Part shown: positions 1 through 64,000 of the stretch, piece after piece | How the letters are laid out: every line of letters begins with the position of its first letter | How positions within the stretch are numbered: the first letter of the stretch is position 1 | NCBI GenBank assembly: GCA_907163375.1 | Contig: CAJQUW010003420.1 | Span: forward strand, 1 to 64,000 | Reading direction: 5' to 3' | DNA length: 64,000 bases | Source: Prostheceraeus crozeri | Lineage: Eukaryota > Platyhelminthes > Polycladida > Euryleptidae | Translations under genes and position numbers: made by a program | Notes under the pieces: generated by a model | What the model was told of the DNA's origin: nothing | Database searches by the model: none | Seen by the model: the letters and a program-made list of their open reading frames with translations, nothing else

Positions 1-640
1 GGCATGAGAATCGATTGGGTCTCAACATAACTTGGGTGGTCCGTTTTTTATGATCAGCTCTGTGACTGTAAAAGGGAAATCCACCGTCGATCAGCTGTTT
101 ATTGTTAGGCAATTTCTGTAGAAATACTTGGAATGCAATTAGGACAGAAGACATCTAATCGTCGATTTCAAGAAAGCATACGATAGTATACAAAGACCAA
201 CCTTATGGAGCGCAACAAGAAATTCGGCAACGAATTTGCTTGCTACGAAGCAAGCAACTGTTGTCTGAGAGCTGGAGGCCAAGTCACAGACGCTTTTTTT
301 TGTTCTCTTCCGACTTGAAACAGTGATGCCCTCCGGCTCCAATATTGATCAATTTCGGCTGAAGTGGGTGATGAGACAAGTGAGAACTTCGGGTGGATTG
401 AATCTAGAAGACCTGAATTGTGACCGGTTGGCATATGTGGATGATGTCGATTTAATGGCCGAGAGCCTGGTAGTGCTGGATAGAAAGTAGGCGGATACGG
501 TGAGGCAAGAATTCTGCCAAATAAGTGGCCGGGACGACTGGATGGTTGTGGCGCAGAATCGAGTCGAATGGAACTGCAGTGGCAAATGGTCTGAATGGAC
601 TGAGGATCTCCGGACGTAGTGAGTATATTTGCAGAAAAGC
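1..640 (+). pseudogene. Non-LTR (LINE) reverse transcriptase remnant
   Basis: A decayed piece of the reverse transcriptase domain of a non-LTR retrotransposon. Two diagnostic motifs lie in the same reading frame: VDFKKAYDSI at 161-190 (the conserved aspartate strand of RT domain A) and LAYVDDVDLMAE at 428-463 (the YxDD catalytic loop). They are separated by stop codons and frame changes and by about 80 codons, somewhat less than the usual spacing, so an internal deletion is likely. The element probably starts before the window. The family (jockey, CR1 or RTE-like) cannot be decided. It is not functional. Confidence 0.8.
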
Positions 641-1219
641 GACAACTCAAAGACGTGTTTAATTTGATATAGAGTAAATAATTCTAAAATAAATACAAAG
701 TAGATATAAGCAAGGAAATGAAAACTAACTTATTTTAAGCACTTGCGACAACTCTAGTCATAATAAGATAACGTCATTAAGCAAAGGATGCTAAATAGTC
801 TTGCTTCAAAAGCTAAAAACATTCAATTCATATAGGGGGCCAGCTATGAAAGGAGATTAAGTGAAAATACTGAAATCGAGACATGCACAACTGGAAATTA
901 GCATAGATAAGGTAAATGAGTTGATTTTTGTTTTCTTTTATTCAATTCAATAGAAGGAATGTCTGTTTTGAATTCACAAAGAAGGTACTCGTGTGGTGTG
1001 TCAAGTACTTCTTGATTGATTCAAAATGAAATGACTGAAGTATCAAAGATTACATACTACACCTGACTTTCACTACCAGCATTTCAGATTTGCATTAAGC
1101 AAGTTAGTGAAGTTTCGACGAGCATTCATTAAATACGGCTCGCATCACTTTAAACACACTCGCCTAAGTTAGTGCGCCTGCAATAATTAAAATATGACGC
1201 TTTTTGCAAACACATTGAA
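641..1219. other. AT-rich intergenic DNA, nothing recognised
   Basis: No credible coding region, RNA gene or repeat structure seen on either strand. Confidence 0.5.
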
Positions 1220-1386
1220 AATAGAATAATTCAATATTGAGTTGCATTCTCAGTTGAAAAATGGAAACAGACCTAAATAGCTGCCATTTCATTCAATGTC
1301 AGGAATTATCAGAAGGCGTAATTTACATCTCAGATCTGTTTCCATTTTTCAACTGAGGATGCAATTCAATATTTAATTATTCTATT
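1220..1386. repeat. Foldback element, 54-bp arms
   Basis: The arms 1220-1273 and 1333-1386 are reverse complements with few mismatches (for example CAGTTGAAAAATGGAAACAG against CTGTTTCCATTTTTCAACTG), around a loop of about 60 bp. Size and structure fit a MITE-type non-autonomous element. A truncated relative with the left arm and part of the loop is at 36573-36682, which shows it is a dispersed family. Confidence 0.8.
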
Positions 1387-2599
1387 CATACCAACATTTC
1401 AGTCTACGAATTTATAGCAATCTCCTTTTCATAATTTGCATTTTGCAATTAAAGAACTCACAGTCTTACACACAACCCAAATGAAGATAATGACTGGAAC
1501 AGTCCTATAATATTAGATTAATTAATATTTTTGGGTAGGCTATATTGGAATGTCAATCACATGTAAATCTAATTAAATGATATGTGAGCGAAGTGTTCGA
1601 CTACTCATCGCTTCATTGGTTTCTCTGTTCTTGTTCAATTGTGCATATGTACTAGTATGGACCTAACATGAAACTATGCTGTACAGCCACATTGGTTCAT
1701 GCAAATACTTACTACACCTTTCATATTTTTCAGGAGCCTATTCACATTGGTGGATCGTCCAACTTCCCGAAATCTTCGGTATCGATTGATGGAATGGATA
1801 TTCGCACGAATGGTGCCGCCCAAGACCACAGCAATTTTTGCGATGGCTTTTCTAGTTTTCAATTTAAGTCACAGACCTTCGCAGGAAGAAACTTCGGAGT
1901 GCCTCTAGTGCTCTCTGAACACCAGAATGAATTTCAGTAAGAAATGCTCCGAGCATTATATGAGAACTCTGCACTTTATTTGACCCTCAATCAGGCGCAT
2001 TAATGGAAAATTTTCTTATTTTTTTATTGTTGCAAATAAATATGACATCAAGCTGATTTATAGCCGAATTAGTAATCTATGAACAACTTTTAAGATTGTG
2101 ACATATAATATGATTTTGGATGAGGGCCTAAAAAATGAATAATGTTTTCTACCCATAGTATAATAGCATGCAGAAATACTTGAAATTGCTTGAAATGCGC
2201 AATAATGACACAATGTAGTAGGCCTGTAACTTCTATCTTTCAAAGTAATTGTTGATTTATTGACTTTGACAACATGTACAGGGTGACCAGTTAAGGACGC
2301 CGGATTGAATTCAATAGCCATATCCACGATACTGAAGATATGTTATTAATTAAATGCCTGGAATATTTACAAAGGTATGTAACTTCATTTTGCATTGTCA
2401 ATTTGCTATGAATTTGATGCAGAAGTTGCATTGGGTGAGTTCCACTCATAATGGTAATAGAACACCTGGCACAGTCACACCACTTGCCATTTGTATTATT
2501 GGATAGAAAATCCCAGGGCATCTTTATGCCATCGGTCACAGCAGTTGCCCCCTTAGTACAAAGTTAAAAGAACCCTTACAAAGTTCAAGTTGCACAATA
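1387..2599. other. Intergenic DNA, nothing recognised
   Basis: Only short overlapping open frames without protein-like features; no repeat structure seen. Confidence 0.45.
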
Positions 2600-2877
2600 G
2601 TTTGAAACTTCCCAAGTAGCACAGCCCAGTGGGCCCCAATATGGGAAGATACCGTTTTGCCCAATGGCCCCGTGGGCTACCCGAATGGTAGCAGGTGCCG
2701 GCCAACATCAGGAAATGGCCGTTTTAATCCCACGTAATCCCATATGCACCGGCGTGTAAACGACGTTGGCCCAGCAAAAGTTGCCCAATGTTGCCACAAA
2801 ATACCCATCGTCAGCGCGCATGCATTTAACGTGCACGCAGCGGCTCCACACCGAGCCGACGCCGAAATGAGGTCCTA
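2600..2877. repeat. GC-rich TGGGCC/TTGCCCA-type repeat segment
   Basis: A sharp GC-rich island in AT-rich DNA. It is built from imperfect short motifs such as GTGGGC, TTGCCCAATG, GGGCCCCAAT and GTTGGCCCAG in both orientations. It abuts the foldback at 2878 and may belong to the same composite element. No coding potential is visible. Confidence 0.45.
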
Positions 2878-3217
2878 CCCATGAAGTGCCGACTCGGGTG
2901 CGTCAATCTTGCGATTTTCTTTCTGCAGTACCGCATTAGTTCCATTCCCGATTATCTATCTTGGCCGCAGCAACAATGCCGTGACACTAGTTATGGCGAT
3001 ACATATAATAGCTGCGCTACTGATGTACATACACATCCCCCGCCATTTTGAGCCAGAGAAACATGGATGTGTACATCAGTAGCGCAGCTATTATATGTAT
3101 CGCCATAACTAGTGTCACGGCATTGTTGCTGCGGCCAAGATAATCGGGAATGGAACTAATGCGGTACTGCAGAAAAGAAAATCGCAAGATTGACGCACTC
3201 GTGTCGCACTTCATGGG
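2878..3217. repeat. Near-perfect long inverted repeat (foldback)
   Basis: Two arms of about 150 bp (2878-3036 and 3067-3217) are reverse complements with only a handful of differences, around a spacer of about 30 bp. The match runs from CCCATGAAGTG at the outer edge to TGATGTACAT at the inner edge. High arm identity implies a recent or gene-converted structure. Short open frames across it are shadows of the palindrome. Confidence 0.88.
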
Positions 3218-4516
3218 ATAATCAAGCTGACTGCAATTCAAAACTCCCTTCCTGATTTAATCGGTTAAACTTACGAAGCGGTTAGATGTGCTGTTTGTGA
3301 GATAAAATACAATTCTGAAGTTCAAATGTGTATGTTCTCATCATAAAAAGGGGACTGAAACAATAGCATAATCACACAAGTATTAAAATCTGATACAGAA
3401 TTACATGATATGAGACTTGTCAAAATGAACACGCTGAATTTTATTTGGACATCTAACACAGAGATTCTAGAATAAATTATTTATACGTATATACAGCACT
3501 TATTAGAAATATCTGATAACCTAGTTTTCCAACAACCAACATAATCACTTAAAATGAAAGAAATAGCTAAATAGCTATGAGCATGACTGCAGTTGGCCAT
3601 CCTTTCTTACATTAGCATAAATAAATTGACACTGCCATCAGTGCTGCATCGGAGAAACTCGGAGGCTTTTGCAGAGAAAAGGATCAATTAGCCCTTCAAA
3701 GGCAATCCTCCATCTGAAAAATCCAACCTCTAGCAGGCAGAAAATTTCAAAATGCTAATAAGAACTAACTAACTATACCCAAAAACATCGATTCATTTCT
3801 ATAGGATATGACGGACAATTAGTAAGCATTTTAGCGTTTAGCTACTACAGTCTTGCTCAGCTACATTTATTATTTTTATTTGTTATTAAGTAGTTAGAAG
3901 AGAGCTATTCAATATTTCCATTAAGTACTGCATCTAACCATATCGCATGATGTCTAACAGAAAAGGATTGATTAGATTTGAATAAAAAAACCTTTACAAT
4001 AGCACGAATGTTGTGAAGAGTATTCAATCTCCTCTTGAAGTGGAGTTATGTACTAAAAGCCATCTATTTAAAAAAATTCATTTTAACAAGTCTTAGAATT
4101 ACCGGTAAAGAATACTGAAGCGTGGTAAGTAAAAAAATTACGGATGAACCGTTGAATTTTGAATGAACTAGAGGCTTGATATGAAATTGAAATTAAGTTC
4201 GAGCATATTATCAATGCCATTTAAGCAATGTCTAAGCAACAGCTTTAAGTAATACATTTCCCACTCATTACAAGACAAAATGAAATTGATGTGACTTTTT
4301 TACAGAAGCTGCAGTTTAAGAATACAGACGAATAACAGCTACGCGGTAATGATAGTAAATTCACGACAATGTCTCATCTGCAATTACAGGCAAGATAATT
4401 AATCTGGATACGAATCATAATTATCAAGCAACCTGGAAAAATCTGAAAGGCAGATAGTGATTATAATATTGGTAAATCTTGGTAATTTTTATTGATCTGG
4501 TAAAGAAAGATCTGAT
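3218..4516. other. Intergenic DNA, nothing recognised
   Basis: AT-rich, with no credible coding region. The motif GATGAACCGTTGAATTT at 4142-4158 recurs inverted at 5188-5204 and may be the outer edge of the foldback at 4517-5022. Confidence 0.45.
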
Positions 4517-5022
4517 ATCATTTTCCTTTATAGTTGAAATCAATGAAATATTATTATTCTTCAGTCTTTCTACCCACAAAAATCAATAAATTATGGCAAA
4601 ATATATTTCGTCGATCTGGTCTCATCAATTGAGATAGAAAGGAGTCCTAAGTAAAAATTTTGGAGATCAAGTGCTAAATCATTTGAAATCTCTGTACAAA
4701 ATTACAAACCATCAATGTCAATGTCGACATCTACCAAATATACATATACCAAAGTTCATTTACTGTTGTTGTACTGACAGAACTGCGACAATCAATGAGC
4801 TGTGGTATATGTGTATATTTGTTAGATATCGATATTGACAGTTTGTAATTTTGTAGGAATTTCGAATGATTTGGCATTTGATTTCCTGAATTTTTTCATA
4901 TGATTTCTTTCTATTTCAATTGATAAAGTCAGATCGGCGAAATATATGTTGACATAGTTTATTAATTTTTATACCCAGAAAGCTTAAAAATTCAGTAATT
5001 TCAACTAAAAAGAAAATGATTA
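4517..5022. repeat. Diverged foldback element
   Basis: The arms 4517-4754 and about 4800-5022 align in inverted orientation at roughly 80 percent, with small indels. Shared blocks include ATATATTTCG near the middle of each arm, the inverted pair TTGAAATC / GATTTCAA, and AAAATTACAAAC near the centre. It is older than the foldback at 2878. An outer 17-bp inverted pair (4142-4158, 5188-5204) suggests a parent element of about 1.06 kb. Confidence 0.72.
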
Positions 5023-5618
5023 ATGAAGATGAATTTCTTCATTTTCTGAGTCATGGGTACAGAGGTGATAATACCCGGAATATATTCTAAACAGGAAGCA
5101 TAAAGAACTAATCTCCGATAAAATTTGTCATAAAGCTTCATAGCCTCAATAAACATTTTCATAAAAATAAGTTGAATAAAACTTGAAATTCAACGGTTCA
5201 TCAGGTGATGTGATCAATGAAACTATAAAAAAGCTACTGGCGCGCGTAGCGCATCTATGAAAGTGAAAGTCAGAGAAGACCACTCAATAGTCCGAGTCCA
5301 CTTAGTCCGAGTCAGATAAATCACTGTGACTTAACTGAGCTTGGGCCTGCGCCTCCTTCATCTAAACTATGGTTGTCGCCGCCCACCTTTGCGGTCCCTT
5401 GTACCACGCAGATACCTGCTGGAGATTTCCTCAAAATTCTTGGAAGTTATCGTTGGAAACTGCTGTTTCTTCACAGAATCTGTAACGGAAATGGCACCAT
5501 TTTACACCCACATAGCTGCTCTGTCACTGAAATGGTGTCGTTTTCATATTTCAAGATAAAAGTTTGCAACATCCGGTGGATATGACGATCCCAGTTAATT
5601 AAAATTCATCGGAGATAA
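5023..5618. other. Intergenic DNA, nothing recognised
   Basis: No gene seen. It includes the possible outer inverted repeat of the preceding foldback (5188-5204) and two close copies of the motif TAGTCCGAGTC near 5290-5320. Confidence 0.4.
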
Positions 5619-5754
5619 TAGTCCGTTTCATAAAAAGTGGATCATCCTAAAATTTGACTAAATAAAACATAAGTATGATACAAAAAGCATTTTTCATGTT
5701 ATTTCATGTCCCTAATATATTTAAATGTCCTTGTATAATCTGATAAGCTATGAT

Positions 5755-6447
5755 ACAGTAACAGTTCTTAAGAAGCTAATATTTTGTGGCCCTACCCTTA
5801 TTGTCAATGACATTACCAATTCGTCTAGGCATTGATTCGATGACATCGTTGATTTTTGACTGATCTAACTTTCTCCACTCTCTTTTTAACAGTGACGCAA
5901 GTTGTGATACGCCATCTGTAGGTAGCAGTGAACGACGAACGTTACGTTTTAGAATACTCCATACATTTTCTATGGGATACAGATCAGGAGAACGAGCTGG
6001 CCAAGATAATGTCCTAAGCCCTAATTAAAACTTGCATAAGTTGACTCTACTACTCCTGTGACACGTAGCATTATCATCTATAAATAACCAAGTCGATGGA
6101 TCACCAAGTTGATCTGTCATTTGGCCAATTTTCATTCGTAAAACATTCACATAGCGTTCAGAATTCATGGTTCCTTTCTGCATGTGAAGTCTTCTACGAA
6201 TAGTGGACTTAGAAATAGACGAATCTAGTGCAGCCATCTCAGTTAACGAGAGACTTGGATCAACTTTAACAAATCTCAAAATGGATGTTTTGCGTGGACG
6301 GCCAGAGCCCTCTTTACGACAGAGCCGAAAATCATCATTATGCCATCGATGCACATTTGTGTAAAGGACATTTAGTCGCTTGCTTGTACCTCGCAAAGAA
6401 AACCCTGACACTTTGCCTTTTGTGAATGCGATCTCGTTATTGTTCAT
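5755..6447 (-). pseudogene. Tc1-A transposase, internally deleted
   Basis: Remnant of a DD34E Tc1 transposase on the minus strand. The N-terminal helix-turn-helix region, the GSGRPRK AT-hook-like motif and the second catalytic block (LFIDDNATCHRSS) are readable at 6025-6447. The 252-bp deletion removes the segment with the first catalytic Asp. A stop follows soon after the DDN block. The C-terminal third survives only out of frame towards 5755. It cannot encode a working transposase. Confidence 0.85.
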
Positions 6448-6601
6448 TTGTGCTTTGTATTGTTTTCAACCGGTAAGAGATAGATTTCTAGCTGAAAGCA
6501 ATCAGGAGTGCTGCCAACACCACCGCAACGAAGTCAGGAAGCTATGTAACATGAAGTCCAGTTAATCACATGTAGCAGTTACATTATTGTTGATGAATAA
6601 T

Positions 6602-6609
6602 GGTGCTAT
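6602..6609. repeat. Target site duplication, left copy (GGTGCTAT)
   Basis: Identical to 32630-32637. Tc1-B has this octamer once (51907-51914), which is the empty site. An 8-bp duplication is the signature of hAT and P superfamily integration. Confidence 0.92.
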
Positions 6610-6720
6610 CATAGAAATCCGATTAATATTATTGCGCGTTAGTTAGACTAGAATGGCCACAACAATATCGCAGAACACTACGCCGTGGTTAAGTCGTGAC
6701 TATAGCAACGGTACACTTAT
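6610..6720 (+). repeat. Left end of giant element: TIR and subterminal motifs
   Basis: The 15-bp TIR is at 6610-6624, CTAGAATGG at 6648-6656, GGTTAAG at 6687-6693, and CGGTACACTTATGA with TCA following at about 6699-6716. The last motif recurs in the same orientation near the right end (from about 32533). Such subterminal arrays are usual transposase-binding regions in hAT and P elements. Confidence 0.82.
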
Positions 6721-9719
6721 GACTCAGCACCAGTACATCAATGAAGTAGGTCACGTCCAAACACGTGGTTTTCAGCTGACAATCATTCGGCATCAGTGTT
6801 AACATGAATTCTTCGCTGATGCAATGGATTTTCTAGTGTGAAATAATCATCGTAAAGACAGCGTGAGGGATATTGCTATTACAAATCGCAAATGTGCATC
6901 GCAATATGACTTTGTGTGTTTACTACCACTATCACTGCTACGCGTGCATTTCTGTTGAATTGGATTGCGATCAAAGCGCCATTGCGATGGAAGTTTTTTC
7001 TTTATCTGCCGGATAACAGACTGTGAATGGAAAGTGATGCACCTACTATCCAAGGACGGAGAGAGCATGTAGAAGAAGTGTTCTGATTAACTTCAGCATT
7101 GTGTTTGCACGATTACAATTGCACTTCTTGCCCACCATCGATGTATTGGTCGCTTTTTCAATCAGAGAGTATTAGCTGATGAACAGGAGATATTAGACTT
7201 GCAGATAAATGCTGCTGTTTATGGTAAAAGTGGCAAAATAATTTTGATAAACAGCGACTCGAACTCTGGTACTTAGTCACAACAGCGACAAAACTGCAAC
7301 TTGACACATACACCAGAGGAACACGGCCTCTACTCGCAGCATGCTAAAATATAGAACATGAACAATTTTATGGGGACGGCAGTTTGCAGACGCAGAAGTA
7401 CTTTTGAGCCTGCTTTTCACAAGGCATCCTTCTCACAAATATTATCTCGGGTAAAGAGATGTATCTCATTCCTGCTTTATGATCAAATCATCAGTCAGAA
7501 AACAATTTTTGTGACATTATAGACATGCACTGCATACCGGGCGTAATGGTTACTACTTGGTCGAAGCTCTCGTGGCCATGGAGGCAATCAACCGGAAGCT
7601 GTCCTGAGAAAAGAACATGAAATTGATGCAGTCATACCCTCAATTAATATTTGACAATTAAAAATGCTAAACGAGCGAAGAAATCAATAAATTTGTGAGC
7701 GGCGGAAGTTTCAGCGTTGCAGAAACAGTAGCATTTAATATCTGGTCTTGGCGACCACGACGACGACTATATATTCAAAAAATATCTTTCTACCATTGAA
7801 ATATGACGTAAGTCATTGAGCCATAATAAACTACTGTCAATGCGTAGGCTACATTATAGTCCCAAAAGTATATCGGCATATTTCACGCTTCATTGATCGT
7901 TTTGCTCTGCAAATGAACGGATTATCAAAATTGCCTTTTGAATACATAGATTGAAGGGCTTAAAAATTTATTAACTTAGGCAAATTTATTCTCCTAGCGG
8001 CAGTACTGCATGGCATTGCACGCCAGAAATCCACCAATTATTTCCGATGTCTAATTTGAAATTAGAAATGTGAACGTATTTCATTTGCATCCGAGTAGAA
8101 TAAAATGTTCTCACAGGGCTGGCGAATTACAGGGAGGACCACAGCATATGGAGGGACCAAGTGAATGATTTTAAAACTCAATTTACTATTTTGCTTGTAA
8201 TCGACTTAACGAGTTGAGGTAGCTCATGACTCTGGATTATAATCTAGTGCTCAGATGATAGGCCTAAGTGTCGAAATACTCTCTTTCAAAAACACAAAAG
8301 ACAGAATTTTAGAGTACCGGATTGAATATTTTGTTTCTCACTTTTACGTCGTTTCTGTGCCCGTGTTGACCTCTATTGAGGCTATCGTAGTCTATTTTCG
8401 GACGTAAAGGAGCAGTGTTCAACTGCATGAATTGAAATGACGAGTTTTATTTAGCGCAGGCCTATAATCTAAGTATGCATTGGGATGCTAATTATCGCTT
8501 CTGCTGCTTGAGAACAAAGTTGCTTATTAGTTTTTTTCACTTTGAGTTTGTTTTCAGACAGTTTTGCAACAAATTTAGAGAAAGCGGATGGACAAATAGG
8601 CTAACTGGAGTTTAAAATGCAATTATAATGGTAATTAATTGATCACACTACAAATAATTAGATTGCCTCCAACAGAGTTGAGAATTACTTAAACATTTCA
8701 AAAAAGAAGAGATTGACATCTTTAGTCTTGGAGACTCGTAATATTTGAATTTTATTTCACTCGATTTTCTTTCCATTTAAATAGCCTATGACATCCTATA
8801 CCAATAGCACTTTTGTCTTTAATGATCGTCAATACTTCATGAAAAGATGAAGTCACAGATTTTATTTAAAAATGCTGTAAAATCGATTTAAAATTTTAAG
8901 TCTTACCATATAGTATATAATATATCTACTCCATGAGTCTTACTTTCATGTTCATAGCATTTTTTATTTAATGAACCTGCCGATCTTCTACGTGAGACTA
9001 ACGCAAATTTATAAACTCGAACTTACAATCTAGTACTTTGCGCAACGAATATTACTAACAAAGATGATAGGCTGCAAACATTCTTCAAAATTTTTCCACA
9101 AATGTTCACCGATTTTGCTTTTGTTGTCATTGAGATCATCCAATCTTATATTACAAAAAATGTCCATCCTACTATTTTTTTCTACAATCAAAAGGACAGA
9201 TCCTACAAAATTGAAAAGTCAAATATGTCAAGCGCAAAGTTTATTCGACATGAAATAATATGGCTACAAACTACCGATGTCTTCGAAGTTTGAAAAACAA
9301 TTAAATAACGATTTGTCCTTTCCTTCCGTAGTTGCTTGTACAGTTCCGGAAGAGTCGCACACCATGTTTGATTTCCAGATCTGACACGAAAATGCCACAA
9401 TCACATTCTGAAAAACACAAAATCTCTGGTTGACATTCAGGCAGAGGAGAAGAAAAGAGTCATTTTACAAACATGAAACACAAGTGTAAACAAAATGCAG
9501 AAAACAAAATATTATCAGTATGAGAAGCAAAGGATAAACGTAAATACACAAAAACACAAATGATACCAGTGTCAATTCATTAACAAAACTACGATAAAAT
9601 AAAAAGTCGTAAGTTTCAGCTATCTAACATCACGAAATTGACCGAGGAAAAATGAAGTAAAATGAAACGGTCTAAGTCGGCCGCCACACACGCATAATAG
9701 GACAGTATAAAAATGGTTC
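6721..9719. other. Non-coding interior of giant element
   Basis: No supported gene or RNA. Open frames are short, overlapping and lack protein-like composition. Confidence 0.5.
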
Positions 9720-12700
9720 CGTTTGAAAATCTATCCAGAATTAATTCATAACAGAAATGCAACCTTCATAGATCAACAAAATAAATTTCCACAACCGCAC
9801 AAACGACTCAGCATAGTCAAATCAATCAATACCGACTTCGTCAACATTTTTTCGAATACCTCACTACTCTTCAACCACTCAAATCAATCATCTATGTTTC
9901 GAAAATATCCTTAATTTACAAAAATAGAAATGCAACTTTCATACATCAACAAAACAAATCTCCAACACCATACCAACGACTCAGCATAGTCAAATCAATC
10001 AATACCGACTTTGTCAACATCTTTTCGAATACCTCACTACTCTTCAACTACTCAAATCAATCATCTATGTTTCGAAAATATCCTTAATTTACAAAAATAG
10101 AAATGCAACCTTCATACATCAACAAAACAAATTTCCACAACTGCACAAACGACTCAGCATAGTCAAATCAATCAATACCGACTTCGTCAACATCATTTCG
10201 AATACCTCGCTACTCGTCAACTACTCAAATTAATCATCTATGTTTCGAAAATATCCTTAATTTACAAAAATAGAAATGCAACCTTCATACATCAACAAAA
10301 CAAATTTCCACAACTGCACAAACGACTCAGCATAGTCAAATCAATCAATACCGACTTTGTCAACAGTTTTTCGAATACCTCACTGCTCTTCAACTACTCA
10401 AATCAATCATCTATGTTTCGAAAATATCCTTAATTTACAAAAATAGAAATGCAACCTTCATACATCAACAAAATAAATTTCCACAACCGCACAAACGACT
10501 CAGCATAGTCAAATCAATCAATACCGACTTTGTCAACATTTTTTCGAATACCTCACTACTCTTCAACTACTCAAATCAATCATCTATGTTTCGAAAATAT
10601 CCTTAATTTACAAAAATAGAAATGCAACCTTCATACATCAACAAAACAAATTTCCACAAACGCACAAACGACTCAGGATAGTCAAATCAATCAATACCGA
10701 CTTCGTCAACATCTTTTCGAATACCTCACTGCTCTTCAACTACTCAAATCAATCATCTATGTTTCGAAAATATCCTTAATTTACAAAAATAGAAATGCAA
10801 CCTTCATACATCAACAAAACAAATTTCCACAACTGCACAAACGACTCAGCGTAGTCAAATCAATCAATACCGACTTTGTCAACATTTTTTCGAATACCTC
10901 ACTACTCTTCAACTACTCAAATCAATCATCTATGTTTCGAAAATATCCTTAATTTACAAAAATAGAAATGCAACCTTCATACATCAACAAAACAAATTTC
11001 CACAAACGCACAAACGACTCAGCATAGTCAAATCAATCAATACCGACTTCGTCAACATCTTTTCGAATACCTCACTACTCTTCAACTACTCAAATCAATC
11101 ATCTATGTTTCGAAAATATCCTTAATTTACAAAAATAGAAATGCAACCTTCATACATCAACAAAACAAATTTCCACAACTGCACAAACGACTCAGCATAG
11201 TCAAATCAATCAATACCGACTTTGTCAACATTTTTTCGAATACCTCACTACTCTTCAACCACTCAAATCAATCATCTATGTTTCGAAAATATCCTTAATT
11301 TACAAAAATAGAAATGCAACTTTCATACATCAACAAAACAAATTTCCACAAACGCACAAACGACTCAGCATAGTCAAATCAATCAATACCGACTTTGTCA
11401 ACATCTTTTCGAATACCTCACTACTCTTCAACTACTCAAATCAATCATCTATGTTTCGAAAATATCCTTAATTTACAAAAATAGAAATGCAACCTTCATA
11501 CATCAACAAAACAAATTTCCACAACTGCACAAACGACTCAGCATAGTCAAATCAATCAATACCGACTTTGTCAACATTTTTTCGAATACCTCACTACTCT
11601 TCAACTACTCAAATCAATCATCTATGTTTCGAAAATATCCTTAATTTACAAAAATAGAAATGCAAACTTCATACATCAACAAAACAAATTTCCACAACTG
11701 CACAAACGACTCAGCATAGTCAAATCAATCAATACCGACTTCGTCAACATCTTTTCGAATACCTCACTACTCTTCAACTACTCAAATTAATCATCTATGT
11801 TTCGAAAATATCCTTAATTTACAAAAATAGAAATGCAACCTTCATACATCAACAACATACCAACGACTCAGCATAGTCAAATCAATCAATACCGATTTTG
11901 TCAACATTTTTTCGAATACCTCACTACTCTTCAACTACTCAAATCAATCATCTATGTTTCGAAAATATCCTTAATTTACAAAAATAGAAATGCAACCTTC
12001 ATACATCAACAAAACAAATTTCCACAACAGCACAAACGACTCAGCATAGTCAAATCAATCAATACCGACTTTGTCAACATCTTTTCGAATACCTCACTAC
12101 TCTTCAACTACTCAAATCAATCATCTATGTTTCGAAAATATCCTTAATTTACAAAAATAGAAATGCAACCTTCATACATCAACAAAACAAATTTCCACAA
12201 CTGCACAAACGACTCAGCATAGTCAAATCAATCAATACCGACTTTGTCAACATTTTTTCGAATACCTCACTACTCTTCAACCACTCAAATCAATCATCTA
12301 TGTTTCGAAAATATCCTTAATTTACAAAAATAGAAATGCAACCTTCATACATCAACAAAACAAATTTCCACAACTGCACAAACGACTCAGCATAGTCAAA
12401 TCAATCAATACCGACTTTGTCAACATCTTTTCGAATACCTCACTACTCTTCAACTACTCAAATCAATCATCTATGTTTCGAAAATATCCTTAATTTACAA
12501 AAATAGAAATGCAACCTTCATACATCAACAAAACAAATTTCCACAACTGCACAAACGACTCAGCATAGTCAAATCAATCAATACCGATTTTGTCAACATT
12601 TTTTCGAATACCTCACTACTCTTCAACTACTCAAATCAATCATCTATGTTTCGAAAATATCCTTAATTTACAAAAATAGAAATGCAAACTTCATACATCA

Positions 12701-15700
12701 ACAAAACAAATTTCCACAACTGCACAAACGACTCATCATAGTCAAATCAATCAATACCGACTTCGTCAACATCTTTTCGAATACCTCACTACTCTTCAAC
12801 TATTCAATTTAATCATCTATGTTTCGAAAATATCCTTAATTTACAAAAATAGAAATGCAACCTTCATACATCAACAAAATAAATTTCCACAACCGTACAA
12901 ACGACTCATCATAGTCAAATCAATCAATACCGATTTTGTCAACATTTTTTCGAATACCTCACTACTCTTCAACTACTCAAATCAATCATCTATGTTTCGA
13001 AAATATCCTTAATTTACAAAAATAGAAATGCAACCTTCATACATCAACAAAACAAATTTCCACAAACGCACAAACGACTCAGCATAGTCAAATCAATCAA
13101 TACCGACTTTGTCAACATTTTTTCGAATACCTCACTACTCTTCAACCACTCAAATCAATCATCTATGTTTCGAAAATATCCTTAATTTACAAAAATAGAA
13201 ATGCAAACTTCATACATCAACAAAACAAATTTCCAACACCATACCAACGACTCAGCATAGTCAAATCAATCAATACCGACTTTGTCAACATTTTTTCGAA
13301 TACCTCACTACTCTTCAACTACTCAAATCAATCATCTATGTTTCGAAAATATCCTTAATTTACAAAAATAGAAATGCAACCTTCATACATCAACAAAACA
13401 AATCTCCAACACCATACAAACGACTCAGCATAGTCAAATCAATCAATACCGACTTTGTCAACATTTTTTCGAATACCTCACTACTCTTCAACTACTCAAA
13501 TCAATCATCTATGTTTCGAAAATATCCTTAATTTACAAAAATAGAAATGCAACCTTCATACATCAACAAAACAAATCTCCAACACCATACGAACGACTCA
13601 GCACAGTCAAATCAATCAATACCGACTTTGTCAACATTTTTTCGAATACCTCACTACTCTTCAACTACTCAAATCAATCATCTATGTTTCGAAAATATCC
13701 TTAATTTACAAAAATAGAAATGCAACCTTCATACATCAACAAAACAAATTTCCACAACTCCACAAACGACTCAGCATAGTCAAATCAATCAATACCGATT
13801 TTGTCAACATTTTTTCGAATACCTCACTACTCTTCAACTACTCAAATCAATCATCTATGTTTCGAAAATATCCTTAATTTACAAAAATAGAAATGCAAAC
13901 TTCATACATCAACAAAACAAATTTCCACAACTGCACAAACGATTCAGCATAGTCAAATCAATCAATACCGACTTCGTCAACATCTTTTCGAATACCTCAC
14001 TACTCTTCAACTACTCAAATTAATCATCTATGTTTCGAAAATATCCTTAATTTACAAAAATAGAAATGCAACCTTCATACATCAACAAAACAAATTTCCA
14101 CAACTTCACAAACGACTCAGCATAGTCAAATCAATCAATACCGACTTTGTCAACATTTTTTCGAATACCTCACTACTCTTCAACTACTCAAATCAATCAT
14201 CTATGTTTCGAAAATATCCTTAATTTACAAAAATAGAAATGCAACCTTCATACATCAACAAAACAAATTTCCACAACTGCACAAACGACTCAGCATAGTC
14301 AAATCAATCAATACCGACTTTGTCAACATTTTTTCGAATACCTCACTACTCTTCAACTACTCAAATCAATCATCTATGTTTCGAAAATATCCTTAATTTA
14401 CAAAAATAGAAATGCAACCTTCATAGATCAACAAAACAAATCTCCACAACCGCACCAACGACTCAGCATAGTCAAATCAATCAATACCGACTTTGTCAAC
14501 ATTTTTTCGAATACCTCACTACTCTTCAACTACTCAAATCAATCATCTATGTTTCGAAAATATCCTTAATTTACAAAAATAGAAATGCAACCTTCATACA
14601 TCAACAAAACAAATCTCCAACACCATACCAACGACTCAGCATAGTCAAATCAATCAATACCGACTTTGTCAACATTTTTTCGAATACCTCACTACTCTTC
14701 AACTACTCAAATCAATCATCTATGTTTCGAAAATATCCTTAATTTACAAAAATAGAAATGCAACCTTCATACATCAACAAAACAAATTTCCACAAACGCA
14801 CAAACGACTCAGCACAGTCAAATCAATCAATACCGACTTTGTCAACATCTTTTCGAATACCTCACTACTCTTCAACTACTCAAATCAATCATCTATGTTT
14901 CGAAAATATCCTTAATTTACAAAAATAGAAATGCAACCTTCATACATCAACAAAACAAATTTCCACAACTCCACAAACGACTCAGCATAGTCAAATCAAT
15001 CAATACCGACTTTGTCAACATTTTTTCGAATACCTCACTACTCTTCAACTACTCAAATCAATCATCTATGTTTCGAAAATATCCTTAATTTACAAAAATA
15101 GAAATGCAACCTTCATACATCAACAAAACAAATTTCCACAACTGCACAAACGACTCAGCATAGTCAAATCAATCAATACCGACTTCGTCAACATCTTTTC
15201 GAATACCTCACTACTCTTCAACTACTCAAATTAATCATCTATGTTTCGAAAATATCCTTAATTTACAAAAATAGAAATGCAACCTTCATACATCAACAAA
15301 ACAAATCTCCAACACCATACCAACGACTCAGCATAGTCAAATCAATCAATACCGACTTTGTCAACATTTTTTCGAATACCTCACTACTCTTCAACTACTC
15401 AAATCAATCATCTATGTTTCGAAAATATCCTTAATTTACAAAAATAGAAATGGAACCTTCATACATCAACAAAACAAATTTCCACAAACGCACAAACGAC
15501 TCAGCATAGTCAAATCAATCAATACCGACTTTGTCAACATTTTTTCGAATACCTCACTACTCTTCAACTACTCAAATCAATCATCTATGTTTCGAAAATA
15601 TCCTTAATTTACAAAAATAGAAATGCAAACTTCATACATCAACAAAACAAATCTCCAACACCATACCAACGACTCAGCATAGTCAAATCAATCAATACCG

Positions 15701-15949
15701 ACTTTGTCAACATTTTTTCGAATACCTCACTACTCTTCAACTACTCAAATCAATCATCTATGTTTCGAAAATATCCTTAATTTACAAAAATAGAAATGCA
15801 ACCTTCATACATCAACAAAACAAATTTCCACAAACGCACAAACGACTCAGCATAGTCAAATCAATCAATACCGACTTTGTCAACATTTTTTCGAATACCT
15901 CACTACTCTTCAACTACTCAAATTAATCATTTATGTTTCGAAAATATCA
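9720..15949 (+). repeat. Satellite array, 173-bp monomer, about 36 copies
   Basis: Head-to-tail monomers. The marker ATGCAACCTTCATACATCAA starts at 9757, 9930, 10103, 10276, 10449 and onward to 15796. The distance 9757-15796 equals 35 periods of 173 bp less one 16-bp deletion (the monomer starting 11833). The first unit (9720-9756) is diverged and the last stops mid-monomer at 15949. Monomers vary mainly in a block after CAAAACAAAT, in three main types (CCACAACTGCAC, CCACAAACGCAC, CCAACACCATAC). Each monomer holds two copies of TCAAATCAATCA. The frames of 63 and 104 codons in it are by-products of the repeat. Confidence 0.97.
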
Positions 15950-16821
15950 AGCATGATCGCCGGTAGAAACGACCTGCATTGTCAGATGGCTGATTTTTGA
16001 ATTCTGCGATCTTTATGAGTTGAGGCGTACCCAGGTTATCCGAAATATGCGGGCATGGAGGAGCTGCGGCAAACTGGGAGAGCTTCGCAAGTGCAGGTTC
16101 GGATTTAAACTGACTAAGGTTTTGCATTGAAATTATTATGGTTCGCTCTACATCGGAAATCTGATGGTGGATCCAACAGGATTTCTTCGGATCACTGATC
16201 GAGTGACAAGTGGTGCTTTAATGGGATGTTCGTTTCATGGACAAGGAAGGAGAGCAATTTTTTCCGCGCTCCGAGAATTGGTCGACTCACTCTGAATGCA
16301 AAAATCGGACGCACATACCGCGAAAATATGTGAACAAAGTCAGAAATGAAAACGTTGACTATCATAAAGATTGCAGATTGCCAATTCGCCCTATCATGGA
16401 ATAGAAGGATGTCCTCAGAATCGAGCAATTTAAGCACGAAATTCTTCGGCAGCTGCAGACGCTGCGTTTCAACCCACGATGACCCGATCGACAACACGGC
16501 TGTGAATGACCCAAACTAGCTTAAAACATCTGAGAATTAGTAAGAAGCTGATGGACTGCGTAACAGGCTGATCTGTAATATTTATCCTGGTTTTGCCGTG
16601 CAGTTGATTATTGACTATACTAAGTCGCTAGCATAGGCGAATTAATGTTGATGGTCAATAATGTAATCACTGGCATCAACTTAATCATAACTTTAAGTTA
16701 TTTTCGACACATGCTGTACACCGTCATTTCGAGTAGTTGAAGAGGTATTCCAAAATATGAGAGCAACAAAAAAAATAAATAAAGTAATAAAGTAAACTTG
16801 CAAAAATCAGGAAAAAATAGT
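15950..16821. other. Non-coding DNA with a stray inverted satellite fragment
   Basis: 16732-16762 resembles the reverse complement of part of the satellite monomer (GAGTAGTTGAAGAGGTATTC against the monomer GAATACCTC...CAACTACTC). It is a diverged, isolated fragment 0.8 kb beyond the array. Nothing else recognised. Confidence 0.5.
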
Positions 16822-17182
16822 GTGACTAATAATGTGCTAAGAGATAAATTTTGTAGCAATTATGGACTGATTATTATGTGAAACCATATCATTGGGGTGT
16901 TTGGTCATATTTCAACTAAAAACTGTGTTCTGTATAGGTTACAAATACAAAAGTGCTCTATGGTAGACAATAGAAACTGAAAAGTATCAGGGGGTGACTA
17001 ATAATGTGATACGTGTATTTTAGAGTTTTCTGGCATTCACGCGAAAAAACATCAATATCTGACGCCTAGAAACGTTTTCCGACATCAATGAAACAATCTG
17101 ATAGCATTTTAAACGAATAGTTGTAGAAAACCTGATTTTTATAGCGAAAAAATTGAAAATTTGGGGGGTGACTAATAATGTG
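16822..17182 (+). repeat. Three copies of GTGACTAATAATGTG, 172 and 174 bp apart
   Basis: Exact 15-mers at 16822, 16994 and 17168. The last two are preceded by runs of G. Sequences between the copies are not obviously alike, so they may be repeated element ends or the relic of a diverged tandem repeat. Confidence 0.6.
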
Positions 17183-20100
17183 GTATATACTGTATATAAT
17201 GAGGAAATTCCTGGTCGGAGAAAATATTGTATGCAAATTTTTGAGTGCGAGAAAATTATCTGTAAATCCCGAATTAGTTAAAACTGTTGATGCTAACTTC
17301 ATCGCATATAATCTATCTTGCTCTCCCAGAAGGGGAAAGTAAAAAATGTTTTAGTGTGAAATTTTTTCACATGTACATGTCAAAATTTCAATTCACAGTT
17401 TCAGATTTCATCGGTTAAATATCTTTTAATAAGGAAACAGGAATCGAGCTACATGTACGTACGTACACCATTCCTGATGTTTTTCGTGCCAATGTTTGTG
17501 TAATCTTTCCAATCTACATGTGTTTCACTAAATTAGAACACGATCAAAATACTCGGTTGTCCAAAAACTTATTCCAAAACGCTTAATGTTACATAAGTGA
17601 GAAACTCGTACCGTTAGGAAAATATGCTTTAATTTGTTGCACTGAGTACCGTATGTGCTATGCACGTGTACGTGTATATTCCTACTGACAGTATCATACT
17701 TTTTATAATATAAAAATCTTCATGCTGTATTTCATTACCTTATGAGGATGGTTTGAGAAAATATTGATTTTCTTCCATTTTCTTCACAAAATTTTCCAGT
17801 TCGACACCATTGATAGAAATCTTGCAATCGTATCAGCAAAAGCTGCGCACTTTGGAAGGAAGGCCATTGGATGTTCTGACCACTCTATCATTTCGAACAA
17901 TCTGAAAAGAAAATTGAAGCATGTGAGAGATTGTCCTTAAAAGTTATCTGAAAATCACCAACGGGTTTTTATGATATGATATACTTCGTGATATGATAAA
18001 TGATACCACTTTCAATACATTTGCACCGACTTATTGATGAAAAAATATTCAAGTAAACCGCAAAGGGGAAACATTAACTTTTATCCACAAGTCAGAAACA
18101 TCGCTACTGAATAATTACAATTTGATTTCAATAGTAAATTCCTTGTAATGCAAGACGCGCAAGCACGATATTGAAGATGGACTGGGCAACAGAGGCCAAT
18201 TATAAGTATATCTGAAAATTATCGTAGTACGAGAAGGAATTACTAGTAATAATATAAAACAAAAGCAACTTAGACATTGATAGGCAGGTGATGGTAGTTA
18301 AAGGCAAGCACAGTCAAACGAAAACTGTTGAGTCCTATACCAATGAGTTTTACTCGATGCAGTAAATTGTGGATATTTAACAACCATGCAACCTATTTGT
18401 ACTACAAAATGTTCCGGAACAACCTCTTGTACTCTCTATCTCTATCCAACTGTTGACTGTGAGAATGTCACTAACTCTGACTGATACACACTGATAATCA
18501 GGAGCAGTGTTTCTGAGCGAAACTATTTATCTCGCTCGACGTCGTTCGTCCCTCAGGATCCTCACTCGCTCGATCGCTCATCTGGCAAATTTTTTTTGCT
18601 CATTCGCTCGATTTTCTCATTCGTCCTCAAACTTTCGCTCGCTCATCGAAAGAAAACTTTCGGGCGCTCGCGAAAGGCAAATTTTACATTGTTTAGATAA
18701 TGACTGTGTTAAAATACAACGAACTATGATTGATCCATTTCATACATAGGGCTTGCCTTTTGACGTCCATGGAGTACACGTATGGAATTGTCATATTATG
18801 CGTTAAACTTTTGATTACGGTGAATAAGTTGGGTCCACGCATAATAAATGAAACTTAACATACCTGATTCTTTCATAGAAATTTCAGCAAGCTTTATGCC
18901 TACTATGCATGGTTCGACTTTGATATCAAAAATAATTATCCCATAGGTACTTATGACCTTGTAAGCTTTTAGAAACTATAACTTTCTTAGGATGAACAAG
19001 CAATTCTTTCTGATGTACTTCGGGCGAACAAACAGTTCGGTAAATGAAGTTAGGGCATGTCGATTTTCGTGTAGAATATACTACAGATCTTACAGTCATC
19101 TCATTGCAATCGAAACGTTTTTCATTCATTAATAGAAGTAGTGGTAAATCTGAAATCACTTTTTTAAGACAGAAACTTGATGCGTAGTATCCCCGGTTCA
19201 ATTTTAAGGCATCGAATGATTATGCCTGATGCCTCTATTAGGCCGGACGTGGCAACCTGTCAGTCAAATTCATTATATGCCAAGAACCTTAAAAAACTTT
19301 CCTCTAGATCGAGAGCTTTGGAAAGGGTGCTTATACAGATCTACATACTAATTCCCACACATTTCTTGAACGTCAGGGCATTTAAATTCTGAAACATTCC
19401 CAAGATTTCCAGGACCTCTATGAACCATGATAAAAGAATGAGGAGAGAACTTTCCGTTTCATTATCGCTAGTCTGATTTATTGTGTCATGCATGTCCATG
19501 TCTATCTGCAGTCTGTGAGTAAAGCACATTTCATAAAAGTCTTCAGGAGACAATAATCAAAGGCGCAAGTTGAAGGGCATTATTTACCGGATTTTGAAAG
19601 ATTGACATTCCGCACCAGAGTTGTTTATGTAGTTATTACTGCACTTGTTGTTTTGTTAGCACCAAACAGCTGAAACTATTTTGTAATTTACCCTCAGACC
19701 GGTTGGAAAAAAGTTGATCGAAAGACCATCTATCTAACACGCTACCAGATGTGATTGCAAATACTTCTTCATTGATCCTGCTTTTCATTCACGGTAAAGT
19801 ATACCATGCATGAATAGAGTACAATTCATTTTTTTATAATTACGTACATTTAATCATATTGTAATCCGTTTCCTCTTCTTAAACTGAAGGAGCATCTGTA
19901 AATAAAATGTAGCGTAAAGGAAAATAATGCCTTGACTTAACTGACATGATAGACTGCCTATCTTTGGAATCTTTGGAGCGCCAAGAACATTTTCGAAAGA
20001 AAACGGGAACAATATAACTGACGACGAAAATACAGGGCAACTAAAGTGATTTGAAATATGAGTTATCATGCTTGGCGGATACTGATTCATCGGGTTGGGC

Positions 20101-22214
20101 TCAAGTGAGAGACTGATAATGCGCGATGCCAATAATGTGCTGAAATACGCGAAAATAGAGACTGATAATACGCGGAAATAGTCATAACTAGCATTATAGA
20201 TCACTGAACATTATATTTGATCTCTTGAGCCTTAACCAACAAGTGAAATTTCATGGAATCCAAAGAAACTAACGACTATAGGAAACTTTCCCAGAGATAT
20301 ATCCGTATACAACATCCTCGAGTCCCGCCGCTGAATCACACGTCAGCTCCGTAATTATTATTACATATTCTAAGAATTCAACATACTAGTATTTAAGAAG
20401 TGCAGTCAACTTCGCAAGGATCAAAGAAAATACTGCAATTCTCGTGACCACTATTTTGGACCACAATTCATCAAGAATTACTTATATGTGAATTGAGAAA
20501 AAATAGAAAGCTTGTATAGTAGTGAGAAATTCAAATGAAATCGGGTGAGCGAATGAAAACGTCTGATGAATGATCAGCGCATGTCTCTTATTCTGTGCAA
20601 ATATGAGAAAATAGAGATTTCCAAAGATATAGGAGTGGGTTGCGGAAATCATTCGATCGTTGGCCATTGGTATTATCAAAGAAGGTCTCTCATTATGCAT
20701 ACCTGGAAAAAATTTCAGATAATCCGAAAAATAGGAGTGGGCGAAAGAAAATTTTATCAGTAGGAGACTTGCATTGGGATTTATGTGGTTAGATTCTTCT
20801 CTCATCCACTGATATCATTTGCCTTATATATTCTTCGAACAACAGTATTTGATAAGTGACTGGTAAAGAAGCAGCGATCATTTAACGATCATCCCATATA
20901 TAAGAAATTGCAGACGTTCCAATATTAGGAGGAATCCTGAAAACATGAGTTCTTAATTGAAAAATAGGAGGAATTTTCAAAAATAGGAAAAATAGGAGGT
21001 CTGTGACTCCTTTATGCAGCAATTTTCTTTATGCTACAATAGGTGTGGATGATTTACATTTTCATTGTGGGTATTTTTTATCAAAGTCAATTCAACCTTG
21101 CACCAACACGAATGATTCCCTGGTGGATATTTTTTCCTGTGCCTTCCCGTGCTGTGCATTTGAATTATGGATGCTCTCTAAGAAATGTAATCTTAAACAC
21201 GATTATGCAAATTACACACGGCTTTGATCACGTACGAGCACTTACATAGCATTGGTACTCAATCCTTCACCTGTTGAAGAAACAGTGCTATCCCAAAACA
21301 TTGTGAAATCTTATTACCAAAATAATTTGGAAATTAAGCAGATTTTAATGCCAAGTGAATATAAATGTCGCGCAAACACTAGGTTTAAAAATCTCACAAA
21401 AGGTTCAGCGTTCATAGCAGTTGGCTCTACATGTATCGGTGAAAATCTTAGTCATTTCCGATACATAATTGACGAACTAGTTGCGTGACTCGATGAAATT
21501 CATCGACTTCTCGAGAAACCCCGGGGTTAGTTGTCACCCTAGACTATCAATTCAAGCAATTTATTTTATATATGACGAGCAACAATGAAGATGGCTAAAC
21601 ATATCACCATCAGCCGTCAGTTAAATGCACGGTCTTCAGGTGTCGACGGTGCATGTTCTTAAGATGGACTAACACGAACGAGGGCCAAGACCACAACAAC
21701 GCGATAGACATGACCGAAGGTTTACCGACGATGGACAAAAGTCATCGAATGTGTCGGATTGATCAGGAAGACCAATAGTAAATTCCTTACAACCATACAA
21801 TGTACACGAAGAATAACCCGGCTTACGAATCTATGTGTACAACTGCAACTGCGAACTGCTAATGTACACCAGGCTTAAGGCCTTTAGGCGAAAGATTCGT
21901 CACATTACCAAATAAATTAGACGGATGAAGGAGCGAATGCGATCGAATAGATAAGCAACATTAGGGTCTAGACGTTTCAAACAGTATTTCATTTGAGTCA
22001 TGCGAGAAATATTGAGTAGAAAATAATATTTATCGTCATATAGCGTATGGCTGGTCTCTTAAGTGCCACATCCTATATTTATTGAAACTGTCCTATCTTC
22101 ATCTGCTGATAAATCAATTGGCATTGAAGCGAAAACGTAGACACTTTACTATAGGTGTGCGAAGTCAGGTTATCAGATATGAAATTAAATGAATAGCAAC
22201 TAAAGGAAGTCGGT
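17183..22214. other. Non-coding interior of giant element
   Basis: No supported gene. 18510-18680 is low-complexity DNA rich in CGCTCG / TCGCTC. 20930-21010 repeats the motif AAAATAGGAGG, a pattern seen in degenerate transposon ends, but no element could be delimited. Confidence 0.45.
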
Positions 22215-22480
22215 TTGGGTGAATGACCTCATGCCACCATTGCTTTGGTTTGGCCACGTACGAAAAAAGAGAAGGATTAAGTGGATCAGTGAAGTAAAGG
22301 AGATGCAAGTTACTGTCAAGCCTGCTGTGTGTCAGTTAAAGAAAATTTGAAGCAATTTAATGGATTAAGGTTTAAGAAATGATGCTGCTAAAAACTTGAT
22401 GTCAATGATGAAACTGGTCAAGATAAATTGTTCACTCCAGTATCTCTGGAACCTAGACGTAAGAAGAAATGAGTGATTGA
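22215..22480 (+). pseudogene. LINE ORF2 C-terminal remnant
   Basis: The plus strand reads LWFGHVRKKRRIKWISEV (from about 22239), matching the block downstream of the reverse transcriptase in many LINE ORF2 proteins (WFGHV followed by a basic stretch). The downstream frame decays with stops (near 22350). It is a small dead fragment and its relation to the RT remnant at 1-640 is unknown. Confidence 0.6.
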
Positions 22481-22606
22481 GTGAATGAAAATACACAAGT
22501 AGACTAGGTGTCCTACATCACTAGAAAGCGTCAAAAGATCATACATTCGGGCTTACTTGCATGGATTATGTAAAGCACGATTACATCCGATTTTAAATCC
22601 TGAAGC

Positions 22607-22972
22607 TCATTCTTGATACAAATGCCTCATGGAAAACTCGACATGGAATTTAGACAAGATGGTGTTTAGCAACATCCAAAAATCATGCTTCTGTTCGCCG
22701 AAAAATATGGAGACAATTTCAATTATTTTCGATAGAAAGTCAATCGCCTTTGACAGTTCATCGAGGTAGGCACAGGGACTACAATCCGCCCCAAGCGGAT
22801 TTAGGAAACCAATAAAATAGAAAGACGGCAGCTTACTGTACTGGCCCAGCTGTACTGCACTTGTGCTTGGTGTGTTGAACATTAACTCTTGATCATAGCA
22901 ATAATCCTCGGCCTCGAAATCTGATACAATTTTCAGCTTCATTGCTGTTGCCTCTACATCACTATGTAGCAC
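22607..22972 (-). other. Open frame of 121 codons, not recognised
   Basis: The longest open frame in the interior of the giant element outside the satellite. Composition is protein-like (acidic N-terminal half with EAEDYCYDQE, a hydrophobic stretch IIEIVSIFF). No family motif is visible and no neighbour supports it. It could be an exon relic of a transposase or chance. Confidence 0.2.
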
Positions 22973-25749
22973 AACTGAGGCTCTAAGATGTCACAGTTAG
23001 CATCTGCAGTCATCAACATTGTTATGCCATGCTCAATGCTCTCCACTTAGACCAAATACTGATATGATCAAAATATTTCATCGCCAGCTTCGAGGTCGAG
23101 GAAAAATGGAGATTATTTTCGATTACAAGGGTCAAAAATTAACATCTTTTTCAAAATGTCTCATTAATTTAAAGGATGATATGACATGACAGAATTTCTT
23201 TTAATGTCAAACTCAACATATTAGTGGCCCATATTATCAAACACTTAATGACAAAGCTTCATGTACTAAGATATGGAATCTTGATTCGGAAAAGCGTTCT
23301 TAGATCGTTTGGAAATCTGAAACTAGCGATAACTTGCAAGAAATTAACAAATCTCTATTTCCATGTCATTTAGAAAAAATCAGAAAATGTTGATGCCCTT
23401 ATGCTCAGTAGACTTTATTTTTGTTGGATTTTTGGACCAGTTACCAGACCCTACAAAATTATTTAGCTGATTTACGGAAATTGCGGAAAATTTTGGTAGA
23501 TAGGCATAATTAGGTCAACTTTCAAACTGTAAGAGGCTATTGATTTTCCTCTTACAAGAAAGAACTTGTTATAACTAAGTAATTTGGCTTATTTACCATT
23601 ATTAAACAACACTGTATCAAATATAATTAAAACCTGCACTCTATTTCCCGAACAAGGAGCTTTGCACATTGATTTTCTCCATAACAAACTTCTAGTGGTA
23701 TGAAACTCAAATTAAGTGACTTCTTTCTTTCGAGAATTTGTAACTGAAAAAAAATCACATCAAGTCATTTTTCTCAAGACTCATACTAGATAGCAACTTA
23801 GCTACTGATGGCATGAATTACTCACTTCCTTAATATTATGCCGCAACCAAACGTTTTTGGATCGAAGCACTTGCTGGGCTGACAGACATGAAAGACTTAA
23901 ATTGGATATACACTGTGTTCATCATTTGCTAAGTTAAGGTATACAACTTAGGTCATCTTCATGTATACCAATCTACAAATGATGACATTATTTTTATGCA
24001 CTAAATTGAAAGGGGATTGTGAATTGTGAAACTGGTTAGTGTGCCTCACCTTTCCCTATTTCAAGCGAGAAGAGGCAACAAGAACATCAGCATATTTTCA
24101 TATTTTCTCCATCGCCTTGATCGCGCCTGTTACAAAGCAGTTGAACGACAAAATTGTACAAACTGTCAGCTTCTTGTAGTTCACCATCGAGAGCCTGACT
24201 GACCTTGTCACCATCAGTTCCGAATGCCACAGTAAAGAGAGAACTTTTGAAGTCTGGAAGATAATGCAGAATCTCACCATTCAATAATTCAAAGAAATAT
24301 TTATCTACGTTTCGTCTGTAATGAGAGACCGATGAATTCTGAGAAACGTTTCTCATTTATTTCTTACATTGTTCTTATACATATGCCAATAGGTACCTTG
24401 TTATGGAACATAATTTGAATTTTGAGCAATATTTCTGAAAATATTCGGTAATAAATGAGCTACTCTTTGGAGTGACTTGCAACTCGGTTTAGTCTTGGAA
24501 TGGCGAAGCAGTTATTGAATATACATGTTACGGAATCCAAAATACATGTTGCAGAATATCGGGATTTCTTAGCGCATATCATTGATGCTATAGCATACGA
24601 GAAACATACAACTACAAGTAAGCTAAAAATAAGCGGAAATACAGTGGTAGTTAAGAGCATGTCGGACGAAAACATTCGAAGGAAAATCGATTTGTACAAG
24701 TATGTCAAACAGCATGGAATGGCTTAAGTTGCATGTTGGATATACAGAATGAGTTAAAGTTTTCAAAATATAATAGGTGATCCAGCAAATATTCAAGATC
24801 ATGTAAAAGTAAAAAATGTCATGGTGTCTGACGTAATCGCAGAAATTCATTTTTAGAAGTTCAAATTTTCAAATCAAATTTCCTGTGAATTATTGATATT
24901 CAAGTTATCGCATCTAACTGATTTCCCAAGTTGATGCGCTTAATTAGTATACGTAAGAAGTAAAAGTTAGGAGATTTTAATGGAAGGTCAATATATTGCA
25001 TTTTGACGTCCGACGTTACAAAATTTGATGTCGGAAGCAACAGACAAGATAAAACCTAGAGATGACCTGAAGATCTCCTAAGATAGATGTAACTGTTTCA
25101 TCTTTAGCAGATGATCATACCTACTAGCTAAACGTGTTCAAATTTAAGATATGATTAATATTTTCAGCACAGCAGTTGATTTACAAGATGCCATCACATT
25201 TTAGTTACTTTTTAACGAAAAAATATTGAGTTTGAGCATTTTCAACAACTTGTTGGTAGCTCAGATAAGTAAATCTATCTCATTTTCGGAAAATTCAGAT
25301 GCTTGGTTTTCAGATTATGTACAGCATGCATAATAAGTATACATTAGAGCAGTTTGAACATTTGATGTCGAGATTAACCTTTCCGTGGAATTGCCCTAAA
25401 GATGAATACCGCACTTTCTCTAATAAGCCCGGCTGCTGTTCAAATGCAAAATAAAAAACGCCGTACTGCTTACCAGGGAAAACACGGTATGTGATTTATT
25501 TCTGGAAATTCATGATCAGAAATTTCACCTGTTTATCTTGTTCAGTTATCCCAATAATTTTAAAACATTGGATATTCTGATTTAGAGTGTAAATCTACGG
25601 ATACAATTCATACAAACCATTTATAGCGGGATCTCATGGGTACACTCTTGATTTCAAGGAAAGTACTTCAAAGCAGCACTCAGACTGGGATCCAATTAAA
25701 AGCAGGGTTTTGGAGATCCAGTTTTGATCTACAGTCCTGACCTGTTCGG
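22973..25749. other. Non-coding interior of giant element
   Basis: Short open frames at 24087-24356 (minus) and 24500-24727 (plus) lie in decayed sequence and match no family I recognise. Confidence 0.4.
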
Positions 25750-27110
25750 ACAAAAACAATGAGCAAATTCATAAAACATAATCCGCAATTCATAAAGGAT
25801 ACTCAAATGATTCGCAGTACTAAACGCGTGTGGCCTGATAATGCTGTCGAAACCCACCTCCATGCCAAAACTAACAGATTTGTCGTAGTAAATTCCGCAT
25901 CTTTATCTGAGCGAACAGAAAATATACTAAAGGATGTAGCTAATACTGCGAGATAGACTCTGATAAAGTCACTGAAAAAGAGAATCAAGCGAATGCCATC
26001 ATTTGCAGTACGTGCAGTCACATTTTTTCAAAAATCAGAGTTTGAAAATTTTTTGGCCTCAGGAAGCCAGCCGGTCTCCTTCTATGTTAAAGTAAAAGAC
26101 TACATAGATAAAGATGAAGAAAACCACTACCCACTTAGATCCCTTGCATTCGAGCATTGATACCCTGCATGTGAAATTGACTAGTTAGTCACTGAAATAC
26201 TAGGTCAACTAATCCAATTTGTGCACACAAACATTAAAAATTCCATCTCCGTGATCGAGGAACTGAAAACCTTGAATATAATCAGTAGGCCTAACCCTAA
26301 CAGCACATTTATCTCACTAGACGTTGTCAATTCATACCCCAGTATTCAAATCAACCATGGGATTGAGATAGTATCGGACTTTCTCAAAAGCCACGTACTT
26401 TTCCCTCACCTATGATGACCTGCATAGCAGTCTAAATTCGCTTGCTACAGCTATTGTATTCAGTACAATAACATCTACCAACAAATCAACGGCTGTCCGA
26501 TGGGGGATCGAATCTCACCACCAATCGCTATCATTTGGAGGTACTACATTGAACAAAAAGCCCTTAAAATCCTTGAAAAAAATTACATTATAACTCCCCA
26601 GTATTACGCACGGTTCATCGATGATATCATAATTGGCCCTATAAATAACAATGATAATGAAGCCAAAAATAAAATCACCGAACTATTGAACTCCATGTCC
26701 CAAATTCACTGTAAAAGTGCCCAACAAAAAAATCCCTGAATTATCTCTATGTCAGTACATGTATAGAGATCAATAATAATGAGATCGAATCTAAATGGCA
26801 TGTCAAAAACTTGCACTCAGGCATATCCCTAAACAAGGAAAGTTATGTACCACAACACATAAAAACTAATTAGGCCACATAAAAAATAGTAAAAATTACG
26901 TCAACACATGTGTTCGGATAAAAACAAACCAGATAAACTTTGTGAAAACTGAACGACAGGTTTAAGCAGAACGGTTTTTCCAATCGTGATGTTTCCATGG
27001 TTAAAAGGCAAGAAAGGTAAGAAAGGTAAGAAACGCGCTGATAACAGATACATCACTTGCAAACTGAACTTTGCTAGTGATGCTTGTCCCCAAATTTCTG
27101 AATACTTTTT
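25750..27110 (+). pseudogene. Penelope-like element reverse transcriptase, decayed (PLE-1)
   Basis: Plus-strand fragments in order carry the reverse transcriptase motifs of Penelope-like elements: FISLDVVNSYPSI at 26308-26346 (motif A), NGCPMGDRISPPIA near 26488-26529 (motif B) and YARFIDDIIIG at 26602-26634 (motif C). A lysine/glycine-rich linker near 27007-27035 precedes the usual position of the endonuclease, which was not found. Frameshifts and stops separate the pieces. The motif C region resembles that of PLE-2 at 57601-58825, so the two are related lineages. Confidence 0.85.
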
Positions 27111-30100
27111 TTAAGAACTCAGGTTTATTGCGATATATTTAACCTGGGGGCATCAAAGCCCAACAGAAGTTTAAGTGGCACGAGGCGCAGGCTGTTATGA
27201 AATAGCCTAGATAAATAATAATGCAATATATATTGACATTCATACATCCGTTTCAATATCAACATACGTATGATTTTTTCGTACAAATATTGTGTGACCT
27301 GCATATGAATGGGAAGTTCTGTGAAAATGCGGACGACCGGAGGAAGGGGTTGAAAGATTAGGACACATGTGGACAAGGATAGGGAGTCGAAAATGCAATT
27401 ATTTTGCGGACGTCTCTTATGGATGGCCCCTATTCCCAAAAAGCACCAATCGGAGCCATGATGACAACACATATCAGATAGAAGATGAACTATCCTAAAA
27501 TTTATGACTCAAAACTTGCTTGGTGCTCCCACCAAACGCAGAACGAGCCATGAGAAGTTTATCTAATTTTAGGGGGCTGATTTAACCCTCTCATTTAGTT
27601 TCAAATGTTTCACTCACTTCCAGGGTGAGGCAATATTAAAAAGGAGTATTTTAGTCAGACACATTGGCCGCAGTGAACGGATTATCAGGAAATTCAATCT
27701 GCATGATATTGGATTAGCATGTGAATTTCTGTCGGTTAAGAACAGGGGCTGTGTAGAACTCATCAGACGCGGCGATTCGTAGAAGCCATGGATACGGTGC
27801 ACTGCCATAAATTAGCCTACTGTGTACTGCATTCCTCGAAAGTCGAATTTTCAGCATCTTTCCCTGCATAATCTCGTGCATGAAGAGATAATTCAGCCAC
27901 TGAGCTGTCAAGCCTCTAATATTCAATTAAGTGTAACTTTGGACATACAAACTAAGCCAAAATTCGATTTATATCAAAAAGTACATCACAAGCATTGACA
28001 ATTGTAAATTGATGAAGATTGGGTGGGAAAGCAGGCCAATAATTAGACATGATTTTTCTAAATAAAAGAAATTAATAAAAATTAGACATTAATATTTTGT
28101 TTATGGTTTTATGAGTATTGCACAATGAATTGTTGAAATCTCCGCTTCCTATTACTGTAGAAATATTTTTGAAACTGATCGAGCTATTGAAATAACATTG
28201 AAGTCAAACAGACCGACACAGGGAGATCAGACGAGAGCACAGGTGTTATCTGTAGGCCTACATATATTGCATATCTGTGTGAGGTTAAAGATTGACACTG
28301 TACATTTCATACAACATTATGATATGAAGACATTAAGAGGCATAGGAAATTCATTTAAAGTGATCACATAATGTAATTCTCAGTATCTTCACCGATTTAA
28401 ACTTCATTATTTAAGCTACTTCTGACAAGCAGACCTTTATATCAAGTGAAAACGGTTTGATTTGATTTATAAAGATTTCCTATATTTGTAGTTTTCTGAA
28501 ATAATTATTCCTTATTTACCCCCATGTATTTTCTCAAGTACTCAATTTGAAGACTCGACCTACAATCAGCATTGTGGCGCGTTTGATCGGATTCTGTGAA
28601 AGTTCTAGGGGAACCATTTCCATATTCGGTGGCGTGTCATATATGATTCAGTAGTCCGATTCTCCCTGCAGGAACTAAAGAAGTACTTCTAAAGAAGCAC
28701 TTAGCATGGGCTTCGGTGCGCTTGTTGTAGGTGTACTGTGAAGTGTTAGCCGGATATAAAGTTACTAATTCACATCCGTGCTAATTACTTATAAAAAGCA
28801 AAATCATCGTAATCCATATCGAGTTCATGTATTTAACTTACCATCTATCGAAATCATAAAACAAATAGACTACATAGGGGCCTACCCAAATTTTATAATT
28901 TACCTATTCTATATAGGCCAACACAAAACAAATTCTCGAAGGAAAAACTGCACAGTTGTTTCTGTGATAATGGTAAGCCTCTATGAGAATATTATTGTCT
29001 TTGTATATGAATATTACTTGTAAATGTGGTTCATTACATCTGTAGGTCACATCGCAATTTTGATTTAATCAGCCATTCTTCTTGAAGCATGATGTTTCGT
29101 TAGATTGGGAAAACCCCACAATTCATAATTGCATGATCCATTCACATTTTGCAGCTTTGATTCCGTTTCGCATATGTCAGTCGCAAAAATGTTCAAATCG
29201 GATGCATCTGTATTTTGCTGGCGCAGAATGCTGACATCAAATTTGTTGACTCCATAGTTTTCGGAGTTTCGGAGAATAGTTGAAAAAAGCGAAAGAAGTT
29301 ATGTTTTGAAAGAAAGTCACATTGAAAAAAGGGTTCGAGGTTAAAATGGTTACCAAAATGGTCTTATTAAAACTGATGTCGGGTTGATACTTTTCTGATC
29401 TTAAGTCTTATCACAACGCAGCAGGAGCCATGGATTAATCGACGAATCCACCTGCTGTGTGCATTGGCTTTGTCCATCTGCTGTCAAAAGTTATTTCATC
29501 ATTGAGAATTACAGTTAGCGCGCTAAACTCGTCCCACTTATTCACGGAACTGATGCCTTTGGAGCGATACAGACTAATTTGAAAAATTCCCAATCTAGCA
29601 TCTTCAAGCTAGAATGTGGGATACTATCATTTTGATAGGGCACTAGTCTGTAGACCTATCAAGTTGTAGAGAAATGTAAAAATTACATAGGTCTACTTGT
29701 CCCACTCTAAGCATTGTGCACCAATGGCAATCCATCTTTAATTATACAAGTTAAATCATTTTAGCTTGAACTATCTGAGATCGTAACGACTACTGGCATT
29801 TTAGTGTACGAGGCTGTCATAATACAAGTATCCCTTAACTTTATGTTCGATGAAGGCACTGGTGATTGCTTTTTGTAAATATCAATCAGGATCTTTAAAG
29901 TAATTAATCATGGAATATTAGTATGATGATCATTGCATAGATGTTGTGATCATATTATAGCACAAAAGGTGATCTCCAAGAATGCCTAGGTACAGATCAT
30001 CTGGACCTGTTTTTTTAGTTTTAGGTTGATCAGAAAAATCCCAAATTATCAAGTGGGTGCTTTACTCACGAAAAAAACTTAAAAATGGAGCATGACACAT

Positions 30101-31724
30101 TGTGCAGCGCATAAACGGCACTCGCCGACAAAAGGAAAACCCTTAAGAGGACCATATCCGAAACAGCTGGTGCACTGGAGATATAGGCCTATAGCATATT
30201 TGGCATATGCTGACTACGTGCTTGCATGTGCAAACCAAGTTTCATAGGCAGATCACAAGGGAAATTACCATTTACAGACACGATTGCTGAAGAGATCGAG
30301 CTCCATCTCGAACGTTGAGTTTACTTGCATTAGTTGAATCTATACTAATATTTTAGCGCATCGTGTTAGAGCGCGGACTGCACACTGAGATCCACCAATG
30401 CGCTTCGGGCATGGATTTCATCTCGGACACTGTCGGTATATCGCAATTTCGAAAAGAGGTTTTTCCCAAAGGATGGCAGTCAAATATTAGCCATGTACTC
30501 TTACTAATAGTAAAGGTGCATAGCGCGATAGGAACCCTACAAAAAAGCCTATGTTGCTGCGGAATTCTATATAAATGCTAACTGTGAAAAGGTGTGACAA
30601 AGAATAAGCCTCATAGCAAGCCACAACTGACATGACTGAGAATATGATATTTCTTATGTCAAAATGTGTCCGAAAAACGTTTCAATATCTCAGAGGTTGC
30701 TGCTCTATAGCGCAAATTTGCGTCTGAATAAAGCTGGCAATATGAAACCTCATTATGGATTATGGTAACAAACGTACTAACTTAAGTCATAAATGACATA
30801 ATTGCTCGGTAAAGGGTTGCAACACGGTCTTGATACCCAGGAAAATAAGTCGTGAAAACACAAACTCACCAGAACTGAGAATCTTGGTGTTACGGATCGC
30901 TATCTTATTCTTTTCTGCCTTCAACCTCTCCGCAGCTGACGTTGACCTTGATCTGATATGGCTTGATTTTTTTTCACTTGAAGGTTTGGATTATCAAGCA
31001 TGTAAAGCGATGCCAAGAACAAGGATTTAGTTTTATATTGGAAGTCTTCTGAGCGAAAGAATAGAAACACGAATACAATCGGTAGCATCATCGATCTTCT
31101 TCAATCAACATAAATTCATGAGCAATTTTTGTCGTAATTTCTTGTCACGAGGAAGGCAAAATAATAACTGTTTTCTCCATCCTGGTGTCTGTGAATCATA
31201 GCCATCTTCACAGCCGTCTACAAAGCACTTGCAGGGCAGCAGTAGAGGTGCTAATTGTTAGGAGTCTCATGATATGACATCTCAATTATGCCTGCGTCAA
31301 AGTTCGATGCTATCATGGGAAGTTAAGCGTAGACTGACAGCCATACGAATGCGCTGCCATCAAGGTCGCTCGGTAATGACAACAATAGACTTTGCAGTGA
31401 GCTGTGTGCCAATCAGGGAAAGGCTGTTCTGTGGAAAGGCTGCTTTAGAATCATGTGAATGAAAGATTTTCTATTCATAGACCCTGACGCAAGGAATTCG
31501 CTTCATGCATATTGCCTCCGCCAGTAGAATATGCATTAGAATGAGCTGCAATAGAATCAAATATTCCTACTCTACTCTTTGTAAACTCGGTTATTGCATT
31601 TCGATAATAAAGCCCTGTACGTATATGAATACTGTCTTGACATAAAGCTTAGAAATACCGTATAAATAATAGCCTCCCTGCAAAGTTAATCATGCATCAT
31701 AATACAAGGTATATGCGGTAAGGG
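27111..31724. other. Non-coding interior of giant element
   Basis: No supported gene. Around 27330-27440 (minus) there is a CATAAGAGACGTCCGC-like segment that looks like a degenerate interspersed repeat, but its ends are not clear. Confidence 0.4.
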
Positions 31725-32060
31725 CTACTACACCAGCCGAGACGCTAAAACTTTATTTTTTTCGCGGCCATTCCATCGGCTGAGACAGAAACACTGATTG
31801 CCTTGTAAATTAGCAAAAGATAGAAATTACTGGTATCCACTGTAGATCAGGCATTAAAGTGAGTACTTTGGAAGGAAGCAATTCGCTTATAGAAAGGAAG
31901 CAATAGGCATTGCTTCACTAAAGAAATCATTACATTTCAAAAAAAATAGAATAACTGTATTTCCCGCTATAATGACAAACTTGCAGTATGTACTTTGCTC
32001 AGAAATATATGGTGTGAACTGGCAAGCACGAATATTGTGCCGGCTCAGCCGGTGTAATAG
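31725..32060. repeat. Possible 336-bp MITE with 17-bp imperfect TIRs
   Basis: CTACTACACCAGCCGAG (31725-31741) and the reverse complement of 32044-32060 (CTATTACACCGGCTGAG) agree at 14 of 17 positions. No coding content and no clear target duplication. Confidence 0.35.
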
Positions 32061-32529
32061 GCACGTACCAAGATGGCCCCGGATCAGCCACGATCATAAA
32101 TTATCTGCAAATAGCCTATTTTTATGGGATCTTCTAAAAAGTTAAGTCAGAATGTTTCACTAAATTCTCTTGAAAGGCCCAATTATCGAGTTGGTAATTC
32201 TTCATTTAACTTAGCACTCACTAGTCAATTTTCGGTTAAGAATAATGACCTCTCACGATGACATCAAGATAAATTAACATGCAACCGAACGCGAATTTTA
32301 TTATGTCCCGCAACATATGATCATTTCTTGGAAATAGTGAACATTGAAGGTTACGTAGAATTAAAATAAAAACACTATTTGCTGATTAATGCAGAATTGT
32401 TGTGTTTCTTATCATTCTCATATATTAGTAATGAAAATGAAAAGTTTTATTTTAGGAAGATATTGTTTTTGAATATTTTTGAAAATTGTGCCAGTGAATT
32501 AGGTAATAAAATGATCTACATTTGACCTA

Positions 32530-32629
32530 CTTTCGGTACACTTATGAGTCATTTCTTAACCGTCAACAAACCCCAGCTGTCCATTCTAGTAGTATTACTT
32601 AAACAAATGAAATAAATCGGATTTCTATG
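32530..32629 (-). repeat. Right end of giant element: TIR and subterminal motifs
   Basis: The 15-bp TIR AATCGGATTTCTATG is at 32615-32629. CCATTCTAG at 32581-32589 and CTTAACC at 32555-32561 mirror the left-end motifs. CGGTACACTTATGA is present from about 32533 in the same orientation as its left-end copy. Confidence 0.82.
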
Positions 32630-32978
32630 GGTGCTATACTGGCTCTGATTGACCGATTTTCTTTATTTTTGTTTTGCTTGATACCTTTTGGCTTGTAGAA
32701 CAACATATTACATTACAAAGGAAACAAATGTAATTTTATAAGAGTGAGGTATGATTTTGTGTAACATTGCTAAATGAAGATCAAATTATCTACTACTTTT
32801 TTATCTATAACAGGAAAACAACTCAATATTCATGCTTGAAATTTCCAACAATGATATTAGTATGCACAACTGACATATCCTCCAAATTTCAGAGAAATTC
32901 GTTCAAGTTTGGCGGAGTTAGACAAAGTTGAAGTTAAGACGATGTTTAAGTGTCATCCATTTTTTATGAAACAATCTG
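32630..32978 (-). mobile_element. Tc1-A, second part, with right terminal repeat
   Basis: The first 8 bp (32630-32637) are the duplicated target GGTGCTAT. 32638-32978 aligns base for base in length (341 bp) with 51915-52255 of Tc1-B and ends with the Tc1 terminal repeat (CCATTTTTTATGAAACAATC) followed by TA (32979-32980). Confidence 0.93.
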
Positions 32979-33639
32979 TATATATTCACAGACATGTTTC
33001 AGTAGACAAGATGCCATCATCAGTGACCGTGACAACGATCAATAACAATGATGCAATATATACAGGACTTAATGGAAAGAAAAATCAATGCAAGAAAGGT
33101 GGTTGTGATTTGTTGCAATTATTCATGAAACAATGCGAATGAAGAAATGACTTCATGTAGAGTGCGTAGTGAAATAACTTCATTATCTTAATCTTTATCT
33201 CTTAGCTGTCTGTAAATAACTACATTGTCCTCTTTGAACTTGCTTTAAGCAATTGAACATGCAACAAATGTGAAATTATGATTTCCATTGATGAGAAATA
33301 TGCACTATCATTATTATTATATTATTATGTAGAATGGTTGAACAATTTTTGTGTATGGACTGCGCAAACTGATCCCCGTTCAGCGTGGACAAGGACGAAA
33401 AACGGGAAGTAAGTAAGGAGTGCGCATGAGAGCGTACATTGAGCACCTTGAAACTTTTGTATTGTGCGCTATATGAATACCGTATTTTCATAAACAAAAT
33501 TTTCAATAAATGAGTACTTTAAATTGCCTTTGTCGGGGATATCAATATGAAACGATTTTAGATGGGAGTCGACCTTTCACGTGTTTGTTTATCGAAGCAG
33601 ATAATAATAGACCTGTTTCACTATGAAAATTACCCGCAA
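32979..33639. other. Intergenic DNA, nothing recognised
   Basis: No supported gene or repeat. Confidence 0.4.
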
Positions 33640-34000
33640 AAAGAAGGAATGAGCATGGGATCCTCCATTGAACCTCCTGTAGTTGAATTCTCATTTGACA
33701 TTATAGGAAGCAATGTCGGTTTTTTACATAAAGTACATTGATGACACTTGAACTGTCTTTTCGGTCTGCAACCGAAACCCACACTTTTTTAGAACGGTTT
33801 AATGTTGTTGATTCATCACTTCATCTTACCATAAAAAGAACTGATAAATAACTCAATTAATTTTCTAGATATGATAATTTTCATAAAAATGGCAAATTTG
33901 AAACCAATTGTATAAAAGGAACAAATACATTATTGTATACTCATAACCACTCCTACAGTCCCTATTCTTATAAGAACAACGCGATTAAAGCATTGTACAA
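33640..34000 (+). pseudogene. Penelope-like reverse transcriptase remnant (PLE-3)
   Basis: The plus strand shows GMSMGSSIEPPV (motif B, near 33651), then KYIDDT (33734-33751, motif C), then INFLDMIIF, the usual order in Penelope-like reverse transcriptases. Frames change several times and stops interrupt. Sequence beyond 34000 shows only weak continuation. Confidence 0.65.
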
Positions 34001-36572
34001 TACTGCCTCTCAGTGGTAATACGCGGCAAATTTGCATTTTTTACGCAGGCCGATTAAATCTATGCAGGTAAACTATTGCGCATATGTAAAGAATGAAAGC
34101 ACTGTATACATAGATAGAATTTCAATGTGATTACAACTTCTACGTTTAGTTGTTGGAGTGACCCCATGAGCCTTATAGCAAAAAAGCAATTTTTATTCAG
34201 ACGAGCGCTTTCAGATGGTCATCGACCACCATAATCATGCCTCATGGAAAAACGCCCGTCTAAATACAAATTACTTTTTTGCTATTAGGTCTACCATCAT
34301 GATAATGGGGTCCCTCCAACAATTGAATATTGAAAGACCCTCATTTTCAAAGAAATTCCACGTTTAGACTAGACGAATTTATGTATCTTAAGATGTGAGA
34401 GATTGCATCCATTACTGGACCAGCTGGCATCATTACTGGGACAAAAGAAACATACTTGCGGGACAGCACCTCGAAAGGGAGACTCAATTCCGGTGCAACA
34501 AAACCTTTTTGTGACATGGATTTCTTGCAAATATGGTTTGACGGCTTCAATGAATTTGGCTGAAAAATTACTTCAATTCATTTTATATTAATTTCTTTTG
34601 ACCGAGTGAAACTGCTTTTGAGAAGCTGATAAATTTCGTAGAACAGTACAATAATCATGCTTTGTTTACTATTTATACATATACAATCATTTCTACTCTG
34701 GCTACAAACTTATTGAAAATACATGTATTATGCAAGTAACTGAGAAGCATTATTTGCACAATTAAAATTGCTAAATGCTAATCAAATAAATGACGGTAAT
34801 TTTCCAATAATGCTTCCACAGTCTTTTTCAATTATCAAACAATAATGAAATATTAAAAATACGCAAAACCGAATACAATAACGAAAACTGAATGAACTAG
34901 ATAAACGAAAATTGAAATTCTGGGATGGAACATCACAAAACATTATAACTGAAGACTTCTGAAATCAAATAACCACTAGCAATGTGCATCTAATCATGTT
35001 AACATGCAACAAAGCAGACATTAATACAGGGATTGTTTTTTAGTCTTGACATCTTAACTTACCGAAAACTAGCTGTAAGAATGGGCCTTTCAACCCAAAC
35101 TTAAATCCTTTGGATCCGCTCCTCCCATCTAAGTTGCACTGCAACTGTACGTTGTGCGATAACAGCGTGTCGAATATTCTTTTCACCAATTCAGATTCAT
35201 TCCTTCCACCCATAACGGAGAGACGACGGACCTAGAATAAATTAGGCTTAATTAGATAGTTTCAGCGACCGAATATTTCCTTGTTACCGTTAATTAAAAT
35301 ATTTACGTGTCTATTAAGTTCCCGCACTGGTCATATTTTATGGAAACGGCAAAGCTCTTCAATCTAATAAGCATTATAGTTAAGAATCCTTATCATTGTG
35401 CAATTTTAGAGCTTAAAACCAATGTTCTAGCAGATGTCATTGACACTGATTAGCACGAGCTTTGTAAAGCAAATTGAAAAATGATTCTTATGGAAGAGCC
35501 CTGGGCAGTTGAAATGAAATAGAATACGGGTAGTCTACTTTTGCTACATCTCCCAAGATGCCTAGGATCGCCTAGACCGCGATTTCGATTCAACGACATA
35601 GTATATAGTAGTTGCTTTATAATTCCATGCATTTTCAATGAATGGTCGAAGAAAATTTCTATGTCTTATAGGCCGGCCCCTCCACATTTACAGTTCTATT
35701 AATGAGAGATTTCATTGCAGAAATTCCATATCTGGATGTAATAGTTGGATGTAAGATAACCAGAATAAGTAGGCCTACTTTTGATTTGCCAGCTGGCAAG
35801 TATACAATTAGGCATTTCTGTATGAAGATTTTAAAATCAAGCAAGTCATAACTGTGTATATCATACATTCAATAATAAATTTCACAAGAGTAAAAGAATT
35901 AATGAATGAGTAGATTGATTAAAATCAATGTGCGTCTGGAAGCCGACAGCAATATAATCTAAATAAAGAATGGAAATGCTTTTTATTTTGATGAATCTGG
36001 GCACTCTTGATTTACCGCAATAATAGACACCATTACAAGTTACCAATTTCAAATTCTCGGACTGCTCGAAGTCGATTTCATCAAATTCAAGCTATTATTT
36101 CATATCCACCAGATTTCATTTCAGTTATAATATACCAGTGCAACGAAATCTAGTACTACTTACATATTTCATGCTCACCTCTCTCAAGGCCCGAAAGGTT
36201 TTCAAGTCGAAATGAGAGATTCAATAGTAATTCCATTTTCGGTAACAGTCAACAAAATCGCGTCGTGAAACAGCATTTTGAACACTTGGCCAAATCATTG
36301 ATGAGTTGATGTTATGACCAACCGATGATTTATCCACTGTCGTCCACGGAGTTTGAGAATTTGGAGAACCTGAAATAATTTTGTTTTGAGCCGAGATTTA
36401 CTGTGTTTAATGTCGGCAATATGGATCAATCCTTAAAAATATGCACAAGTAACTGCGATGAAGTAATAGTGCATGTTCATCACAGTGGCAGAACATTGTG
36501 TCAGAAAAAAATGTATACGTAAATGGGATTTGTCTTGAAGCAAGCCACGAAAATGAAACTATGCACAATGTA
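34001..36572. other. Intergenic DNA, nothing recognised
   Basis: Only short open frames with no motif; no structured repeat found. Confidence 0.4.
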
Positions 36573-36682
36573 AATAGAATCATTAAATATTGAGTTCCAA
36601 ATTCAGTTGAAAAATATAACAGACCTGAATAGCTGGCATTTCATCCAATATCAGGAATCATCAGAATCCCTAGTTCACATAT
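36573..36682 (+). repeat. Truncated copy of the 1220-1386 foldback family
   Basis: Shares ATATTGAGTT, CAGTTGAAAAAT, ACAGACCT, TAGCTG followed by CATTTCAT, and TCAGGAAT in order with 1230-1320. The right arm is missing. Confidence 0.75.
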
Positions 36683-37256
36683 GTCAACATCGACACAACT
36701 CCCTATTTAAAGTCGCAGCCATGCCCGGGTAAATTCGAGATTTGCAATTAAAAAGTTATTTAAATTTCGACAAAATAACTATAACTTCGACTAAACTATA
36801 ATTTCGAGAATCAAGGTAGAGCCTAGCTATCCATAAAATGGCGAAACTTTTACACTAATATAGAATTTCGTCATTCGACCTAATAATACTGATAGGGAGA
36901 CATAACTTTTGTTGAGTAGACTTAGCATTTCAGCGAATTTTCTCAACACAGCGGATGGCGATTAGACCTACTTTTAATGATAAATCAAGAATATCAACTT
37001 TAAATTTCAACAACAATTTCCCAAACTCCTAAACTAAAGAATAGGGGCATTTTCATACCTTTTAGAAGAGAGATATTCGGCCACTTAATATTTTACTAGA
37101 AAAGCGGATTCCACACTTTGAGAGCTACTTAGCGAGAATATGATTGACCGGTGGGCGGCATTTCGGTTCTCTTTCACTCTGCGTTTTCAGGAACCCTCTG
37201 CTTTTCCTATCACCAGTCCAGAAAAGATTGGTGTCAGCCGATCTCACTCTCTTCCA

Positions 37257-38311
37257 CCACTGTGACAAAATATGATGGGAAAGCATCATATCGCAACAAT
37301 TTTTTTCTTCACTTCTTCTACGTGTAGAACTGCACCTCAATGCCTATAAGACGAAATCTCTAGACCTAGGCTATAGAGGGTAGCCTAAAAGTTGGCGCTG
37401 AAATTTGAGACTTTGCGCTTCTCAACCAGTCTTAATTGAGTTTCCAAAACATTACAATTAAAGGATTAAGTTACATCCAAAGGTTGTAGGTCATTGATCG
37501 TCGTGTGAAGTTCGCATATTGACATCGCATATTAAGTGTGCAACATAAAGTAAATGTATGATCTACATAACGTTTAAACATCTATACATGCCATTTGAAT
37601 ATGACGAAGTGAACAAAGGTAAATATCATTCAGACTGCTTAAATAATTACTTCATAATAGGCATATATCAGATCCCGCGGAAATTAAATTGCTTAACTAA
37701 AAGCCACGGCAATAAGAATGTTATGTTTCACAACATTGCCTGCAGGAAGTCCGAAGTAAATTCTTACTAGATAAGGCATAACTGTGGCAAAATATGATGC
37801 GGAAAGCATGTGAATATTTTGAAATACTGCTATCTAAACATCCGTGACAGAACGAATAATAACAAATCTAGTAGAAGACATAACTTTTTTTCGGTAAAAG
37901 TTATTAGCACTGTATCTTTTTATACATTCAACAAATCTTAGCATCATGATGAAACTGAATGATAGCTCACGCTGTGTCAGTTCTCATGGAAAAATTCGGT
38001 CGTCTTCATGCCAAAATCCTGCATCAAAAAAACTCAATTATCTTTCGGAAAGCCTGCTGGCCACAACTGACCACTTAGGAAAGTAAATTCAACACGAAAA
38101 TTACACATGAAAATGGTTCGACTTTTTTGTGAAAATATTTATTAAACGGCTTGTGTGATCTGCACAGCAGTTAAAGATATATAAACACGAAATTTAAACA
38201 TGACGAAGTGAACAGAAGTAAACATCATTCATGTTGCCTTACTATATACTTCAAAGAATCTGATAGGCATACATCAGACAACGCGGAAATTAAATTGCGA
38301 GACTAAAAAGA
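37257..38311 (+). repeat. Diverged direct duplications
   Basis: The segment near 37566-37705 (with ATGACGAAGTGAACA, GGCATA, GCGGAAATTAAATTGC) recurs at about 38168-38311. A shorter block, GGCAAAATATGATG with GGAAAGCAT following, at about 37783 has a relative at about 37260. Divergence is high, so this is an old local duplication or a broken repetitive element. Confidence 0.55.
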
Positions 38312-40413
38312 ACAATGCTAGGAACAATTTTTGTAATTCCGGTATATGGTTTGCGTCTAAAATTATAGGTTAGAATCACAGAATCAAATTCTGTGGTTAG
38401 AATAACCTCCATTATTCGGAATAATTCCACGAGAAGGAGGAATGACTACAGCGTACGACAACCACAGAACTAGATTAGGGAAAGGCTTCCCGCTTTCATT
38501 CATTTACCGTTATTTGCACTGAAGCCGCAATTTTTTGTTTACATCGACGGCCGCTGAAAATACTTGGGCAAGAAATTGGAGTTAGCCAGCAGCAAAGCAT
38601 GAAATACCAGTAAATTATAATCTTTTGCTTGAATTACATCATGCAATATTGTGTTCAATTGCTAAATTAACAAATGTGCGGTACCTTAGGCATGCAACAG
38701 GTTAAATCGATATTTGAAGAGATCAAAACTTGACGCCCACATCTTTCTTTTATCATTGAAGTACTAAATTCTTGATTGACATGTTTTGACAACTTGTAGG
38801 AGTCTTCGTATTTGAAGTAAATAATTTAACTTATAATTTTGTTTTTGACTGATATTATTCGAAGGATATGTGTCATGTTGTGTTCCTCGCTGCTAAAATC
38901 GAGCGATGAAATTTTCAACATTATCATTTCATTTGTTTCTGCGTAGTAATCCCGATCTTCTCAAAACTTGACTGAGTAAAATATAGAGAAAGAAATTCAT
39001 TCCCGTTAAAAACGTCTCATTCGTATGTATTGCTCACTTCGTTTACAGCGATTATGAAGATAACTTGGTATCTCGGGAAGGAAAGGTGAGAAAGTCAGTT
39101 TCAGACGAAAACGTCTTTTGAAAAACAATGCAGTTCCCAGTGTTTTTTATGGTTTTTTTATCCGTCCTAATTGAACACGACACTAAAAACACCTCGTCGT
39201 GCACCTCCAGATCGTTCCAACATCTCAAGTCCCAATTCTTTAACGGCTGTCCTGCCTTGCAAGGTTTTTTCAGGACTTTTCAATATTCAATCAGCTGTAG
39301 AAATGTAAATAGGCTAATGACTATAGCCTATCCCAAAGCTCTTCCGTGACTTTTCATGAATTGACACAGTGAAGCCACATGTAAAGTTTGAACCGCCAAT
39401 TATTATTTGTTTCAATGCCACGACCTAAAAGGCCTTCACCTGCCTAGACCCTGTTACGGAATCCGTCAAGTTCTCCCTACAATCAGCGCTCCCTTAGAAT
39501 ATTTATTAATGTCTGAGTTTTGCTAGCACTGCATGATGATCAGCTGTTGGTCTGATGAATGAAACTGCACTATATTGACGTTTCTTCTAGCGAAACTGTT
39601 CTCAGGTGAACGTCACTTGTGAGGAGTAGGCCAAAATGAGACAGCCGGCGTGACGAATTACCCGCTATATTGAAGCGGTTGATTTCGAAGATGACATGGT
39701 CAACAGTTAGACGACAAAACTGGCCGAATTGGTGTGCTTTTAGACAGAAGATGCAATATGAAGATTCCATGGTGTTAGGTCTACCTGCAGATGCTTGTAT
39801 CATATGATGTGGGTGCTCATTCTGACACCTGCCTGTGAGAAAGAAGATCCGATTAGTGGAAAATGTTTAGTGGAGATGTCACCATCAGGAAATGTGTGTA
39901 CGTTTCCGAAAGAAAAGGAATGCATATTGTGATCATATTCTAGAAGCAGAGTACAGGTACGGTATCATGATGAGGTGCACACGCTAATACAAACATATGA
40001 ACATATTTTGAATCTATGGATTTGTCATGTAATGATGCTTTCGGTACAAAAGTTTTGCTGCATTCATAGAACGCGATTTAATTGTCATCATCAAACTCAA
40101 TTTTTTCCCATTGAAGTCCTGTCCTGATATGGATATGCTAAATTGTACATCATTCTTTCTAATAACTTGCAGATGGCAGACCTAAACGGGAGTTTTAAAC
40201 TGCACTTTGAATATGTGATGGATGATTTTCAGTAATCAAAATAATGTTTCTACGCAATGGTGTGCTTTGAAAGTTATGACTTTATTAAATTGAGTCGATT
40301 AGTTTGCATCAAAAAGTGACAATAATACATTAGAGTAATGATTGTCCGGGAGACCCTGCTGAGCAGGTGAAGCAAAATTTTTTCTAGGGCAGGACAACCG
40401 TTAATAGGCCAAC
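38312..40413. other. Intergenic DNA, nothing recognised
   Basis: No supported gene. Short open frames at 39128-39349 and 39570-39803 have no recognisable motif. Confidence 0.4.
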
Positions 40414-40701
40414 CGATGTTATTGAATTTTTGATGCGTCCCATTTGCTTAAGTTAATGAGAAATCTATTGCATGACTATCAAATTCTTACTTACAAAGAT
40501 TCTGATGGTGCATTTCATAAAATTGAATGGATTTACATTGAAAATCTTCATGAATTCCAAACAACTGATTCATTGATTCTCGCAAATACGTTGGGAGCAA
40601 AACATATTCATTGCAAACGGGCACTTATGAAGGTGTTCCCTTCATATAAGGAACGTTCATCTATAACTGCAAAAGCGCTTGATCACAGATATTTGAATTG
40701 A
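40414..40701 (+). pseudogene. P-element/THAP9-like transposase fragment
   Basis: The frame reads IFDASHLLKLMRN followed by IEWIYIENLHEFQ, LANTLGAKHIH and a closing ALDHRY. That is the order of conserved blocks in the central region of P-element and THAP9-type transposases (His-Leu-Leu-Lys...Arg-Asn, Trp-x-Tyr-Ile, the HI block and the segment before the last catalytic region). The frame is open for about 96 codons and ends at a stop at 40699-40701, with nothing recognisable on either side, so it is an isolated relic. The assignment rests on motif resemblance only. Confidence 0.6.
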
Positions 40702-41989
40702 TGAACTTCCACAGAAAGTTCTTGCAATTTTATCAAGCTGCAATTACGATGACTGAATATGCAGATGAATCAGAACCCGCACGTACTGCGTGATTACCTA
40801 TATAAATGGAAATGGTGTAGGCCTATATGTCTACTTTTTATCATATGAGCTTCTAATCGCTTTTATCAATGAATAATTGCCGCGACTTTAATAGTATCCG
40901 CCAACTTCTTGCCGAAGTATTTTTTAGACACAAAATACACCCAAGTATATTTCTCACAAGAGACAATGACTTGCTTACCGGCTTCACGTGCTGTTGATCA
41001 GAGCAGGCCGTCTTCGCTAATCCTGTGTCTGGCGACAACTGAAGTCTCGAATACATGTACTCACTCGATTAGTTACTTTCACCAAGTAAAATTTCATCAC
41101 GTGATAGCGTTGGATGAAAAGCTGCATGAATATAATGAAAATCCAGATTTCACTTTTCACGTTGCGCAATGTCATATTTCAAACTCGTGGCGCGTCTGCC
41201 CAGGTTTCTCTTAGCCTAACTAATAACTTTCTCGTCTGTATCAAAGAGGTCGACCATCTCACAAGCTTCATTGCACAATTTCTACACAAAGTGACGTTAT
41301 GAGTTTGCCAATGAAACTCTCTTTCAAGACAATAAACTACCACAAGTTTGGAAGACAACGCCCAGCGTACTCGACCTAGCTTACTATGCAATAACCATTA
41401 CATGTACTTGTTGTATTATTCTTACTAGCAGCAGCACAAAGCTCAATCAATACTTGCTTCCGCACCAGTCAGTCGGTAATGATGTATAATAGCGGATTAT
41501 GAAGTAAGTCTGACAAACGTTTTCCAAGAATCCACAGGCTTGCAGAACCGAAATATATCTATTTGAAATATGAGCACTTAAACAAAATACACCCAAAGCT
41601 TCTAAATGTGCCGTAAGTTAATAGAGTACCGTTGTGCTTCAAAAATATCTTCATAAACAGAAAATGAAGGGAGATTTCAGCGTCAACAAGCAGGCTCACT
41701 CTGTGTGAAGTAAGGGTGAAACAAGTGTATTCCGTTAGTGCTCACAAAATACGGGAATATAGAAGAATAAAATATCTGTTCCATGATATTGTTGCTGATT
41801 GATTGGGGACACTAATCGGTATTCAAATGCTGCATTACCATACATCCTATGCAATCGCCACTTATAGCATTATTCATATGATGACAATTACGGCTTACTA
41901 CAGGTCATAACTTTCATCATTATGGAAATTTCTGCATAAACGGCTGGCTAAATTTATAGGCATTGGCGCGCTACTGACGTAATTGTGGC
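40702..41989. other. Intergenic DNA, nothing recognised
   Basis: Overlapping short open frames on both strands (40853-41391) have no recognisable domain. Confidence 0.4.
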
Positions 41990-42930
41990 TTATGGGGCAA
42001 ATGTTTAGAGATGCCGTCAGTCGCCGGTACGGTGAGGGTTTTATTGGGTATGGGTCACCTCAAGTGATGCCCTCACCTTGCCAATCCTGCGTGGGGCCGT
42101 CAGAAGCGTGTTACTAGGGTTGCGACCATGCAGTTCGCCAAGATTGTGCCAATTTTGCGCTTAAGAATCAGCAAGTGAATCCAATGTTTACGAGGAGAAC
42201 AATCTTTAGCGACGAGACCTACTTTCATACGATTGCGTAAAGAAACAAAATTTTCGAATATGGGCCACAGACGATCATCAAGTGAGGATCGATTACCCTA
42301 CATGAGAAGCCATTGCAACCCGACCAATGTGCGGTATGTGGTGGAGTGATAAGACCATATTTTTTGAAAATGAAAATGGAGTTGTAAAGGTAAACGGCGA
42401 TTGTCATTCAAGGATGATAAATGAGTTTCTTTGCCGGGACTCGAAACCTTAGATGAACAAGACTTATGGTTACAACTAGCAGGCATGGGATTTTTCCGGC
42501 TATTCCAGCTTTTTCGGCTTTTTGAATTCATTTTGATAATTTCGTTTGATAAGCAAATTGTACATTTAACATATTCTAAATTGTGTAAATACCCATGTAT
42601 TTTAATTATTATATTAAGTCATATAAATAGTTCAAAAGTAAAGACCTGTGTTAAATATTAAGCCTTTTAATTAGACGATTTCTAGGCTTTCTGGGGAATT
42701 ATAACCTCAAAATTATAGGCTCGCTAAACGCTCGCCATGCGCCGCTGATTCAGCTACTTTTTAAAATTCCGGCTTTTTATGATTGGTTCAATCCCATGCC
42801 TGAACTAGATGGTGCAACTAAACATACTGCACGAGAAACCACACAGTTCATCAGAGAATAATTCCCTGATCGTCTTTTCTCCAGCAATGGTTATCATCGA
42901 TGGATGGCATCGTTTTGCATATACCGTTTT
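41990..42930 (+). pseudogene. Mariner-like transposase remnant, interrupted by a TIR element
   Basis: The plus strand contains the core of a Tc1/mariner-superfamily transposase: TIFSDETYFHT (first catalytic Asp region, near 42207), LHEKPLQPDQ, an IRPYFFENENG-like block near 42344-42380, then the second-Asp region split in two (DLWLQL before 42480, then DGATKHTARET from about 42809). Frames change repeatedly and several stops occur. The 323-bp insertion 42480-42802 sits between the halves of the WxQxDGA block. Removing one copy of AACTAG makes the flanks continuous. Confidence 0.78.
42480..42802. mobile_element. 323-bp non-autonomous TIR element with 6-bp target duplication
   Basis: Termini are CAGGCATGGGATT and its exact reverse complement AATCCCATGCCTG. 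The flanks AACTAG (42474-42479 and 42803-42808) are identical. The host transposase reading continues across if the element and one duplicate are ignored. No coding content. The 5'-CAGG ends resemble hAT, but a 6-bp duplication is unusual for hAT (8 bp). Confidence 0.85.
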
Positions 42931-44157
42931 GCTTGCACTTGCCAAAGTATATGAAAAAAACAAATAGAGAAAGACAAAAATTTCATTACTCTCAAAAATG
43001 TGAAATGCGCTGTTGATGTGGACAATTTTGTGTCATTAGTAGTGCGCATGAGTAGGCCTACTAATGAAATTGACGACCGTGAACCGCTTCCTATAAGTCT
43101 CCTATAACGCCCGTGTGAAAGATCTCATTGAGTTAAATTGCTACAATGTCACACTTGGATTATCTATGTCACCGAAATCAAAAATTCTTTGTGCAACCTA
43201 AGGGAAGATTTCGATCTGTTTTAAAAAATACATATAGTACGAATTAATAAAATAATTTTTAGTTTGATAGAATTTCTGTGTTCTCAATTGTCTTATTATT
43301 AAGTGAGATTTCGTAATGTGTAGATATAGAACAATTGCATTATCGCATTGCAAAATTATGACGCAATCTTCGCTTGGGTAGTTAAAGTAATTTCTGATGC
43401 ATCCGCTCTCATGTCAAAGGTAATCCAAGTATATGGCGTTGAAGCAGTATAGTCTCAGTGTGCTATCTCTTTTGAGAGCTGAGAGTTGACTTTTTGGGGT
43501 TTGCAATGCTGCAAATTTTGAATTTCCGTAATTTGCATCAAACATCTAGAATGGAGTTTTCCGATGCCCTCTCAGGGCAATCTTTTCACATGTGTTGAGA
43601 AGTGATTGAATTTGACTATAACAATGTGCAGCATGAAGTTCACTATCGTAAGCTTCAGTGGTATTCATGCGATCCACTGATGTCGCTAAAATAGTCCCAT
43701 GTCAACATCTTATACTGTACATGCATGAATATGGTAAAACTCTGACTGTAAGTTCTATTTCACTTTTCTGATAAGTACTAAACGGCTATTTCTTTTCAAA
43801 CATGCATGTACTGTTGCAGAAAATTCTTCAGTACTTATGAGTCCACAGCTTAGCGAGAAACATGAATTCAACATAATCGCCATGGTCTGTGGGCTTATAT
43901 AAGCGGGCATGCGCTATTTCAAAATTTAGAAAATTAAATCAGATAAAGCGACCAAACGACCTAAATCTAATGACTGTTAGATTAGAGTAATTGTCGTGGC
44001 AGTTCAGAAACTTTATTGAAATCATACTATATGGTTTGTCTAAAATACTCTATGTATTTAAGCAATCTAGCAAACAGCAGTGGCTAAGTAATTAAATCAA
44101 ATTAAATGAGCGAAAACTTAAATCAATGACTAAACAACTTATTTTAGATCACAAGAG
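42931..44157. other. Intergenic DNA, nothing recognised
   Basis: No supported gene or structured repeat. Confidence 0.4.
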
Positions 44158-44889
44158 GTGCTACTCCGGTAGACACAATGAGTTTCTGCAGGGATCCAGG
44201 CCAAAAGTGAGATTTTCACAGAATTACGTTTATCCTATGCCTGCCACAAATTTGCAGGCCTGCTGTGTTCTGCCTGGTTTCTCTTCTTGTCAGGCAGGAT
44301 CAAAGAAATACACATGTTAATCCAATGGGACGCAGATTGAAGTTTTTGGCAAAAATGAAACTTTTTATGTTTTCTTATGCTGAGTGAAAGTGCTAAGTCT
44401 ACAGCCATGATTTTTGACATGGAATTTCCTCATGTCATTTCCTATCATGTTCAAGTACTTCTGTCTATGAGGCTAAATACATGTTGAATTGGTAAGTTTC
44501 TTATATCGATAAGCACAAGCTTTTTTGCCAATTTGATGCGTATTTGACCACATTCTTGTATACATCGCCGATAAGAAGCATGATAATAACACATAAACAT
44601 GATAGGAAGTGACCTGAAGACATTCCATGTCAAAAATTATTACTCTAGACTTTTCACTCAGTAGTAGAAAACATAGAGAGTTTCATTTTAGCAAAAAACT
44701 CCAATCTGCATCCCATTGGATTAAAATGTGCCTTTCCTTGATCGTGTCTGACAAGAAGAGGAACCAGGCAGAACTCGATAGACGTGCAGATTCGTAGTAG
44801 GCACAGGATATACGCATGCTGTGAAAGTTTCAGTTTCGGCCTCTTTCCTTGGAGAAAATCATTGTGGCTGCCGGACTGTGTAGTGTAGC
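44158..44889. repeat. Large diverged foldback, about 300-bp arms
   Basis: Left arm 44158-44463 and right arm 44588-44889 are inverted copies at roughly 75 percent identity. Shared blocks include TTAATCCAATGGGA, CTCTTCTTGTCAG, TTCTGCCTGGTT and TTTTTGACATGGAAT. The spacer is about 125 bp. Similar open frames on opposite strands (44126-44320 plus and 44654-44914 minus) are two readings of the same repeat, not genes. Confidence 0.82.
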
Positions 44890-46689
44890 TAAATGTTGAA
44901 TAAATGCCTATCACACGAAACAGGTCTAGCTATCCTTATTTTTTTGTTCGCATTGATCATGCCTGCTGCGTATTTCTGCATCGAATACAGCATTGTGTTC
45001 TACACGTTGAAAAGATAAGATTACAATTAGTCTCGATTGATGATTTGTCGACTACAAAATTTGTTATGAAATTCTGTTAGTAATTAAGTTATAGGACAGA
45101 GAGCGCTGAAAGAATAAGCCATCAGCGTTCAACATCTTCCACCAGCCGATATTGTTCGCAGTGGTCATGTCGAACGTACTGTGGTTTAAGTAATGTGAAG
45201 AAAGATCTTTCTTCATTCTAGTGATGAGGAAGCATTGATTGTGGGATGAAGATATGTGATCGCTGTTTACTCTATCTACATCGAACATGTTGTTCAGGTA
45301 CTTTTTCAAGAAATTGTCTATTAGATTGTTCTAAGTCGTGCTGCTATGCTCGCAGACTAAACATCAGTCGAGAAAGTTGCTTCTTTTTCTTTTGACGCAC
45401 TACTTGTACATTTTTACATTTTATACATATTAACTTTTCCAGATAGCCTCATCCACCGAAAGATGGGTATTCATGTGTTTGCGAGCCAAATGAATAGAAT
45501 TCTGCGTATTTGCTCGCATATGTGCATATTTGCTCAATATGTTGTTGAATCGGCACAAAAAGATTGTAATTATTCTTGTTAACAGAGGTCATTTTGTTGA
45601 AGATGGTGCCACACATATCTTGTGTAAACATCTGAACTTGTCGCAACAGTTCAGAATTTTTTCATATAAGGAGTTTTTTGATCGTTGGTTTTCCTGCTGA
45701 CGAAACTAAAATGTGACTCACTGGTGTCGAGATTTGTGTTTGATGACATGTGTTTTTCGTTCGCCCATTGTTATATGATAATTTTCAATTTGTGTGTTAT
45801 GAAAAAAATTGACTTTGTCTGGTTTCCATGTGGGAGTGCTCATTAGTCCTGCTAAGGAGTACCTATCATTCTATGATTATGTAAACTTCTGAAATATTTG
45901 CATATATTTTTTACAACGTTGCACATCATTTGGAAACATATGAAACCTTTACAATGAAAATAAGATTTTGTGTACTAATAAATTTGCTTTCTATGTATCT
46001 CCTGATGGTCTCTCTGGAACCGTTTATTTTAGTCCTCGTCTCTCAAGTATCAATGATAAAAACATCATTGATGATTGCATAGGTCGGAATAGACAAAAAT
46101 TAATTGATCAGGTGGGAATGCTAGTACCGGTACATAATTATAGAGAAAGCTATTTAGTGAATCCTTTCCAATAGCAAAAAATTCTGTATCCGCAGTCTAC
46201 TTATGCAGTGAAATCAGTAGTGCAGTCTCACATGCGAAATTGTACGTGGCCATGCATTTTGCGGTGAAGCGAGCCAATAGGAATGCAGGAATTGCATGAA
46301 CTCACGGCAACACTGACCACGAATTCGCCTGCAATTGGCAACAATAGGGCGTGGCATGATAATGTTTAACAGCTGCATTAGTTCGTGGCGAGTGTTGGCC
46401 ACTCGTACTTCCTGGTGTTCACTTTTGTTGCCAATGTTTCGTGGTGAGTTAGTGGCGACTTTGGTGGCGAGGCATTTACAGTGTAAATCAACTTGATCAA
46501 TAATTCACCTCATTTCTGCTAGCATAATAAACTTGTTGATGTACTAGATAATCAAGATGAAATGATGATTAAGATTAACCACATGCATCCAATAAAATAT
46601 TCTAAAAGATGCTTTTCTAATTTCATGGAGGAGGTCGGCCAAAAATTATTTCCTCATTAGTTGATTGTGGCGTACGGAAGGTAGTTAGG
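44890..46689. other. Intergenic DNA, nothing firmly recognised
   Basis: An open frame at 45968-46174 is unassigned. 46230-46480 is rich in GTGGCGA / TTGGCAAC-type words in both orientations and may be a degenerate MITE. Confidence 0.35.
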
Positions 46690-46963
46690 CATGATTCGAA
46701 ACCGAAAAGATCACTCCCTTCTTGAGTAAACCACGATATATTGAAAAAAGATAAATAGCTAAAACTTTGTACAGTACTTCCGTTTTAGTTTTATTTGGCA
46801 CTGAGGCAGCGACTGGGTCCTTCCGTTTTAGTTTTATTTGGCACTGAGGCAGCGACTGGGTCGCGAAACGTATGCCACTGTACAAAGTTTTAGCTATTTA
46901 TCTTATTACAATATATCGTGGATTACTCAAGAAGGGAGTGATCTTTTCTGCCTCGAATCATAT
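46690..46963. repeat. Inverted repeat with tandem hammerhead-like loop (Penelope pLTR-like)
   Basis: The arms 46690-46775 and 46877-46963 are nearly perfect reverse complements. The loop holds two 43-bp direct repeats starting at 46777 and 46820. The outer arm contains AAGGGAGTGAT 62 bp after the predicted ribozyme cleavage point. PLE-2 has AAGGGAGTGAT 66 bp after its own (58798-58806). That points to the ends (pLTRs) of a Penelope-like element in inverted arrangement. Confidence 0.75.
46840..46876 (+). ncRNA. Hammerhead-ribozyme-like motif
   Basis: The order matches a minimal type I hammerhead: stem I strand GGCA (46840-46843), core CTGAGGC (consensus CUGANGA, one mismatch at A9), stem II GCGAC/GTCGC with loop TGG, GAAA (46865-46868), a minimal stem III, cleavage triplet GTA (46870-46872), and stem I strand TGCC. 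Very short stem III is typical of hammerheads in Penelope-like elements. The core mismatch makes activity uncertain. The preceding tandem copy (from 46777) lacks the 3' part. Confidence 0.5.
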
Positions 46964-47321
46964 TTCCTCATTAACAAAGCATGCATGCATATTTTGTTCT
47001 AATCTATTTCACACCAATTCTCTTTGTCTTATTAATAAATTATTCGACTAACAAAGAAAATAGTCGTGAGAAAATCTTAATTTTGTTAGAATGCATGTTT
47101 CACGTCTTCAGATTTAGACCGAATTTCATTTTGAGATCTCGATGCTTGATGTTACTTGTCTGTGGGATCGACGGGAGTCGTTTTTCAACTAATCCAATTA
47201 TGAAATAAACTCATTGACAAAAGTTTTGAAACATTTACTTCTTTAACTTCTTTCATTTTTGCCTGGTATATACATGTATGTGTGATACCTTGATAATTTT
47301 GTCACAATCTCCACCAAGTCG
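46964..47321. other. Intergenic DNA, nothing recognised
   Basis: Short AT-rich stretch before the Tc1-family pseudogene. A matching pair of Tc1 terminal repeats could not be identified. Confidence 0.4.
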
Positions 47322-48359
47322 CTAGCACAGAAAAACAACGCATGTAGCAAATTCAATTTTAATAGAAGCTCTAGCTCCAATACATTCAGTAATCCGAGAT
47401 GGCATGGATTCACAAAGTTTCTGAATGAAGGATGCTTCAAGGAGAAGCCACTGCTCTGTCAGTCCTTCAGAGAGAATCTTCAGGGACACTGGTGGAAGTG
47501 AATAGCGGTCTCTCACTCGCCGCCCAAGCTCGTCCCATACTTGTTCAATGGGTGACAAGTCAGGTGAGCGCGCAGGCCAGTCAAAGGTTTGAATGCTCAA
47601 TCTCCTAACAGTGGCAATGACAGCCGAGCGATGTAATCTTGCGTTGTCGTCTGGGAAGACGAGATCCTCCACCCTGACCTTTGGGGAAACAACAGGAAGC
47701 ACAATTTCATTGAGATACCTCTCTCCAGTCAACGTGTCTTTGATGATGACTGCTGTCGTTCGTCCGCCATGCTAAATGCCACCCCACAGCATAACACTTC
47801 CACCACCATATCTGTCGTGTTCTTTAATACAGCATGGGGCAAAGCGTTCACCAGGAAGACGATGCACTCTGACACGAACGTCATTGAAATCCAGAGTGAA
47901 TCTCGATTCATCGGTCCATGAGACTTTCTGCCAGTGATGGTCATTCCATGAGCGATGGGCATCACAACAGGCAACTCGTCTTCTGCTGTGCTCAAAATTC
48001 AATGGAATTAGGACAGCTGGTCGTCGCGATTGAATTCCAGCTTCTCGCAATCTTCGGTAAGCCGTTCGAACGCTACAGTCTATATTTGAGGCACTCTTCC
48101 AGTGTACGACTAGCTTTGGGACTGACACAAATCTATTCCTCTTTGCAGCTAAAACTAGACGTGCGTCTGTCCTTCCTGCAGACTTTCTTGGTCGACCAGA
48201 TCCCTTCTTCTTTTTGACATCTCCTTCTGCTTTCCATCGACACCACCACCTCCAAACAACGACTCTCGATAGTTGCAGCTCTTCGACAACACTCACACAA
48301 CTTCTACCACAACGAATCATTCCAATAGCCATACCTCTGGTAAACTGATCGTCTGCCAC
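47322..48359 (-). pseudogene. Tc1-family transposase with a single in-frame stop
   Basis: A DDE transposase of the Tc1 family reads from ATG at 48359 to 47322 (345 codons, normal length) and is broken only by one TAG at 47772-47774. The N-terminal half has a helix-turn-helix DNA-binding region and the AT-hook-like GSGRPRK. The first catalytic Asp is in SWTDESRFTLD. After the stop come FPDDNARLHRS (second Asp) and SPDLSPIEQVWD (Glu). It is a different subfamily from Tc1-A and Tc1-B, whose spacing and motifs differ. No terminal repeats were delimited. The enzyme is probably dead, but only recently. Confidence 0.9.
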
Positions 48360-48889
48360 TTTATTTTACAAAATCTGGATTTCAGTTCACGTTTATGTTC
48401 AATTTGTAAAAGCAATTGTGACAGTTGTATCCATAGAAGTAGGTAATAGTACACTAGAATGGAAGTTTGATATCTTGCCTATGTACAATGATGGCAGTTG
48501 AATGATTATGATTAGATGATGTATAGTTAATATTATGATTATGATATATAGCAGTACATGATGCCTATGTACAATGATTGTGGAAATTGTCGACAAATCA
48601 CAGGATCTTCATGAAGAGAATTTTAGTGAGATGGTGGTATTGTATCATGTGAAATAGCCTACTATTCCATGGATTAACATACTGTGTCTACTTGTGCCTA
48701 TTGACAACTATTATACAAATTTTCAACACTGGATTACGAATTAAAATTTGGTTCACAGAGTCATATTGAAAGTGGTCGGTGTACTGGTTGTAAGAATATC
48801 TCAAAAATTCAAAGATAAAAATTCTAATTATTGGAAAATTTCTCCTTCTGGCGGTTAAGAAACCTAGCGCTTTGTGGAATAAACACATT
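48360..48889. other. Intergenic DNA, nothing recognised
   Basis: AT-rich, with runs of ATTATGAT and a repeated phrase CCTATGTACAATGAT (near 48478 and 48562). No gene. Confidence 0.4.
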
Positions 48890-49020
48890 GGGCGCTATTG
48901 TAAACCGCATTCCAAGCAGCTACCGTAGCCACATTCCAACGCCATTCCAGATGGCAAGGCCATGCCAGTTTCTTTGATTCTGAAATCGCATTCCAGTTGG
49001 AGTGCATGCCATTCGATAGC
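48890..49020. promoter_or_regulatory. Left Harbinger TIR and CATTCCA subterminal motifs
   Basis: CATTCCA occurs at least four times in the first 120 bp and again, inverted, in the last 200 bp (53140-53322). Repeated subterminal words of this kind are probable binding sites for the Myb-like protein or transposase. This is inference from position and repetition. Confidence 0.55.
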
Positions 49021-49157
49021 GAGGGTGTCTGACCTAGTTTTAGCGCATGATGTTGTGACGAATTGTCAGCAGACCAATCACAGACGAGCTATCTCGTTAA
49101 ACAGATATTCGTTGAACCTTTGTGTGATTCCATTGTTCTGATTCTTCCGGTGAAGTA

Positions 49158-50090
49158 ATGACTTCAAGTGGGAAATTTTATTCAGGGGAAGAGAAGAGCT
49201 GGATTATTGAGCAAGCAAAAGAACAAGCTCACATAATTGAAAATCAAGAGAATAATATCAACATAAATAGAGAGAAGAATGAGATGCGGCAAGAGATTAC
49301 TAAGCAAATTAATTCAAAGTTCAATACAAACCGATGCGTGAAGTCAGTTATTAATATATATCGGAAAATGAAAATGAGAGCCAAAACTGAGATCAGCGAG
49401 CATAAGCGCCACAGGCAAGGGACGGGTGGAGGACCATCTAGACAAATATCTGAGGTCGCCGAGTCTTTTTCTGATATTCTTCCTCCAATTACAACTGAAG
49501 GAATAGACAATCCTTATGATGATGACACTATCCCAGAATCCACATCAACACCGAATCCTACAAAGAATGAAGCCACGACTATTTCCAAGAAGAGCGCAGT
49601 CCGGAGCAGAAGAAGTAAGTCCTGCAAAAATACTTTCATAACTGAGAAAGAACACTGTCTTTTACATTTCAGAGAATGCCGATGCCTTTATGCAGAGAGA
49701 GCATCCTAAAAGGATGGAAGTTTTGGAAGCTCAACTGAAGTGTGAGAGAACTCGAGAGGCATACTACGCAGCAAAACTGAAACGTAAGATGATTCGAGCA
49801 CAACTTACTATAAATATGCACATTTATCTCTTTTCATCCAAATCAAGTCTGGAGGGCAAGAATGCATCTACTGAAGCGGACTCCTTCCTAACAAGAAGTC
49901 ACATCGTACTACATGACCTAGAAACGTAAGCTTCATTTAAGTCATTTATAGACCATTAGTTTTCTTCATGCGTTTAATGTGAAGATCTTGAGATAGGTCT
50001 AGATGTATAATTTTTAATTAGAATTTGCGATATTTAGGCTGTAATTAATTATCACATCTTTCTTTTTCCAGGTCCAACAATTACGGATAA
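49158..50090 (+). CDS. Harbinger Myb/SANT-like DNA-binding protein (three exons)
   Basis: The Harbinger partner protein, which in this superfamily binds transposon ends and carries the transposase into the nucleus. The N-terminal 95 residues match the Myb/SANT-like (NAIF1/MSANTD type) domain: FYSGEEKSWIIEQAKEQ, a run ending INIYRKMKMRAKTEISEHKR, then TGGGPS. An acidic, Pro/Ser/Thr-rich linker follows, then a basic stretch, and a helical C-terminus (MEVLEAQLKCERTREAYYA). I infer intron 1 at 49615-49672 (GTAAGT...TTTCAG, 58 bp), which joins the basic stretch in frame to KNADAFMQREH. Intron 2 is probably 49926-50071 (GTAAGC...TTCCAG), with a short third exon ending at 50090. Without intron 2 the frame would stop at 49929. 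No stop or frameshift is seen, so the gene may be intact. Confidence 0.82.
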
Positions 50091-50623
50091 ACATGGATGC
50101 CTATTCTCTCTGCTACAATCAGCACTTGTGTGTTGGTGGACATTGGATTGTCAGACCTTCTTTTGACTCGTTTTTCGTGAAATACAGATAAAAAATACAG
50201 ATGATAAAGCTCATTTTGAGCGTCAAAATCAAATGCTCATCCATCATCATAATTAAGCTCGGCCTATAAATTATGGGAAGTAGGCCTATCAGCTATATCA
50301 TTAGTAGAGCAACTTTTTATGACAAGTCAGATTGTGTCAATTTTTTAATAGGGTGCGGGAACAAGAAGTCAAAAAGTGCAACAACCGTGATAATTTTATT
50401 GATCATACAATGGACCAATCTGTATCAAATTTCAAAGCATCTTTCAATCAGTGTGTTCCGAAAATCTCGACCACTCATTTCTCTGCTGTGATCGCCAACT
50501 CCTGTATTGAAAGAATGGGGATCATGAATGTTTTCGTCATGTTCAATTTCCATATTACCACGTAAACGAATATTGTGCAGAGCAAAAACTGCCATTATAG
50601 TTGCTATTGACGTGTCCAATTTA

Positions 50624-52255
50624 CAGTCCGTTTCATAAAAAGTGGATCATCCTAAAATTTGACTGAATAAAACATAAGTATGATACAGAAAGCATTTTTC
50701 ATGTTATTTCATGTCCCTAATATATTTAAATGTCCTTATATAATCTGATAAGCTATGATACAGTAACGGTTCTTAAGAAGCTAATATTTTGTGGTCCTAC
50801 CCTTATTGTCAATGACATTACCAATTCGTCTAGGCATTGATTCGATGATATCGTTGTTTTTGACTTATCTAACTTTCTCCACTCTCTTTTTAACAGTGAC
50901 GTAAGTTGTGATACGCCATCTGTAGGTAGCAGTGAACGACGAACGTTACGTTTTAGAATACTCCATACATTTTCTGCGGGATTCAGATCAGGAGAACGAG
51001 CTGGCCAAGATAATGTCCTAAGCCCTAATTGAGACTTGCATAAGTTGACTCTACTACTCCTGTGACACGTAGCATTATCATCTATAAATAACCAAGTCGA
51101 TGGATCACCAAGTTGATCTGTCATTTGGCCAATATTCATTCGTAAAACATTCACATAGCGTTCAGAATTCATGGTTCCTTGCTGTATGTGAAGTTCAGAG
51201 CGGCCATTGGTCCAAATGCCAGCCCAAATCAGTAGAGTCGCACCACCTTGTACCCGGGGACGATGTAAATGTCTCGGAATTTCCTGATCAGATTTTATCC
51301 ATAATCTCAATCGACCATCACTATCCTTCAGACGGACTGATGCCTCATCAGACCAGATTGCCCATCTGAGACGTCCTTTTGTATGCTGATCTGATAATTC
51401 GATCTGAGAGGGCCTCTTACAGCTCTTGAAATTCGACTCAATAAGTCTTCTACGAATAGCGGACTTCGAAATAGACGAGACTAGTGCAGCCATCTCAGTT
51501 AACGAGAGACTTGGATCAACTTTAACAAATCTCAAAATTAGGCGGTCTCTACGTTTGGATGTTTTGCGTGGACGGCCAAAGCCCTCTTTACGACAGAGTC
51601 GAAAATCATCATTATGCCATCGATGCACATTTGTGTAAGGGACTTGTTTGTAGTCGACTTGCAAGTCGCTTGCTTGTAGCTCGCAAAGAAAACCCTAGTT
51701 TTAGCAAGGCTGACACTTTGCCTTTTGTGAATGCGATCTCGTTATTGTTCATTTGTGCTTTGTATTGTTTTCAACCTGTAAGAGATAGATTTCTAGCTGA
51801 AAGCAATCAGGAGTGCTGCCAACACCACCGCAACGAAGTCAAGAAGCTATGGAACATGAAGTCCAGTTAATCACATGTAGCAGTTACATTATTGTTGATG
51901 AATAATGGTGCTATACTGGCTCTGATTGACCGATTTTCTTTATTTTTGTTTTGCTTGATAGCTTTTGGCTTGTAGAACAACATATTACATAACAAAGGAA
52001 ACAAATGTAATTTTATAAGAGTGAGGTATGATTTTGTGTAACATTGCTAAATGAAGATCAAATTATCTACTACTTTTTTATCTATAACAGGAAAACAACT
52101 CAATATTCATGCTTGAAATTTCCAACAATGATATTAGTATGCACAACTGACATATCCTCCAAATTTCAGAGAAATACGTTCAAGTTTGGCGGAGTTAGAC
52201 AAAGTTGAAGTTAAGGCGATGTTTAAGAGTGATCCATTTTTTATGAAACAATCTG
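50624..52255 (-). mobile_element. Tc1-B, complete Tc1-like transposon (1632 bp)
   Basis: Terminal repeats begin CAGTCCGTTTCATAAAAAG on the left and, reverse-complemented, CAGATTGTTTCATAAAAAA on the right. They are flanked by TA at 50622-50623 and 52256-52257. It is inserted in the HARBI1 gene of the Harbinger element and is the full-length reference for Tc1-A, including the site where the 26-kb element landed in Tc1-A. Confidence 0.95.
50753..51752 (-). pseudogene. Tc1-B transposase, one N-terminal frameshift
   Basis: A DD34E transposase. A 303-codon frame (50753-51664) covers most of the protein: helix-turn-helix and GFGRPRKTSKRR motif, first Asp in IWSDEASVRL, second Asp in FIDDNATCHRSS, Glu in SPDLNPAENVWSILK with 34 residues between the last two. 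The natural start is ATG at 51752 (MNNNEIAFTKGKVSALLKLG), but that frame closes after about 46 codons. A frameshift near 51650 separates the two, so the copy is probably inactive. Confidence 0.88.
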
Positions 52256-53322
52256 TAGTTGCTAGCTTGTTCCTTCCTTCAACACAAGCAAAATCTTGCT
52301 TGATCACGCCAAAAGTTCTCTCAATAATCAACCGAGATCGAACAAAGTGGTAATTGTAGCTTTCCTGAGCACGATTTTGCGGATTTGCAACAAGTGTAAG
52401 GAGAAATTGAGATAGAGGGTAGCCACTGTCCCCAATCAGAATGAAGTTCTTTAAATCACAATTCTCCATTCTTTCGCGCAGATTTGAATTGCGAAATATT
52501 CTAGCATCGTGAGTTGCGCCTGGCCAACGTGCCACAACATTTTCAATAATGCCATCTGCAGTGCAAACTACCTGAACGTTTATGGAAAGGAAATTTTTCC
52601 TGTTGTAGAAAGATGCAGCAACATCTCGCGGAGGCACTACACGAATATGTGTGCAATCAATTGCACCAATTATGTTGTTGATTCTCATCTTTTCACGAAA
52701 CTTATCACTAATATTGCGCTTTCCATGAATATTGGATGGAAAATATACGAATTGCTTATGACCACTAGCAATAGCTACCAATATGTCACGGATAATGCGC
52801 GAAACCACTGGTTGAGAAATGTTGTGCAAATCGGCATGGATCAGTTGGATTGTGCCTGTCGCATAGTACCTTAGGGCGGTTGCGAACTTTAAAACTGGTG
52901 GCAATGTCCCTTTGCTAATGTCTGGCAGAATTATTTCCAAGACATGTAGGAAAAGGTCCTTCTTTAGCCTGTATCTTTCGATGAACTCATTTTCTGATAA
53001 GTCTTCAACAGGATTTGATCTGTCTCTAACGCCTCGATGCGCAAGGCGTTCGAAGTGATACTCGGGATCAACGACATCCATTCCGCACAAACAAGAGCTA
53101 CGAATGCTGATTTATTCATCTACCTGATGCTACTGTATCATGCTTTTGCTTGGATGGCATGGGTCATCACGCATGCCACTTCACAATAGCAATCTCGACA
53201 CCCTCGCCAATGGAATAGGCAATGGTAGCCAGTGGAATGTGATCGCTGGAATAACATTTCAGATGGCATGGGGGCCCTTGCCACTGGCAGCCGTCGCTGG
53301 AATGCGGTTTAGTATAGCGCTC

Positions 53323-55199
53323 ATTGAAAGCCTCTTTACCAACAGTCATTTCTCAGATAAATGAAATGTCGCTGGATCCTTTCAATTAATCACTAAATGA
53401 CTTATGTGATATAGTGTGATGATATTTTGGCAGCTGATATTCGAATGCATGCAGAGATTTTGAAAATTGTTCAAATATAATGAACAGGATCTCTTGAAAG
53501 TAAAACGAATACCCGAAGACTTCTTGGTCTTTGATTTCAAGCTAGAGTAATGCATGTTCTGTAAATCGACATCACAAGTTGCATATGTGTCTGATTATAC
53601 TCTTGATAGATTAGCCTACAGGAGCGATATTTCAAAATGATGAACGTACAGAACGTTTTAAAGGATTTCCTTCTTTGTCATCCTGTCGCCGCAGTATTTT
53701 CATAAATACATTATTGCTTTTGTGCACATGACCTTTGGACAAGGAGCAACAATCCAGATAACAAATTGGCTTGATGAATATAAATGCCAATCAGAAAGCT
53801 TGGAAACCAGCTCGCACAATTTGCATATTGCCCCAACTAAGTTCCCCGGTGTGTGCCATAATTTTCATGCAATTTCCATTCTAGGACTTTCTATGGTGCT
53901 GTTAATTTCTATGGTTGTATCAATATCTAAATTTGAAATTTGACCACCATAGATCTTTCTCCATTCTCTAATGTGTTGAATGGTAATACGTAGAAAGCGA
54001 GATATTGCGCGTTTTTTCTGGTAGAAACAATGGCGCTGAATTCAAAAATTTATTCTAACTTGTCTCCTTTTAAAGAATACAATGGATCTATTAAAGCAAA
54101 AAGCCTACACAGTCACTTTGAAATCAGAAATGAGTGAGATTGACTCATCGATGCTAATAATGTAGACAATCTTTTGTTTAATTTCAAAACATACCGGAAA
54201 TGCGAAAAGGAACTGCAAACTCTAATTATGGGCTCACGAATGAAAAAGTGCCGAGATTTCGGGGAATGAGGTCATGTGGAAAAGTTAACAACAGGGCAAA
54301 AAATAGAAAATAGTTCACCTTTTGATACACTGATGTGTGCAATTAATCTAAAACTATATTATTACAGCATCAAAATAATCATTGTGCATTATCACTATCA
54401 CTACTTTTTTGCCATCATGTCACTAGGAAGTAAAGTTTCTAATTAACGAAAGTTTATTGCACAAATGTCATCGATGTAGCGAGATTTACTAAACAACAAT
54501 CTTACATACCCCAATTTCATTTCTACTAGCAAGGACTCCATAAAAACAAACTCTTAATGTGATTAACAAATCTGCTGGGCTTGAATCATCGGAAGGCTTC
54601 CAACTTGCTTGTTAGTATTACCAGCAAAAGTGACATACTCGTATACTCCTCACACAATTATATTGGCAGTTTCTTTAAACTTAAGAATGTCAAAACAAGT
54701 GCAACCATTATAAGCATTCTTAGAAAATATGATTTGTTCCAACCGACACATAGATATTTTCTTGATAATCTCATTTCAACGTGTACAAAAGCTGAAAGTC
54801 GATAAAAAATGTACTTCCATAAAATCATGAAGATTAGCTGGCTTCTTTTTTTATTGGAAATATGAATGTGTGAAGTAGGCCTGCATGGAAGTGACGAATA
54901 CATCCGGCCATGTACATACATACCCCAAAGTGAACGACAAAATAACAAGCATCCTCTAAAGAAATCCCCTGTCAAGCAGACTGCATTGTCAAGTTACCGC
55001 CTGTTGTATCAAATTTCATCTTTGTTTAGCCAAACTACCACAGATATTGTCTTAAATCCAAGCCCCACATTTTGCAATTACTTACTGTGTCTGAAAAAAG
55101 CGTGTGTTCTGTGTCATCTGCACCGAGATATCTCTCATGAGTGGGTCATATTGAACAATGAATGATTGAGTGTAGATCATAGGCTGCAAAGTAGTATAT
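53323..55199. other. Intergenic DNA between Harbinger and Polinton, nothing recognised
   Basis: No supported gene. Short open frames at 53722-53943 and 54581-55165 have no family motif. Confidence 0.45.
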
Positions 55200-55255
55200 A
55201 GTGTGACATCCGGCGCGACGCTTCGCTTCGCTTCGCTTGCGCCGGATGTCACACT
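55200..55255. repeat. Terminal hairpin at the Polinton end
   Basis: A perfect 17-bp stem, AGTGTGACATCCGGCGC (55200-55216), pairs with 55239-55255. The 22-nt loop is made of CTTCG/GCTTC repeats. It sits exactly at the inferred left terminus. Confidence 0.88.
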
Positions 55256-55289
55256 TTTGCGGGTTTTTTTTCAAAAATTTCAAAAATTT

Positions 55290-55575
55290 AGGTGGACTTC
55301 AAATTTCACGTGGCAGAAGGCCGAAGGGCGAAAATTTAGGTAGTGACAAATTTTCAAAAAAAACAAAAATTCAAAAATTTAGGCGGTCTCAAAATATCAC
55401 GTAATCGAAAATTTAGGCGGTTTCAAAATAACACGTGGACGAAAATTTAGGCGGTCTTAAAATATCACGTAATCTAAAAAATATCACGTGGTCGAAAAAT
55501 ATCACGTAGCCGAAGGCCGAAAATGTAGGCAGATGAAAATTTAGGTAGACCAAAAAATATCACGTAGTCCTAATA
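55290..55575 (+). repeat. Subterminal tandem repeats of the Polinton
   Basis: Degenerate units of about 42 bp alternate AAAATTTAGGCGGTC with AAAATATCACGTAATC, at least five times, between the hairpin and the first gene. They are probably part of the long TIR. Confidence 0.85.
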
Positions 55576-55611
55576 TACCAGAAGATTGTATTCAAAATAT
55601 TTCTTTAAAAA

Positions 55612-56472
55612 ATGGAAACCTCAACGGGGGAAGCCTCAGAAATGGAAGGAATAAAAGTGGAAGAAACCGCAAGAATATATCCTTCGTTATCATATGAACG
55701 TAGTTCTACTTTAATGAACATTCAAAAGATAAACATCGAAAAGATGAATAAAGAAAAACATAAAGACAGAGTTAGGTATATGAAAGATAAAGAATCTCAA
55801 TTATTATTAAGATTAGAGCATTATAAAAAATTGAGAAAGTGATGGTCTAAAGTTAAGAATGTAACACAAGGAATTGGCATATTCTTAACAATAAGTTTAG
55901 GTGCTTTAACAATTGTTATATCTTCAGGTGTTTTAGTAATTCCAGTAGTTGCTACAGCTTTAACAGGTACGGGTGTTTTTGCAACTTCACTTGTTACAAT
56001 GTTAGATAAATCTTTAATAACTAAGAAACGAAAATCATTAAAAACTAAGCATTTACATATTAAAGAAGACTATGATAAACTACATTACTACTTTCAAAGA
56101 GTATGTGATGATAATGTTATTACGTTAGATGAGATTGAAAAATTTGATCAAATAGCTAATGAAGTAAATCAAATATCATTTCAATTACAGTCAGAAAAAG
56201 TTGATGATAAGAATAAACGGGATGGCAAAATTTGGAGTGATGGTAAAATTTCCAATGAAGAAAATGACAAAATTTTTTTTAGAAGAGCTAAAAACTTTAA
56301 GCGAAAATTTAAGCAAAACTTTATTAAACAAAACTTTATTAGACAAAACTTAAAACGAGAAAACTTTAAACGAAAAGATGTCAGACAACAAAGCAATAAA
56401 AAAATAATTTGTTCAGTAAAATGTTTTTGCTGTATTCCAATGTTACCACAAAATTTAAATATTATATTTTAA
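55612..56472 (+). pseudogene. Polinton two-helix membrane-type protein, one in-frame stop
   Basis: Residues 1-76 are hydrophilic and helical. A TGA at 55840-55842 interrupts. The same frame continues with two hydrophobic, Gly/Ala/Val-rich segments (about 55873-55990) and then a charged helical region (KHLHIKEDYDKLHYYF, then VITLDEIEKF) that ends at 56472. This two-transmembrane plus helical-tail layout is a family common in Polintons of invertebrates and is thought to be structural or membrane-active; its function is not established. The C-terminus has lysine/asparagine-rich repeats of NFI(K/R)Q type (about 56290-56380) encoded by an imperfect AAACTTTATTA repeat. The second half has no start before the hydrophobic part, so this is one broken gene, not two. 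Confidence 0.72.
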
Positions 56473-56474
56473 AA

Positions 56475-57302
56475 ATGGATAAAATTAGCACTGATAATTT
56501 TAAAAGAATAAAACAATTAGAAGAGTTAATAAAACAAAGAAATATTATGAAAGAAAATCATCTTCAACATAGAATGATAAAAGCTGGTATTCAATCTGAT
56601 ATGTTTGAAAAAATGCAGCAAACCGAACAAGTAAAAACTGATTTTGAAAAAACTATGAAACCATTTAAAACTCTTGAAAAGGAACTTACAAATAATGATG
56701 AACAAATTGATATAACAGATCCAGAGAACAAAAAATTTATATTAGATGACTATGGATTACTAGAATCAAACATTAATAAGAAATTACCAAAATCTATGCA
56801 ATTTGAACATTCTATCTCATTTATAGATGGAAAAACAATACCTAGATTTTATCTCGGACAAAAAGAAATATTTCCAAAACCTTTTCGAGATTTAATTTTT
56901 TCACCAGATAAATATGCTTTTAATTTAGATAAAAATTTTGTTGATCTTTTAAGAGGAGCAGATTTAAATAATTATGCTGTAGAAGATCTCATAAAGTATA
57001 AAGCTATGTTAGATAGAGTTGGTGCAGTAAAATCTCTTAGACGTTATAAACAATTAGAAAATTTATTATCAACGGGAGTTAAAGTAGGAAAAGGTTTTAA
57101 AACTGAAACAACTGTATTCTTACCAGATGATCCACAAGAACTACTAAATAAATTAAAAATTAAATATTTTAATATCTGCAATAAAAGAGGACATAATTCT
57201 AGTTTCAATGAAATTCATGCTATATTGAAAAGACTGTTAGAAAAGAAGATTCTAAATGAAGAGGATTATAAAAGTGTAGCTGAAATATGTTGTTGTTTTT
57301 AA
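56475..57302 (+). CDS. Conserved Polinton protein of unknown function (275 aa)
   Basis: An intact frame from ATG 56475, two bases after the preceding stop and within the TTTTAAAAATG context shared by the genes of this element. The N-terminal third is a basic helical or coiled-coil region (KRIKQLEELIKQRN). The middle contains SISFIDGKTIPRFYLG and PFRDLIFSPDKYAF. The end has FLPDDPQELLNKLKIK followed by RGHNSSFNEIHAILKRLLEKK. The C-terminal pattern (a DDP/LL block, then GHN-S-NEI and a helix) is what I associate with an uncharacterised protein often found in Polintons. No enzymatic motif is seen. It may be a virion or core protein; that is inference. Confidence 0.7.
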   Translation: MDKISTDNFKRIKQLEELIKQRNIMKENHLQHRMIKAGIQSDMFEKMQQTEQVKTDFEKTMKPFKTLEKELTNNDEQIDITDPENKKFILDDYGLLESNINKKLPKSMQFEHSISFIDGKTIPRFYLGQKEIFPKPFRDLIFSPDKYAFNLDKNFVDLLRGADLNNYAVEDLIKYKAMLDRVGAVKSLRRYKQLENLLSTGVKVGKGFKTETTVFLPDDPQELLNKLKIKYFNICNKRGHNSSFNEIHAILKRLLEKKILNEEDYKSVAEICCCF

Positions 57303-57619
57303 TTTTTTTATAAAAAAATATTTATTCAAAATTTTAACTAAAAAATGTCTTCGAGAGAATTATCATCAGCAGATTTAGACAAAATTAATAATCATTTAGA
57401 AAATTTGACAGAGATTTTGGGTTCATCAAAATTTAGTACGACGTTAAAAATTATAACAACTACTTCATCACACACTTGTAATTTAGAACCCATTCTACAT
57501 TTGGAACAAAATAAAAATTATCAAATTGCATTGACTAGTTTCTCCACATTTAACACTATTCAAAACGTTATCAAAGATGTGAATGATCAATTTTGATATT
57601 ATTGCCAATATATTGATAT

Positions 57620-58636
57620 ATGCCTTTCGCTGTAATTTTTATGGATTATATAGAGAATACGGCGCTAACAGCCTTACGGAATAATAACATTAGGCCTCAG
57701 TTTTATAGACGATATATCGATGATATCGTGATGGGCCCATTTCCGAACGAAGCAAAAATATTCGATAAAATTATTAAGGCCTTCAACTCGGTGACCGAAT
57801 CTATAAATTTCACTTTAGAAGTACCAAATAAATCATTGAACTTTTTAGATGTAACCATTTGGATTGAAAATAATGTCATAAATTACAAGCATTATACTAA
57901 AGAAATTAGTTCAGATAATTGCTTAAATAAAAATAGCTGGGTGCCAAACCACATTAAAACGAATTTTGTGATAAATTCAATCAGCACTGCAAACGAGAGA
58001 TGTAATTTAGCATCTGACCAGATAGAAGCAACAGACAAAGTAAAGAAAAAATTAAAAGGAAATGGCTACAGTGATAAAGATTTGAACTGCAGTCGCAAAA
58101 ATAGAAGAAAAAAGCGCAATCATGATAAAAAGCGAGTTTGTAATCTACAGATGCCTTTCGTTAGTGATAGTCTAAATAGAAAAATAAACAGTTTAGTTCA
58201 AAAATATGACCTTGATATAAATGTAGTAAATAATAGTAGTAAAAAATTAAAAGATATTTTTCAGATAAAGAAAAAGAGGAACAAGCACGAAAATTGTGAT
58301 GTGTGTGCCAGTTTGCCGATGGAATTTGATTGCAGTGTGAGCAATGTTGTCTATGAATTCGTTTGTAAAACGTGTGATGGTAATTATATAGGCAAGACTT
58401 GTAGGAACTTTAGAGCTCGATACTTAGAGCACAACCGCAGCATTAGGCATAAGGATGATAGGAGTGCGCTGAGCGTCCATGTTCGTGAATGTGAGTGTGA
58501 TGGTATTGAAGATTTTGATGTCAATATTCTTGAATGCGTGAAGAGACCGCTTGATATTGCGTTGTTAGAAGCTCGTTGGATTAAGCGTAGAAGACCGGTG
58601 TTGAATCGATGTGATGAGCTGTCTGAATGGTATTAA
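57620..58636 (+). CDS. Penelope RT C-terminal part with GIY-YIG endonuclease (338 aa)
   Basis: An uninterrupted frame, lacking the N-terminal RT because of truncation. Residues 1-130 carry RT motif C (FYRRYIDDIVMG) and the following LNFLDVTIW block. A basic linker (KNRRKKRNHDKKR) follows. The last 100 residues are a GIY-YIG nuclease: NVVYEFVCKTCDGNYIGKT (VVY/YIG strands), RARYLEHN (Arg helix) and the Glu in ALLEARWIKRR. Cysteines at CDVC and CKTC form the zinc-like cluster seen before this domain in Penelope proteins. In full-length elements these domains copy RNA and nick the target. This fragment cannot transpose alone. The first Met is not a natural start. Confidence 0.93.
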   Translation: MPFAVIFMDYIENTALTALRNNNIRPQFYRRYIDDIVMGPFPNEAKIFDKIIKAFNSVTESINFTLEVPNKSLNFLDVTIWIENNVINYKHYTKEISSDNCLNKNSWVPNHIKTNFVINSISTANERCNLASDQIEATDKVKKKLKGNGYSDKDLNCSRKNRRKKRNHDKKRVCNLQMPFVSDSLNRKINSLVQKYDLDINVVNNSSKKLKDIFQIKKKRNKHENCDVCASLPMEFDCSVSNVVYEFVCKTCDGNYIGKTCRNFRARYLEHNRSIRHKDDRSALSVHVRECECDGIEDFDVNILECVKRPLDIALLEARWIKRRRPVLNRCDELSEWY

Positions 58637-58699
58637 ATGGTCACACCGCATAGATGTCTGAAGTATATAAAATCACTTGTAACTGCAGTTGATGCCAAA

Positions 58700-58737
58700 A
58701 CTCGTTGATAAAGGGTCGGGACCCGAAACGTCCGAGT
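58700..58737 (+). ncRNA. Hammerhead-ribozyme-like motif in PLE-2 3' end
   Basis: Stem I ACTCG (58700-58704) pairs with CGAGT (58733-58737). The core reads TTGATAA in place of CTGATGA. Stem II is GGGTC/GACCC, followed by GAAA (58725-58728), a minimal stem III, and cleavage triplet GTC (58730-58732). It lies 64 bp after the stop codon, where Penelope-like elements are known to carry hammerheads. The two core changes (positions 3 and 8) are at bases that pair with each other in active hammerheads. Confidence 0.6.
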
Positions 58738-59374
58738 AGAAAACACACGTTCTTTTTATTCAATTTATTCAATTTTACTTATCGGCAAAAACTAAAGGGA
58801 GTGATAACCGGATTTTATTGTACATAATTTTGATATTCTACTGATAAAGGCAAAACATGGAAAATACTAACTTTTCTTCCTGGTTCTTACGAAGTTTAAT
58901 CAATATCAAATGAAATTAAGAGATATTTAGTTATACCATTTAAAGATAAGAAACAATTACATTTTGCAGTTGAACCGGCAGTTAATACATTTTCTCTTAC
59001 TTTAGACGAAAATCATCAAGTTGATTTTAATCATGATAGATCATTGTCAAAGCTATTAGGATTTAATAAACAAACCTATAGTCAAGGTTATCATTTAGGT
59101 GAGAAGATTCCAAAAATAACTGAAATAAATTCAATTGTTGTACATTGTGACATTATTGAAGGAGGATATATAAATGGTAAATTGTCAAATTTAATATTCA
59201 GTTTTCCAGCTTTTACTGTACCCATTGGTTATAGACTAAATGTAATTCCACAAACATTAATATATTTCCCTATTACAAGAAAAACTATTAACAACATTAA
59301 CATAAGAATCACTGATGAAAAAGGACAAGAAATAAATTTTGGAGGTGAAGAGATTATGATAGATCTTTTGGTTC

Positions 59375-59415
59375 GGGAGGTATAAACTCCCGTTCGAGAG
59401 GTATAAACTCCCACG
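59375..59415. terminator. Paired hairpins at the end of the capsid-like gene
   Basis: GGGAG(GTATAAA)CTCCC at 59375-59391 and a near copy about 20 bp on (GAG...CTC). The stop codon is in the first loop. They may act in 3' end formation; this is inferred from position. Confidence 0.4.
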
Positions 59416-59481
59416 CGAAGCTAGAGAAGTTTAATTTTCTTCTTCTTCTTTTAAAATAAAAATAAAATTTTTTATTAAAAA

Positions 59482-60199
59482 ATGAGTGAAGTGCCCCATT
59501 AAATAAAAAAAAACTCAAATTTAATCATCATCCAAATTTATCTAATAAAGTTTTGTCAGTTATTTGTGGAAGATCAGGATGTGGGAGTTTTAAACGACTC
59601 CAAATTTTTTGGATTATAACAATCTTATAATTTATACAACAACAGCAGAACAACCCGTCTATCAGTTTTTAAAATATGGATTTGAAAATAATCTTAAAAA
59701 AACAGCAATTGCTTCATTATTCAAAGAATATGAAAATTCTGAATATGAAGAAGAAATAAGTTCGTGGTGTGAAGAAGCAGCAAAAAATAATCAGTTAGTA
59801 GAATCCAATAAAAATAAGCATATAAAGATACAATTAATAGATGATAGTGGTAATATGAAAGATCCTAGTAAACTAGATAAAACAATGAAACATTGTGTAA
59901 TTTTTGATGATTGTGATAATGATAGAAATCAGTCAGTTCAGAGAAATTATTTCACAAGAGGTAGACATAATAACTGTAGTGTATTTTATTTAACACAAAG
60001 TATGTATTCATTAGACGGAAGTGTTATTAGAAAGAATGCAAATATATTTATACTATTTGAAATAAATGCAAGAAACTTAAGTGATTTGTTAAGAGATTTA
60101 TGTGTAAGAAATAAAGATGAATTTAAAAAATCGTGTAACAATGCTTGGTCAAAAGATTATGGCTTCATTACAATTAATATTGATAAAAAAAATTCATGA
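59482..60199 (+). pseudogene. Polinton packaging ATPase (FtsK/A32-like), broken at the P-loop
   Basis: Genome-packaging ATPase of the FtsK-HerA type. From ATG 59482 the frame closes after six codons. The P-loop region (VICGRSGCG, near 59559-59585) is in a different frame, and another shift follows just before LDYNNLIIYTTTAEQPVYQF (from about 59609). From there the frame is open to 60199: Walker B in HCVIFDDC (59891-59914), then the arginine-finger/sensor block FTRGRHNNCSVFYLTQSMY. Known relatives are about 230-250 residues, matching 59482-60199 in length. Order and motifs are clear; the enzyme is dead here because the Walker A motif is frame-broken. Confidence 0.88.
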
Positions 60200-60325
60200 T
60201 AGAGTTATAGATGATTTGTTCTCTGACTAAGTTTCGCCCCGACTGAAAATCGATAGAAAATATTTTTGGGGAGTGACCGAATATTTTTTTCTTATAAATC
60301 TCTTGTTAATAAAAATAAAAAAAAT

Positions 60326-60627
60326 ATGTTGGATGCTTACAAGATAGAACATGTACCAGTTTTAAAAGATTATCGTCATCCTACAAATCCTGTAAATTCG
60401 AAGAAAGAAGTTAGATTTTATTATCATCATAAATACGTAGCGCTCGTTACAGATTATAAAACAAAACATGGTATTAAACCGTGTGTTAAAACAAAAGACT
60501 TTCCACTTTGTTTAAGAAGTTTCCGAGTATTTTTGGCGTATAATAATTTATGGTGGTTGGTTAAGAAAGTTTAACAACACATGAATTAGAAACATTACAT
60601 CAATTACATATTCCTGTGTATATGTAA
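60326..60627 (+). pseudogene. Small Polinton protein, one frameshift, function unknown
   Basis: ATG 60326 follows the A-rich start context. The frame is basic and aromatic (RFYYHHKYVALVTDYKTKHG, then SFRVFLAYNNLWWLVKK) and hits a stop at about 60573. A one-base shift gives LTTHELETLHQLHIPVYM to a stop at 60627, so about 100 residues are likely. No catalytic triad of the adenain-type protease is seen. I do not recognise it. Confidence 0.5.
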
Positions 60628-62007
60628 AAACGGAACCGAGGTTCTATGTAAAAATTCATTTTTTCTTTTAAAAAATATGAATCGTGAAATGTCTCTCGGA
60701 CAAACGTCTAGGATTGATGAATTAATCAAGAAACAAACTGCTGAGTTTGATGCACAAATTAAACATAGCAAACGTAGTAGACGTAATAAAAAACAGAAAC
60801 GTACTAGGCGTAGTATTAGACGTAATATTAAAAAACAGGAAAGTGGAACAAAAGAAATATTAGAAACTCCTATTACTGATATCTTTTTTGATGATAGAAT
60901 TAAGGATGAACTTGGTGATGATTTATGTAATTTATTTAATCCAAATGAAATTAAATATGAAAATGTATCTTTTATTAATGTAGTAAATGATATGCGGAAA
61001 CTTTTAGCAAATGGTAAAATTATTAATTTACTTGGAAAAGTTGTTAAAGATCAGGAAAATATAATTCAACATTTTTACGTAACCTTCTATAATAAAAATT
61101 CATTTGAAATATGGTTTTCGAATCTGGATGAGAAATCCGATGCTAACGAATGGATTTTTACAGGTAATATTAAATATGAAGATTTTGGAATGAAGTTAGT
61201 ACAAAGATCGCATAGAGGGGCAGGGATTAATATGAAATATAGAATCAAAAAATATTTCGGTGAATATTGTTATATTCCTTCTGAAGATTTTTGTTTTATT
61301 AAATGTTATAATGTTTTACGAGGTTTTAATGAAGAACAAGGAGAAATGATGAAAGAAATGTTTAATAATTTTTTATATAAAGAGAAAGCCACATCTAGAA
61401 CAGGAGTAATGTCAAACTGCAAATTTTCTCAATTCAACAAATATTTTGGAGAATGTGTTCAATATTATAGTCCTGCCAATCGTCATTTAAATCCTAGAGG
61501 AATTGAAACGTTTCATAATTATGTTTATTACAATTATTTTCACGAAGGTTCAACAATTGGTCACTATTGTTTAATTAATAAATCTCACAAATTAAAAGCT
61601 ATTAGAGAAATTGAAAATAATTTCAAACCCATATATAAAACAGTTACTGATGAAAATCTAACAACGCGTCCATATAAAATCATAACAAAGAACAAAATTG
61701 ACTATGGTTCAACATATATTTGGGATCTCGAAACTTTTCCTGATCCTAACTGTTCAACAGCTCATCCTATTCCTTATGCTGTAGGAGCTATTAATTTTAA
61801 TAAATTTATATGTTGCTTACCGAAACAAAGATTGAAAGAATTAGAAACACGTTTGTTAAGTGATATGATTAAAATTAAACGAATAAAAGATGAAGATAAA
61901 ATTAAAAGACTTAAAAAACAGATTAATGAGTATAATAATGTAACTGAATTAGAATATAATAAACTTCAAAATTGTGTGAAAATATTTACGAGAACTGAGG
62001 ATGATGA

Positions 62008-62047
62008 ATGTCCGATCGGGGGAAACCCAGAGGACGTATGTCCGATC
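62008..62047 (+). repeat. GC-rich insertion in PolB bounded by ATGTCCGATC
   Basis: The 10-mer ATGTCCGATC occurs at 62008-62017 and 62038-62047, enclosing a GC-rich 20-bp core in a very AT-rich gene. It adds about ten codons in frame (CPIGGNPEDVCPI). Confidence 0.6.
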
Positions 62048-62760
62048 CATCAATTTTTTAAAACTCTTGGAAAATTTAATTATTCGAGAGTAACTTTAAT
62101 AGCTCACAATTCATCAGGTTTTGATTCCTATTTTCCGATAAAAGCTAATTTTAAATTATCTAAACCACCTCTTAACACTTCAAGAGGAATATTGACTGCT
62201 TCATTACAAAATCCTTATACAATTGAATGTGTTAGTAGATACATTCAAAAATCTTTTAGATTTAAAAACAATATGAAAAAAGATTCACCTTCAGGTAAAT
62301 TAGCACTTCAAACTATTATAATGAAATGTAGTTATCAACATGTAAAAACAAGTCTTTCTAAATGGTGTGAGAATTTTAAAATTCCTACGAATGTGTGTAA
62401 ATTAAATTATGAAATTGGAGACATAACACATGAAAATTGTAAAGAAAAAGAAAATGAATGGAGACCATATTTAGTTAACGATATTCTTTCTTTAGCTTTT
62501 TGTATCTACAAATATAATAATGTTATGCAAGATTTAGTTGGTGAAGATATAACTACTAATTTGACATCATCTGCTTTAACATTTAACGGTTGGATGAAAA
62601 GCGTACAAAATGACAATATAAATATTCATTCTCATATAGATTTATGGGCTAGAAATTATATTAGAAAATCTGTTAAAGGTGGAAGAGTTTCAGCAAATAT
62701 AAGAAAATACATATCGCCATTTTGTAGCATCTTGTTACCAATATTAAAACAGTATTTACC

Positions 62761-62820
62761 TGGTCGCTACGCTGGGGGGGCTTTGTCCCCTGGTCGCTAC
62801 GCTGGGGGGACTTTGTCCCT
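62761..62820 (+). repeat. Tandem 30-bp GC-rich repeat in PolB
   Basis: Two units (62761-62790, 62791-62820) starting TGGTCGCTACGCTGGGGGG. Each contains a GGGGAC-TTT-GTCCCC type palindrome or a near copy. They encode PGRYAGGALS and a variant in frame, just before motif A, in a spacer where family members vary in length. Confidence 0.8.
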
Positions 62821-63717
62821 TGGAAGTAATTTAATAGATTTAATGAAACAGTATCGAGATTTAGGAGATACAACTGAAATTTGTAAGAAAATTTTAAATC
62901 AACTACTTGAACAAAAAAATGAATTTCTAATGGCTTTTGATGCAACATCTTTATATCCATCAGCTATGTATGATGAAAATTCAGAATATCCTAAAGCTGA
63001 ATCAGCTAGAAAATTTCGTCAAGAAGAAGAACGAGAAATAGTATATAAATTTAATACTCAAACATTTAGACCTAAAACTGGAATATTTACAGTTGTGTTT
63101 CAATATCCCAATGATATGTTTTTTCAACCAGTTCCTATAAAAGATGAAGTTAATAATCAAAATAATAATTCTCATGTAAAAGTAATCAGGTTTAGAAATG
63201 GTATATGTTATGATGTATTAACTTCTGTAGACATGCAAGAAATTGTTAGATGCGGGGGGAAATCTTACATATTACTGATGGTATAATTTATGAAAAAAAT
63301 TATCAAGTTTCATCATTTCGAAATTATATTGAAAAACTTTTTAATTTGAGAAAAAGATATAAAACAGAAGGAAATACTGTAGGTGATGAGTTAATTAAAT
63401 TATTGATGAATTCGCTATATGGCAAAACTGTGCAAAAAGATATAACCACTAAATATCATTTATGGAATGAGAATACATTGAGAAAAAATTTCACTCAAGA
63501 AGTAAAAGATTATGAAAAATTAAATGATGAACAATATTTAGCGAAAGTAGAAATGGAAGATGATGAATTTCTTAAAACTAATATTGTAAAAGATGGGAAG
63601 ACGTCATTCATGCCATCACACTTAGGTTCTTTCATTCTTTCTCACTCTAGAAGAATCATGAATAACTTTATTTTAGAAATTAATGGTTTCAACGAAAAAT
63701 ACATTCATTATACAGAT

Positions 63718-64000
63718 TCAGTAACAGCTGACACGCCTGTAATATTGAGAAAGAATAATTTATTATTTATTTCTAGAATAGATAGTATTGTAAACAACTA
63801 TAAAATTAATCCGTTTGAAATTAATGGTGATATGAAAGAAATTTCATTTGTTGATAATTTAGAAATTTCTACTCATAATGGATGGAGTAAAGTAAAAAAA
63901 GTTATTAGACATTTTACAAATAAAAGTATTTATAGAATAAGAACAAAAATGGGAATAGTAGATGTTACTGAAGATCATTCATTGTTAGATGAAACAGGTA
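63718..64000 (+). other. Intein N-terminal (Hint) part inside PolB motif C, incomplete
   Basis: Directly after IHYTD the protein reads SVTADTPVILRKNN, an intein block A with Ser as first residue, then about 55 residues, then IRTKMGIVDVTEDHSLLDE, a block B with the conserved T-x-x-H. The frame is open to the window end. The insertion splits YTD/TDS, the same place used by one class of known inteins in archaeal and large-DNA-virus PolB (established knowledge, the pol-c site). Inteins cut themselves out of the translated protein and join the flanks. The C-terminal blocks F/G and any homing endonuclease are outside the window. Confidence 0.88.

Follow-up and report, generated by a model that had tools for sequence, protein, structure and literature searches.

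A complete LAGLIDADG intein at motif C of a Polinton-type DNA polymerase in an animal genome

The window analysed here, a stretch of 64,000 nucleotides that forms the first 64000 bases of its contig (assembly of 2,048,925,868 bases), ends within a reading frame in which a DNA polymerase B (PolB) is interrupted, and the question is what interrupts it and how the insert came to be there. In the frame 63250-63999 (+), the polymerase motif B, NSLYGK, is followed by YTD at 63709-63717, and from 63718 the frame continues with SVTADTPV, with VTEDHSL about 80 residues further on. The original prediction took these two motifs for blocks A and B of an intein. This was confirmed by the NCBIfam model intein_Nterm (TIGR01445), which matched residues 2-90 of the 94 residues in the window at E 1.5e-8 and 35.5 bits, above its curated cut-off of 24.5. 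The window thus holds the first 94 of the 350 residues of an intein (63718-64000, + strand) with Ser1, block A and block B, and the remainder, with the LAGLIDADG part and the VKN|TDS junction, lies on the same contig past 64000. The outcome of the suggested search with Hint and intein profiles was mixed: TIGR01445 was above its cut-off, but Pfam Intein_splicing stayed below, both for the part in the window and for the whole intein (28.7 bits, with a cut-off of 35.8).

A profile of 34 other inteins, to which neither the window nor the protein P0116 contributed, picked this frame at E 3.9e-26 among the 1131 real segments of the window; the next real segment reached 0.41 and the best of the 22620 shuffled segments (20 x 1131) reached 1.1. 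An alignment profile recovered the two TFIIB mini-inteins (E 4.5e-9 and 2.5e-8) and PI-PkoII (E 0.0016). With phmmer, the PDB sequences were matched weakly at most: the best E was 0.2 for the 94 residues and 0.0016 for the whole intein. The structure model of the 94 residues (mean pLDDT 84.7) indicates that the N-terminal part of the intein has the Hint fold; when it was compared with the PDB by Foldseek, the 14 best matches were inteins or intein halves, NeqN being such a half, and E was 0.001 or below in two of them. An Rfam search of the 64-kb window gave no match.

Past position 64000 the frame runs on, and the window's own copy of the intein comprises 350 residues from Ser1 to VKN, is stop-free, and is followed by TDSIYISNELFNK, its C-extein starting with TDSIYIS. 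The C-terminal blocks F and G read QYVYDIETEDAAF...VKN|T, with a terminal Asn and Thr at position +1. The C-terminal blocks and C-extein, whose absence downstream would have refuted the original prediction, are present just past the window, and the proposed insertion between the Asp of YTD and TDS is read directly in VKN|TDSIYIS. Blocks F and G, the terminal Asn, LAGLIDADG motifs and the TDS of the C-extein were found as anticipated, but the expected terminal HN was not, as the penultimate residue is Lys and His is absent. The usual penultimate residue of inteins is His. The Pfam model LAGLIDADG_3 (PF14528) matched the whole intein in two stretches at E 2.3e-7, above the curated cut-off, and TIGR01445 was above its curated cut-off on the complete intein too; two LAGLIDADG-like stretches, EGFFLGDGS and YAADGSKK, were recognised by eye. 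A complete, nuclease-bearing intein between YTD and TDS, at motif C of a Polinton PolB, is hereby confirmed. An insert of intein size was absent from all 124 database proteins aligned over the insertion site, and among 186 proteins the intein profile gave convincing matches only to P0001, P0002, P0116, P0126 and P0127. The intein is therefore an in-frame insertion in a protein whose homologues are without it.

The interrupted polymerase belongs to a Polinton-type element, the left part of which occupies 55200-64000 (+) and which extends past the window. Its left end was placed at 55200, at a perfect 17-bp inverted repeat (55200-55216 with 55239-55255), and the GC content is 0.284 in 55200-64000 versus 0.372 in the flank 16001-55199. 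Polintons begin with AG. All features of the element lie on the + strand. A putative minor capsid protein is represented by an interrupted N-terminal piece (57345-57596, an ORF with no convincing family match) and a C-terminal piece (58900-59385, a stop-to-stop ORF with no family match); we assume this identity from likeness to similar Polinton proteins. The ORF at 57620-58636, which matches Pfam GIY-YIG at E 6.2e-7, above the cut-off, probably represents the terminal part of an RT-bearing, Penelope-like retroelement that has inserted here and interrupts the putative capsid gene. The packaging ATPase (59490-60199) is split into two frames, a P-loop-like piece and then a VIFDD piece, and was assigned from its ORFs and a weak match to the PHROG terminase large subunit (E 2.4e-4 on 59594-60196), with no Pfam match above the cut-off.

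The polymerase gene, pPolB, is also in two pieces. The first open piece (60677-63286, 869 aa; PHROG 1907 DNA polymerase, E 1.7e-14) presumably runs from the exonuclease part to motif A, and the second, in another frame (63250-63717; Pfam DNA_pol_B_2, E 1.8e-13), runs from motif B to the YTD of motif C and constitutes the N-extein. In comparison to P0003, a PolB from a JGI metagenome, the first piece is 95% identical over residues 330-869, and the second is identical at 151 of 155 positions, in line with the proposed Polinton type of the polymerase. A 30-bp stretch of PolB is doubled at 62759-62818, where the matching peptide is single in P0003. With both the ATPase and PolB in two frames, this copy of the element is decayed. 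It fits a Polinton by its PolB and its packaging ATPase, the match of the latter being weak; no integrase or major capsid protein was matched among the ORFs scanned in the window, which holds only the left end of an element that runs past it. Because of this kinship with Polintons, the polymerase is likely to be protein-primed. To the left of the element there are transposase ORFs (DDE_Tnp_4; HTH_Tnp_Tc3_2/DDE_3), presumably of Harbinger and Tc1/mariner, and a Myb/SANT-like ORF (52134-53090, 47322-48359, 50753-51664 and 49158-49709), and a 173-bp satellite of 35.9 copies with a GC skew near -0.6 over 6 kb occupies 9753-15948.

The host is an animal, as had been claimed, because the same 2.05-Gb assembly contains Wnt genes (30 matches above the cut-off, versus none in any of the 14 control genomes). 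Wnt is specific to metazoans. Among the matches listed, drawn from 815 first-look candidates, the start of the intein was found at no fewer than 150 places in this genome with 90-100% identity; by reading, three of the 150 show a stop, and seven are surrounded by an open frame of at least 1500 aa, which is enough length for PolB together with the intein. The best 40 of 9385 first-look candidates for the PolB P0003 were 99-100% identical to it, and 37 of these 40 were stop-free. Such numbers and identities point to a large and young burst of Polintons in this genome. As P0003 matches genome copies at 100% (rounded), the metagenome from which it came probably contained DNA of the same species.

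We read 66 occupied copies, all of which have Polinton PolB flanks around the intein, and in 36 of them the distance from extein to extein is exactly 1050 bp. Forty-five copies align over all 350 residues (36 stop-free, 9 with a stop), and the other 21 have indels or truncations. In the full-length alignments YTD|S is present in 45/45, so Ser1 is kept throughout, whereas TEDH (the TxxH of block B), VKN|TDSIY and the ADG of the second LAGLIDADG motif are each found in 44 and the GDGS of the first in 43. The same junction is present in P0116, which comes from a separate assembly, perhaps of the same species; it is not counted as a second species, since it falls inside the spread of the genome's own copies. 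Low extein identities of L123 and L125 (N-extein) and of L126 (C-extein) proved to be frame artefacts, the DNA being 97% or more identical. L119 may be a rearranged or recombinant copy, with 70.8% DNA identity to the window in the N-extein, 98.7% in the C-extein and 95.6% in the intein.

Copies without the intein exist in the same genome. In all 24 full-length PolB copies taken from the best 40 P0003 matches, the distance between the flanks was 0 bp; the P0003 search lists unbroken matches, and these copies, being empty by the way in which they were found, indicate existence and not frequency. In both the N- and the C-extein trees, from which 5 of the 66 occupied copies were omitted (L108, L121, L124, L137 and L140), the 24 form one clade with a single change of state, so on their own they are also compatible with one gain or one loss, and we rejected the idea that they alone prove repeated gain. 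With the window's N-extein as the query, the best 150 of 4523 candidates were scored, and at least 33 of these places adjoin a listed intein. We read 16 junctions near the top of this list, at 99% extein identity and adjoining no listed intein: 14 were empty, reading YTDTDS without any scar, and two were occupied, which in a chosen sample again speaks for existence and not for proportion. Occupied and empty PolB copies therefore coexist in one genome at 99% extein identity.

The history of the intein can be judged from three copies of a second Polinton subfamily (L072, L128 and L129), in which DNA identity to the window is 88.0-89.3% in the N-extein and 95.5-95.7% in the intein. These copies were aligned by codons with 10 main copies, and the exteins of L128 were excluded from the rates because its frames are broken. 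Median dS of the N-extein, intein and C-extein was 0.384, 0.074 and 0.256 for L072, and 0.334, 0.051 and 0.235 for L129, so that in the two usable copies the intein is about 3.5 to 6.5 times less diverged at synonymous sites than the exteins. Among the 10 main copies, compared in 45 pairs, the corresponding medians were 0.024, 0.037 and 0.040, with values up to 0.063, 0.085 and 0.284; the intein therefore does not evolve slowly as a rule but is young in one of the subfamilies. If the intein had long been passed down vertically within this Polinton family, with the empty copies as precise losses and no recent sideways movement, the single clade of the 24 P0003-type copies in both extein trees and the grouping of the three second-subfamily inteins in the intein tree would be as expected. 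The DNA identities and dS values between the subfamilies, however, strongly disfavour this course of events, the scar-free YTDTDS of the 14 empty copies close to the window's extein also counts against it, and we consider it improbable. Since the exteins are far more diverged than the intein, the intein has moved sideways between the subfamilies; homing, or another form of gene conversion, explains its low divergence and descent alone does not, and of these homing would be our choice. Against this movement it counts that L072, L128 and L129 are a clade in the N-extein tree which the C-extein tree does not recover, and that some main copies are also strongly diverged in the C-extein (dS up to 0.284). 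Nor was a clear co-conversion tract found beside the insertion site, where the identity between L072 and the empty copies is also high.

A more serious objection is that the intein may be a dead passenger, which neither splices nor homes at present and has been amplified only through amplification of the Polinton. In 30 of the 66 occupied copies the intein is damaged, be it by a stop, an indel or a truncation; its penultimate residue is Lys, and dN/dS in the 36 open copies is 0.67 (0.61 in the splicing part, 0.69 in the nuclease part). In 100 codons of each extein the ratio is 0.34 (N-extein, 28 copies) and 0.27 (C-extein, 27 copies), and in empty copies 1.36 (N-extein, with very few changes) and 0.09 (C-extein). 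As the value for the intein is above those of its neighbouring exteins, the constraint on it is weak and weaker than on the polymerase; this is compatible with a selfish passenger with turnover, and also with a dying one. On the other hand, 36 of the 66 copies are full-length and stop-free, no fewer than 43 of the 45 full-length alignments retain the catalytic residues, seven of the 150 places are embedded in a frame that stays open for at least 1500 aa, and a polymerase with unspliced sequence left in motif C should not be functional, so we regard a dead passenger as unlikely, though less so than purely vertical descent. Two further explanations have very little to recommend them. Relatives of the intein do occur in viral contigs, as they would if the locus were an assembly error or giant-virus contamination, but at least 150 places on many contigs, the Polinton PolB sequence on either side in the 66 copies that were read and the P0116 junction from a separate assembly (perhaps of the same species) make this highly improbable. 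Another Hint domain, of the Hedgehog or bacterial intein-like kind, fused to PolB would belong to the same fold family. That possibility is just as slight, given the in-frame insertion with both exteins present, the terminal Asn with Thr+1, the LAGLIDADG nuclease, and an insertion point already known for inteins (excerpt of PMC6316209).

Our main reading, to which we give a probability of roughly 0.85, is that the locus carries a complete LAGLIDADG intein at motif C of a protein-primed PolB in a highly multiplied animal Polinton, and that this intein would splice, cut and home. That it works like the homing inteins of PolB motif C is well supported by what is reported above, whereas splicing and homing in the present day, and the cutting by the nuclease, are inferred. 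The decay of the intein in 30/66 copies, its weak constraint, the penultimate Lys and the broken PolB frame of the window count against this reading. After translation, the intein would excise itself with the help of Ser1, the Thr and His of block B, the terminal Asn and Thr+1, and YTD would be rejoined to TDS. The endonuclease would cut intein-free PolB genes at the insertion point, and repair would copy the intein in. The intein would further be copied as Polintons replicate and integrate, and would move sideways between Polinton copies; as such it would be a parasite of a parasite. Proviral genes of an animal genome harbour the intein here at no fewer than 150 places, and the occupied and empty copies side by side in one genome provide a natural test of homing in animals.

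Where the intein came from can be approached through its relatives. A scan of IMG/VR gave 52 loci, of which, by reading, 15 have both YGD|S and N|TDS and the other 37 are without one or both; the better-matching YGD|S loci (L001-L015) are 36-48% identical to the window's intein, which places them among its best-matching kin outside this animal. Seven of the seven proteins scanned from the 52 loci were of the DNA_pol_B type, and the neighbours of L002 and L005 (asparagine synthase; kinase and glycosyltransferase) are compatible with large eukaryotic viruses. Among the inteins measured, eight of 222-256 aa had no LAGLIDADG-like motif in a pattern search, whereas five of six of 315-382 aa had one. 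The nuclease part of the window's intein is similar to that of L015 (34%, E 2e-23) and L010 (29%, E 1e-20), and to P0127 (42% over 57 aa, E 1e-12). At L046, a viral PolB intein at YGD^TDS is only 170 aa long. In other viral polymerase-like proteins (L011, L014, L016-L024, L027, L029, L031-L036 and L038), related inteins follow 'VGD', with no NTDS junction read. When IMG/VR was scanned with P0001, P0003 or P0187 as a single query, or with the PolB alignment A2, no relative was recovered; two scans of prokaryote genomes likewise gave none, which implies no close prokaryotic source at that sensitivity, and tblastn against phages gave six records, with a best E of 2e-3 over one third of the query.

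In trees, the window's intein groups with P0126 when only the first part is used (90/81) and with P0127 at full length (94/88); the forks that join it to outside inteins have moderate support and give no direction. An exchange of inteins with other DNA viruses, as originally suggested, is therefore supported by IMG/VR contigs in which a PolB intein occupies exactly this point, but the data provide neither a date nor a direction for it. It is possible, and we put it forward tentatively as somewhat short of an even chance, that an intein of the giant-virus type entered an animal Polinton, reached hundreds of germline copies and is still, or was until lately, spread between subfamilies by its endonuclease. 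If this were true, Polintons would be a bridge on which inteins cross between DNA viruses and the genomes of animals. The insertion point, common to this intein and to those of viral PolB, provides a marker with which gene exchange between Polintons and large DNA viruses can be followed.

The original prediction had also known of no intein described in a metazoan Polinton or adintovirus PolB. In the titles and abstract openings of the open-licence papers listed we found no description of an intein in an animal Polinton, which is no proof of novelty. For homing endonuclease domains in Polinton pPolBs, a study by Jeong (2023) is reportedly cited, the title of which is said to name nematodes. As excerpted, a 2024 preprint (PMC11071308) describes diverse homing endonuclease domains in the pPolBs of Polintons and, with reference to Jeong 2023, suggests that inteins have invaded them, which calls for caution about novelty. 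According to a 2018 survey, metazoan genomes are without inteins (PMC5784728), and GIY-YIG and HNH endonuclease genes are described for polinton-like viruses of protists (PMC12220804).

Compared with known systems, the intein is akin to the PolB motif C inteins (YxD^TDS), with which it shares the insertion point. According to excerpts of the papers concerned, phycodnavirus inteins are flanked by YGD-TDS, and those of mimiviruses are too (PMC6316209), the same point as that of the window (also PMC5371798 and PMC5871332). The IMG/VR PolB loci resemble the window's intein in their Ser start, the TDS that follows, the matching blocks A, B, F and G and, in some, LAGLIDADG-like motifs; they differ in that their host is a DNA_pol_B-type polymerase (7/7), whereas here it is a Polinton-type PolB in an animal genome and in many copies. 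P0127 shares 44% identity with the full intein as well as the EGFFLGDGS motif, but it is a fragment that ends after 163 aa, and P0126 shares 31% identity with the full intein, but its own intein of 222 aa is too short for a nuclease. The homing endonuclease domains of Polinton pPolBs, as far as the excerpted preprint goes (PMC11071308), resemble the case described here in that a nuclease is inserted in the polymerase of an element of this type.
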